A stretch of DNA of 64,000 nucleotides from Capitulum mitella (Eukaryota; Arthropoda; Thecostraca; Pollicipedomorpha; Pollicipedidae): NCBI GenBank assembly GCA_030062745.1, contig CP099854.1, forward strand, positions 5,091,801 through 5,155,800, given 5' to 3'. Positions 1 through 64,000 of this stretch are shown in pieces. The notes beneath the pieces are model-generated. The model was given only the letters and a program-made list of their open reading frames with translations. It did no database searches and was not told where the DNA came from. The position numbers were made by a program, and so were the translations under genes. Position 1 is the first letter of the stretch, and the number at the start of each line of letters is the position of its first letter.

Positions 1-944
1 CCCACACCCCCCAGGATCCCCATTTCCCGCGCCCTTGCGGTAAGTGCTCTGCTCCGGCACGCTGCGATAGCGTGGGATGGTTGAAAACTCGCTGATAGAT
101 GGCAGCAGGGTCGGCAAAGATCCCGTGGCGGGCTTCCGACTACATACGACGCTAATGGTCAGTTCCAACTGATGTGTGGAAAATAAGCCACAAACAAACA
201 AAACAGATCCGGTGTGGAGGGACTGCAGATAATTGTCCGTTTCGTTGTTACCCCAGCCTGCCTGCCAATTGTACACTTTTGGTTAGTGTGTCGAATGTGT
301 CATAGGTCTGAAATCGGCTGCCAAGTGCTAATTATACAAATCTTGCCTGATATTTCGATATGTCGAATGCCTCGTATCGGCTACGTCGATGTCTCGCATC
401 GACTGCTAACTTTACTCGTTTTACAGCACAACAGTAGTGTTAATTTAAAGGCCATCGACAAAATCTGTCCAAGACGCATACCTTGTGTTATTCTTTATGT
501 TAACTCTTCAGACTTGTAAGAACTTGTCATAAAATAGTCGTATTTGTGTATATTATGTTCGTAATCGTCAGTAAAATTTCCGGATTGCGACCGAGATCTG
601 GTGTTTAAACTCTACAATATAATTTGGCCGCGCTTTATTTGATACCGATTTCACCGCTAAATTCGTATTGACGGCAACACCCCGGGTCCCTCCTTACCCG
701 TCTCAAGGCTAAACAACCCAGAACCTGAGCTGTGAACGTAACCCCGTTTCCATGACAGGATTTGTTTACAAGTCGGATTTCCCCCGGGAGACAAATCGGG
801 ATTTCAAGTGGCGTTTCCGTGACCATGCACAAGAAATCGGGATTACATTCGAGATTTCAGGGTCCGGATTACTTCGGGAAATCTCGGCTTTGCCGCCAAT
901 TATGGCGCGTGTGTGACATTTCCCTTGAGAACGTACAGAAATCT
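1..944. other. Left flank, no gene recognised
   Basis: No open frame here has a recognisable domain or splice-supported structure. Around 745-760 the sequence carries a short motif (TTTCCATGACA) whose inverted counterpart lies near 14876-14886, on the other side of the large element described below. This could be the end of an older element into which the large one inserted. Confidence 0.4.
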
Positions 945-1150
945 ATTCCATAGCACACAGACGACTGACTGACGCCCGACGAGACACAGGACTTGGCCCA
1001 AGACTTTGGATACCTGAGTCCAAGAGACTGTGTGTCCTAACTCACAAACAAACAAACAAACATATTCCATAGTACGACTGACTGACGCCCGACGAGACGC
1101 AAGACTTGACCCAAGACTGGACACCTGAACCAAAGAGGCTGTGTGTCCTA
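945..1150 (+). repeat. Tandem duplication, ~119-bp unit, two copies
   Basis: Two adjacent copies start at 945 and 1064 and share an ATTCCATAG start, a GACTGACTGACGCCCGACGAGAC core and a GTGTGTCCTA end. The second copy is cut at its GTGTGTCCTA by the 13.4-kb element, and its continuation (CTCACAAACAAAC then CATATTCC) resumes at about 14529. The first copy therefore acts as an internal empty site that dates the insertion after the duplication. Confidence 0.75.
1141..1150 (+). repeat. Left target-site duplication of the 13.4-kb element
   Basis: GTGTGTCCTA lies immediately outside the left end and recurs at 14519-14528 immediately outside the right end, in the same orientation. The exact length could be 8 to 10 bp, because the outermost bases of the two inverted ends differ slightly. 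Confidence 0.7.
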
Positions 1151-2075
1151 TTGATTGAGCAGGCTTCCCACTTCTCATAACTCTAAAAACCCACGTAGTT
1201 GCCAAGCCATATTGGTGTCAAAAGATGCGCAATTGAAAAATAGGTCAAATGCAGGCTTTTGTGCCTTATCAATGCCACAGCTTCTCCAAAATAACCTTTT
1301 GAAGTGGTTCAGTCACCGACCGCCTTCACAATTAGCACGACGGCAAAGCACGGAGCATCCCCGCGAAACAGATCAATGCCAACCCACAAGGGTCGACAGT
1401 TTGCGAAGGTTTCGTGAAATATGACGTCACTGAAAGATATACTAAAATGCAGCAATCTCGAAACTCGAAAAAAGGAATCTGGCGGTATTGAAACGGGACA
1501 GGTCGAGGTGGACTGGGACCGATCAAGGACAGGCGCGTTGCCTGGGAGAGAACAGGGACAGAGAAGGATAATCGGGATTACACATGGCTATGGAATCGGA
1601 CCGGGATGGGATAGGGAGAGAGATCAGGACTGTATGGGGACGGGCATTGAAGGGTATTGAAACTGGACGGTGAAAAGACGCTGGGACAGGAAAGGGGCAA
1701 GTTAAGAGATGGTTGCGGGGCGGGAACAGAGAGGGACGGAAAAGGGAAGGGAACAAGGTTTGGTAACTATGGAGAGGGATAGTAACGGGTCAGGCGCAAT
1801 GATGGGGTATTGGACGAAGCCAATAACCCGTCGTTGGCTGGGGCGTTTCACCACTTTCCATTGACGAGGAGGCTTAACCCGGAGCGCCCCCTCCCCACCT
1901 ATCTCGAGAACCAATCGCCCGATTCGGCTGATTCAAACGGCAATCGATAGCGCCGAAACGTGCGGTCATGTGACATATGCATTGTTTACTTTTGGTTGCC
2001 TAATCGCAATGAGAAGCAGACCGAGACTGATCTTGACATAGCAATATGTCTCTGGCAGCCTCACCGACGCAGCCA
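1151..2075 (+). repeat. Left inverted arm of the 13.4-kb element
   Basis: Near-identical in inverted orientation to 14518 down to about 13651 and then 8700 down to about 8575. Positions 1480-1790 are a purine-rich degenerate repeat (GGGACAGG, GGAAAGGGG), and 1900-1960 holds the CGATTCGGCTGATTCAAACG segment that is also present at 16280-16350. Open frames here are products of the repeat and are not called as genes. Confidence 0.75.
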
Positions 2076-2369
2076 GAGAGGGCTGCCCCCTCTCCTTTGG
2101 CCCGCATTTTTTTTAGTAAAATGAGGGCCCAACTGGCGCACATTAGCCTCTCCCGAGAGGCGGGGAGTGCCCAGAACGACGAGAGTCTGGCAGTAAATGC
2201 GGTGGGGTATCAGCCTCGGCTCCCCCAGTATCTGATGCTGAGGGCGGCCACGTTCGCTCCCGCTCGGCCACCTTTCCGGCCTAACGGTTTTTTTTTTTTT
2301 TTTTGGGGGGGGGCATCTGCGACGCCAGTGCCCAATAAGAGCGCACAAGCCCATTCCGCGACCATAAAA

Positions 2370-4737
2370 ACAGCCCACATTCAGCCCAGATTCGGCCCAG
2401 CCCAGATTCGGTAGGGAATTCCCTTTACGGGCCGATAACTCCCACAGAACTTAAGAAACCTGGTTTTGCCACACATCAAATGAAAGCACTCGTTAACCCA
2501 AACACAACTGTGCAAAGAAAAATCACCTACCTTGTCTATGGGGAAAGTTATAGACGATTGAAAAAATCATGTCAATGGGGCGGCCCCTACGATTTTCTCC
2601 AAAATTGGCACCTTAAACCACCGACACAAGCCCATCAATCTGGCTGAAGAAACCCTATGGGCCATTGAAATCTAAGGGGTCAAAACCCCCTGGGAAAATT
2701 AAACACAAGTTTTACAGCTTAAACAGCGCCACGCATAGGCCGAATGACACATCAAATGAAAGCACTCGTTAACCCAAACACAACTGTGCAAAGAAAAATC
2801 ACCTACCTTGTCTATGGGGAAAGTTATGGACGATCGAAAAAATCATGTCAACGGGGCGGCCCCTACGATTTTCTCCAAAATTGACACCTTAAACCATCGA
2901 CACAAGCCCATCAATCTGGCTGAAGAAACCCTATGGGCCATTGAAATCTAAGGGGTCAAAACCCCCTAGAAAAAAACCCCTAGGAAAACTAAAAACGCGT
3001 TTTACAGCTTAAACAACGCCACGACTACGCCGAATGACACATCAAATGAAAGCACTCGTTAACCCAAATACAACTGTGCAAAGAAAAATCACCTACCTTG
3101 TCTATGGGGAAAGTTATGGACGATCGAAAAAATCATGTCAACGGGGCGGCCCCTACGATTTTCTCCAAAATTGACACCTTGAACCATCGACACAAGCCGA
3201 TCAATCTGGCTGAAGAAACCCTATGGGCCATTGAAATCTAAGGGATCTGAATGGATGAAATCTAAATCTAATCCAAAAAAGTGTTTTTGCCTCTTTTGTT
3301 CATTCATTTCTTAGAAGACCAATCCTTCTATTTTTGTAACCCTGTGAACGCCCATGAATTTTCTCAAAGTTTCAGATTTGTGCACCCATGGTAAAAGCCC
3401 TATCCATAATCTCTCGGTTCATGCCAGTTTCATCGAAATCGGTCGATAAACAAGGGAGTTATAAGAAGTCCAAAAATAGCCCTGATTTTGACATTTTTGC
3501 CCTTGTATCCATACATTTCAAAATTTTGAAATTTCTTTTTATAAAAATGTAGTTCACGTCATGGAGAATCGATTGCCGTTTGTTGCGAGAAAATCAGATG
3601 TGTAGTTCTCGAGATCTTAGGGGGGTGGGGCCGAATCCGTCCCCCAGCCGGGAATCGGCCATACCGTCTAGCCCTCCGGCAACAGGCTTAAACAGCAAGA
3701 AAACCGACAAGATTAGTCTCCTGCGACACCAGAATCTGCATCATTTAATTGAGTGCATAGAAATGGATGTGGGGATCGGACAGTGACATGTAAACAATAG
3801 ATACCTTGCTTACAGTGGTGGAGATCGAGAGCGCAGCCAATAGAGCACGAAACCAGCAAACTATATACGTATTTGGGTTAACGAGTGCAATGACCCATAG
3901 GGTTTCTTCAGCCAGATTGATGGGCTTGTGTCGATGGTTTAAGGTGTCAATTTTGGAGAAAATCGTAGGGGCCGCCCCGTTGACATGATTTTTTCGATCG
4001 TCCATAACTTTCCCCATAGACAAGGTAGGTGATTTTTCTTTGCACAGTTGTGTTTGGGTTAACGAGTGCTTTCATTTGATGTGTCATTCGGCGTAGTCGT
4101 GGCGTTGTTTAAGCTGTAAAACGCGTTTTTAGTTTTCCTAGGGGGTTTTGACCCCTTAGATTTCAATGGCCCATAGGGTTTCTTCAGCCAGATTGATGGG
4201 CTTGTGTCGATGGTTTAAGGTGTCAATTTTGGAGAAAATCGTAGGGGCCGCCCCATTGACATGATTTTTTCGATCGTCCATAACTTTCCCCATAGACAAG
4301 GTAGGTGATTTTTCTTTGCACAGTTGTGTTTGGGTTAACGAGTGCTTTCATTTGATGTGTCATTCGGCCTATGCGTGGCGCTGTTTAAGCTGTAAAACTT
4401 GTGTTTAATTTTCCCAGGGGGTTTTGACCCCTTAGATTTCAATGGCCCATAGGGTTTCTTCAGCCAGAGTGATGGGCTTGTGTCGGTGGTTTAAGGTGCC
4501 AATTTTGGAGAAAATCGTAGGGGCCGCCCCATTGACATGATTTTTTCGATCGTCCATAACTTTCCCCATAGACAAGGTAGGTGATTTTTCTTTGCACAGT
4601 TGTGTTTGGGTTAACGAGTGCTTTCATTTGATGTGTGGCAAAGCCAGGTTTCTTAAGTTCTGTGGGAGTTATCGGCCCGTAAAGGGAATTCCCTACCGAA
4701 TCTGGGCTGGGCCGAATCTGGGCTGAATGTGGGCTGT
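2370..4737. repeat. 2.4-kb palindrome (foldback) with tandem units in each arm
   Basis: The outer ends are ACAGCCCACATTCAGCCC at 2370 and its reverse complement ending at 4737. Each arm (about 2370-3245 and 3870-4737) carries about three tandem units of 276-290 bp, beginning near ACACATCAAATGAAAGCAC (2471, 2747, 3037) and containing CTACCTTGTCTATGGGGAAAG. The spacer (3246-3869) contains a truncated, inverted copy of the TTAA-flanked repeat. No protein is encoded. This could be a foldback transposon or a palindromic amplification of a satellite; no clear target duplication was seen. Confidence 0.75.
3272..3691 (-). mobile_element. Truncated TTAA-flanked (piggyBac-like) non-autonomous element
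   Basis: This is the reverse complement of the first ~420 bp of the family found complete at 9229, 53341 and 62549. It includes the GATTGCCGTTTGTTGCGA segment and a decayed end next to a TTAA at 3688-3691. It forms most of the spacer of the palindrome, and the rest of the element is absent. Confidence 0.7.
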
Positions 4738-7700
4738 CTTCCGTTACATGCGGGATCCTAGTATAAACGCACAAACACGTAAAGTGGAACATCAAGTCGA
4801 AAAAAATTTCTAACACATCGGCACACACGGGCGATCATACGCACTGACACAAGGGAATCCCTTCGTAAGCGGCCGAACCCTCTTTGGCCCTACCCGGGAG
4901 AAGCCACGATACGGAGTGCCCCGATTTTTGGGCCAGCGCTACCGACACACGTCCACCTCAGCGCACGCACGCGCGGGAGCCGGCCGCGCAGGCGCGAGCA
5001 CCCGCTCCCGGCGGCCGCGCCCCTCCGCCGCACGACGCCAACCAATACACACCGCACCGTGGCCATCTAAAGGTCAAGGTCACAGACCGGGCTCATTCTT
5101 ACGCCCTTGATAATGGACCATGCAGTATATGTTTCTGGCTCATTTGGCTCTGAGATTCCTAAAAAAAAAAATGCTTTCAAAAGGCTTTGGGCACAAAAAA
5201 TGGCCTTAGTTTTGATCCTTGTGCCCTTGATCCCCGTGCCCGATCCCTGTGTCTGTACCCCTGCTTGTTTGTTTGCCTGTCTGACTGTCTGTCCGTCTCT
5301 CTGACAGTTTGTGATTCTACCAGTCGGTCAACCGTTAGCTTTGTTCATCTTACCTAAGGTGTGTCAGTCAGTCTGTCAATCGTCCGACAGTCATAAGGCC
5401 TGTCCGGCTCTCTCCACTTCCGTCCTCCTCTGTCCGTCGGTCTAACCTTGTCATGCCGTCATCGCATATGCTTACTGCCTCAGTCATCCTTTTATCGTCT
5501 CGTCCCAGTCCCCTTTCCTGTCTTTTCCCGTTCCCGTTCAACCCTCCTGCATGCTTTCTTAATACACCTGACGGGCCATCGTCAGTTTTTTACGGAGGTC
5601 AGAGCTCGTGACGGAGTCAGTGTAATGCCTGTTTCAACGCCGAGGAGAATCGGATTTGTAGCAACATCGATTGCTACAGAGGGAATGTCCTACAATCAGT
5701 TCAAATTAAAAAAAACAATGGTTTCTGCTTTACTCCGTACCTGTCCCTGCTTTGCTACGGTCCCCATCCCTGTTCCGCTCTATTGCTGTCCCAGTCACCC
5801 TCCCTGACAATATCCCGTCCTTGTTCCCTCCCTTCTCAGTCCACCCTTCATGTCTATGTTCTGTCTGTCTCCCGCCCGCGTCCCGTTGAGTTCCCCTACC
5901 TTGTCCACGTCCCGTCTCAGTTCCACCTAACTTTTCCCATCCCAGTCCCTCTCCCTGTTTCTGCTCACAGTACCTCCCTTCTCTGTCCCGTCCATGTCCA
6001 CCCTCCTTACATATGTTCCGTCTCAGTGCCCCACCACTGTCCCGTCCCGCAACATTCCCTGTCCCTGTCCCTCCCCAGAGCACCCTCCTTATCCCTGCAT
6101 CTTGACACAGTTTTCTCTTCCTTCCCCTCCAGGTTCTACCCCTCTTCCTGTCCCGACCCGGTCCATCTCCGAGCCGCCACATTTGCCTGCCATGGCAGGT
6201 ACGTATGCGTCACTCCATCTCTACGTCCATCCGCTTGTCCATCTGTCTGTTGGTTTGTCCGTCCCTTAACCTCTGCTGGGCTGAGGGGGTTCATGACCCT
6301 GTCCAGTTTTCTGACGCTAACAAGAAAATGAAAAGGCGCAGAGATACCAAATTTGGCGTGTCTTTTCATACATCATATTGACATGTGTCATTCTCCAAAC
6401 TCGGTTTCACCTCAGGTCATTAACGTAAGACAGGTCATGTAAAACCATGTTCCAAAGGATGAAAGTGGCATAACATTTTGTTGAACGTTTAGCATGAAAC
6501 TTGCATAATGGTAGAGCATGGCAAATGTAACAATGCTGCTGTTTTGACTTAGTCGGAAGTTTCCAGGTCATTGACCTTAGGTCAGCTAAATTTTTGGCGT
6601 TTTCGCGTTTGCTGTTGAGTTGCGATGTGGAAGGTCTCTTTTTGTTGTGCGCCCGGACACAATGGTAGTTTCAGCGAGATTTCAGCATATGACAGCAGTT
6701 CGAGCGAGGTCAGAGGCACCAGTTTATTTCCGGGCGCCGCCTGCCCAATCCTTGGCCGGGGATCGGGTGAACACCAACGAAAGACACGGACGTCGGCAGT
6801 CAGATTCCTGCATGTGGGACTGACTCGGTGATTATGAAGCTGACATATACAACTTGGTGCTTCTCACATTATTTCACACGCAGTTGTACCCCACTGTACC
6901 CTGTGACCTGAGGTCAGGCCACTTCTCATACGGAATTATCAGACCCGCAACTGAGTACAGATCTTTAGTTTATATTCTTTAAGTGTTTATTGGTAGTCGC
7001 ATGTGCTTCGGAAGCGCTAATATATCGTATGAACTTATTTTCCAAGGGTAATCCAATCCCATATGACCTACGATGACCTGATTTGACCGTCTGAAATCTA
7101 ATGCTCGTTTTCACGGCCAGCGCACGTTGTAACCCTTTGCAGTCTGTAATGCCCCAGTTCTCTTATTTTTGGTCGCCAAAATGAAAACCCCTGACGTCGC
7201 AAAAATAGTTTCCCGCCAAACATCCGGTTCTTGTATGGCGGCCGCCGTCCGGCTTCTGAGTGACTCGTGTGAATAAATGATTTGCGATGCGAATGTCATG
7301 AAGAATAAAGGTATTATATGATCCAGTGTTATATAATTTTATGCTGTACCGTGCTCCATCAATGGCAATGTGGCAGACGACATGACAGACACCAGAAACG
7401 CCCGAAGTATACGGATGTTTCAGTACCTTGACCTACGTTGACCTTGTTTCAGTTTAATATGATATTTACAGAAGTCATACGCGTGCCATATGTGACACAT
7501 TTTCGACGTATACCACCAAGACACAATCATATATTCAGAAAGTAGGAGACACCTACCCTTACAGGAAGGCAATGTTTTACCTTCATTTTCCAAATTTCCT
7601 CGAAATGGCCAAATTTGGCCTCAGGTGCCCTTTTCCCTTCCAAATAGACCAATCAGGCCTTGTGCTTACTCATGAACTTCTTTACAGCCACATAGAACCT

Positions 7701-8574
7701 TTGGTTATCGAAATTTTCCGGCAAAAATTCAACAGAGGATGACCTGTGGTGAGCTTAATTGAGAAAAATACTTTATTTACAAAAAATATCCAGATCCTTT
7801 CAATTGTTTTTTACAAGGGTTTTCAACTGTGTTTTTACTTTTCCTGGGACATTTTACTTCTGGTTTTCGAGATCTTGGCGAATGGAGGGGGTGTCTCATT
7901 AGCCCCCTGGCCCAGTGAAGAGGGATCCGAAGGCCGGCCTAGCGAGGGTTCATGGCACGCGCCACGGGTCAGGCGGCCCAGAGTAATTCGAGATATTGAC
8001 ATGCTCTTTTTGTAGACACTGGTCATTTTCGACTTCATAGCAATAGAGAGACATCGCTAAATTTGGACGTTCTTACATCCCCATCCTCTGACAATGAATT
8101 TTCCTTTGTAGGTCTTGCGTCACGGTTCAGGTGACCCAGACTGACTTTTTGCGCTTTATCTTTTGAAGGCCTCGTGTTGCGATCAGGTAACCCAGACTGA
8201 CACGGTACCTTGTCAGACTTGAGCTTGGGTGACTTTGGCATGGACTGATGAGTTCTGAGAAATGCCGATAAATTTGGACGTTCTAGCTTTCCTCGTTCTT
8301 CACCTTGGATTTGACATCGAATATCGCGAACAACTACAAAAAATGGCATTGTACCCTAAGAAACTGCCGTCCAAGTTGTACGTATAGCACATTGGAACAA
8401 AATTCTATAATGTACCTGGGCAAAAAATGACACTGTAAGTCAATACAATGGTCATATAAAGAAAACGCGAATGCGTACAAAGGTACCGATCTTCGTCCGA
8501 AATTCCACTCCAATCGATCTTCGAATTTCACTCCGTCTGTGACCTTGGCCTTTGATGAGCTTGCATCAAACGCC
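4738..8574. other. Interior of the 13.4-kb element, no gene recognised
   Basis: Positions 5220-6260 are a long pyrimidine-rich tract on the plus strand (CCTGTCCC/GTCCCTGTCC type), which opens long reading frames on both strands without coding features. Positions 6300-7460 contain many AGGTCA/TGACCT half-sites. Short reading frames at 7746-8576 match no family I know. No transposase motif was seen. Confidence 0.4.
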
Positions 8575-8700
8575 ACTCACAACGAGATCAAGTTGCCAGG
8601 GACATATTGTTACGACAACATCAGTCTCGGTCTGCTTTTCATTTCGATTAGGCAACTCTGGAGGAAACTGTGACTTTGGTAGTTTGATCTGACCTGTGAC
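8575..8700 (-). repeat. Inner part of the right inverted arm
   Basis: GTCTCGGTCTGCTTTTCATT and the adjacent GATTAGGCAACT are the inverted match of 1990-2060. The arm is interrupted at 8700 by the hAT element and resumes at 13651. This shows that the hAT insertion came after the arm was in place. Confidence 0.7.
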
Positions 8701-9228
8701 TAGGGATGCACCTGATCGGGGTTTTGTGATCCGACCGGATACCGGATATGCCGGATCGGGGCGCCGGATATCCGGCCGGATACCGGATATTATGCTTACA
8801 TGTTTTTATTTACTATTTCTATTGAAAGCATGGAACCGAAAAGACTGAATAAAAAAAGAAAAATGTGTGAAACTGAAAAAAAATGAGTGAAAAATGTCAA
8901 CAGTTTGTGAGTCATCCCCTAGTGCATAAACTTACTGTGAGGTTTCCATAGGTTTCCTTGTAATAAATAAATAGATGAGCAAAGAACACAACAATGATAG
9001 CGGAGCTCACCATCTCCCACTGCAGGCAAGGGTATTGGTGTAGCCACGATTCAGAAATAGGGGAGGGAGGAACAAGCTGGCTGCAGTCCACCAAGAACAT
9101 GTAGGGCGAGGGGTAGAAATAACTTTTTTCTGGCGCTGCACGACAACTTACGGCTGAAAGTCCTTTTGTTGGATTTCAGAGTGCAAGAAATAGTGTCTCT
9201 AATGGGAACTTCCTATTTGCTACCTTAA

Positions 9229-10439
9229 CCCTATTCCCGGAGGGCTAAGCGGTATGGTCGATTCCCGGCAGGGGGGCGGATTCGCCCCCCCCCCCGAGAT
9301 CTCGAGAACTACTCGTCCGATTTCATCGCAACAAACGGCAATCGATTTGCCGTCACGTGAACTACATTTTTATAGAAAGAAATTTTCAAAATTTCGAAAT
9401 TTGTTGATACAGGGGGACAAAAATGTCAAAATGGAGGGTACTTTTGGACTTCTTATAACTCCGTTGTCTATGGACCGATTTCAATGAAACTGGCATGAAT
9501 CGAGAGATTGTGAATAGGGCTTTTACCATGGGTCCACAAATCTCATTTTTTTAAGAAAATTCATGGGCGTTCACAGGGTTTCAAAAATAGGAGAATTAGT
9601 TTTCTAACAACTGAATGAATAAACAAGGTAAAAACACTTTTTTGGCTTCTGCTAGTCATGCTATGCTACAGAAGTACAAATCGCATTGCAATGTTTGTAT
9701 AATGTTAGCATAGGCGGTGCCAGGGACATGAAAAAGGGGGAACTGTCATGGTCACACGTTCTTCAGATCAACTTGTGACCTTTGACCTTAAATGACCTCC
9801 AGTGACCTTGGGGTCACCTGGAATGATGTCGGGTGCATTTGATATTATCTGTAAACGTTTTCAATCATTTAAATTCATTCCATTCCAAAAATTTCATTTT
9901 ATGGCTATTGCGATACAGGGTACGCGCACTGACATTTTAGGTCATAGCTCCGTGACCCGACCTGATATCAAGCTGAAACTTGGTACACAAGTAGAGGGCA
10001 CCCTTCTACGTCATACATATTCCGGCTTTGGCGTTTGAAAAAACGGCGCCGAAATTATTGCAAAAAAACAAATTTTGACTCTTGACCTTGACCTCACCTT
10101 GTAAAGTGACCTCAGATAAACAAAATATTGTGTGCACATTGCCCAACAATTTAGCTATATATATATGCATATAAAGTTTTAAGTTCTGTCTTAAAAACTC
10201 TGTTTTTGGCAGACATTTTCCTTTTACCCTGAACAGGGCCAAAATGGCCTGAGATGCCTCCCAAAAACGTTGCCTGGCTCCGCACCTGAGCAAAGTAGAA
10301 TTTTGAGTTTTTGTCACAGCGCGTAGAAAGAACAGCTAGGAAAAGTCACCAAGTTTCGTAAAGCTGCGTTAAAAAGCCTGGAATTGGCAAGCAAAAAAAC
10401 CCAAGGGGGGCGGATTCAGCCCCCCTGCCGTGAATAGGG
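9229..10439 (+). mobile_element. TTAA-flanked piggyBac-like non-autonomous element, copy 1
   Basis: TTAA at 9225-9228 and 10440-10443 flanks an element starting CCCTATTCCCGG and ending in CCGTGAATAGGG, inverted ends of about 12 bp. A G-rich/C-rich pair of inner repeats (GGGGGGCGGATTCGCCCCCC) follows each end. The TTAA target and short ends fit a piggyBac-type MITE. It has no coding capacity. It contains a TGACCTTTGACCT direct repeat at about 9776. Confidence 0.8.
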
Positions 10440-11501
10440 TTAAAAATTAGGGGGGCAAATCGCCACTTCTGGAAAACCGCAAGGGGACATGACAGCCATA
10501 GGTAAGTGCCTCAGAATACGCAGAATACCATTACAGCATCTTCGTGGAACAAGAATACCTGACTTGATAAGCATTCTTTACGATTACTAAAGTATGCCTC
10601 TTGAAGTAACGGATGGGTACTAAGAAATGAAGAAACGAAAACTTTTTAACTACAGGTATTTCTTCAACATTACAGGTTTCACCATTGGCATTTGGCTCGT
10701 GCATGCTAACCACTGTTGGCCTTAAAATCTTGCAGAAATGTGTGAGGAATTTCAATTTAGTTGCAGTCAGGAGGCTATATCAAAGCAAGGTGACTGAAAG
10801 ATTGTCGCGAGACTTGCCCAGGAGAACCCGGAACGACCCAAATCATTTATCTGGAGGCACTGTGAACCCTTCGGGACCCACCAGCGACTGTTAACAGAAC
10901 GCTGGCAACCCTCTAGAGTCGTGCTAATGTTTCCCATGTTGGTGATCACTACCAAACAACCAGACTGAGCATTAACCCGCTCAGTGGAAGGGAGTTTCGC
11001 ACTAGCGCGCTCTGGAAGGGGGGTCTAAAAGTACCCCCCTCCGATCTCGGCAACAGAAAAAGCTAGACACATGAAATTTTACGGACAGGGTCGGGCTTTA
11101 ACGATTTACATTGTGTGCAATTTTCATGACTCTAGGTGGATATCTCCAAGGTCAAATGGGGCGGAAAAGGTCAACTTTGGACACTTCCTCGGCCCGTACA
11201 AGCCATTCCGTACGACTTTTCGAACGAAACGGGGTGTTTGTGGAGCCGATAAAACGTGGAATATGACAACTTCCATTCATTTGGCGTCTTGACTGGGGAT
11301 TTTGGGTTGAGGTCATGTCAGGTCATTGACCTATGGCGTCATTTTTTCATCTTTTACAGATCAGATTTCGAACAACACGGGACAGTTTGAGAGTAAATCA
11401 GGGCGCAACATGTATCTTTTGGCGTATTTTCAATGAAGCTAGCCAACATCGGTGCATTTGGTCATTTTCCAGCATTTGTGTTTCTGTATGTATGTATATG
11501 T

Positions 11502-11975
11502 CTATATGTATATACATGTGAGTATCAATGTGCCAAGCGTGTTTTAGTAGGGTCTTTGAATGCGTATTTCACACATATCGATATATTGCAAAGCAAATCT
11601 GGACCAGGCCACAAAAAGCTGCCCTTGACCTTTGATGACCTTGACCCGAAATGACTCTGGTATATATGTATGTGTATCCATGTATGCATACGTGTTTTTA
11701 TTAGGGTCTTTCAATGCGTGTTTCATTCAAATCGACATGTCGCAGAACAAATCTGGGCCAGGTTACAAGATATTTGACCTAAACCTTTAACGGCCTTGAC
11801 CTTCACTGACCTTGGTATATGTACGCGTATCAGTGTGCGCACACGTGTTTTTATTAAGGCCTTCGAATACATATTTCATACAAACTGACATGTTGCAAAG
11901 CAAATCTGGATCAAGTCATAAACTGTTTGACTTTGACCTTTGATGACCTTGACCCTTAGTAACCCTGGCTGTGGT
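11502..11975 (+). repeat. Tandem array, ~157-bp unit, three copies
   Basis: Three diverged units each hold GTGTTTTATTAGGGTCTTT-like sequence, GCAAAGCAAATCTGGACCAG and a TGACCTTTGATGACCTTGACC-type block. The units begin near 11502, 11661 and 11823. The unit is non-coding and lies inside the hAT element. Confidence 0.7.
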
Positions 11976-12182
11976 CTTGGTACGTCCATCACTTATGCCC
12001 GAATGACATCGCCTGACTGTGTTCAAATGGTAGTCTTAAGTACAACGCTAGTTCCTTCACAACGTTCCCATTCGTCAGCGACAACCGTCGTTTTCGTGAT
12101 GTTTGCCTGACTTCAAATGCTGGAAACTTCAAAAATTTGCAGCTGATTTCCGTTTTTCTATGTCATTCGACCAGTTATTCAA

Positions 12183-13099
12183 TTGCCACAAATGTCACAA
12201 AGTAACAGCAATCAGTTACGATCCGTTCTCGACACATTAAAAAAAACAGGTGGGGGGGGGGCACAAAAAGACCCGTCTTCCAGTGCGCGTGTTGAAAGAC
12301 ATCTGCAGCTGATTCGAACTGTAAAAACAGCAGGTGCCATAACGCGTCCTGGCTGGAAGGTTTGGAATCTCTAGAACGTACGTGACAAAAATATTGGTGA
12401 CAAACAAGGTTCGGTACCGAAAGAGCAAGATGTCACCCCAGGTCACCCAAAAGCAAGAGGTCGCCCAAAAGACCAGCATCCGGAAACTGTCGCGCGGATC
12501 ATATGAAATCGGAAAGAATGTGGCATCGTCATGGACGACGAAAGCTACTTCACTTATCACGAGAGACATATGCCAGGAAACCTTGGGTACTCTGCACGTG
12601 GAGACTGTCCAGCAGAAGTACAACTGAGGCAAGAGAGCAAGTTTCCCTGTAATCTTTTCGTGTGGCCCGCCATCTCCCCAAGGGCTGTGACAAGTCCGGT
12701 CATCATGCCGAGTATGGGTAATGTTGATGGCAACGTGTACCGTGAGAAGTGCGTAGGAGATGTGCTCATCCCATATTTGGATGACTGTTTCGAAAGGGAC
12801 ATGTTGATCTGGCCAGACTTAGGCAACGCTCATTATGCGGAAAAAACGCCCAAGTTGCTGGAAGAGGCCAGAGTGCCGTATGTAGTACGTGACAGCAATC
12901 CCCCTGTGTGCCCCATGTGCGTCCTACTGAGGACATCTGGGGCATCACTAAGCAGAGGATGTATCATGGAGACTGGTACGCAACATCCCAACTTGCTCTA
13001 AAGCGCTGGATGAGCCATGTGATCGCTGCTCTGAGCCCAGAGGTATCGCGTAAAATGCTGGTGCGCGTGCCCAGGCGCGTGCGTGTTGCCGACAGATGA
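12183..13099 (+). pseudogene. Decayed IS630/Tc1/mariner-type transposase
   Basis: Three plus-strand frames give consecutive parts of a DDE transposase. These are an N-terminal part (12183-12374), a stretch with the RGRPK-like linker (about 12382-12530), the MDDESYF catalytic segment, the IWPDLGNAHYA segment containing the second Asp (12531-12935), and a C-terminal RPTEDIWG segment with the third acidic residue (12918-13099). Spacing from the second Asp to the Glu of PTED is about 37 residues, as in DD37E-type families. At least two frameshifts and one stop break it. No inverted ends of its own were identified. It would have catalysed cut-and-paste transposition at TA sites and is now inactive. 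Confidence 0.8.
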
Positions 13100-13650
13100 G
13101 AGGTGATGGAGATGATCAATTACGCAAGAACTGACCGCAACGTCTATAACAACATTTCTGTAAAGTTTAATCTTCATACAGTAATAAATGTGCTTACGGT
13201 ATGACTTTAAATACTGTCTCATTTCCCAGTGCCCACACGTTATATTTTCCCTAAATGCATTTGTGCCAGAGGGTTTGAGAAAAATAAGAAATATTTCAAA
13301 AAAAGGAAGATAATAAATCATAAGAAGGGCTGCTGACCGCACGCTAGCTATTGTTTCACAGCTTTTAACCTGAGTCCCATTCTTGCAAAATATGTCCGAA
13401 CCCTCCCGGACCAATGCAGAAAAGTACTGGTTCCAAGGTCTCCAGGCCGACCTGGAACTGCAAGTTACATCGACAATCTAATACAACAAGCCACGTTTGT
13501 CCTGAAACGGTTTTGGACACAAACATTAGAGCAACGTCTTGATCGTACACCGGGAACTTAAATATCCGGCAATATCCGGCCGGATGCCGGATACCGGATA
13601 ACCTCTAATATCCGGCCGGACCGGATATCCGGTGCATCCCTACCTGTGAC

Positions 13651-14518
13651 ATCATCATCAGTGTCTCAAAATTAAACCATGCATATGCCGCAGGACCGCA
13701 CGGTTCGGCGCTATCGATTGTCGTTTGAATCAGCCGAATCGGGCGATTGGTTCTCGAGATAGGTGGGGAGGGGGCGCTGCGGGTTAAGCCTCCTCGTCAA
13801 TGGAAAGTGGTGAAACACCCCAGCCAATGCCGGGTTATTGGCTTCGTCCAATACCCCATCATTGCGCCTGTCCCGTTACTATCCCTCTCCATAGTTACCA
13901 AACCTTCTTGTTCCCCTCCCTTTCCCGTCCCTCTCTGTCCCCGTCCCGCCACCATCTCTTTACTTGTCCCTTTCCTGTCCCAGCGTCTTTTCACCGTCCA
14001 GTTTCAATACCCTTTAATGCCCGTCCCCATACAGTCCTGATCTCTCTCCCTATCCCATCCCGGTCCGATTCCATATCCACGTACAATCCCGGTTATCGTT
14101 CTCTGTCCCTGTTCTCTCCCAGGCACTCGCGCCTGTCCTTGATCGGTCCCAGTCCACCTCGACCTGTCCCGTTTCAATACCGCCAGATTCCTTATTTCGA
14201 GTTTCGAGATTGCTGCATATAAGTAAATCTTTCAGTGACGTCATATTTCACGAAACCTTCGCAAACTGTCGACTCTTGTGGGTTGGCGTTGATCTGTTTC
14301 GCGGGGATGCTCCGTGCTTTGCCGTCGTGCTAATTGTGAAGGCGGTCGGTGACTGGACCACTTCAAAAGGTTATTTTGGAGAAGCTGTGGCATTGATAAG
14401 GCACAAAAGCCTGCATTTGACCTATTTTTCAATTGCGCATCTTTTGACACCAATATGGCTTGGCAACTACGTGGGTTTTTAGAGTTAAGAGAAGTGGGAA
14501 GCCTGCTCAACCATTACG
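13651..14518 (-). repeat. Outer part of the right inverted arm of the 13.4-kb element
   Basis: Inverted match of 1151-1960, with the same purine/pyrimidine minisatellite (here pyrimidine-rich on the plus strand, 13860-14180). Identity ends at GCCTGCTCAA near 14510, a few bases before the right target duplication. Confidence 0.75.
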
Positions 14519-14528
14519 GTGTGTCCTA
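14519..14528 (+). repeat. Right target-site duplication of the 13.4-kb element
   Basis: GTGTGTCCTA is identical to 1141-1150. It is followed by CTCACAAACAAAC and CATATTCC, the continuation expected from the uninterrupted tandem unit at 1029-1070. Confidence 0.7.
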
Positions 14529-15932
14529 CCTCACAAACAAACATATTCCCTAGTAGGTTATCGAATGAACTGATTTGCTGTAACAGACTGGTATTGTGTG
14601 AGATTTGAGAACGTGGTATGGCTAATTTGTCGTTTTTTTTGGGGGGGGGGCAACAAGCGCCCAACAGAGAAGAAATTGATTTCGATATTAACTCCCCTTC
14701 CCAGGATACCAAAATAAATGCGGCACATAATGCTGCCATATGCTTCCAATTCACGGGTAATGCGGATTTCCTCGCGAAATCTTTTGCAATCCGGATTGCC
14801 AAATCCAGTCTAGTTCGTTAAGAGGTGTTTCCATGACCCCTGAGATTGGGATTTGAAGGGAAATCCAGATTTGCTAGTGTCATGGAAACAGGACTTGTTT
14901 TACAGGTAGTGCTTATTTTGATTTTGGTTGATCTTGGCTTATCTAATTAGGTTATGAAAGAGGCGAAAAAGCATTTTGTGATACTCAGGTGATCACTTGA
15001 ATGCCATGGGGCTGGATGGCGAGAACACTAGGGGGTACTTGGTATTTATTTTTCATTGTCATTAAAAATGAGCCGAGACGGTCGGGCATGCGTCAACTGA
15101 CCCTAATCATCCGTCAAATCTGACAGTAGCGCCTCCGACGGCGACTAGTGAAAAAGGAAAGGGTCCGCTCGCTAGTGAACTGAACATGCACAATTGGTAG
15201 GTAAAGAAGTGAGTAGGGCGATCACACGTTATGTCGAGCGACCCGGGAGGGGTAACGGTGCGAAGATTCGTAAGTCAAGGGTTCGTGTGGGAAAGAGTTC
15301 GTCACTATAGGTTTCTAAACATATGATTCGTATCTGGAAAGATCAGTATAGGATAAGGTTTGCGTCAGGATAGGTTAGTTCCGGGTTTGCGTTAAAGGCG
15401 CAACCTCTCGCTGAAGGCGTGTTGTAGGATATTAGAAGCTGCAGGCCGATAAAGAGTGTGATCAGTGTTAGCTGCATGCAGTAAAGAAGTTAGGTTAGGT
15501 TTGGCTAAGTTACTAATTTAGACCCGTTCCTTGTTCGATACCAACCTCTTCCAACACGGACCTTAAGTTTACTAACCTTTGGTTAAGAGCCCTTGTCTTT
15601 ACAAACCTTTTCTCTTACGATCCATTTCCGTGCAGACTTTTTTCATCACGAACCCAGCGCGGTACTCGATCCTACTTTATTCCAATCGTTATTGTGCAAA
15701 GGGAGTCTGCGAGTCTTTTAGTTTCACGGCCACTGTCCGTGGCGCTATTGTCGCAAGCGACGAGCTATTACGTTGAGATGACGCCTGCCCGACAGCACGG
15801 AAATGTGCGGATTTCACCTACGTGACGTCTGATCCGAGCTGCGTGGATTTTAACCATCTCTTAAAACGCCTGCTAGTGTCATTATTGCCTGAAAATTTAT
15901 TGCATCCACTGCTTGACCGCATTTTGTAAAAA
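14529..15932. other. Intergenic, no gene recognised
   Basis: Contains a poly-G run near 14638-14650 and short TTAGGTTAGG motifs near 15485. Reading frames are short and show no domains. Confidence 0.4.
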
Positions 15933-15940
15933 CTGAAAAT

Positions 15941-16518
15941 GGTAATCCTTACCGATCGCACACCATGCGCAGAGTCGAGGGTAAGGTTAACGCACGAGTG
16001 TAGTTTCCGATTTTGCCACCAGGGTGATATTCATTCTTTTTCTCGCCGCTAGGAAGAGTACGTAATAATACTGACATTCGCCAGGATGGTTCCGCTCAAG
16101 AACGCGCGAGTGTAGTTTCCGATTTCGCCACCAGGGTAATATTCGTTAGGTTAGGTTAGGTCTGAACGAATTCATCTGCTTTCCATCGTGGTTCGGCAAT
16201 TCTGGAGAAAGTGGTCCTTTTTTCGTGATTGACCTCGCCTGTGACGTCATCAGCGGGTCAAAAGTAAAAGTGTGTAAGTCACAGAAACGAACCGTTCGGC
16301 GCTATCAACTGGCGTTCGAATCAGCCGAATCGAACTATTGGTTATCATACCATTGGTTCTTGAGCGGAACCATCCTAGCGAATGTCAGGATTTTTACGTA
16401 CTCTTCCTAGCGGCGAGAAAAAGAACGAATATCACCCTGGTGGCGAAATCGGAAACTACACTCGCGCGTTAACCTTACCCTCGACTATGCGCATGGTGTG
16501 CGATCGGTAAGGATTACC
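15941..16518. mobile_element. 578-bp terminal-inverted-repeat element with perfect 8-bp target duplication
   Basis: The outer ends GGTAATCCTTACCGATCGCA (15941) and its reverse complement ending at 16518 are part of ~160-bp inverted arms (15941-16100 and 16360-16518). The flanking repeat CTGAAAAT is present at 15933-15940 and 16519-16526. The centre (about 16165-16350) is a diverged piece of the 13.4-kb element's arm (GAATCAGCCGAATCG and the GTTCGGCGCTATC neighbourhood). The 8-bp duplication fits a hAT- or P-type MITE; no protein is encoded. Confidence 0.8.
16140..16160 (+). repeat. Short interstitial TTAGG run
   Basis: Three consecutive TTAGG units (GTTAGGTTAGGTTAGG), with single or double copies nearby at about 15371 and 15485. 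TTAGG is the canonical arthropod telomere unit, but the run is far too short to mean a telomere. Confidence 0.5.
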
Positions 16519-16526
16519 CTGAAAAT

Positions 16527-18606
16527 TGCAGAGGTGGATTATATGCTTAGCACTTTCCACGTTTCTTTTGTTTTGTTGGGCTTAAGTGAAATTTGAATAT
16601 GTTGTGAAGGGATGATAAACTTTGGCCCTGGACCTGGCCTGCAGGTAGCACATAGCAAAATGTCATCAGTTGGAAAATGTGAGTAGTTTTGTTAATGCAT
16701 AAATTGTTCATAAATAATGACCAGGGTGAAATTCCTTTACGTGGTCTACCACATTTTTGACAATGCATGATATTGATCTGGTTGTTCACTTCTTACACAA
16801 AAATATGTTCAGGTCTTGAAAGTAATACTTCCTTATTTTGCATGTATTTAACCATATGTATTTTGTGGATATTTACATACATTCTGTATATTTTGTACAC
16901 ATTTGCAGCCCAGAAGGCAACCATGCCCAAGCCCAGTTCTGTGGGAGTCTCAGCAGAACTGTTTAATCCTACCATGGTGGTAACTAGTGGTTTGCAAGAT
17001 ACCTGGGGAGTGTTCTGGCATTAGTGATATTTATAGTGAATCAGGTACTTTTACTGCCAGGAGCTGCCTTTGTTTATCTGGGTCCCTGACCTTTCCTGGT
17101 CAGTGGACATTGGGGCCCTTTCAAACATGCCAGGGCATCATACCCCTCCCATGTTAAGAATATCTGGAGTTGGGATGATGAGATCCTTAGGGCCCTTGGC
17201 TAAGATACATCTTGTAGGCTCTCTTCCTGACACACAGACACCATCCCATGGCAGGGGGACCTCTTCTGGTTGTTGGCTCCTTTGCAGAGGAGCACCATTT
17301 CCAGTCCTCATGTATGCCATTTGGGAGGTACATTCTGGGGAGCCCACTCACCTTGGTCAGTCAGGAGGCACTCTGATGCCTGTCAGAGGGGTATTGTGGA
17401 GTCTTGGTTGCGGGCATCTCTGCGTGGAGTCTGGGGGCCCTTTGTGGAGAAGTAGGTTTGCCTTTACCAGCCAGGTGGCTGATGCAGTAAATGCTAGTGG
17501 TCCCTTTGTGTGCCAAAAAAATCAAGGGCTCCTAGGACCCGTAGGACATCCTTGGCTATGCTACAGCTGGAAGTGATGTGATGCTTTTGTGTGATGCCTA
17601 AGTCCTGCTTACTTTTGAAAACCTCCTGACCCTTGTGTAGTGTAGGTGACATTGATTCCTGATCCTCATTGGATCTCTAACAACCTGCTGACCACTGATC
17701 ATCAGTGGCAGCTCATGGTCTTACAAACACCTGAGGCACAACACAAAACTCATCCTGAATTCAGTGGTATCACATAACTGTCATATAAATGCCATCTTTC
17801 TTATATATGCTGTCCAACTATTAAACTGCAAATGATACCTGACCCTACCCAGATTGACATATACAAAAGAAACAAAATGTTACATGATACAAGACTCATC
17901 ACTGCATTTTGTCTGTATCTGCAGAGGAAGCTAGACCAAACTGGGCACCCATCCAGATCTGTGCAGCAAAAATAGTCGGAATACTTTCTCGTCCAGTGCC
18001 CCAGGCTGAAAGTTGTCTCCTGTTTCAAAGGCAGATAAATGATCGTCACTGCTGGGCCATACAGTCAGGTCATGAAATCATTTCTGTTTAGCTCCAAAAT
18101 GTAGACTGAGCATTTTCAGTCAATAAGAAAAGTAAACATATGATATTCTAATCAGCACTTGCCCTACAAACTCATTCCTTTCTCCATTACTGCTGCTAGC
18201 ATATGCAGTCGAGCATCCTTTGTCGGTGATTCCGACGGTGACAGCCAGAGGCAGTACTACATCTCGCCTCACAGAGTGTCTGTCAGCTGCGGCCGACGTG
18301 CATTTTCGCGGACATGCACCAGGGGCATTGTACGACTTGGATTCCAGCTGGTTGAGGCGGCTGAGCCGGCTGCCTGTACGGCCGCCTTGCGCCGTAGGCT
18401 TGCGAGGGCGGCGCGGGTGGGAATGCGGTGAGGCGTGGGGCATCTTTACAGGCATGTTCCCTGCTATGGTGATGAATGCAGAACAAAATGAGCACATTAT
18501 TCTGGTTTAATCATGCTTTGGACTTTTTAAATGGTATTATTAGACTCGAATGATGGCCGTCATCACTGGTGACTGTTGGCCCCTGTCTAGATGAGGCGCC
18601 GGTCTG
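16527..18606 (+). other. Possible unidentified multi-exon gene (three strong 3' splice sites)
   Basis: I do not recognise a gene here, but plus-strand sequence shows three convincing acceptors with pyrimidine-rich tracts. They are at 16908 (ACACATTTGCAG), 17924 (TCTGTATCTGCAG) and 18201 (CTAGCATATGCAG). Open sequence follows each: about 16909-16980 (contains MPKPSSVGVSAEL), 17925-18060 (contains RPNWAPIQICAAKIVGIL) and 18202-18510 (contains WLRRLSRLPVRPPCAVGLRG). Base composition changes from AT-rich to GC-rich towards the last block. Matching donor sites are weak and the frames between blocks could not be reconciled, so the blocks are not given as a CDS. The stretch 17050-17580 is open for 168 codons but shows no domain. 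The block ends about 100 bp before ARMC7. Confidence 0.25.
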
Positions 18607-20466
18607 ATGCCAGCTGAGCGGGACCCTCACCCGGAGCGGTACCTGTACCTGCGGGACCTGCTGGCCGAGCTGAGGGACTCCCGCTCCCCGGAAGCGCGTT
18701 GCCAGGTGCTGGCCAACGTGGCCAACTTCGCCTACGACCCGCGCAACGCGGCGCACCTGCTGCGGCTGGACGTGCCGGCCGTGCTGCTGGAGAGGCTGGC
18801 CGACCCGGCGCCGGCCCTGCGGCGCTTCGCCGCCGCCGCCGTCTGCAACCTCGTCCTGGAGCCCGGCTGTCGGGCGGCCCTGCTGGGCGGCGGCCTGGCG
18901 CCCGCGCTGCTGCAGTGAGCTCTCACCCCCCCCCCCCCGCCCCTCTGGCTGCAGTGAGCTCGCTTCCCCCCCCCCCCAGTGAACTGTCGCTTCCCCTGCT
19001 GCAGTGAGCCCCAGAGTTGGTAATTGTTTTTTTTTCTTGGTATTGGAATATAATTTTTGTTTTGGAGTACAGAATGTTGCAGGCAGACTGAATGGAGGCA
19101 CGAGTCATTTGCTTGCAGAGTGAGATGATGAATATCGCAAGAACTTAACTTTTTGGTGTAAGCATAAGATTAAACTTTTGGAGCACAAAATGCTTCCAGA
19201 GCACCTATTTTCTGGTGTTCTTCAACACCAAAGAACAACAACTTTTCCAGCTTTAATGAGTCCTCACCTCCTTCTGATTGAAGTGGGCACAACCCCCGCC
19301 TTTTGCACTGAACTTTCAGCTTTCCCCTGTTGCAGTGAGCTCTCGCCTCTGCTGCAGTGAGCAGCCCTTACCCCCTTCTGCTGTCTGCCCTGCTGCAGTG
19401 AGCTCTCACCCCTGCTGCTGTCTGCCCCGCTACAGTGAGCTCCTGCTGGGACTGCGAGGGGGAGGGGAGATCACGTGTCTCGACGTCGCGATGGGGCCGC
19501 GAGATCGCGAGGTGGGACCTCACGGTCCTCGGAGTTCTCTCCCGCGTGGCCCCCCACGTACGGACGGCGGCCCCGACCGTGTGGCTGCCGCGTCTTCTGT
19601 CCATGTCCCCGTGGGGACAGCAGACAGGCGGTGTCACCAGACCGAGGCTGACCGCCAGCAGGCGGGGTTTTCCGATTTGGCACCACGCATGGGGGCCGGA
19701 CGTGACGTGAAGCGCTGCGGTGACGTCACTCGAGCCGGGCGGCGGGTCCCCGCGTGCAGCGCGCTCGAGTTCGGTGTCGAAACTGCCAGCACTGTGCCCG
19801 TTGGCAGCTGTCTGGAGGAGGACTGTCCGCAGACGGTGCTGTACGGCCTGACGACGCTGCTGCTGCTACTGCCGGACTCGGGCGCTCAGCTGTGGAGTCA
19901 GGTGGGGCCGCGCTCACGCGAGGATTTTGCAGGACAGGAGTGATGCGGTGGTGCAAACACAAAAACCTCACGCGTCGAAAAGTAGTATGACAATAAAAAC
20001 TGAGAGGACAGCCATGAACACTGCATAGCATACCATATAATTGCATGCACGCATGTTTTCTGAGCTTTAATGTTCCTCGAAGGCAAGTTTTTTGCCACTG
20101 AAATAGTGGTATCGGCGCAGGGGGATTGAATGGTATGTCTGGCTCATTTATGACTGCTTTCTTTCACATGTTTCGCATGTACTGGCAGTCTTGCAGTTAT
20201 GGTCATACATTCTGTGCAGTGGCGTGCGTTCGACGAAGGCAAGCTGCTTGCCTTCGAGGCTGCGGCCGACGAAGGCAAGCAGCGGGTCGGTGAGGCTGAC
20301 ATCTCACCAGCTGACGTCGCCCGTCGTGTCGGGCCGTCAGGTGGACGTGGGGCGACTGGCCGGACTGGTGGCGGAGCTGGCCGGCTCCCCCGACCGCCGT
20401 CTGGCCAACTCGGCCACGCTGCTGCTGCGGCAGCTGCCCGCCTCCGCCGCGGACGGCGCCCGCTGA
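18607..20466 (+). CDS. ARMC7: Armadillo repeat-containing protein 7
   Basis: A small armadillo-repeat protein. The human relative has been associated with the U2 snRNP-linked spliceosome, though its exact role is not settled. Three exons are called: 18607-18914, 19808-19901 and 20341-20466. They join in phase to about 175 residues, against 198 in human. Exon 1 holds the family hallmark QVLANVANFAYDPRN (residues ~37-51). Exon 2 reads HCLEEDCPQTVLYGLTTLL, matching the human segment NCLSSPNEETVLSAITTL. Exon 3 supplies the last helix pair and the stop. Donors are CA|GTGAGC and CAG|GTGGGG; acceptors are GGCAG and GTCAG. The ATG chosen is the first in frame before the conserved region. HTD2 follows 62 nt after the stop. 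Intron 1 contains many copies of its own donor site and one copy of a ~300-bp interspersed repeat. Confidence is high for the gene and moderate for the exon 3 acceptor. Confidence 0.88.
18915..19440 (+). repeat. Array of copies of the ARMC7 exon 1 donor site in intron 1
   Basis: The exon 1 end CTGCTGCA|GTGAGCTCTC is followed by further copies with GTGAGC at 18954, 19004, 19335, 19357, 19398 and 19435, plus a GTGAAC variant at 18979. Each is preceded by a pyrimidine-rich stretch ending in CTGCAG or similar. The array is split by an interspersed repeat at about 19020-19255. Confidence 0.75.
19020..19255 (+). repeat. Interspersed repeat family R, copy 1
   Basis: Shares TAATTTTTGTTTTGGAG, ATTTGCTTGCAGAG and TCTGGTGTTCTTCAACACCA with copies near 47630, 56400, 57545 and 57855. 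It lies within ARMC7 intron 1, in the middle of the donor-site array. Class unknown; no coding sequence. Confidence 0.65.
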
Positions 20467-20528
20467 GGTGGCCGGCGGCCGAACGCCTGCGGAGAGGCTC
20501 GCCCGCCCCGGGTCCGCCGCCACCGCTG

Positions 20529-21062
20529 ATGTCCTGCCCGGGCCTGCTGGGCGCCGGTGCTGCCGCCCTGCGGCGGCTCGGTGGCGTCGCCTACCGCCGG
20601 CCGGCGGCGGCGCCCGTACGGCGGCTGAGCGTCGGCGACGGCGCCGAGCGCGAGGTGCAGCTGACGCGCGCGCTGGTGGACGCGTTCGCCGCGCTCAGCG
20701 GCGACACCAACCCGATCCACGTGGACGCGGCGGCGGCCGGCGCGCTGGTCCGCTCGCCTGGCGAGCCGGGCGGCGACACGGTGGTGCACGGTGCGCTCCT
20801 CGTGGCGCTCGTTTCGGCCGTGATGGGCACGGAGGTGCCCGGGCCCGGCGCGCTGGTGGTCGACCAGACGCTGCACTTCCCGGCCGTGTGCCACAGCTCG
20901 GACCGGCTGCTGGTGGCCGTGCGGCTGACGCGCGTCCGGAAGCTGCTCGAGGCCGAGTTCCGGGTGACGGTGCCGGCGCGGGCGGCGCTGGTGCTGCGCG
21001 GCACCGCCCGGCTGGTGCGCAGGCCGCCCCCGGCCGCGATCGGCCCCGCCACGCCCGCGTAA
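20529..21062 (+). CDS. HTD2: Hydroxyacyl-thioester dehydratase type 2, mitochondrial
   Basis: Catalyses dehydration of 3-hydroxyacyl-thioesters in mitochondrial fatty acid synthesis (type II), the step supplying octanoyl-ACP for lipoate. The product is 177 residues (human 168). It has the MaoC/R-hydratase hot-dog fold signature FAALSGDTNPIHVD, with the catalytic Asp and His at about residues 59 and 64. VVHGALLVALVSAVMGT follows at about 85-101, then the PGPG turn. The N-terminus is Arg/Ala-rich and lacks acidic residues up to about residue 36, as expected for a mitochondrial presequence. The CDS is intronless. The ATG lies 62 nt after the ARMC7 stop, with no obvious promoter or acceptor between. 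The same frame stays open upstream to about 20199, across ARMC7 exon 3, so a longer N-terminus cannot be excluded. The arrangement suggests translation from a shared mRNA. Confidence 0.9.
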   Translation: MSCPGLLGAGAAALRRLGGVAYRRPAAAPVRRLSVGDGAEREVQLTRALVDAFAALSGDTNPIHVDAAAAGALVRSPGEPGGDTVVHGALLVALVSAVMGTEVPGPGALVVDQTLHFPAVCHSSDRLLVAVRLTRVRKLLEAEFRVTVPARAALVLRGTARLVRRPPPAAIGPATPA

Positions 21063-21846
21063 CAGCCGCGTCTGGAGCGCGCGCCGTCGGCGCCGTCTAG
21101 TTGGAGCCGTGTGTCGTCCGTGCGACTGTCCGTTCCGTGGGAAGTGCGGCGTTCGAGAGGCTCCTTGCGTGCGAGGCCGTCAGCCGGAAAGGAACCAGCT
21201 GCAGACGAAGGGAACGGGTAGCTGCGTCGTTATTGTTTGTGCGTGATTTATAGTGGACCGTACAGTTAACAAGCAGGCATGAACGGCCGTGTTTGTGTCA
21301 CGATCATGGACCGGTCGGCAGACGGCTGACGACAGGCGGTCGGCAGACGAACGGATGCATGGCGGCCGACCGATGGGCGACGGTAAAAACCGGCAGCAGC
21401 GGCCTGGCGGCCCAGCGAGGAACAACAGAACGACCCTCAACCCAGCGACGGCCGGGTGCGACCGTAAAAACGGTGCCGAATAGGCGGTCGCAGCTCAAAG
21501 TCTTGTTCTGGATAGGACGAAGAGCGAACGCGCGAATAGCTGCAGTTTCATCTGTTGCGTAACATTAGTTCTAGTTGATGCCGAAGCACCAGGCGACACC
21601 GCCACTCGTTTTGTAGCGGAGAAACGTAGCCTGCCCACTTTTGCTGTTGACTTACGGGAGTCGGGTTTTTCAGGAGCGTGACACCTTATATCAGCAGGAA
21701 GCCGACAGTCGCGACGATCGGGAAATACTTCCGCATATTCCGCGGAAGTCGCCAGCAGCCCATAACACTGCGCATCTGCAGACGCTCCGGCCGCCGCAGC
21801 CCACCAGGAGGGCGTCACAGACCAGACGGTCAGGAGGCGGCGCCAG

Positions 21847-22035
21847 GCGCAGCTGTCCCGGCACCTCCTCCCGGGGCCTCACACGCCGCCGGTCCGGGCT
21901 GAGGGCGCAGCTGTCCCGGCACCTCCTCCCGGGGCCTCACACGCCGCCGGTCCGGACCGAGGGCGCAGCTGTCCCGGCACCTCCTCGCGGGGCCTCACAC
22001 GCCGCCGGTCCGGACCGAGGGCGCAGCTGTCCCAG
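21847..22035 (+). repeat. 58-bp tandem repeat, about 3.2 copies
   Basis: Units starting GCGCAGCTGTCCC begin at 21847, 21905, 21963 and 22021; the last is partial. They are nearly identical, so the expansion is recent. Confidence 0.85.
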
Positions 22036-22647
22036 AGGCCGCGGCCGCTCACGCTCCGCGCCCAGATCGGCACCCCCGGAGCAGACATCCCGTCCAACAC
22101 GCCTGTCCCGTCCTCACCGCGTGTATTCAGTAACAAATGGAAGCACTAGTCGAGCCCAGCTCCAACATCCGCGGCCGCCGGCGTGCGGGGAGGGGGCGGA
22201 CAACCCGTGTGGACTGTGTGTGAGGGGGGTCCGCCCCCTGGCGTGGCTTGCGCGGGGTAGGACACCCGGGTGCCAACCCCCTCCGGCGGCTGACTACCAG
22301 CGGCGGGACTCGGTCCAGTATACCGGGATATACCGGCCGGTCCTGCGTCGGTCGGGGGGTTGGCACGCGTGCACCAAGTGACTAGTGCCGGCTCGGCTGG
22401 TGCCGCGGGTGACGGCAGACTGTGACGCGGCCGCGCGGTCCTCGACGGACGCCCGCGGCAGATCGGCGTCCTGGGCGGCGATTCCGGCGCTCGGAAGGCC
22501 CCGCGGTGTTCTGGTTAGTCGCACACGCCCACACTCGGCCGGGTTGTTGATCGGGTTTCTTCGGTCTCAGCGTGCTCTGTTTAGTCGCTCACTAGCCCGG
22601 CTAAGGCACGATTCGCCCGTCCGCGCTCAACCGCTCAACACACGAAT

Positions 22648-23000
22648 CAGCGTCTAAAATAAAGGGTGCACACCGCTGGCTATCTGAACAAAATGCTCTG
22701 GACTTGTGCTCATCTTAAACCTATTCCAGAGGCTCAAAGCTTCTTAAACTCTTCAAAAGATGGCAGCACTGCCGACGTTCGGGTCCGCAGCCCGCCGGCG
22801 CCCCGTGACGAAGCTCAGCGCTCATCCGCTCATAACGCTAGTAAGACTGTAAAATAAAAGGTGCACACTTCTCTATCTGAACGAAAAACGCCAGACTAAT
22901 GCTCATCTTAGCCCTAGTCCACGTGCTCAAAGCTTCAAAACTTCTCAAAAGATGGCAGCAATGTCGACACTCAGCGACCTGACAGCCCGTCGACGCCCAG
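22648..23000 (+). repeat. Tandem duplication, ~195-bp unit, two copies
   Basis: Both units share AAATAAA(A)GGTGCACAC, TATCTGAACRAAA and CTCAAAAGATGGCAGCA. The first starts near 22648 and the second near 22846, so the AATAAA signal is duplicated too. Confidence 0.7.
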
Positions 23001-23170
23001 TGACGATGGCAACAGTGCTGAAACTCGGCGGTAGATGGCAGCACTGCCGAAGGTTGGCAACAGATGGCAGCTCCGTCGCCCACAACTTCTGACGCCGTTG
23101 CGGCGCGTATTCCTTCCCTCCCTCCCTCCTGAGCCGCGTATCAGCTGAAACCAATCGACCCGCTCAGTCA

Positions 23171-23176
23171 CATCAC

Positions 23177-23226
<50 letters not shown>
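23171..23226 (+). repeat. CAT/ATC trinucleotide microsatellite
   Basis: About 18 uninterrupted CAT units downstream of the CAP stop codon. Confidence 0.95.
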
Positions 23227-23227
<1 letters not shown>

Positions 23228-23384
23228 GTCAGTGTCATAGGTACAGCTGCCACGGGCCTCGGCCGCCCACCACTGCCCTGCTGGATCTGCATACGTCACT
23301 CACACCGGTAATACTCGCTCAGCACACACCTGTTGGACTTACACCCCGCGTCAGACCGGCACCCCGCCCGCCACTGACCTGAGT

Positions 23385-26300
23385 CTAGATCTTCTGCACG
23401 TAGTTGCCCGGGAACGTGCCGAACAGGCCGGAGCGGCCGCTGGTGCCGACGTACCTGCCCGACAGCCAATCAGCGCTGAGCGGCCGGCCAGCGTCAGCAG
23501 ACGGCGAACAGGGGCGCCGGCTGACGGCGCCGCTCTGGCGGCCCAACGCCGCCGGCTCGGCGGCGGCAGCAGGCGCGGAGCCCGCCGTGTGACCGGCGCT
23601 TTGGTTGGTGTGATGTAACTTCAGCTGGTGTCATGCACTTCAGCAAGGCACCACAACAGGGCACACGAGACTAAAACGGCATCTATTTCGAAAAAATAAA
23701 CATCTACATCTACTCCCCATAGACTGTCATCATGGTGTACGTACGTATGTGTATGTGTATGCGTGTGTGTATGGGTACGTGTATACATAATCTTCCCAAA
23801 CGAAGCAATTGTTTAACACGTAACACATGAGCTACGGGGGATGAAGTGTTCCCATCCACAGACAGGACAGCTGGCAGTCGGGGGGACGCTGGCCTGAGCA
23901 CGGCCGGGCCCCGTACGCCCCCCCCCCCCAGCCGGCCGGCCGGCGCACTCACCAGCCGTCCTCGCAGCGCTCGACCACGTGCACCAGGTCGCCCTCCCGC
24001 AGCTCCAGCTCGTCATCGTTCTGCGGCGAGTAGTTGAACAGCGCCTTGTACCTGCAACCACGGCCGAAACCACGCTCCAGAACACATCCGCGCCGGGCCG
24101 TGTGGTGTTGCATGCTCCGCGCCGGGCCGTGTGGTGTTGCACGTTCCGCGCCGGGCAGTGTGGTGTTGTACGTTCCGCGCCGGGCCGTGTGGTGTTGCAT
24201 GCTCCGCGCCGGGCCGTGTGGTGTTGTACATTCCGCGCCGGGCCGTGTGGTGTTGCACGTTCCGCGCCGGGCCGTGTGGTGTTGCACGTTCCGCGCCGGG
24301 CCGTGTGGTGTTGTACATTCCGCGCCGGGCCGTGTGGTGTTGCACGTTCCGCGCCGGGCCGTGTGGTGTTGCACGTTCCGCGCCGGGCCGTGTGGTGTTG
24401 CGCGTTCCGCGCCGGGCCGTGTGGTGTTGCATGCTCCGCGCCGGACCGTGTGGTGTTGCATGCTCCGCGCCGGGCCGTGTGGTGTTGCACGTTTCGCGCC
24501 GGGCCGTGTGGTGTTGTACGTTCCGCGCCGGGCCGTGTGGTGTTGCACGTTTCGCGCCGGGCCGTGTGGTGTTGTACGTTCCGCGCCGGGCCGTGTGGTG
24601 TTGCACGTTTCGCGCCAGGCCGTGTGGTGTTGCACGTTCCGCGCCGGGCCGTGTGGTGTTGCATGCTCCGCGCCGGGCCGTGTAGTGAGGCGTTAAGTCC
24701 AGTTCCCGCGGGCGTTTTTGCTCGCGAAGGCAGCGCGGCCGCTCTCCGCGTCAGCTGGCGGCCGCCGGGACGGGTCTGCCTACGTCACAACACCAGACCA
24801 CGGCACAACTGGAACCCCGCCAGCCCCGCTCTCAAGCGCGGCAATTCAAACGGCCGCATCCGATTACAGCGAAGGAAAGCTTTGCGTTTCGCCCAGTGCA
24901 GCAGTCCGGGCTCTGATCTGTGGCGCGCGCGGCCTCCTTCGTTCCAGCGACCGCTGATTGGCCAGTGCCGTGAAAACGCCACGAAACGTCACCGGTCGGC
25001 GACGTGCGGCAGTCGCAGCACAGCTGGCGCCAGTCGCGCGGCAGCATCACGTCCTTTTTGTCGCTCGTGTAAACCGGGCTTCACGCGTTCGGCGCCGCAG
25101 CGCGAGGCACGCGACACACCCGCCGCGCCTGAAGCTCCCTCCCCCGAACACGGGCCGAGTCCCCAGGCCGGCTGACCGCCGAGCGGGGACACGCGCTGCC
25201 GCCGCCATCACGGCGCCGCTTTACCCCGGCGCCGGTCCTCCCCGGCGCTGTTTCCTCGCCCGGCCGAGCCGACATGACGTCACCCAGCGGATCGGCTCCC
25301 GCGCCGCAGCGGCAGCGCCCGCAGCCGAGTAGCCTCACTCACGGCTCCGGCTCCTGCTGCCTGGTGTCCACGCACAGCTGGCGCTGCGGGCCGCCGCCAG
25401 GGGAGGCGGCGCCGCCGCCCGTCTGGCCGTGGGCGGCCGGCACCCCGGCCGGCTTGGCGCTGGTCTCTGAGGACAGAGGTCAGGTCACAGGTCAGCCGGT
25501 CACCTGGTTCGAGGCCGGTCTGAGGCCAGGCCACAGTTCAGCCAGTGAGAGGTGGGGTCACGGGCCAAGAACAGTTCTTATGAGTTCCGGTCGCAGGCCA
25601 GTGCCAGCTGGTCTGGGGTCAGGTCACAGAGGTCAGTGTCGGCCTCACCTCGGGGTGACCTCAGCTCGGCCAGTCTAGTCTGGCCTCTGACTAGCTGAAA
25701 CTGCAGCGCTGTCCGCAGTCCGGCCTCTGATTGGCCGAGACTGGCGCGGGGTCCGCAGTCCGGCTTCTGATTGGCTGAGGCTGCGGCGCTGTCCGCAGTC
25801 CGGCCTCTGATTGGCCGAGACTGGCGCGAGGCCCGCAGTCCGGCCTCTGATTGGCTGAGGCTGCGGCGCGGGGACTCACCGAGCCTGCCGGGCAGCGGGC
25901 GTCCCAGCACCTCCACGTAGCTGGCCGGGAAGATGCCGAGCTTCTGGCCCCGCCGGCCTTCGTACCAGTTGTTGTCCACACGGCGGATCAGGGTCACCAG
26001 CTCACCTGAAGGTCAGCGGACGTTAGTGCGCGCCATCTAATGATCACCAGGTCGCCTGACGGTCAGCAGAGGTCAGCATGCGAGATCCGACGGTCACCAG
26101 GTCACCTGATGGTCAGCAGAGGACGACACGCGCCATCTAACGGTCACCACGTCGCGTAAGTGTCATCGAACGTCGGCGCAGGTCATCTGACGGTCCCCAG
26201 GCCACCTCGGCGTCAAGTTACCGAAGGGGCAGCACGCCACCTTCAGGTAAGCAGGTCGTCAAACACCACCCAAGATCTTAGGTCACCCGCATCACAGAGA

Positions 26301-29115
26301 TCAGCACAAGCCACCTAAGAACCATGGTCTCAAGAGGCCGGCAGGGGTCAGAAGGTCCACGAGCCGAGAGTCACCTGCAGCCTGCTGGTAGCCTCAGTCC
26401 GGGTGCGATTTTCTCCTGCAGTTGATCAACACACTGTCAGCGTCAAACCCCGCCTGCGGCGGCATTAAACACCGCCCCGGAGAGTCCCACCGAGGTCACG
26501 CCAAGGTCAGGCCGCCGTCGCAGCGCTCACCTTTCTTCAGCGACAGTTCGACCGGCGTCTGGGCGGTGAACGTGTAGCGAACGCGGGCCTGTCCCTCGGC
26601 CGCCAGCTTCGGCTGAACCCCCTGGCCGTCCAGAGGCACCACCTGACCACACAAGGAGACGTCACAGAGGTACCAGCTAGCCACACACGGAGACGTCACA
26701 GAGGTACCAGCTGAGCACACACGGAGCCGTCACAGAGGTACCGGCTGACCACACACGGAGCCGTCACAGAGGTACCGGCTGACCACACACGGAGACGTCA
26801 CAGAGGTACCAGCTAGCCACACACGGAGACGTCACAGAGGTACCAGCTAGCCACACACGGAGCCGCCACAGAGGCACCAGCTGACCACACACGGAGACGT
26901 CACAGACTTACCAGCTGACCACACACGGAGCCGTCAGAGGCACCACCTGACCACACACGGAGCCGTCACAGAGGCACCACCTGACCACACACGGAGCCGT
27001 CACAGAGGTACCAGCTGACCACACACGGAGCCGTCACAGAGGCACCAGCTGAGCACACACGGAGCCGTCACAGAGGCACCACCTGAGCACACACGGAGAC
27101 GTCAGAGGTACCAGCTGACCACATACGGAGCCGTCACAGAGGTACCAGCTGACCACACACGGAGCCGTCACAGAGGTACCAGCTGACCACACACGGAGCC
27201 GTCACAGAGGTACCGGCTGGCCACACACGGAGCCGTCACAGAGGTACCAGCTGACCACACACGGAGCCGTCACACAGATACCAGCTGACCACACACGGAG
27301 CCGTCACAGAGGTACCGGTTGGCCTTACACGGAGCCGTCACAAAGTTACCAGCTGACCACACACAGAGCCGTCACAGAGATACCAGCTGACCACACACGG
27401 AGCCGTCACCGAGGTACCAGCTGACCACACACGGAGCCGTCACAGAGATACCAGCTGACCACACACGGAGCCGTCACCGAGGTACCGGTTGGCCATACAC
27501 GGAGCCGTCACAAAGTTACCAGCTGACCACACACGGAGCCGTCACACCGAAGGTACGGCACGGGGCGCCGCGGACAGCGGCGGCATCACCGACCCCGGAG
27601 ACACACCGAGGGCGTCACCAGGAGGGAGGGGACACAGGCGTGACCCCGCGTAAAGACAGAGGCGTCACGTCGACTACAGGCCGCGGACCGCCGCCCGACG
27701 CCACCCGCGGACAACGAGCTAGCCAATCTCCGGCACCGTTAACCAGTCTCCGGCACAGTTAACCAATCTCAGGAACAGTTAGTCTCCAGCAAAGTTAACC
27801 AGTCTCCGGGACACTTAACCAGTCTGGTAGTTACTCCGTCTCCCTACCACCGTTAACCAGTCTTCGGTACTAACCAATCTCCGGGACAGTTAACTGGTCT
27901 CCGGTAGTCACCCGGTCTCAGATGCGGTTAGCCAGTCTCCAGGACAGTTAACCAGTCTCCGGTATATTTGACCAGTCTCCGGTACTGTTAACCAGTCTCT
28001 GGCGTGGTTAAACGGCCTCCGGCGCCAGTTAACCGATCCCCGGAACAGACGAGGCAGCAGCCACTCTGGACGGCCGCCGGAGGGACGCCGCCCGCCGGCG
28101 CATGGGACGGCCGGCCGCCGACCGGCCCACCGACCTCGACGTAGTTGATGGGGAAGATGCCGATGCGGCCGTGCAGTTCGCCCTCCAGCCAGTTTCTGTC
28201 GATCTGGCGCCGAATGAAGATGATGTCGCCCCTGTTGAAGCTCAGCTCCCTGCGGCCCAAAACACTGGGTCACCGTCCCGGCGGAGGGAGGGAGGGAGGA
28301 AAGTCACAGTCCCGGCGGAGGGAGGAAGGGAGGGAGGAGTCACAGTCTCGGCGGAGGGAGGGCGGGAGGAGTCAGTCCCGGCGGAGGGAGGAGTCACAGT
28401 CCCGGCGGAGGGAGGGAGGGAGGAGTCACAGTCCCGGCGGAGGGAGGGAGGGAGGAGTCACAGTACCGGCGGAGGGAGGAAGGGAGGGAGGAGTCACAGT
28501 CCCGGCGGAGGGAGGGAGGGAGGAGTCACAGTACCGGCGGAGGGAGGGAGGCGGGGGTCCCAGTCCCGGCTGCCGTCCCCGTATGTCCGCCGGCCGTTCC
28601 CACACGGCCCGGTCGGCCGACCCCGCTCGGAGGGAGACCTCGGTCGTTTCGCGGCGACCGACAGGACTCGACCGGAGCCGGCGTCACGCGCGAGCGCGGC
28701 TGTCGCCCCGCTGCACCGACGTCACCGCCGCGGGACATTCACAGACCACACGGCAGACTCCGTCACGGCTGCCGTGACGCTCGGCGGTTTGCCAAAGGGC
28801 CTCGGACGATGCCACATCACACTGCGGCACTGTTCGCCGCACACCGAACACTCTGACGGCCGGAGACCTACCCGACACAAGAGCTCTAACCCACAGTTCG
28901 GGGAGAGCTTTCACAGCTCCAGCCGTCCGCGGTCCGCCGCTGCGGGTCGCGCGCCGTCCTCCGGCGGCAGGCGGCCGTACCTGTTGTTGATCGGCCGGAA
29001 GCCGTGCTGCGCCCTGGCCGCCATCTTGGCGAACCCGCCGCGGCTGCTGCGGATCGTGACGTCATCGAACAGGTTGTCGTAGCGGTTCAGCGGGATCGGG
29101 GACTTCTGCGGCGGC
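23385..29115 (-). CDS. CAP: CAP/SORBS adaptor, C-terminal exons: three SH3 domains
   Basis: SORBS-family (CAP/ponsin, vinexin, ArgBP2) proteins link vinculin and signalling proteins to actin at muscle attachment and adhesion sites. Seven minus-strand exons join in phase: 28981-29115, 28135-28249, 26531-26642, 25880-26005, 25343-25466, 23953-24051 and 23385-23454 (TAG at 23385-23387). SH3-1 spans the first two exons ([25 protein letters not shown]). SH3-2 spans the third and fourth ([30 protein letters not shown]). A linker is exon five. SH3-3 spans the last two ([24 protein letters not shown]), ending in QKI. The third domain's PQNDDELEL and the RRVDNNW of the second are close to arthropod CAP. 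SH3-1 has AQHGF where ALYDF is usual, so one ligand-binding aromatic is changed. The donor after exon two (GAG|GTCGGT) is weak but is the only one in phase. Most of these introns carry minisatellites. Confidence 0.92.
23953..24051 (-). CDS. CAP: CAP exon encoding the first half of SH3-3
   Basis: Starts with G completing a Pro codon, then [20 protein letters not shown], and ends in TG completed by the G of the last exon to make the SH3 Trp. The acceptor is GTGGTTGCAG and the donor is CTG|GTGAGT. A 29-bp minisatellite begins only about 35 bp upstream of this acceptor, so the branch point must lie in or next to the array. Confidence 0.92.
24086..24690. repeat. 29-bp minisatellite, about 20 copies, in a CAP intron
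   Basis: Unit GCGCCGGGCCGTGTGGTGTT followed by GCACGTTCC, with a few variants (GCATGCTCC, GTACATTCC, GCACGTTTC). The period is not a multiple of three and contains no stop in most frames. All frames on both strands therefore stay open for hundreds of codons, giving spurious proteins up to 398 codons. Confidence 0.95.
25681..25868. repeat. 40-bp tandem repeat with inverted CCAAT boxes
   Basis: Five units start near 25684, 25724, 25764, 25804 and 25844. Four contain TCTGATTGGCYGAG, which reads as a CCAAT box (NF-Y type) on the minus strand. The array lies in the CAP intron just after the donor at 25880. Whether it binds NF-Y is unknown. Confidence 0.8.
26005..26215 (-). repeat. 50-bp tandem copies of a CAP 3' splice site
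   Basis: The real junction (GACCTTCAG|GTGAGCTGGTGACC, exon starting at 26005) is repeated upstream at exactly 50-bp steps, near 26055, 26105, 26155 and 26205. The first two upstream copies keep GTCAG|GCGACCTGGTGA and ATCAG|GTGACCTGGTGACC; the outer two are diverged. Confidence 0.8.
26642..27550 (-). repeat. 34-bp minisatellite built from a CAP 3' splice site, ~27 copies
   Basis: Read on the gene strand, each unit is close to TGTGTGGTCAG followed by GTGGTGCCTCTGTGACGG and a CTCCG spacer. The real exon starting at 26642 begins GTGGTGCCTCTGGACGG after TTGTGTGGTCAG. The unit therefore contains the acceptor and about the first 17 exon bases. Copies near 26948 and 26982 match the real junction exactly across the acceptor and 12 exon bases. 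Most others have CAG|CTGGTACCTCTG. Confidence 0.9.
27720..28045. repeat. Degenerate ~20-bp tandem repeat in a CAP intron
   Basis: Repeated GTTAACCAGTCTCCGG-type units, about fifteen and imperfect, between the SH3-1 second exon and the 34-bp array. Confidence 0.7.
28270..28560. repeat. ~31-bp GGGAGGGAGG repeat next to the SH3-1 second exon
   Basis: About nine units of CCCGGCGGAGGGAGGGAGG plus GAGTCACAGT. On the transcribed (minus-sense) strand this is a long pyrimidine tract just upstream of the acceptor at 28250. On the plus strand the runs of three G could form a G-quadruplex. Confidence 0.85.
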
Positions 29116-30539
29116 CTGCCGGACGGGGACGCGCCACCGGTTAGCTGGACGGGCACAGGGCACAGAGGCCGGCACGGCCTTACCGAACTGGCGATTTGGT
29201 CGCGCCACCGGTTAGCAAATCAAAACGCATACCGCAGGCGGAACATTTCCGAGTTCAAGACGGGCCATGGCTACGAAAACAAAAATAGCTGCAGAATTCT
29301 CGTGAAACCACCGGAAGCAGCTTTTGCAGTTTGGAAGTTACATTTCTTCGTAACAGTTTCTGTTGTGGTTTGCAACAATTTTGTCTTCAGCCAAACAGCG
29401 GGTGGCACCCTAATGCACCGGCGCAGCCAAAAACGGGGACCAGGGGTTCGCCCCCTCCCCCTTAGACCCACATTTTTTTGTGAAAACCACTGCACATCGT
29501 CTTCAAGCAGGCGGTTTTCGTTCATTTCAGTTTTATTCAGTCCACACTGGCCTGCGGTCCTACCCCCTTAAGAAAATTCTGGCTGCGCCTTTGCCTTAAT
29601 GTAGATCCCATAGAAGACTGAAGAAAAAATGAAATGAAGTGAAAATCAATTCTCACGATCTCTAGATATCATCGCTTAATGATAGACATCACTGCACCAG
29701 TGGCTGCCAGGCCATATTCTCATCACTGCAGCTTTGCACCAATTAAACGACAAAGCGCTGTGAACAGCGTAGCATACATCAATAGCTGTTATACAAAGCT
29801 CATAAAACTGTACCGGAATTTATTGTCTCAAAACAAATTTTAAGGCGCACGAAAATAATAGCGTTGTTGTGTTCCGGAAAAGTTTCAATTGCCTAAACAT
29901 TGCGAATCGTATAAGCACAGTGCTAAAAACCTTAAACTACCCGCTGTGTTGTATCCTACTTTTTTGTTTTAAGTAGACTGAACGCAAACCCGACCATGTG
30001 AGCGTAAAAATGAAATTCCTGCAAAAACTTTTGATGGGGAACCCTACAAACGACTGCGAATTTCACCACATTCTGAAGACGTGCAAATGTTGCCGGCAGC
30101 GCCTTCAGACACCATGAGCCCGGTATTTCCGCCCAACAATCAACAGCGCAGCCGAAAACACGCCATGACGTCAGCACGGCTCGTGACGTAACGGCAGCCA
30201 AGTCTTCCGCCTCGAGCAGGTCCCGTTTTCAGTTGGTTCTCGGCAGCGCTCCATTTCCCTGCCAATGTCCGCCACCTCTAAAATTCACTGCCGGTCCGCG
30301 ACGTAGCCGCCACTCACTCCATCTCCACGCGGCGTAATCTGGAGACAGCTGCCAGTGGGATCACTATCAGCGAAATGAGACAATGCATTTTTGTACACCT
30401 CCAAACGGCGGAAGGTAACAGAAACGGCGAAACCTCGTCGCAAGGTCCCCGTGAGACAGCCGCCACTGAGACAGCTGCAGGTGCAAAACGACCGCCGTCC
30501 AGGGCGGGCGCCACCAGCTTCGGTCAGCCGGCCGGCCGT
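29116..30539. other. CAP intron, part 1
   Basis: No exon recognised. A small element with inverted ends GGCGCAGCCA at 29418 and its reverse complement ending near 29590 (about 170 bp) looks like a MITE; no target duplication was resolved. The remainder is unremarkable. Confidence 0.45.
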
Positions 30540-31133
30540 CTACTCCTTCTCCAGTGTGTTGACGATCCTGTGCTCCGGCTTGCCCTGGTCTCGCACCCAG
30601 TGCAGGCCGTTCTTCCTGTAGAACGTCTCGTTCACGACGGAGACGGTGGCGAACTTGGGCCCCTTGAGCGGTGCGTCGCGGCCACCCCAGCCGTACCGCC
30701 ACGACGTGCACGCCTCGAACGGGAACTTCTCGTCCGGATATAGCTTGTTCCTGGCGCGCAGGTACTGGTAGCGACCCTCCCCGTTGTACGATATGCCGTC
30801 GTACAGCAGCTCCTTCGTCTTCTCGTCCGGCGGGAACATGTCCAGGGAGACCGTGGAGTCCTTTTTCGGGAACGGCGGCGGCGGCCGCTCCTTCTTCATG
30901 TGGTACTGCTTGTCTATGGCGTAGCTGCTCAGGGGGTGTTCGATTGTGTTGATCTTCTTGACGTTGAAGCGGTCGCTTGGCACCTTCACGTCCGCCAGTT
31001 TCGGGTCGTGGATCATGCGCTGGAACTCGGTATCGAACTTCATCGCCCATCGCATCCGCGTTTCTGTCTCATTATGGATCGACTCTTTCCAAAAGTTCTG
31101 CCACTGCGTGTCCACTGGCATTGTTCGCGGCAT
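30540..31133 (-). CDS. SPMIP1: Sperm microtubule inner protein 1 (ATP6V1F-neighbour protein)
   Basis: A microtubule inner protein of the sperm axoneme. The vertebrate family member was previously named ATP6V1FNB. The CDS is a single exon of 197 residues with start context CCACCATGC. The conserved N-terminal block TQWQNFWKESI (residues ~9-19) matches the family's LRQNFWKEEY. The central block ELLYDGISYNGEGRYQYL (~115-132) matches LLYEGISHDFQGRYRYL. It is followed by SWRYGWG and, near the C-terminus, ETFYRKNGLHW, matching ESFFRKNGAF. It lies within the CAP intron between 33157 and 29116, on the same strand, without introns of its own. Testis or sperm expression would be expected. Nesting and lack of introns could reflect an old retroposition, but no poly-A tail or target duplication was seen. 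Confidence 0.9.
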   Translation of the reverse strand: MPRTMPVDTQWQNFWKESIHNETETRMRWAMKFDTEFQRMIHDPKLADVKVPSDRFNVKKINTIEHPLSSYAIDKQYHMKKERPPPPFPKKDSTVSLDMFPPDEKTKELLYDGISYNGEGRYQYLRARNKLYPDEKFPFEACTSWRYGWGGRDAPLKGPKFATVSVVNETFYRKNGLHWVRDQGKPEHRIVNTLEKE

Positions 31134-33157
31134 GGTGGTGGCTTTGTTGGAAACACCGTTTAATCAGCTCGATCAGTGACACAGGAAAAATTTATCAAGA
31201 AAGGCTGGCACTAGTGGTTCAAGTTTCGCAGTGTTTTACTAAAATTTGGAACTAAAATGGGAATTTAGAGAGAACTGTGACAAACGAAAACGATGTTCGC
31301 TTCAGATGCATGGTTTGATTTTCTACCACAGCGAATGATTCACGTGCTCTAATTTAGACGAAGTGCCCTGGCCTGGCATCCGTTAACACTCAAATTGTGA
31401 TGAAACGGCCCGACCCATACATAACCACCCAAGAACAATCTCGCCTTGGAACCACCTGTCAAGAGGCCAACACCTACATCACGAGACGCACAATCAGACC
31501 CGGCGGCCGCGGCAAACAACTCCAGTTATCTACTGTCGCCACCTGGGTGGCATCGACTGTCTGACGAATTCTAGCCTGCTCAAGCATTCTCGGCCGCTAG
31601 CGCGTCGTTTGCAGGATGCCAAAATGCCACCTTTCGCTGACAGCCGATGCATTTGTTATGCTTCATTATTTCGTCAGTCCTTTTACCTGTGACATGACTT
31701 CAATCGGATATCAATCCATTTGTCCAGACCGATTTATATAGTTTTAGCTCCGAACTGGAACGCAGTTTTCCTCAAGTCACCGTCACCGAATAACGGAGCA
31801 CGGACGGCATTTCGCGTCGCTCCGTGGACTCCGTGCGTAGAAACGTGTTCAAAGAGGGCACACGACTGACCACACCGCCACGGGCGCGTCACTGTGCCGG
31901 GGCCGCGCCCGCACGTCAACCCTCCGGACGGACTCTTCCCATTCAAGGGAGGCAGCGCGCAGGTCTGCGCTCGCCAAAGAGCGCTCTGGAGGCGGTGTCG
32001 ATTTGGACTTGGGACCTCCGAGTGGCATCAACAGTGACCTAGGCAGCTGAAGTTTGGTGAGGAGAGAGACCACGACTAGGGCTGTCCGACAGTACCCCAT
32101 GCAACGGGTCACGTGCAAGGGCGCGTGCGCCTCTTTTACACGCGTTTCTCATCGGTCAATTGCCGGGGCGCAATAGGCGCAGTTTGGTGCGATCAATTTC
32201 GATGGATTCACGCCGAAGCAAGGGTGCAGCTTGTACGTGAAGCACAAAGTGCCTAAGCGATTGACACCCCTCCTTCATTGCTGGGTAACTGCTAAATGGC
32301 GGCAAGGAGCACCATTTCTAGTGCTTCACCATTTCAGTGCTATTCGATGAGTGTGGCTCTTCTTCACGCCAATGGCTTCAGCCTGGTGTGTGCGGGACGC
32401 ACGTGCTGAGGTGCAACCCTCTGCCATTTTGGCCCTCGGTTTCGGAACTGTTGATGCTGGAGGCGCTGAACTTTGGGGTGGTCTGCAAAGTCAAAGACGC
32501 CATCCGGGACAAACAGGATTTAGGGTATCAGTGGCAAGATGCCACCCGTGTGAACGTGCAACTTGTTGGACTTGGGATCTTCAGTTTGCGGGGAGGTGCA
32601 CGATTTATTTCTACCTGCATGACGAGGACAGCAGGTGTCGATTTATCAGGACAATGTTGGTGCTAAGCCGGTGCACAGGTCTGCGTGAGATACAAAGGTT
32701 CGATTTTGACCCTAAACCATCCGTGTAACGCGTTGGTTTACCCCTAGTTTACATTTTTTTCCATCAATGACAGGGCGATCATCCGGGGTCAGAACTAAGG
32801 ACCGCGCTCGGTCACCGTGGCCATTTGTCCGGCTTCCACACTTGTCCAACATCTCAGCCACTTGATGAGGTCATTGAATCGTTCACGCTCCGTGCTCGGG
32901 AGCGGATCCAAAGGGCGGACTAAAATCCGACCCCTCCGTCGTCTTTTCTTCCAGAAATCACATGAGCGGTCAGCCGAGGGTGGCGGCTACCAACACCGCC
33001 CCTTTCTCAACTCCTAAACTCTGGGGAAAACGCAGGGCGTGCAGCCAAGCGTACCTCTAAAATTCCTCAGAAAATAAAGACTCGCCAAAATTCGCAGCAA
33101 AACAGGCGACAATGACAGCGCAACCTCTCCCCCCCCTCCTCCCCAGCAGCAACTCAC
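31134..33157. other. CAP intron, part 2, upstream of SPMIP1
   Basis: No exon or element recognised. Reading frames at 32337-32728 on the plus strand are short and lack domains. The SPMIP1 promoter presumably lies in the first few hundred bases. Confidence 0.4.
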
Positions 33158-33220
33158 GTGAAGAAGTCGCCGTGCCTCCTGCGCTCCTGGTCCTGCAGCT
33201 GCTGCTGCAGCTGCTGCTGC

Positions 33221-33252
<32 letters not shown>

Positions 33253-33443
33253 ACGGCGGCGCTGTTCCTCCTCCTGATGGCGGCGCTGCTCCTGCTCCTG
33301 ATGACGGCGCGCCTCCTGGTCGCGCCACTCCCCGCCGCCGGCCGCGCCACGATCGTCGCCCCGCGCGTACTGCGGCGAGACTGGCGCGTGCTGCGTCGAG
33401 ACTGGCGCGCGCTGCGGCGAGACTGCCTCGTGCTTCGGCGAAA
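33158..33443 (-). CDS. CAP: CAP exon with Arg/Gln-rich coiled segment and polyQ
   Basis: This exon matches the SORBS segment before SH3-1, where vertebrates have FIRRRHDDKEKLL and QEEADIAARRHTG. Here it reads EWRDQEARRHQEQEQ, then a polyQ stretch with a few Leu, then DQERRRHGDFF. The donor TTCAC|GTGAGT leaves two bases that complete a Thr codon with the next exon ([19 protein letters not shown]), so the join to 29115 is in phase. The start is uncertain: four acceptor-like AGs occur at exact 21-bp steps (exon starts 33443, 33422, 33401, 33380), all in the same phase. The four encoded heptads resemble VSPQRAP. The polyQ is encoded mainly by CAG with some CAA and CTG, so its length may vary between individuals. 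Confidence 0.82.
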
Positions 33444-36400
33444 CTGCCGCGGGGACGCACGCGGCGCCGTCAGAGCGAACAGCGGCGACAGCGAGACGAC
33501 AGTCCGCAGCTGCCGATCGACAGCGAGCTGTTCGCGGGCGATCTCGGTAACGCCTAACCAGTATCGCCCCACAACGGGCACGAATGCAACGATGTGGGTT
33601 AGAACAATCTGGGATGCGGGCCAACGTTGTGACGGTAGATGACGTTACACACGTGGCAATGAGCTCTTCCTAAAAATTTTAGGCAGCCTTCTTCCATTCG
33701 TCACATCGTTCGTAACCAATTCAACACGATACTGAAAGAGCGCTGACACGTAAGCCACCAAAACAGCTGTCTGCTCCGAGAATCGCCTGAGCACGGCTAG
33801 GAAGGGCTAGTCGTCCGCGTAGGGCAGTCGCCAGCGTCAGGTATCTCAGGGCATTTTCCGCGAACGTGCGCGGCGTAGGCGAAGGAAACAGACAGAGTAA
33901 AGCAGCATCGGTCGTGACGACACAAAGCATTATACAGCAGACCGGGGAGGGGGGGGGGGGCGGATGACGTCGCGGGCGGGCAGCACGTCCCCTCCCCCAA
34001 CATCACGGGCCTAATGAAAGGGGCAAGGGACCATGGCCCCTTGGGAGGCTGGAAATTTTACGTCTCTTTTGTGCACTAACAATAAAATAAACAACACTTT
34101 CCGGACTTTGGAAACAAAGTGACCGAAATCCGCAAGCATGCAGTTTTGAGGTGTCAGGTTTGTCCTGGCCCCCTCCTCGGCGAAAATCCGGCTACTCCCT
34201 TGACCCACACACACATCACGTGCTCCGGGGAGCTGCGGCCGGCTTTATTTGAGGCGTGAGGGCGCCTCTGCACTCGAGCCATGCAGGGGACAAAAGCGAG
34301 CGTCACAGCTTAGTTAGGTAGCGGGCGCAGACAATGTACGACACGGTGTCTCGAGCAAACTGCTGAATTCATTCTAAAATGGTGTCCGTTACATGACCTT
34401 CAAAATATGTGCTCAAGGTCATCACCTACGCCGGTGCGTTTGGTGCCCAGCCGGTCTGTGACGTGAATAGACTTGTGCTTGATTCCACTTAGGGGGGAAT
34501 CGATTCCGGAATCCGACTCACGGCTTGCTGAATGAGTTTTGACTGATTCAACGCGGTTTTCCAATACTGAACCGATTGCGATTCCGACCCAAAGTATGTT
34601 GATTCCGCGACCGATCCCGCTACGAGCTAATGCCACTGGAATCGGCCAGTTCTGATTCCGTAGACAACCGCATGACTCAACTCCGACTAATTTAGACACA
34701 TATCAATGGAATCGATTCCTATTCTGATTGACTGGAACATGACCCAATTCGGAATCGGTTCTGATTCCAATGAAATCGAGCACAAGGCTGGTTCTGAAAG
34801 CCAAAAGACATGGCCCGCACTGCGTGAGTTCGCACACCAAAAAGCTTTAATGGGTCTGCGCGCGCGCGCCAACACGTGCACCGGCAGGAGCCTCCGTGGC
34901 GCGCGGACGCCGGCGGCGGCCGACCTTGACCTCGGCCGACCCGGCCGTGGCGACTCACTCATTGGCCGGTCCGGGATGGCGCCTGTCGACTTCGACTTGG
35001 AAATCGGACCAATCACCGGCTCTACCGACCGAGTCACGTGATTAGACACCGGTTCTACCGACCGAGTCATGTGATCAGGCACTGGCTCTACCGACCGGGT
35101 CACGTGATCAGGCACCGGCTCTGTCGACTATGTCACGTAGTCCGACACCTACTGAGGCAGTCACGTGACTTCCAATCGACAGCAGCCGAACTCTACCGGG
35201 AAACACATGATCAATTAGTGAGAGTTCCGCGGTCTACCGGACGAGTCACCGTCATCAAGCACCGAGCGTCAGTGACCTCCTCCGAGACTGTCCCTGCATC
35301 AACCCCGTCTCCCAGGTCTGTGACGCCGGAAAATGGCTGCCTCCGGGCCCAGTACTGAGGCACTGAAAATACTTCACCAGCCGTCCAATCTCCTGGGTAT
35401 GCACTCCTTCCCTTAAACTGCGCCTTAGTGTTTTTGTTGGTTCTCTGAACACCGTGCATGGCATGCCGTCCCGACATTTGAAGTGTTCCATCGCGTGTCT
35501 TCACCATACTTTTTCACGGATTTCGACAAACATTCGGAACACAAAGCTAGAATAAGTATATATTTAACCCACAACTCACCACGCGATATCCCATAAAAAG
35601 CCATTCGTTCGACGGCTTTAGTGTGTAAATATTGTTAAATATTTACAATGCTTGCCGGTGAAAGTCGCCCCTGCCGGTCTCCACAGTTCCAACACCTGGT
35701 CCGGGCTGTACTCTCACCTCACGGCCAGCTCGGTGGCGCGGATCTCATTACTACACCGTATAGCGCAGCATATGACGGAACTCGGCCGGCCAGGTTCCTT
35801 TTAAACGAATTTCTGGAGGCATTTCCCGTCTTTCGTGGTCATTCTGGAATAACCTTCAAACGGCAAACGCTAATGGGTTCAAATTTCTAGTGCGCTATCT
35901 GAACAACATAACCATCTTGACAAGGGAGAGATGATCAAGTCACCATAGGTCAGATCATATGACGGCATAACCTGAATCATAAGCAAGCTTTTTAGACACT
36001 GCTACATTGCAATATCTGTCTTTTGGTTGGGCGTGGCTTGCAAGAAGCTCATCAGGGATTAAGCAAAAAACCAGGTATAACGTCACGTCAAGTCGAGTGA
36101 CCTCAAACGAGGTCAACGGCTGGCAGCAGCCAGGTCTGAAGTATCGATTTAGCGTCTTTTCTGAAACAAGTCTACCTCTGGCGACCAGTGGATTTCGGAT
36201 ACAGAGAAACACTGCCATTTTCGACCTAGTCCAGAAATCCTATATCACCCACACATAAAACGTACAGGGCCAGGTTATGACCTAATTCAGCATCTCAACC
36301 TATGTTTATCTGCGGCCCGTTTTCGCAAAAAAATTGTAGCAGTTAACTAAGCTCAATGAATACCAGATATAGCTATTGTAGACCATTCTTGTCTTGTCAG

Positions 36401-37264
36401 TCTGCTTCTGAAGCTGTTCGCAAATAACTCAAGTTTAGGGCACAAGACCTGGAGTGCGGTGTCATCGATGACAGTCAGGTCAACAGATGAGATAAACGCA
36501 CGTCGGGCCTGAACGGCTCATTGTAGCGTCACTCACCCTACCCTGCACAGTAATGCTTTTTTCATCTTTGAAAGGCGGTAGGGAAACAATGATTTAATGT
36601 CTGCAGACTGCAGCATCACTCACTATCGGTAAGATGCCCTGTGGGACGCATGACGAGCATGATACTCGTTGTTGCCTACATCACTATTTTCCCTTCATGG
36701 ATTTTGCAAAAAAGGATATGTATCGACTTTCTTAAGCATACTGCATCTGAAGAATGCAAACGTTACGCGCACCCACGATAATGTTCGCCGTCATTACTGA
36801 GCGGCTCAAAAACACCCGTCGAAAAACAGATCTACGGTGTGTGAGAGTGAAAACATCACACGGAATAGCTACGTGGAAGAACGAGCCTGCAAGCTAATAT
36901 ATCCCAAACGAGCACATCTAAAGTTTAAAGAAACCAGCCATCTTCTGACGAAAACTTGGCATTTCGGTGTCCCTGTGGCTGCGAAGTTATTAGCCCCCAG
37001 GAACAGCTGTGGCCGGGCCAATCCAGGCCGCACGGCGGATCAACTCGATTTCTTTTTCTTTGGGTGGCTAGGCAGAAACCAGACACCAGCTTACCCAAAC
37101 AGCGAAGCCATCTACTTACCAAATCGCCCAAACGGCAGCTATTCGGCTCCCGTGCGCGTCCTGGCTACGTTACCACCGGCCATTCAGCATAACGGTCCGA
37201 GGTCACTGGCCAACTGGCAAGGCAGGGTCCCCAACGCTCAACGTTCGCAGCCGATTCCCCTTAC
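33444..37264. other. CAP intron between polyQ exon and giant exon
   Basis: No further exon recognised. Positions 34480-34790 are rich in GGAATCGATTCC-like palindromes. A 35030-35180 array carries E-box motifs. A G run lies at 33950-33961. The rest shows nothing I can name. Confidence 0.4.
35025..35175. promoter_or_regulatory. Tandem array with CACGTG E-boxes
   Basis: About four units of CTCTACCGACCGAGTCACGTGA type, with period near 33 bp. CACGTG or one-base variants occur near 35036, 35068, 35100 and 35163; the last is the palindrome GTCACGTGAC. Such sites are bound by bHLH-zip factors (USF, Myc, TFEB families). The site lies in a CAP intron, and function is inferred only. Confidence 0.45.
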
Positions 37265-40200
37265 CTTTCCACGTAACGTTGCGCTTCCTTGTGCGCCACC
37301 GGTTGTAGGCCCTCACTGCGCATGCGTCACAATGCCAGCGACGACTGTCGGCGTACGGCTGAAACCCGAAGTGCGTCGGGCGCCGACAGGCGGCGCTAGT
37401 GGCGCGGGCGGGCGGGACGTAGCGGCCGACGGGCCGATGGATGGACCAATCGCGTGGCTCGCCGGCCCAGGCCGGCCGTCTACCATTGGCCGACGGAGCG
37501 GCGTGGGCGTGGCACGGCAGTGGCGTCGAGGTGATGAGAGGCGCGGCGCTGAACGAGGGCGCCGAGATGGGCCGGAACTGGCGGGCCGCGTCGCCGCGCT
37601 GTCCGCGGGCCGGCGCGGCGGCGGCGGCGGCGGCGCCGGGCGGCCGGCCGCGCTCGGCCATCACGTCCAGCCGGCCCAGGTCGCGCGCCAGTCGGACCGA
37701 CCAATCGGCCGGCGTCGGCTCCTCTGCGCCGTCCTGCAGCTGTCGCTTCAGCCGGTCCACCTGGCCGCGCCGCACGCGGCGCAGCGTCTCGCGCTCGCGC
37801 TCCACGAACGAGCGTAGGTGGTCGAGCTCCTCCTGCTCGCTGGTGGGCCGCCGCAGTCGGCGCTGCAGCTGTACGATCTTGCTCAGGATGCGCGTGCGCG
37901 AGATGTAGGCGCCCAGCTGGCGGAGGTTGCGCGGCGGGCTCCAGCTGCGCGGCCGCGCGCCGCCGCCGCCGCCGCCGCCGTCCGACTCGAAGCGGCGCGC
38001 CAGCGTGCGGACGGCGCCCGTCGCCGGCAGCTGCGGCAGGCTAGCGGCGCGGCTCAGGCGCGGCGCCGGCACCGGCCGCCGCGGCAGGAAGCGGCCCGAC
38101 TCCAGCAGCTGCCGCATCCGGCGCACTTCGCCCGGCGGCGGGGGCGGCGAGCCGCGGCCGCCGACCGCCGGCCGCGGCGGCGACGCGCTCGGCAGCCGCA
38201 CGGGCAGCCCGCCGCGGCGCGGCGGCGAACGGCTGGCCGGCCGCCGCGGCGGCGAGTACGACCAGCCGCGGCCGACCGGCGACGCCGAGCGCGAGCGCGC
38301 GAAGTCGTCGAACGCGCGCCGGAAGTCGTCCTCGTACCGGAGGACGTCGTGTTCGCCGAGCTCGTCGCGCCGGCCCAGCTCCACGGACGAGGCGGACCGT
38401 TCCGGCACGTAGTCGGGCGAGAGGAAGCGGCGGCGGCCTCCGCCGCGGCGGCCCGGCGCCGGCAGGGAGCTGAACCGGCCGGCCGCCTCCGCCGACAGGC
38501 TGCGCGGCGAGTGGCGCCCGCCGGCGCACTCGGCCGCCGCCGCCGCCGCCTCGCGTTCCCAGCCGTACACGGCGCGCGGCACGCCGCCGCCGGCGGCGGC
38601 CGGCTCCGGCCGCTCAACCACCGTCTGCACCGACGACTGCGAGCCGAGGCCGTTGCCGTTGGCGTCGGCGTCGGCGGCGGCCGGCGGCGGCGACTCGGCC
38701 GCCGCCAGCGGGCGCCGCAGCCGCTCCAGCCGGCGCTGGCGCAGCCGCTCGGAGCGCTCCACCAGCTGGCGGCGCTCCTCTGCCGTGAGCGCGGCGCGCG
38801 GCAGCGAGCGGGCGCGCTCACGCTCGGGCGTCAGCACCAGCAGGAACTCGTGCGCCTCGGCGCGACGCTCGCCGTCTTCCGAGAAGTCCACCGAGTAGCA
38901 GGTGCGCGGCGAGCCGGCCGACGCCGCCGGGCTGGCGCTCTTGGAGCGCGACTCGCGCGCCGGCCGCGGCGCGAACCGGTCGGCCACCTCGCGTGACAGC
39001 GCCAGCGACAGCCGGCGCCGCTCGGCCTCGCTCGGCGCCGGCTCGGCGCGCGCCGGCGGCGGCCGGGCGGCGCCGGGCGCCGGATCGGCCGGCCGGCGCG
39101 GCTCGCTCTGGCTGCGCGGCGACTGCAGGCTCGACTGCGAGCCGTAGATGCCGGTCAGCCGGTCCTTGATGCTCTCCATCTGGCCGGCCGAGAGCGAGCT
39201 GCGGGAGCGGCGCACGCCGGGGGCGCGCGGCGGCGCCGGCTCGGCCCGCTGTGGCTCGTCGAACTGGCGGCGCAGGTCCTCCACGGAGCGCCGGCGCCAC
39301 TCCAGGCTGCGGTCGCCGCACCACTTGCCGCTCAGCCTGCTGGAGAACCTGGTGTAGAACTCGCAGCGGCGCTGCGCGGCATCCAGCTGCTCGCAGATGC
39401 GTTTCATCTCGGACAAAGCGCGCTCCTTCGCGCGGATGCGGCGCCAGGCTTCGTAGCTGGGGAAGGCGCGCCGGCCGGGCACGCTGCACTCCTCCGGTGA
39501 GCCGCTCCAGCTCCATCAGCCGCTCCAGGCTGTGGTAGTGGCGCTGCAGACGGCAGAAGTGCGGCGACTTCCGGCTGGCGCGCAGCAGGCGCATCACGTA
39601 GCGCCGGTACCGCAGCGGGTCCACGTACGGGCTGGGGCTCAGCTCGCGCGCGCTGCGAAGGCTCTCCAGGCTGCGGCTGAGCGGGTGGCGGCGCGGCGCC
39701 GGCTCCGGCGGCCCGTCCAGGCCGCGCGACACCGAGCCGCTCAGGCCGCGCACCAGCGGCGGCGACTTGAGCGCCAGCTCCGGGCTGGAGAGCGTGCTGC
39801 GCAGCCGCTCCAGCCGGTCCACGGCGTCGCGGACCGGCGACGGCCGCCGCCGGTCCGCCTCCAGACCGGCCACCAGACGCTCCAGGTGCTCGAACTTCTC
39901 GCGCAGCGCGGCGGTCAGGCCGCGCGGCGGCCGCATCGCCACGTACGCCGACGAGCGGAAGAGGCGGCTGGTGCGCCGCGGCGGGCTGCCCTCCATGCTG
40001 CCGTAGCCGGTCTCGGTGCTCGTGGAGAGCACCTTGCCGGGCGACGGCGCGCCGCCCGAGCGCGGAGACGACTCGGCCGAGCCGCCGGCGCGCGCCGGCC
40101 GCGGCAGCGTGGCCGACCTGCGCGCGGAGACTGGCTGAGCGCGGCCGCCCGGCTGGCTGGTGCGCGCGTGCGAGGCAGCGTGCGCGCTGCGGGGCGCGCC

Positions 40201-42243
40201 GCCGCCGCCGCCGCCGCCGACCTGGCCGTGCGGGCAGACGGCGGTGGAGCGGACGGTGGCGGCCCGGGTCAGCGGGCGGCCGCGCGCCGCCGCCGCCGGC
40301 GCCGGCCGGCTGGCGAAGCTGCGCGCCCTGACCACGGCGCGGCCGGCGGCGGCGGCGGCGCGCGCCGCCTCGTGCTGGCGGTCGTGCTGGCGCGGCGTGC
40401 TGGTGCGGCCGTAGCTGGAGGTGAAGGTGGGCCGGCCGTAGCTGGCGGCCACCAGCGACGGCGAGGAGAGCGCCGGCCGGAGGGGCGCCGTCGCCGGCCG
40501 GCCGGGCCGCGCCAGGCTGCTCGGCGGACTGTAGACGCGCCCGCCCGGCTCCGTCAGGACCCGAGCCGCCGCCGGCCGGCCGCCGCCGCGCCACGAGCGC
40601 ACCGTGCTCTTGGACGGCGAGCTCACCGACGAGCTCACCGAGCTGGTCTTGGACGAATCGGCCGTCTTCGTCGGCGACGACGGCGGCGAGCTGGCGCTGC
40701 GCGCCGCCGCCGCCGCCGGCGGCGTCCTTCGCGCCGACACCGACCTCGTTGGCTGCGGCCGGGCGGCGGCCGGCTCGGTGGCGTCAGCGCGGCGCGGCTC
40801 GGAGCGCGAGCGAGGCGCGTTCCAGCCGCGCTCGCGACGCCGCCGCTGCTCGTCGTCGCTCTCGGAACGCGGCCGGCCGGCGGCGGCGCGTCGCTGCCGG
40901 ATGGTGCGCCGCGCCGGCCGGCCGGCGGCCGGCGCGGCGGCGGCGGCCTCGCGGCGGGAGCGGCGGCCGCCAACCGCCCGGCCGCCGCCGCCCGGCGACG
41001 GCTCGCGCTGCCGGCCGACCGCGCGCGGCGCCGACCGCGACCGGCCGCCGTCCGGGGCTCCGTCTCCGCCGTCTCCGCTCGACTCCTGGCTGTCTCCGAG
41101 GTCTCCGACCGGCTCCTGCGCCGGCCGCTCCGGGCCGCGGGGGTCCGGCGCGCCGTCGCGCTCGCCGACCGCCCTCTCCAGCTCGGCGGTCTCGATGGCG
41201 TCGACCGTCTGGCGGACGCGGCCGTCCAGACCCAGTATGTCGCGCGCCGCTGGCGAGTAGCGCACCTGCACCAGCAGCTCGGCCTCGGAGCCGGCCGCCG
41301 ACGGCAGTCGCACCACCGAGCGGCGCGTCTCCGGCTCCGGCGGCTCCTCCTCCGGCTCCTGTGGCTCCTCCTCCGGCTCCTGTGGCTCCTCCTCCGGCTC
41401 CTGTGGCTCCTCCTCCGGCTCCGGCGGCTCAAGAGGGTCCCCGGCCGTCTCCGCTGTCTGTCCTGTCCGGTTACCGTTCACGTCGCCGTCGCCGCCGCCG
41501 CCGGTGTCGCTGCTGACGTTGTTGTCGCTGTGGTTGTTGATGTCGTCGTCGGTGATCTCCTCGATCCTGACGCCGCCGTCGCCGACGCTGAGCAGGCAGC
41601 TCCAGGCGGCATCCGTGGCGGCCCGGCCGGCGCGCTCCGCGTGCTCGAGCCGCTCCAGCTGGGCGCGGTCCTGCACGGTGAACACACTCTCGGTGACGGC
41701 GCGCCGCGCGTCCAGCAGCACCTCAGCCGGCCGCCGCTCTGACCGGAGACTGCCGCAGCGGCGCGGAGCCGAGCCGGACACCGAGCCGGCGCCGGCCGCG
41801 CGCAGGCTGGCCGAGCGGCGCGCCGGCCGGTCGCCGGTCGCCGGCGAGCGCGAGCGGCCGCGGCCGGCCGCCGGCGGCGGCGAGCGCGGCTCGGGCGAGC
41901 CGCGGGTCTGCGTCCACTTGACCAGGGTCGGGTTCCAGCGCGACTGCAGCCGCCGCGGCGGCGCCGGCCGCTGCCCGTCGCCCGGCCGCCGCAGCGACAT
42001 GGTGACGCGCGTGCGGGTGTAGCGAAGCCGCCTCCTGGCGCGCGGCTCCTCCTGCTCCTGCTCGGCGGCCGCCGACTGGCGCAGTGTGGAGTAGAGCGCA
42101 GGGTAGGTGGCCGTGGGCCGCTCTCGCTCCCGGTCTCTGTGCGGGAAGCTGTAGAGCTGCGCGCGCGGCACGCTGTACAGCGGCGAGTGCGGCAGGTCGT
42201 CCAGGTCGCAGCAGTACAGCGGGTTCTGGCGGTACACGGGCAT
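37265..42243 (-). CDS. CAP: CAP giant low-complexity exon (with one frame break)
   Basis: About 1,660 codons, read from ATG at 42243 to a strong donor (GGAAAG|GTAAGG) at 37265. The product is Arg/Ser/Pro/Ala-rich. It starts PVYRQNPLYCCDLDDLPHSP and has four EEEPQEP-type repeats (~270-300). Conserved-looking blocks follow: SPHFCRLQRHYHSLERLMEL (~890-910), FPSYEAWRRIRAKERALSEM (~923-942), RRCEFYTRFSSRLSGKW and LEWRRRSVEDLRRQF, then a coiled region (LRSFVERERETLRRVRRGQ). These resemble a large exon of arthropod CAP and sit where vertebrate SORBS2 has its neuronal exon. Around 39485-39500 the frame shifts between two overlapping open frames; there is no room for an intron, so an assembly indel is the simplest explanation. 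The end phase fits the polyQ exon. The start may be an acceptor (TTTCAG at 42260-42265) or a separate promoter. Confidence 0.75.
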
Positions 42244-42389
42244 GCCGGGCGGGCCGGCCCTGAAATGCCGCCGGCACCGCGTGACCTTTCGGCGACCTCC
42301 GGCGGCCGGGTCAAGGTCACGGCGACCCTGAGACGGCAAAGCAAGACTGTCTCGGCGGGCGTCTGGTCTCCAAGTCTCGGGTGGTCGTG

Positions 42390-42655
42390 ATCACTCCGGA
42401 AATGCCAGTGATCTCTCAGAAAACGATCAATGATCTCTCCGGAGATGCTCAGTGTTCTCTTAGGAAATGATCGATGGTCTCTCAAAAGGTGATCCATGGT
42501 CTGTCCAAAGACGACCAATGGTCTCTCCAGAGATGACCACTGGTCTCTCCAGATATGATCCATGGTCTCTCCACAGATGATCCATGGTCTCTCCAGAGAC
42601 GATCACTGGTCTCTCCAGAGATGATCACTGGTCTCTCAGGAGACGGTCAGCCGTA
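42390..42655. repeat. 22-bp tandem repeat upstream of the giant CAP exon
   Basis: About twelve units of GGTCTCTCCAGAGATGATCACT at 22-bp spacing (for example 42498, 42520, 42542, 42564). Units contain the short palindromes TCTCCAGAGA and TGATCA. Confidence 0.85.
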
Positions 42656-42659
42656 CTGT

Positions 42660-45600
42660 CGTGCTGGGACCGAAGCACCATTTCAGCCGGGCTCGCTCCT
42701 GCGCGTCCGACCCACGGTCAGCAGCCGACCGTGAGGCGTGCTCCATCTGTGCTCCACGATCGGCTCCGCCGGCTCTCCACTGGTGCTCCAATGCGCTCCA
42801 TTCACTCTCGATCCGTGCCACCACACCACGCCCCTCTGAGCTCCCTCGGTGAGCAGGTGAGGTGAGCGGACTCTCACAGGAGGCCACGGCCGTCGCCCTC
42901 CGCCGCCGTGCTGCTGTGCGCCGTGCTGTGCCGGGCTGTGCGGCGGGCAGGCGCCGTCCAGTGCTGTGGCCAGCTCGCCGCCCGCTGGCGCTCGCCGGTG
43001 ACGCATGCGCAGTGAGGCCGAGGCGGCGGGCATTCGGACATACAGAGGAGGCGGGGTGGTGGGGCGGGCGTGGGTGAGAGGAGGGCGGCACCTACCTGGG
43101 CCGAGGTGCAGCGCGTGAGACATGCCCGCGGGCGTGGTGGTGGCTGGTGTTGGTCCGGCTCGAGCGAGCAGCGGTCTCAAACGACCCGATTCGAAAGTCG
43201 ACTGTAGCTTTCAACACGTCCCTTTAAATTTGAAGCGGCACTGGGGACAGCCGTTTTCACAACGGAGTGTTTTTACTGTCAATACAATACAGTACAATAC
43301 AATACAATACTGCCCTGCGCTGCCGTCTCCCTTTGGTCTGCGTCCGGGCAGAACCGAAACGAGTCAAGGAACGACACCCCGTCAGCCCGCGGGCGTTTGA
43401 AATTCAGGGAAAAACGTGAAGCTGCCACGTCAGTGACCTTCCCTGGTGACGATATTTTAATATTTGATTTGCATGACAGGATGAAACACATCCAGAAACT
43501 GGACTTTTTATCAACGAAAAGACGGCACGTTATTTACTTTTCCCGATAATGATTATTTTCATGCGTTCCATGTTTGAATTACATGACAGGACCACAAACC
43601 ATGATCAAAGATACCAATTTTTATCACTGAAAAGATGCCACCATTCAGGCCTTGTTTTGCAGCCGGAGACCGGCCGGAGGATCTTTGAAAACTACTGCTG
43701 CTGCGGGAGACAGATTCATACCCATGTTTTCCTCTTCTGACCGCAAGGTTAAGGGTCATCTTAAACGTAGGGGTAACAGGCGTTGCACCGGCGATAACCA
43801 AGCTTCAAACGACACCATGGCAGCGTAAACGAGCCGCAGGACCGGGAAACACAGCTCCCAGGCTATTTTTTGGGAATGACCACAATACATCCAGCCCCAG
43901 GTTTTGGCGTCAGGGCCCTCAAATGCTCGGATCTCACGCGCTTGTACGATTTGGCCTCTTCAGTTATCAGATATTAGATATAAGACCAGATATTAGATTA
44001 GATATTGACACCAGACGAGATGATATTAGATAGTCCTGCATATTTCTTTGCAAAATGAGGAAAACCGCCACAGATCTGAACTTAAATCCAGCACTTACTG
44101 GACGACTTTAACCATGACGTCCAGAAAGCCGGGAACACCGCATTCGGAGACAACGACAGTCGTCCGCTGAAGCCGACGGCTGCGTGTGCAGGCCGATTGG
44201 GCCGGAGCAATTTAACTGGATTGCCATCCACGCAACAGGCGGGCTCCCGTCAAACGCAGGCGGGGCCGGCACCCCGCCTGTTCCGAACATGGCCGATGAC
44301 CCGGCTGACTGCAGACGTGGCGTGTTCTGTGGGCCCCGCTCCCACCCGCACCTGTCGACGGGCGGCGGCTAAACACGGCGCCCGAAAACCCGGCCCCGAC
44401 GACGCCACTCGGCTCGGCTGTCGGACGAGTGTGTCGCCCGGCAGCAGGACGCGTCCAGGCTGTCTCCGCCACCCCGCTGGCGCGCTCGCCCCGTGGCGCA
44501 CCGCCACGGGCCGCTCAAATTCCCAGGCGCCGCTTCGAAAAACTCACCAGACCGACAGCGGGTTTCGGCACGGCTTGGCCAGGGCCCATCTCCAGGGCGA
44601 AGGTCACAGGATAGGGAGGCGGTGACCGCCACAGCAGGTCGCAGCGGCCAGCCGCAGTCACACAACCCCGAGCTAAAGCACGCAGCACCTCTGACACGGG
44701 ACCCCGGCCCGTTCACCGCACTCTCAGGCGCCCGGCTGCTGACAGTGTTTCTCCCGAATGCAAGTGCCCGGCGAAAACTTGGCACGCGCGGCGGCTGTGG
44801 CAGGGGCGCCGTCAGCCAGCCGGGGAGAGCTGCAACCAAACGAACGCCAGGAATGGCAGCGCCATCACGGCTCGACAAAGCGGCCAGGCCACAGCAGGAG
44901 GGTGGATCACCGCCCGGAGTGGACGGCAGGACAGTGGTGACCAAGATCACTGCCCGGAGTGGACGGCAGGACAGTGGTGACCAAGATCACTGCCCAGAGT
45001 GGACGGCAGGACAGTGGTGACCAAGATCACTGCCCGGAGTGGACGGCAGGACTGTGGTGACCAAGACCACTTCCTGGAGCGGAGCGGCGGCTCCGTCGCG
45101 CCGCTGACGCCGCGCTTGCGCCAAAATCGCCAACCGCGCGGCGCCCCTCCACCAAGGTAAACAGAGGCCGGCGGCGACCGGCCACGCCCGGCCAAATCTG
45201 AGAGCCCCCTCGTCTGGACGGCTGTCGCCAGGCCCGGGGCGTCCCCCCCCCCGCCGCCCCTCCCCGCGGCGTCTCCGTACGGCCCCCGAGTGACTGTGCC
45301 GTGCCGAACCGACGCGTTATCGCGGGCCGCCGTAATGACGCCGATTATGGTCAGGCGACGAGGATGGCAGTTCGCCTGGTCAGTCTGTCCGACCTGCAGC
45401 AGCGGCTGTCCGACCTGTCCGACCTGCAGCAGCGGCTGTTTTTCCCACGACGCAGCCCGGCGCCAGCCACGTATCTCGTCCACCCCGTCTCAAACGAGCC
45501 GTGGGCGAGGTAACGGCAGGGAAGAGCACGGGCTAAGAACCCCACGCACATACACACCTCTCTGCCATTTCGAGTCTCAGTCTAGCAGCGTTGCCCAGGG

Positions 45601-47270
45601 AGAACTGCCCCCCATCTGCGGTCGATCCCTCCCCAGCCCGTGTGACGTTCAATGACCCCACGTCTATTAAACGAACCCGGTGGCAATTCTAAGCCAGGAT
45701 GGCAAAAATGCACCAGTCAGAATGTGTTAACGACAGCACGCGGCTGCAGCAACGTCGCGAGCTAATTACATTCCACTGCGTGGGCGGGGAGAGGGCAGCA
45801 AAAGGCCTGTCCGCAGTCGACCCCAGGTCGCAGCCGCCCCGTCGTGCGAGCCCGATTTCGGGAGCGGGTCCGGCTATTCGGCCGCCCCCGTTTTTGCCCG
45901 ACGACAAAACGGGTAGCGCACTCTCCTTTCACGACAATGTTTCCGTGTTTGGTCAGATCATTTTGCTGCAGTGAAGCTGGGCTCAGAGCCGACGCCAAGC
46001 CGAGCTGCTGACCGACTCTGAGCCCCACGCCTTGCCGGGCGATTCCAGGCAGCGGCCGATTTCGCGGCGACACTGCGGCGCGGCGCCGTCAACGACACGT
46101 CCCGGATACGGGCCGCAGCTCCGGCTCTCAGCCGCCCGGCCGGCAGGCTGCCCGCGAGCCGAACACCGACCGCCGGGGCCACTCGAACCGGTCCTCGCCA
46201 GCCCGGGGAGACGGGCGGACTGAACTGTTCAGACCGAGGCGCCCTCCATACGGGGCCGTCGACCGTGGTTTCTCGCGTGTTATTCCGTTCAGTCTCGTCA
46301 GGCGTCCGCACTGGCGGGCCGATTTCGGGGGGAGGGGGATAAGCAATACTACCAGCATCCCCCTGCTACTCCACGGGGTTTAAGTCTCACTTTATTGTCA
46401 CAAAAATAGGTACCCTTCACTAGCATGACCGGATTTTCGTAAGGGGCATGTCAGTTAGTGTTAAAACAAAAACCTTCCGATACTGCTCGAGTCATTTCAC
46501 TGCAGAGATAAATGACCCTGTGAAATGGCGCGTCTGGAAATGCTGAAAGTTAAAGTACGCTTGCTCCCAAATTGTAAAAGATTTTCCTTTACGGCAAATG
46601 CTTTGTGATATAGCCAATTTTTGCACACCTATGTCTCTAAACCTCTGGCCCCTCCCCCCGACTACGCTCCTGGAGCCCGCTCCGTCCCCTGGCAGGTCCG
46701 CCATCCCTGTCCGTCTCGGCCGGCCTCTCAGACGAGCGGCCGCCTGATGCGGCGCTCGATGCTGTACCGCACTGCACGCCGTCAGCTGACCGTGCCTGGG
46801 ATGCCAGAACTGACCGAACAGACGTTCTCTGGCTCTAGGAACAGCGTCTCCACACCCGCCACCTCAAGCAACTGCGACCGCATGCACGACACACATGTGC
46901 CACGTGCTTCGTGCCACGTGCCACGTGCCAAGGGTCGACGGTCGAGTTCGTCAGGTCAAGGTTAACGACGGTACTTGCCACCGCATAACGTACGTCAAGC
47001 GTTTACCTGCTGCTTAATACGGTACACGAACGCAAAGAATTAGTCGCAGAAGTATTAAGGAATCCATTTCTCAGTCCTGCCATTTCCACCACTGTCTGAA
47101 GGACAACAGACCCTCCCGCAAACACCGCGCAGTAAGGCCGTGAAACCCTGGCAAACTGCGAAACCCTGAGCACTGCACGCCCCACTACGGCTTCTGCCGC
47201 CGCCACCACACGAAAAACCAGCCCGCCTGCACGCCACGTGCCGCTCATCGCCGCGCACCACCTGACCGAC
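42660..47270. other. CAP intron or upstream region
   Basis: No exon recognised. 42680-43180 is GC- and CpG-rich and could be an alternative CAP promoter. An AATAC microsatellite lies at 43281-43312. A 40-bp tandem repeat (GCCCGGAGTGGACGGCAGGA and rest) with about four copies occupies 44909-45070. 45960-46330 is CpG-rich. Confidence 0.4.
46895..46932. promoter_or_regulatory. Cluster of CACGTG E-boxes
   Basis: Three CACGTG motifs and one CATGTG-type site within about 40 bp, spaced by GC-rich linkers (GTGCCACGTGCCACGTGCC). A fourth CACGTG lies at about 47234. It is intronic for CAP; regulatory function is inferred. Confidence 0.4.
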
Positions 47271-47437
47271 CTGCGGGCCTCGGCGGGGCCGGTTTGCGCA
47301 GTCCTCCGGTCGGTATGTCGCCGCCGCGCTGCACGTGCGTGTACAGCGAGCGCTGCTGCTCGGGCGGCAGCGGCTGCGGCTGCGGCTGGTGCCGGTGGAA
47401 CACCAGGCTCGAGTCCGAGTCGTAGCCCTCCAGCACC
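47271..47437 (-). CDS. CAP: CAP exon with the SORBS GGDIP motif
   Basis: This exon encodes GYDSDSSLVFHRH, a Gln/Pro stretch, then RSLYTHVQRGGDIPTGGLRK and PAPPRP. Vertebrate SORBS1/2 has ENERQIYKSVLEGGDIPLQG followed by L at the corresponding place, upstream of the SH3 domains. The acceptor is CGGCGGCAG at 47438, after a GACTCT-repeat tract; the donor is GCAG|GTCGGT. The exon ends in phase 1. That phase fits the polyQ exon at 33443 directly, but does not fit the TTTCAG start of the giant exon. This suggests either that the giant exon is optional or that another exon was missed. Upstream CAP exons were not recognised. Confidence 0.8.
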
Positions 47438-47629
47438 CTGCCGCCGAGTCAGAGTCAGAGTCAGAGTCGGCGGCGCGTCCGGCCGAGTCGCGGGCCGACG
47501 TGTCGTGATGGAGTCATAATCCGAGGTGCTACGACTGAGGCACAGTCTGAGAATTCAAGGTCAGAATTCTACTTTCGTGGTCTGAGGTTGATGAGAACAA
47601 AAAAAAAAGAATGGGAACAAAATTGAAGT

Positions 47630-47860
47630 TCATTGTAACATTGTTCATTGACCAGCGTGGTGGGCAAGGTTCACCAAAAAGCTATATTATAACCATGTTG
47701 ACAAATTTATAACTCTACAAGCAAAAGACTGTTATCCATTCAGTAACAAGCAAGCACGATGTCATAAACGACTTAAATGAAACATGCCAACTTAAACCAG
47801 CACTACTCTTTGCAAGATTTTGTATTCCAAACAGAAATTATACACCAACACCAAGAATAA
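47630..47860 (-). repeat. Interspersed repeat family R, copy 2
   Basis: Inverted relative to the copies at 19020 and 57545, recognisable by TCACCAAAAAGCTATATTAT, AACTCTACAAGCAAAAGACT and ATTTTGTATTCCAAACAGAA. Confidence 0.65.
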
Positions 47861-48109
47861 CAAACAAGTTTCCAACCATGCTCGTAACCGTCACACAATC
47901 TGACAAAAACAACTGCCCACAAGCACGGCCTGAAACACCGGCAGACGTCTCTTTGCAAGGCAGCCCGCCCCAACCCAGAGAGCTGACGGCAGCAGCAGGG
48001 ATCCACGTCCACCGCAGGGAGCTGCCGCAGCTCGTGGCGACCAAGACGGCGTCATCGCCGTCGCTCGGCCGCACCGCTCGCGTGACGGCGGCCGCCGCGA
48101 CGCCGCCGC

Positions 48110-48185
48110 GCCGTGACGTGACGTGACGCCGCAGCGCAGGGGCGCTGACGTGACGCCGCGCCGTGACGTCACGTCAGCGTGACGC
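48110..48185. promoter_or_regulatory. Cluster of CRE/ATF-like TGACG motifs
   Basis: CGTGACGTGACGTGACG and, near 48160-48175, a full TGACGTCA flanked by further TGACG half-sites, in a CpG-rich setting upstream of the CAP GGDIP exon. A second full TGACGTCA lies at about 51658 within an inverted GCTGACGTGACGTCAGC. Promoter function is inferred. Confidence 0.45.
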
Positions 48186-48959
48186 GACGGCGGGCGGCTC
48201 GTCAGCGGCGGCCCGAGCCCCGGCCGGACGCAGTGCCGAGCGATCCCGTCTCCCAATCACGCGCGCTAATTAAGCCGCCCCCCCCCCCGGCGCTAGCAGG
48301 AGCCGCGGCCAGCCGCCGGAGACGCGTGATCAATGAAAGCTGGACCCGCCGACATCGGGAACCCAGGAGGCCCGCATTACCCAGGCGTCGCGCGCAGCAC
48401 GTCTTGGCGGCCACCAGAGCCGAGACTGGAGACATTTCGACCGGCTGGACTCCCCTCCTCCGCTCGCAGTATTAGGGAGCGGCAGCCAGGCAAATCTTCT
48501 GCCAATCTGCCCTCAGCCGTCCATCGTGGTCACCAGCTCTGAACAGGCAAAAGCGCCTCTTCTTAGGTACCTCCTGCTCCTGACCATGGAAGGCCAGCTT
48601 TCTAATCGGCCGCCCTCGCAGGTTTCGTTCTCAGTTTGATCAGTTGGCCCGTGACGCCATTAAAAGCCCCGCAGGCGGCGCCGCTCCGCCGCCAAAAATA
48701 GCGCGGCTAATGCGGCGCAGAAACATCGGCGCGGCGAATCAGCCGCGCCCACGGCTGGCCGGAACTCGGTCGCCGCGGCCAGCGACGTCCCGGCAGACTC
48801 AGCTGACAGTCCAGCGGTGACCGGCAGACTCAGATTCTGCTGACAGTCCGGCGGCGACCCGGCAGAATCAGACTCAGCTGACAGTCCAGCGGCGACCGGC
48901 AGACTCAGACTCAGCTGACAGTCCGGCGGCGCGTCCGCCCTCTCTTGTGTTTTTGACGC

Positions 48960-49120
48960 CTCTGTTGTTGCTCCTCACTCTGCTGTTTCTGCTGCCTCTG
49001 CTGTTTCCGTCGCCTCTATTATTTCCGTTGCATCTCTTGTTTCTGTTGCGTCTGCCATTTCTATCGCGTCTGCTGTTGCTGCTCCCTCTGCCGTTTCCGT
49101 CGCTCCTGTGCCGGAAACCT
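48960..49120. repeat. 15-bp degenerate tandem repeat
   Basis: TCTGCTGTTTCCGTC-like units, about ten, opening a spurious minus-strand frame rich in Arg, Asn and Gly. Confidence 0.7.
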
Positions 49121-51116
49121 CGGTAATGCGACACCAACTGTTGCCGCCTCTGCTGGATTCGTCCCTCCTGTCGTGTCAATGGCCTTCGACGACACTAAAG
49201 CCGCTGCCGGCTCCAGGGTCCGTACTGTCCCCCCCCCCCCTCCCCGCCGGTGTACTCACGTGCAGGTGAACGACTTGGGGTGGACGCCGGACGCAGTAAA
49301 CTTGGGGTGGACGCCGCACGCAGCAAGACTGGCCCTCTGGAACGGAGCACGGGTCAGTCGGTCACCGCCATCGGGTCGACAGGCCACAGCGCACGCGCAG
49401 AGCCCCTCAGGCGCGCGGCCTTACTGCTGGCGAGAGAGGACGTCCTGAGACTGAGAGCAGTGAGGCAGGTCGCTGCTGGACACCAGGGGTCACCAGCGCG
49501 CGTCGACCGCCGACGCCGGGACCGCGAACTCTCCGACACCGCGCGGCTCCGAACGCTGCGCTCTGCGCCTCGCGGCGGCAGCGTCCTCTCCAGACACCGG
49601 CGGCAGGAACTGACAGGGATGACGCCGGGGGCTTTTGACGCCAGGATAAACGGTTCCTTTCGCTAACATAAAGGGCTAAATAAAATGTAAAACGAGCAAA
49701 ACGGGGCGAAAACCACGTTTTTCGTATAAATCTGAGCGCATGTTTTGCAAAACCAGGCAAGCTGCGCCGCACTGGCGTCTCCCAATCTGCAAATGTTTCT
49801 TTCTTTCACATCCCTTCACGCGGCTTCCCCAGTGCACCGCGGACGCGTCGCAGGCGGAGTTTCGCGTGACGCCGTGGCACGGGACGCTGACCGCGAGACT
49901 GGCGCGGTCACTTCAGGCCGCGAGGGCGCCCGCCTGGCGAGGCCGCCGACACGGCGGGACCTCCGTCTTCGCCGCTCACAGGCGCCGGCGCTCGGACGGC
50001 CCAGGTTTTGGCGCCACCACCTTGGCGCCAAAAGGAGCCCTGCCAGGCGGAAAACCAGCCGCATCGACTTCACGGCGGCAAAGAGAAGCCATCACAGATG
50101 CTGCTGGCCACGTCCGCCAGCCGGTCTGACGCGAGAGAAAACGTCTGCACCTGAAGCGCAGTATGATTACGCCAGGAACAGACGCTCGTTCTTCGAGGGA
50201 GAGGACGCCTGCCTGGGACCACGGGTCCCAGAGTCACCCGGAGCGAGCAGAGGCCTGAGAAACGCTCGCGTCATGCCCGCATCCACGCGACGTGTCCCGC
50301 CTGAAGCCGCCATCAGCTGAAAACGCTAACCATATGACGCTAGCTAATGATAAAAACACTGAACAATTCAGCAACACTAAACAACTCACTGAGATAGTAC
50401 CAACAAACGTTGGTACTATTTCAGGCCCTTCAGATACTACATCACGTGGAGCACTGATGACAACAATACACATGGAATTAAAGAAAAAGTTTTCGGGCAC
50501 GGCTATGGCATTGTTTTCTACATCTATACCACTTTCTTTCAAGATGTACTCCTGCACAAGGAACTGCATAAAGCGAAAATCCGCCATTAGTCGTGTAGAA
50601 GGTTTACCAAAAAATACTAAGTCACGACGATTGGCTCTTTGTGAACAATACGATCCGCAATCGCCCCGCGCGCACGTGCGCAAACCTTCCTGCACGGCAC
50701 AACCCAGCGCCAGACTTCCACCGGACGGACTCGGTAACCGCTGTGACCTAACGTTCAGGGTTCCGGCTCACCGCCCACAAGCGTGGCGGCACTCAAGCAA
50801 ATCAAAGAAGCCAAAAAAACGAACAAACACGAACAAAACGAAACAAAAGCTGACCCTCACAGCTTACAACTTCAGCAGCCCGCACATTATTCCAACAGGC
50901 CCAAAACGCTCCGCCATTACCAATGGCCCGTGCAAGCTTTCGCGGCACCGATATCACCCAACACGAAACAGCCATTCGGCGACGACCACGAACGGTCCCC
51001 GTGCCTGGACGACACCCGCGATCCCGCGGCTCGCGAGCGACGTTCTCCGGCAGCGAACACGGCGCGCAGGACGTCACGCCCCGACGGGGCCGGAGCACGG
51101 CCAGCTCTCACGTGCG

Positions 51117-51197
51117 GTCTCTCCGGGCCGCGGTGCTCGTGAGGTCTCTCCGGGCCGCGGTGCTCGTGAGGTCTCTCCGGGCCGCGGTGCTCGTCCG
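51117..51197. repeat. 27-bp tandem repeat, three copies
   Basis: Three near-identical units of GGTCTCTCCGGGCCGCGGTG plus CTCGTGA. Confidence 0.9.
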
Positions 51198-52399
51198 GTC
51201 CGAGACGGGGCGGACGGCTCCGGGCGGCCACGATGTCCTCCAGACACTGCGCACCGGCGGAGTCAGCCGAAAAACGTCACGTGGCCGGCCGCTGACCGAG
51301 CAAGTCTTCAGCGCCACCTAGACGAGTGCTCGCACGTCCGGCGGCGCGCAAATTGTACGGACCGCGCCACAGAAGGCGTGCCTCAGCACCTGACGAACCG
51401 GCCACAGCAGCTGAGCGCGGACCCGAACGAGCCGACGTATCGGCGCCACCGACAAAAGAGCAGGACGCAGCCGTGTCACGGTTCCCGAGCCAAAGAGCGA
51501 CGGACGAAACACAAGCACGCCTCACCTGCGAGACGGCCAGCCGCTGTGGGATGCGTCGCGCTCCCGGCGGCCCCGACACGGGAAACGTCACACGCCCACG
51601 CGCGACACGCGCCTTTTGTCGCGGCCGCCGTCCAACGTCAGGCCCCGCCCGCTGACGTGACGTCAGCGCCGCCGCAGAGGCGGCCCCGCCCGCGCGCCGC
51701 GCCGATCTCGCCCCAATCACGCCACTTTGGTGGCGACAAACACGGCGCGCGGCACGAGATCGGGCGATCGCGGCGCGGCGCGCGCGCGGATGACGGTCAT
51801 CAGGGCCGCCGCCTCCCGCCAAATCGGCCGGAATTGGCGCCGATCGGGCGCGCGCTTTTGCGCGCCGGCCCATGGCGGGAAACGGGTCAGCGCGCGTGGT
51901 AAGAGCCGCTCCAGTTGGCCCAAAAACGAAAACAGTCGTCGCCGCGCCCGGCACGTTGCGTTGCGATTCTGGGTCCTCGCATTCGCGGACGCTTCGCCGA
52001 TTCCGCGTGAGTGACTCACGTTTAAATCCTGTTTATCGGCGCCGGCCGCCGGCAGCTGATCGCGGATGTGATTTCCCGTGATGGACGAGTTTTAAATGAC
52101 CGGAACGTTCGCCACCCCGAGAGGCGGGCCATTACAAAATGGGGGTGCCGATACAAATCAATTGTACCAAGTTATTGTGCCATTACGAAACGCCGCGCTT
52201 TTCGCGGTCGTTATGACGTCAGCAGCCGATCAAGCGGCCGAGAGCCGCCGGAAATAAGCCATTCGCCGTGTTAAAGGCTTGATAGCGCGGGAGTGCCCGG
52301 CTGATGACGCTCGTTAGTCTTCCGACCTTCAGGAGCACGGCATCGTGCCAGCTGCACTCCACAGCAGTCTGACGCCACCTCTGCTTTGCCCCGACTGAG

Positions 52400-52560
52400 A
52401 GACGCCGCGACCGGAAGGGACGACTCCGACTCCGACTCCGACTCCGTCCGGCAACTGAGACACTCGGCCTGACGACTGAGAGACGCCGCGACCGGCAGGA
52501 CGACTCCGACTCCGTCCGGCGACTGGGTTATTCGGCCTGACGACTGAGAGACGCCCGGCG
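52400..52560. repeat. ~90-bp tandem repeat with CGACTC microsatellite
   Basis: Two to three units sharing CTGAGAGACGCCGCGACCGG, a variable CGACTC run and CGGCCTGACGACTGAGAGAC. Confidence 0.75.
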
Positions 52561-53340
52561 CCTCGGGCGCCCATCGCCAGCACAGCGTCGGAATCCGAGA
52601 GGCCCCAAACAGCTGAACCCGGCCACCCAGTGCGCGTCCACCGCCAGCCGCAGCACCTCCGCCGGGCGCCGGCCGAGGCGGCGCCGAGTCGCCGGCAGCG
52701 CGCGGCGGTGCTCCGTCGCCTGACTGCTGCCGCGCGGACCGCCGCCACTTTCGGCCGACGGCCTAATAACGGACCCGACAGATTGCCGAGAAAACAGGCT
52801 CGCGTGCGCCGCGTCAGCGCGGAGCGAACACGCCGCCGCGCCATTGTCTGCCGCCCGCCCGCGGCGCTCTTCTGCGAGGGGGAGGGGCGAGAGGGTCACG
52901 CGCCGAAACGGAGCCGCAGGCGACGGCACGACGGTGCGACGGCATAACTTCCTCATACACGGAGTGGGCGCCGCCCGCGCGGCCGGGCGTTTGGACGGCG
53001 CCGACCCAATCACGGCAGCAGCTGGCGTGACTGGAACGAGGCCGTTTAACGCCGCAACACGACGCAGTTCGTCGCACCTTCCCGTGCTGCAGCTGGGGAA
53101 ATGGGGCGTACTGCGTCCCATCGCCCGATGCAGTAAAGCCCCTCCGAGACGTTACTTATCACACTATTTTCATACCCTCCTCCGTGTGAACTTAATCCCC
53201 ATCGCCATCGGTACGAGGAAAGTCAACAAGTATCGCTATGCCCTCTTTTTGGAAAACCTCGATTTCCTTTTGAATAGGGGGAAATTTAACATAAAATAAA
53301 AACTCAACGTGTACATGTCAAGGAACTGTTGCATCTTTAA

Positions 53341-54544
53341 CCCTATTCCCGGAGGGCTAGACGGTATGGCCGATTCCCGGCAGGGGGGGGCGGATTCGGC
53401 CCCCCCCTGAGATCTCAAGAACTACTTATCCGATTTCATCGCAACAAACGGCAATCGATTTGCCGTGACGTGAACTACATTTTGATAAAAAGAAATTTTC
53501 AAAATTTTGAAATTTGTGGATACAGGGGGCAAAAATGTCAAAATGGGGGACTTTTGACTTCTTATAACTCCGTTGTTTATGGACCGATTTCGATGAAACT
53601 GGCATGAATCGAGAGATTATGGATAGGGCTTTTACCATGAGTATGCAAATTTGAAATTTTGAGAAAATTCATGGGCGTTCACAGGGTTTCAAAAATAGGG
53701 GGATTAGTTTTCCAATAACGGAATGAACAAAAGAGGCCAAAACACTTTTTTAGCTTCTGCTAGTCATGTTATGCTAAAGAAGTACAAATCGCATTACAAT
53801 GTTTGTATAATGTTAGCATAGGCGGTGCCAGGGACATAAAAAAGGGGGAACTGTCATGGTCACACGTTTCTCAGATCAACTTGTGACCTTGACCTAAAGA
53901 CCTCCAGTGACCTTGGGGTCACCTGGAATGATGTCGTGTGCATTCAATATTATCTGTAAACGTTTTTAATCGATTAAATTCACTCTATTCCAAAAAATTC
54001 ATTTTTCGGCTTTTGCGATATAGGGTACGTGCACTGACATTTTAGGTCATAGCTCCGTGACCTGATCTGATATCAAGCTGAAACTTGGTACACAAGTAGA
54101 GGGTATCTTTCTACGTCATATATATTTCGGGTTTGGCATTTGAAAAAACGGCGCCGAAATTATTGCAAAAAAATAAATTTTGGCTTTTGACCTTGACCTG
54201 ACCTTGTAAAGTGACCTCAGATAAACAAAATTACATATGCACATTGCCCAACTATTTAGCTATATATTCATATAAAGTTTTAAGTTCTATCTTAAAAACT
54301 CTGTTTTTGGCAGACATTTTCCTTTTACCCTCAACATGGCCAAAAATGACCTGAGGTGCCTCCCAAAAACGTTGCCTGGCTCCGCCCCTGAGCAAAATAG
54401 AATTTCGAAATTTTGTGACGGCGCGTAGAAGGAATAGCTAGGAAAAGTCACCAAGTTTCGTGAAGCTGCGTCAAAAAGCCTGGAATTGGCAAGCAAAAAA
54501 CCCGAGGGGGGGGCGAATTCCGCCCCCCCCTGCCGGGAATAGGG
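53341..54544 (+). mobile_element. TTAA-flanked piggyBac-like non-autonomous element, copy 2
   Basis: TTAA at 53337-53340 and 54545-54548; ends CCCTATTCCCGG and CCGGGAATAGGG. It is closely similar along its length to the copy at 62549, and both are more diverged from the copy at 9229. No coding sequence. Confidence 0.9.
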
Positions 54545-56399
54545 TTAAAGCATCTGACAGGTGGGTTTTGAAAACGGTTTTTGATTCACGTCTACCTGTC
54601 TCGCATTTGCAAAAATCATTTTTCCGCCGAGCAGCACTAATTCCAAGCATGTCTCTACAGAAGCCTTTCACATCTGAACATATCGGAACCAATCACAATA
54701 ACTGCAGTGGCGATTATACCAGAAGATGTTTTAAATAGACTCTGAAATGCGAAATCAACACAAATATATCGCATATGGGTAGAACTGAATTATCTGTACC
54801 GCATTTCTTTTTTTACAACGTTGCATTTGTTCTCGCAAACAATCCCCTAACAATAATACCGCATTTCTGCACGTTCAGAGGCACCGCGCAACACCCTGCA
54901 GTGTACATGAAGTTTGCCAAGGTTTTCAATCGACGCACGTGACTGCACATTCGGAGCGCCGCTAACCCCACAGTTCTGTCGAACGCACACCACAAAATCC
55001 ACTCGTTCCCGCCTTTTACCGCTGCACATAGAACCTCGCCCCGTCCGCGGCCTCTCGACAGAAGTTGTCCGGCGCGGCGGCCGTTTGACCCAGTTTCGCC
55101 CGCGGCGCCGTGTCGCCCGGAACCGCGCGGGTACACTGCAATCGTCACCCTGGAGACGACCGCTCCACAGCGCGTGATCCATACGGCCGCCGGTCGCACG
55201 GGCGCAAAGGAGTGGCGGCGGCTGCGTCTGTCGGCGGTCACCACAGGCCCGTTCCTCCCCTCCCGGAGGGACGTCCCTGGCCCTTGGTGGTGTCAGCCTG
55301 GCTCGGACGGACAGCACTCCCCCCCCCCCCACAGCGCACACCGGCCGGTCTGTTGTGTGACGGGGGGCCAGTGGATGTCTGACGGGGTCCAGCGGACGCG
55401 TTACAGCTGGAAACAGGACGGAGAGGGGATCAGAAGCATGGGCTGTCAATCGCCAGCACGATATAGGCCTCTGAGGGCAATTTATAGAAATATCGAAACG
55501 TCAGTATTTCATTATTCGAAGGCGCCATTAAATCCACTACACGAAACAAAACAGAACATGTATGTTTTCATGTCCAAAATGGCATTATTTCCTCATCATA
55601 ATAACCTTCATTTCCATAATATCCTTTATATTCCATTTACGGCGAACGCAGAATTAAAGCCATCTCTCCTCTTGACTCTAACACCGCGTAACAGCTCCAT
55701 CAGACGCGTTTTGTTCCCTTTAATTGGTGTTAAGTGCCGATGTGAACCGACATCAAGGACCGGTGTACCCAGCAAAGAATAATTAGTATATCAGAACGAA
55801 CATTTCCATTATATCTGGGTGTATCACCATTCTGAAATGTCCATGTGGTGCGACTCTTGGAAATCCTTCAGGTATTTGGATTTGTATTAAACCACAACTT
55901 ATTTTTGCTTTCCATCAGCCTATGGTGTTTGCGATCGATGTGCAAGGTTATAAAAGACACACGCTAGCCGAAGACTTCAGAGGTAACAAAGTCTCATTAC
56001 GTTTTTAAGCTCTGGGCGTTTTGTGCAGACGTTAAGTAATTTTTACAAACAAAAAGAAAAAATGATGAAATTCGTAGTGTTTGATCAGAAACTTGTGCTC
56101 TCATATGATCACTTTTTTTTTTGGGGGGGGGGGAAACGCCAGTTTACAGGACTGCGGCATTATGGTACAGAACGATTTGTGGGATGATGGTCCAGTTGCC
56201 ACAGAAACAGTAAAAGCTGGCTGGTGACATCACCGTCGCGATAACCCAGAAATTCAGCAGGAAAATGCGGTGCGTGCTGATCGGTGCGCTGCCGGATGAC
56301 GGCTAAAGAAGCGTACGCGCACGAAAGAACCCGCACGAACCGCCAGCAGAGAGCGAAGGCTATAACTGGAACAAAAACACGTGAATCACGACAGTCCAG

Positions 56400-56700
56400 A
56401 GTTGGAAAAGGTGTTATTTTTTTGTGTTCAGGAACGCCAAAAAATATGTGCTCCAAAAACATTGCACACTCCAAAAGTTCGATCCTGTAACCCCATCAAA
56501 AAGCTACATTATGACTATGTTCACAAATTTGTAACTCTGCAAGCAAATGACTCTGTCTCCATTCCAAAAGAAACATGTATGATGTCACGACCGACCTACA
56601 CCCATGCCAACTTAGATCAGTAATACATTTGGGAAAATTTGTACTCCACAACAAAAATTGTATTCTGATTCAAAGAACAAAACCAAACTTCCAAATCTGC
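56400..56700 (-). repeat. Interspersed repeat family R, copy 3
   Basis: Inverted copy with GGAAAAGGTGTTATTTTTTT, TGTAACTCTGCAAGCAAATG and TTGTACTCCACAACAAAAAT. A terminal element feature was not resolved. Confidence 0.65.
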
Positions 56701-57544
56701 GGCAGCCTTACCCCCCCCCCCCATGTTAACAACACAGGCCACTGTCGGCACAATGAATGAGGACGCAGTATTCCGGCAAGTTGCTCGGCTCCAAGGGCGC
56801 GGGAAGCGGGGGCGGGGAGGGGGTGTCAGCTGCCCACCAACTGTTCTGAAATGACTGGAAAGAACTGACCCTAAATGCTTTTTTGCCCCCCCCCCCCAAC
56901 TGTGGAGGAGTTCCGCGCTGCTGCTCGGCTCTCCTCTGAAAGACCACCGCTCGTGTCTGCAGCGACAGCCACGTCTGCGTGTCCGCCCTGCCCGGAGGAA
57001 GCCTCGGAGCTCCGAACACACAGGGCTTTTGGTCTCAGACTCACGCCAATCGTAACTGTAACTTATGTAAGTTTGCCATTCTGAATGAAGAACGATTTTC
57101 ATAATTATACCGATTTACCATTCCCGAGATCTCTACCCGGAATACCGAATACTGAAGTCGAACTTCCAGGCGAAGCAGCCAAATCAAAACCACGCCTGGC
57201 CTAAAAATGGCTTCAACATGAACGTAAATAATCTTCACACATTTAACTTCGATACAAGGGCTACAACGCAGATACCATGGCATGAACCACACTTAGATCC
57301 AACGTCACAGTGATCACCACCTAACCATGTCTCTAGGGGTCACCTCGGGTCACATCACTACCTGACGCTTTACTTCTGCCACGTCAATGGCACACGACGA
57401 CAAGAGACGGGCATGCCAAAATTAAATACATGGCCGTACACGAAAAACAAAGGCTGTACGATACTAAACTGAAAAGAAACGCCTGTACTGACCAGTAACC
57501 ATAAATCCTGAACTCGCGTTCGAACTTTGATTCGGACCACGCTT

Positions 57545-57850
57545 GGAAATTCTTCTTTTTTTTTGCTCTTGGTATCGAAGCATAATTTTTGTTTTGGAGC
57601 CCAAATTTCTCCAAGTGTTATACTGGTTCAAGTTGGCATTCTTGGTGTACGTCAGTCATGACATCATACTTGCTTCTTACTGAATAGAGAGTCATCTGCT
57701 TGCACAGCTCGAAATTTGTCAACATCGCTATACTGCAACTTCTGATGGGGGCACAAGACCAAACTTTTGGAGCATAAATGTTTTTGGACCAAATATTTTC
57801 TGGTGTTCTTCAACACCAAAAAAAAACACCTTTTCCAATCCTGATTCGGA
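57545..57850 (+). repeat. Interspersed repeat family R, copy 4
   Basis: Begins near TTGGTATCGAAGCATAATTT and ends near CACCTTTTCCAATCCTGATT. It is followed immediately by copy 5 in the same orientation. Confidence 0.7.
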
Positions 57851-58175
57851 CCAGGGCTGGAAATTTGGTTTTTGTTCTTGGTGTTGGAGTAGAAATTTTG
57901 TTACCGAGCGCAAAATTTTGCAGAGTAATAATGGTTTAAGTAAGCAATATTTGGTGTGAGTCAGCTACATTACACCTGCTTCTTACTACATCGAGACAGA
58001 GCCATTTGCTTGCAGTTAGGAATAAGTCAATTTGGCTACATAAAATGTAGCTTCTTGATGGAGGGACAAGACCAAACTTATGAAATGAGTATGAAATGCT
58101 TTTGGAATACGCATTTTTTAGTGTTCTTCCACACCAAAAAACAACACTTTTCAACCCTGATTCGGACTCACGCAT
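57851..58175 (+). repeat. Interspersed repeat family R, copy 5 (tandem with copy 4)
   Basis: Begins after GGACCAGGGCTGGAAATTTG and shares CAGAGCCATTTGCTTGCAG and GTGTTCTTCCACACCAAAAA with copy 4. Head-to-tail arrangement gives a period of about 300 bp. Confidence 0.7.
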
Positions 58176-58589
58176 TTTCGTATTAGAATCTATGGGTCAG
58201 CTGTCCTTCAGACAAGACATGGACTCCGGCAAGGAATCCACCTTTCCAGACATGCTTCGGGCACGGATTCGGAACTGCCAACTTTTTTTTTACTTATTCG
58301 CGTACATATTTTTCAAACACTTAGCAAATACGACGAACAAGACTCAGACACGGACCCACGCATCCGGATTCAGATCTGGGACCGGACTCACTGTTTCGGA
58401 ATCAGACCCAGGTCCGACAACTAGTCTCAAGGATCGTAATCATACGTGGCTTTTCCAACGTGTTGAGCTATTTCATCACGTAGCCCAATTCATCGGCATC
58501 GGATAATCGAACAGGTCTCAAACACCCATACACGGGGACGGAACAGCACCCAGATAACAGGGAAGTGCTATCAATGGCGGCTCCTGAGG

Positions 58590-58590
58590 A

Positions 58591-58654
<64 letters not shown>

Positions 58655-58750
58655 ATTAGAATATTTATGTTACATATATCCTATCTATAGATATACAAAT
58701 GTATATCCTAGTATATATGGGATATATATATATATATATATATAGGAGTA
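58590..58750. repeat. AC/AT dinucleotide microsatellite
   Basis: An ACAC run followed by long TATA runs, with a second TATA run near 58724-58743. Confidence 0.95.
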
Positions 58751-59009
58751 TATATGGCCCAGGAACCTCTTTTCACTGGAGAACCTCGACCGACATTTAT
58801 TTCTAGCCGGCCCTTTTTGCTGAAAATCTCCGAAATCTACATGATCACTTACGCAACTTACTCGTGTACTTTTCAAATCGACCAGATAATCATTGAAGTC
58901 AGGGGTGAGTTGGCATTTCGGAGCTTCGGAGCATATAAGGTTCCTCGAAGGGCCCTGCCGTCTGCAGCCCATCTCTCACCAGACGGTCTGGATGCGCCAG
59001 CGAGTGAAT

Positions 59010-59215
59010 CGGTGAAGCCACGTCCCAGAAATTGGGGGGGGGGGGCAAATCAGACCCTGGTGGGACAATCTGATCCAGAATCTTATTTTTCAACGAGACA
59101 CTGCAAAAGACAAGCCCCTTTCGACCAAAACTGGGGGAAAACGCCCACTTTTTAAACTGAAAGGGACATGTCCCCTTAGCCCCCCCCCCTTTGGTTCCAC
59201 CCATGAGCGAGTGCA
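59010..59215 (-). repeat. Interspersed repeat family Q, copy 1
   Basis: Contains AACTGGGGGAAAACGCCCAC, GGGACATGTCCCCTTAGCCC and GACCCTGGTGGGACAATCTG. It is inverted relative to the copy at 60140-60350, and the pair flanks the hAT MITE. Confidence 0.6.
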
Positions 59216-59270
59216 GAAGATGCAAGCCGATGTATTTCTGTTACTGTGAGAATCTCTTGACATGTACGCT

Positions 59271-60115
59271 TCGGGATGCAACGGATATCCGGTCCAGCCG
59301 TATATCCGGCCGGATAGTTGAGATTATTCGGTACCCTGTATCCGGCCGGATATTGCCGGGTACCTGGCCTTCCGGTGTAAGCGCCGAGACATTCTAATGT
59401 CTGCCTACAAAACCGTTTCAAAAGTAACGTGCCTTTTGTTGTATTACACTGTCGATGTAACTGATAGTTCCCAGGTCTGTCTGAAGCGCCACTTTTTCTT
59501 CTTAGTTTCGGTGCGGTTGAGACATAATTTGCAAGGATGCGTGCCCAAGCTCAAAGTCAGTGCAACAAGAGCCACTATATGCTCAGTAGCACATTTCGTA
59601 GTGCATCATCTTTCTATTCTCCAAACATTTTTATCGGTCTAAAATATCCTTGCGCGAAAACCTTAAGGGCCAACATACCTACTGGTCATAATTCAGTATT
59701 TGTATGGAATGCTCATCAAGCTAGGTATTTTAGGTCTACGAAGTCGCTACTGGCATTCCGCTTATTCTGGAACCTTTGCCTTGCGCCTACGGTCAGAGAT
59801 GGTGAGCTCCGCTTTGATCACTTTATTTATGTATTTTTTTTTACTATGACACAAGTGGCAACCTTTTAAGAACTGTAAGTGCAAGAGGAATGGCTCACAA
59901 ACTGACAATATTCTTTGCAATTTTTTCGGTTTTTCAGGTCTTTCTTTTTCTATACCCCATTTTTTCGCTTCATTTTTCAGCAGCAAATAGTAAAGGAACA
60001 CAGGGCACCATCATATCCGGCATACGGCTGGATATCCGGCCAAATATCCGGCGCCCCGACAGGACATATCCAACATCCGGCCAGATCGCAAAAATCCCGA
60101 TCCGGTGCGTCCCTA
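59271..60115. mobile_element. hAT-type MITE with GGATATCCGG palindromes
   Basis: The ends are TCGGGATGCAACGGAT and CCGGTGCGTCCCTA, diverged from the ends of the element at 8701. The same GGATATCCGGCCGGATA-type subterminal motifs lie at 59283-59360 and 60018-60080. The flanking octamers TGTACGCT and TTTACTCT differ at two positions, so this is an older insertion of the same family. The centre has no coding sequence. Confidence 0.75.
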
Positions 60116-60139
60116 TTTACTCTGCTGGATTCCCCTCCC

Positions 60140-60350
60140 CGGGGACTAACCACCGGGGAGGCGGGCTGAGGGGACATGTCCTGTCCAGTTATCAAAATGG
60201 GCCTTGGTCCCCCAATTTTGGTTGGAAACTGGGCGTTTTACACAATTCCGGAATGGAAAAGTATGATTCTGAGTCAAACTGCCGCCCTCCCCGGATTCTG
60301 ATTTCTCAACTTCTGGAAACTGGCTACACCCATGCTGCTGGATGCAACCC
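60140..60350 (+). repeat. Interspersed repeat family Q, copy 2
   Basis: GAGGGGACATGTCCTGTCC, CCAATTTTGGTTGGAAACTG and GAGTCAAACTGCCGCCCTCC are the diverged inverted match of the copy at 59010-59215. Confidence 0.6.
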
Positions 60351-62548
60351 TGCGTCCGTGGTCCGACCAACAAATGGCTGCAAATTTGCCCTTTTTAACT
60401 TCAGGTTGGAATTTGCAACTCCCACATCTGCGCGCAGATACTTGTTTGCACCCTATCACAACACAACGGCAGCAGGCCCCCGGGGAATGGTGTCCCAATG
60501 CAACTCTGCACAAAACCAACAAAACCTGCGCTAAGCTATCAAAACCTTCGATGAACTAATGAAACCTATGCAAAATCGCAAAAACCTGTGCGATGCATCG
60601 TTTTTATACGGCCTAAAGCCTTATCAAATATTCGAAAGTATACGCTTGTATTCTCAAACGCCCGCAACATGGCCGCCGGCTCTTTAAACCACCAACCGAA
60701 TGGCGGCAGTAACAGTGAAAACAACCGCGTTAAAAACGCACGCAGAGTGCGGGTTTTCAAATCCCAAACAGCTGAAGTACGCGTGCGATACAATAATCCA
60801 ACGCAGACTCACCATTTTGGCTTTGGCAGTGCGGAGATCCATGACGCTACAACGTCTCACGGCACCCACGCGCTCTCTGACAAGATTCCGGAGATGCGCA
60901 CGAAAAATTTCATACGCCCGTCCCGCGCGCTCAGAAATAGACAATACACTCGGGGTCCTCCGGCCAGCGGATCTCGCCAGCAGAAACAACGCTACGATTA
61001 CGACGTTATGTGCGCCATTTATGTAGAGCATTCGAATAGGAACACAGCCACTAAAACTGGCAAATCCAGTTGCCTGCGAAAGGAAAGAAAAGTGTTTGGC
61101 CTAATGCAGCAAGTGGGCCTGATACGTGACCCATTGGCCGCTGTGATCTCGGCAAGGCGCCATGGTCGAGGTCATCGTTTGTCACCTGGAATCTGAATCT
61201 GGAAGCGCATCTAGTCGCCGTAAGCCAGAGGTACCACTGGCGGAATCACGCAAAGGTGTAATCTCGACCAAGTTACTGGTGTTGCCGGGAAAAATTTCAT
61301 CTCCATTCTTTCCATGCACTGGCCACTGCCACAGGCCTCATGTTGGATTTCAGAATTATTGGTGTTGCGTTTGCAGCATCAAAAATACATTTGGTTTCAC
61401 CACTGAAACAATGTTTTCCTGCCAGCGGAAGCAAAAGTGATTTCCAAGTTATTCATTTTCATGTATCGCTGTCGGAATTGCTTCAAAATTTCCAGAGCTG
61501 GAAGACAGCTGTCCAGCTGCCCGCACATCCCCCCGTCCACGTTCACCCTGAGTTGTGCCGCCACTGAAAGCAAACACGGTCATGTGCTTAAAGACGTAGC
61601 CAAGGGGGGACATGGGGACCATGGCCCTCCCCTGAGCCAAACGGTCTACCCTAGATACATGGCGATTTCGCATCAATACGTAATAATGATCGTATATATG
61701 TTGCAAAAACAACCATTATATGTTTTCCTGTGCAGTAAATTGACATAAATTGCCAAAAATTTCTGCCTTTTCTTGTAAATTTCATGATATGCCTGTGGCA
61801 TAGGACACGCATGTTCATGGCAAATAAATCAGGACACGGGAGGGATCAAGAGGATGTCCTAGTTTTCGGACTTTTTAAACATGAGGCATGGCCATTGCAT
61901 TGAATATATTTCCCAAAATCCGTCTGCGATCCCCCTCATTATCATTTCCCAGTGCTTCCCCTCCATCGAGTGCTGTAGCCAAAGAGCGCCAAAGGGGTCA
62001 TGCCCTTGAAGACCGAAAATTTAATACTCCTTTCTGCACCAGAAGCGAAAACAAACTTTTCCTCACTCCAATATGAAATGGTCGAAATCCGAGAATTGTT
62101 CGTTTGACCTATCTCCAACAATTTTACCAACGGTAAGAAAATGCCTAAGTAATGAATGGTTGTTCTCAGGGAGATAACAAAAAAAATATGTCCAAATGCA
62201 AGCGAGAGACAAAAAAACGCAGTTTTTGTAACCAGGCAAACGTGGGCCCCGAGGAGAACCAAGCAACAGACAGCGAGGAGGTTAAATGGCAGGCGGAGAA
62301 TCCGGCTGGCCAAACATTTCATCCATCTGGTTAAATCCATCTCCCCCAACCAAGAAAAGTCTTGGTTGCGCCCCTGTGTGTAATTTGCCAGTGAGCCTAC
62401 TGGTCCCAAATCAGGGAAGAAGAAAGCGTTTGTTGTCCGCAGGGGCAATCTTAAGTTCTTAAATGTTTGAAGAAATCTCCAGCGGCGTTTAAAACCTCAA
62501 CTTTTCCTCCTACACCCGCGCGCGTAGGAGCGCCTTACAGGTTGTTAA

Positions 62549-63760
62549 CCCTATTCCCGGAGGGCTAGACGGTATGGCCGATTCCCGGCAGGGGGGGGCG
62601 GATTCGGCCCCCCCCCCTGAGATCTCGAGAACTACTTATCCGATTTCTTCACAACAAACGGCAATCGATTTGCCGTGACGTGAACTACATTTTTACAAAA
62701 AGAAATTTTCAAAATTTTGAAATTTGTGGATACAGGGGGGCAAAAATGTCAAAATGGGGGGTACTTTTTGACTTCTTATAACTCCGTTGTTTATGGACCG
62801 ATTTCGATGAAACTGGCATCAATCGAGAGATTATGAATAGGGCTTTTACCATGGGTATGCAAATTTGAAATTTTGAGAAAATTCATGGGCGTTCACAGGG
62901 TTTCAAAAATAAGGGGATTAGTTTTCTAATAACGGAATGAACAAAAGAGGCCAAAACACTTTTTTAGCTTCTGCTAGTCATGTTATGCTAAAGAAGTACA
63001 AACCGCATTACAATGTTTGTATAATGTTAGCATAGGCGGTGCCAGGGACCTAAAAAAGGGGGAACTGTCATGGTCACACGTTCTTCAGATCAACTTGTGA
63101 CCTCTGACATTGAATGACCTCCAGTGACCTTGGGGTCACCTGGAATGATGTCGTGTGCATTCAATATTATCTGTAAACGTCTTTAATCGATTAAATTCAC
63201 TCTATTCCAAAAAATTCATTTTTTGGCTTTTGCGATATAGGGTACGTGCACTGACATTTTAGGTCATAGCTCCGTGACCCGACCTGATATCAAGTTGAAA
63301 CTTGGTACACAAGTAGAGGGCATTTTTCTACGTCATATATATTCCGGGTTTGGCATTTGAAAAAACGGCGCCAAAATTATTGCGAAAAAACAAATTTTGA
63401 CTTTTGACCTTGACCTGACCTTGTAAAATGACCTCAGATAAACAAAATTACATATGCACATTGCCCAACTATTTAGCTATATATTCATATAAAGTTTTAA
63501 GTTCTATCTTAAAAACTCTGTTTTTGGCAGACATTTTCCTTTTACCCTCAACATGGCCAAAAATGACCTGAGGTGCCTCCCAAAAACGTTGCCTGGCTCC
63601 GCCCCTGAGCAAAATAGAATTTCGAAATTTTGTCACGGCGCGTAGAAGGAATAGCTAGGAAAAGTCACCAAGTTTCGTGAAGCTGCGTTAAAAAGCCTGG
63701 AATTGGCAAGCAAAAAACCCGAGGGGGGGGCGGATTCCGCCCCCCCTGCCGGGAATAGGG
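62549..63760 (+). mobile_element. TTAA-flanked piggyBac-like non-autonomous element, copy 3
   Basis: TTAA at 62545-62548 and 63761-63764; ends CCCTATTCCCGG and CCGGGAATAGGG. It is complete and nearly identical to the copy at 53341, consistent with recent activity of the family. No coding sequence. Confidence 0.9.
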
Positions 63761-63764
63761 TTAA

Positions 63765-64000
63765 AGCCAGAGCCTTTATTAAGCCATTTCACTTTAAAGT
63801 TGGTACAGCCAGAGCCGTTATAGGGTCATTTCATTCCCCGCACCGCCTGTCGACAGTTTGGTAGCCCGCGTTAGGGCTGCTGCCGTACGCGCCCTGAGGG
63901 CCGCTGGGCGGGGGTGAGGGGCGAGCGGCGTCCCTCGACAGCACCAGGCCGGCCGTGACAGCGTCCCGGCTCCACGTCAGTCGGGTGTGACGGCCGCCGG
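63765..64000. other. Right flank, nothing recognised
   Basis: Short repeat AGCCAGAGCC at 63764 and 63809, then GC-rich sequence running off the window. Confidence 0.4.

Follow-up and report, generated by a model that had tools for sequence, protein, structure and literature searches.

The 3' splice site of one SORBS exon in Capitulum mitella is repeated through the upstream intron as a 34-bp minisatellite, together with the first coding nucleotides of the exon. The intron thus offers 25 nearly identical acceptors, and the last alone keeps the reading frame. The array was derived from the exon junction, and not the junction from the array; its upstream acceptors lead into stop codons, and like events are seen at other SORBS junctions and at one myosin donor. 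Neutral tandem growth across the exon edge is the most likely origin, and the array is probably a by-product of abundant repeats, not a dedicated switch.

The SORBS gene and the 34-bp array

SORBS, or CAP (Cbl-associated protein), is a cell-adhesion adaptor gene. The best PDB match of the array-bearing gene is 2mox, SORBS1 (E 2.4e-33), and SH3 models place tandem SH3 domains of the SORBS type in the C-terminal part of its product. Orthologues are present among the predicted proteins of Pollicipes pollicipes (P0004) and Amphibalanus amphitrite (P0125). These matches bear out the identification as CAP made in an earlier note on this DNA. With P0004 as a guide, ten minus-strand exons forming one continuous open frame were placed in the window, the 64,000-nucleotide stretch analysed here. 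The automatic join lacked exons c and h, had two empty joins and gave one exon a different acceptor; these were set by eye. A longer model, comprising the window and the next 100 kb of the contig, contains 23 acceptors and 19 donors, the donor rows being absent for three exons without a sure donor and for the last exon. The features are listed in Table 1.

Table 1. Exons, intron and tandem arrays at SORBS junctions (window coordinates).
Feature	Position	Strand	Basis
34-bp minisatellite: 26 intronic units (24 AG, 2 AA) and exon start	26625..27546	-	TRF, unit list, matrix scores, frames
Exon e, second part of SH3 domain 1, donor GAG|GTCGGT at 3' end	28135..28249	-	tblastn with P0004, 88% identity; splice-aware join
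1492-nt intron with the 34-bp array at its 3' end	26643..28134	-	Exon model
Exon f, 112 nt, starts GTGGTGCCTCTGGAC (VVPLD); true acceptor AG 26643-26644	26531..26642	-	Orthologue proteins
50-bp array, 3.3 copies, unit spans acceptor of exon g (first base 26005)	25992..26155	-	TRF, alignment
33-bp array, 3.3 copies, unit spans acceptor of exon b (first base 35021)	35014..35122	-	TRF, alignment
21-bp array, 4.2 copies, from 8 nt before acceptor of exon c (first base 33443) into the exon	33363..33451	-	TRF
29-bp array, 20.7 copies, ends 35 nt before acceptor of exon i, not spanning (contrast)	24087..24687	-	TRF
32-bp array, ends 19 nt before acceptor of exon e, not spanning (contrast)	28269..28570	-	TRF

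The junction between exons e and f is well defined. Donor 28135 and acceptor 26642 form the top-scoring GT/AG pair in a script that scores pairs against P0004. Across the junction the window reads EVVPLDGQ, and the corresponding sequences are QVVPLDSQ in A. amphitrite and EVVPIDGQ in P. pollicipes. The orthologous proteins read straight through, so the exon start proposed earlier holds; its first base is 26642.

TRF assigns the array a period of 34, 27.3 copies and 89% matches, which makes it a minisatellite and confirms the earlier description of about 27 splice-site copies. In gene orientation, 24 of the intronic units are 34 nt long and two are 32 nt. Each unit is composed of TGAC, about 19 nt, CAG and then about 18 nt of exon-like sequence. 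The unit consensus, written from the base after the AG, is CTGGTACCTCTGTGACGGCTCCGTGTGTGGTCAG. The 24 full-length units have a mean identity of 94% to this consensus, and the difference tends to rise with distance.

An AG precedes 24 of the 26 intronic copies, and AA stands before the copies starting at 27488 and 27318. In the two AG columns, A is kept in 26/26 copies and G in 24/26, a level of conservation not clearly different from that of the remaining unit positions. Position +1 is occupied by C in 23 of the 26 copies; three mid-array copies (27082, 26980 and 26946) keep the exon-like AG|GTGGTG. Copies 26980 and 26946 are identical to the true junction across TGTGTGGTCAG|GTGGTGCCTCTG, the same two units that had been singled out before, and copy 27082 is one base off, on the intron side. 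It had been claimed that every unit consists of an acceptor and about 17 exon-like bases. The likeness is real and extends 18 nt beyond the junction, but the two AA copies depart from the rule.

Aligned by eye, the units carry one T more than the exon. The true exon is without this T at the stop position (CTCTG-GACGGC), and the unit's stop is the TGA within TGTGAC. The extra T therefore accounts for the 34-nt period as well as for this stop. A unit without it would be 33 nt long and open, like the 33-bp array of exon b.

A 40-nt junction query reaches a score of 61 against the upstream 400 nt, a value attained by 0/200 dinucleotide shuffles, which excludes chance for the array. In a search of the 477-Mb assembly that leaves out very common words, all 11 matches returned for 26531-26700 fall within exon f and its array. 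A dispersed repeat or transposon was thus rejected as the source of the unit.

Some additional features of the locus were observed. The unit starting at 26914 reads CAG|CTGGTAAGTC, which places a consensus-like donor (26906-26911, minus strand) three bases past the acceptor. A single-exon ATP6V1FNB-like gene (30543-31163, minus strand) lies between SORBS exons c and d and shares 81% identity with an A. amphitrite protein. In A. amphitrite, this homologue and SORBS are both derived from a contig with a listed length of 307432 bases, which makes conserved linkage probable. Within a SORBS intron, positions 37206-42390 (minus strand) contain two long overlapping open frames of 770 and 1190 codons with about 80% GC. 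The region has no minus-strand match to P0004 or P0125 at E 1e-2 and may represent either a nested gene or barnacle-specific exons.

Reading frames and choice of acceptor

Read on from the upstream exon in its frame, every one of the 24 upstream AG copies meets a stop before rejoining the SORBS frame, as a matter of coding potential only. The stop is a TGA at codon 5 for 21 of them; copies 27114, 26946 and 26880 run 26, 12 and 38 codons, respectively. The poison reading frame attributed to the upstream copies is to this extent borne out. The same claim held that any copy would give VVPL followed by an in-frame TGA, and here the stops stand but the peptide does not: VVPL is encoded by just three of the 26 copies (27082, 26980 and 26946), and most others encode LVPL, LVSL, LVTL or PVPL.

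The true acceptor is not the strongest site. A matrix built from the gene's other 22 acceptors gives higher scores to copies 26980 and 26946, leaving it third among the 25 AG copies. Among the 60 AGs of the intron and exon f it comes seventh; one of those ahead of it, at 26588, is within the exon. Correct splicing is therefore not accounted for by local strength, and this explanation for preferring the last copy was rejected. Concealment of the decoys by RNA structure was likewise not supported. A 230-nt piece containing exon f and about three and a half units folds less stably than its shuffles, with a z of +1.97 and 197/200 shuffles at least as stable.

SORBS is most likely made through the last array copy. 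From the sequence we infer which copies are used, and likewise the branch points, exon definition and decay. The array constitutes a natural test of how a 3' splice site is chosen, by scanning from the branch point or by exon definition. The same gene also provides matched contrasts, on both the acceptor and the donor side, between arrays that stay open, with a period divisible by three, and arrays of other periods that contain stops.

Arrays at other junctions and the background rate

Three other acceptors in the window are in register with the units of tandem arrays (Table 1). The exon g array contains two upstream in-register AG copies, both leading to stops. In the exon b array there are three upstream AG copies, the period is divisible by three and the frame is open; the predicted proteins of A. 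amphitrite and P. pollicipes do not contain the peptide that these units would add. The 21-bp array continues in frame into exon c, and its score was reached by 2/200 shuffles. Its repeats are also absent from the predicted proteins of the two species. The ordinary intronic minisatellites at 24087-24687 and 28269-28570 are similar to the 34-bp array in unit length, copy number and gene, but they stop short of the splice junction.

Further up the gene, in a numbering that joins the window with L009-L018, donors 118038, 88120 and 70564 have tandem copies that include exon bases. At donor 118038, a 28-bp array (L014:3705-4046; 10.5 copies by TRF) repeats the last exon codons together with the donor and contains nine matches to GAGTACCAG|GTCAG. 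Acceptor 88250 has one partial junction-spanning copy. Two acceptors were left out of the count: 92081, with three in-register TTTCAG copies and about 3 nt of exon, and that of exon h, whose score was reached by 4/200 shuffles in the 400-nt test and 73/500 in the 150-nt test.

Exon g starts with GTGAGC, and its junction TTCAG|GTGAGC (26005, minus strand) also matches the donor consensus. Tandem copies of this junction could in principle be spliced to each other.

In the window, TRF arrays span 4/10 acceptors and 0/9 donors, and a rotation of nine of the acceptors gives a P of 0.145, an excess that is not significant. The corresponding numbers for the longer model are 4/23 and 2/19. Local alignment, with a score threshold of 25 and copies within 150 nt of the junction, detects junction-spanning copies at 5/23 acceptors (the four of the window and 88250) and 3/19 donors. 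Non-junction sites in SORBS score as high in 12.6% of 2500 sampled AGs and 12.0% of 2500 sampled GTs, from which about 5 of 42 junctions would be expected by hand calculation, compared with 8 seen. A background taken near junctions is higher (18% for AG and 23% for GT) but is inflated by the arrays themselves, making the whole-gene rates fairer. At a threshold of 30, 3/23 acceptors and 3/19 donors pass, against backgrounds of 10.8% and 10.6%. With a symmetrical query, 6/42 junctions score, versus a rotation mean of 5.5 (P 0.48). The threshold applied to the junctions is reached by 15.6% of 212 AG/GT sites lying inside exons.

A myosin sample, comprising 29 of the 30 matches (out of 86) that came with loci, one long exon (L029) being left out, yields 1/28 acceptors and 1/29 donors, or 2/57, compared with 3.7% of 4640 flank positions. 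The myosin junctions were picked by the SORBS matrices near match ends, and some may be wrong. The acceptor match (L052) is weak and is not covered by a TRF array. The donor, on another contig, is associated with a clear 23-bp array of 17.3 copies (L057:1689-2085), which begins 15 nt inside an exon ending ...ISAAGYPS and contains seven matches to TACCCGTCCAG|GTGGGC when two substitutions are allowed. Minisatellites cover 4.0% of bases in ten random 5-kb pieces of the genome, 10.5% in SORBS and 24% at the 3' end of SORBS (23388-35130).

Since junction rates are similar to those of other positions, preferential seeding is unsupported and a general process is favoured. Special seeding at junctions was rejected on the lack of a significant excess in the rotation of TRF-spanned acceptors, the matched AG/GT sites, the 42-junction rotation and the myosin sample. 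The idea that the minisatellite was seeded by a splice junction is accordingly correct in that the array grew from the junction, but not in that a special process was at work. In these two gene samples, arrays lie on junctions about as often as elsewhere, with neither clear enrichment nor visible avoidance; the background rates rest on few genes, and such a small sample is compatible with modest enrichment. Minisatellites are thus not visibly excluded from splice junctions in the two samples.

Origin of the array and related systems

The likely explanation as a whole is an ordinary local duplication over the SORBS 3' splice site followed by growth on the intron side. A local tandem duplication in a minisatellite-rich stretch would have captured the splice site with about 18 nt of coding sequence, and the captured segment would then have expanded on the intron side until 26 copies were present. 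Every unit would be a near-complete acceptor module, with a branch-point-like TGAC about 19 nt before the CAG and an exon-like start after it. The last copy may be favoured by exon definition from the downstream donor, helped by its AG|G context. Variable leakage to upstream AGs may occur, and the stop-bearing products would be expected to be degraded. Most likely, growth of the array was tolerated because the last copy still works.

The direction of copying is given by the orthologues. VVPLD or VVPID is kept in A. amphitrite and P. pollicipes, which indicates that the exon sequence came first and seeded the array. The reverse, that the start of exon f is a captured array unit, would fit the alignment of the two over 18 nt with one indel, but it is the least credible reading in view of the conserved barnacle peptides, of IVP or ILP at the corresponding position in two decapods and a bee, and of the confinement of all matches returned for the unit to this locus. 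Misassembly multiplying the copies is also very improbable. A single assembly is the source of the array; the units nonetheless vary, with 94% mean identity to the consensus and differences that tend to rise with distance, two of them are 32 nt long, and similar arrays with other units are found in the same gene.

A regulatory role is unlikely, though less so than either of these. Under such a role, upstream acceptors would be used at a controlled rate and copy number would set SORBS output through nonsense-mediated decay. Consistent with it are the 24 intact AG copies that all end in stops, an AG no less preserved (A 26/26, G 24/26) than other parts of the unit, and the inverse correlation of VNTR length with expression reported for human ABCA7 (PMC5954066). 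However, several other columns of the unit are at least as well conserved as the AG, the C at +1 in 23/26 copies scores below AG|G, and the junction rate is close to background. In ABCA7, moreover, length changed exon 19 skipping and not repeat-unit retention (PMC5954066). We regard as equally doubtful a junction-directed process, such as R-loops or AGGT-type tandem duplication, that would start arrays more often at junctions. The 8/42 SORBS junctions with copies against about 5 expected, and the 4/10 acceptors against 0/9 donors in the window, point in this direction, but neither rotation is significant (P 0.145 and P 0.48), myosin is at background with 2/57, one of them weak, and donors are also affected further up SORBS.

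Ordinary duplication and intron-side growth could have a broader consequence, which we put forward as a speculative and rather unlikely proposal: arrays in barnacles may repeatedly form and persist across exon edges, their copy number serving as a fast-mutating dial of isoform choice and decay. If so, a substantial fraction of the splice sites of some genes would consist of 2 to about 25 near-identical competing copies. By local alignment, this would concern 8/42 junctions in SORBS, with the 33- and 21-bp units open and the 34- and 50-bp units poisoned. Array copy number would then influence isoform choice and transcript decay.

Minisatellites that contain splice sites have precedents. The human ABCA7 intron 18 VNTR has a 25-bp unit, present in 23.7 reference copies, that includes the exon 18 splice donor (PMC5954066). 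Splicing at a cryptic donor one unit further in retains 25 bp, which causes a frameshift and premature stop, and longer alleles show less expression and more exon 19 skipping, with unit retention unchanged with length (PMC5954066). Like the SORBS array, the VNTR is built of short units flanking an exon and including a functional splice site of that exon, and use of the extra SORBS copies would, by coding potential alone, similarly lead to a premature stop. The two differ in that ABCA7 concerns a donor and the 34-bp array an acceptor, the donor cases being elsewhere in SORBS and in myosin. In ABCA7 the repeat opens with the donor GT, and the available text describes no exon sequence in the unit (PMC5954066), whereas the SORBS unit includes a branch-point-like motif, an AG and about 18 nt of exon likeness. 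The minisatellite of IFI6 (6-16, G1P3) is reported to provide multiple splice donor sites (Turri et al. 1995). It resembles the SORBS array in that a transcript is supplied with one splice site many times over; as described there, the IFI6 copies are on the donor side of an interferon-induced transcript, in contrast to the acceptor side in SORBS. By analogy, the SORBS array would act like those of ABCA7 and IFI6, but on the acceptor side and with exon bases in the unit.

The earlier statement that no such minisatellite had been described does not hold, since ABCA7 and IFI6 are donor-side precedents. The earlier note thus made a real observation but claimed more uniqueness, and more uniform reading frames, than the locus bears out, and it did not take in the neighbouring cases. 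A literature search of titles and abstract starts found no acceptor-side splice-site minisatellite, and a published case may still exist.

In the AGGT model, duplication of an AGGT site gives rise to a new intron between the two copies. Gain of introns through tandem genomic duplication has been described (PMC4974935). The SORBS arrays resemble this process in that tandem duplication affects splice sites, and the AGGT type is represented by the junctions of exon f (CAG|GT) and of exon g (CAG|GTGAGC). Unlike it, the SORBS array lengthens an existing intron by many copies. AGGT intron gain is not indicated here, as the spliced model matches P. pollicipes at exon f without an extra intron.

Tandem arrays with longer units are also present in the window, at 2471-3244 and 3888-4636. 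Their units are 290 and 276 bp, and the printed starts of their consensus sequences contain near-identical reverse-complementary stretches.
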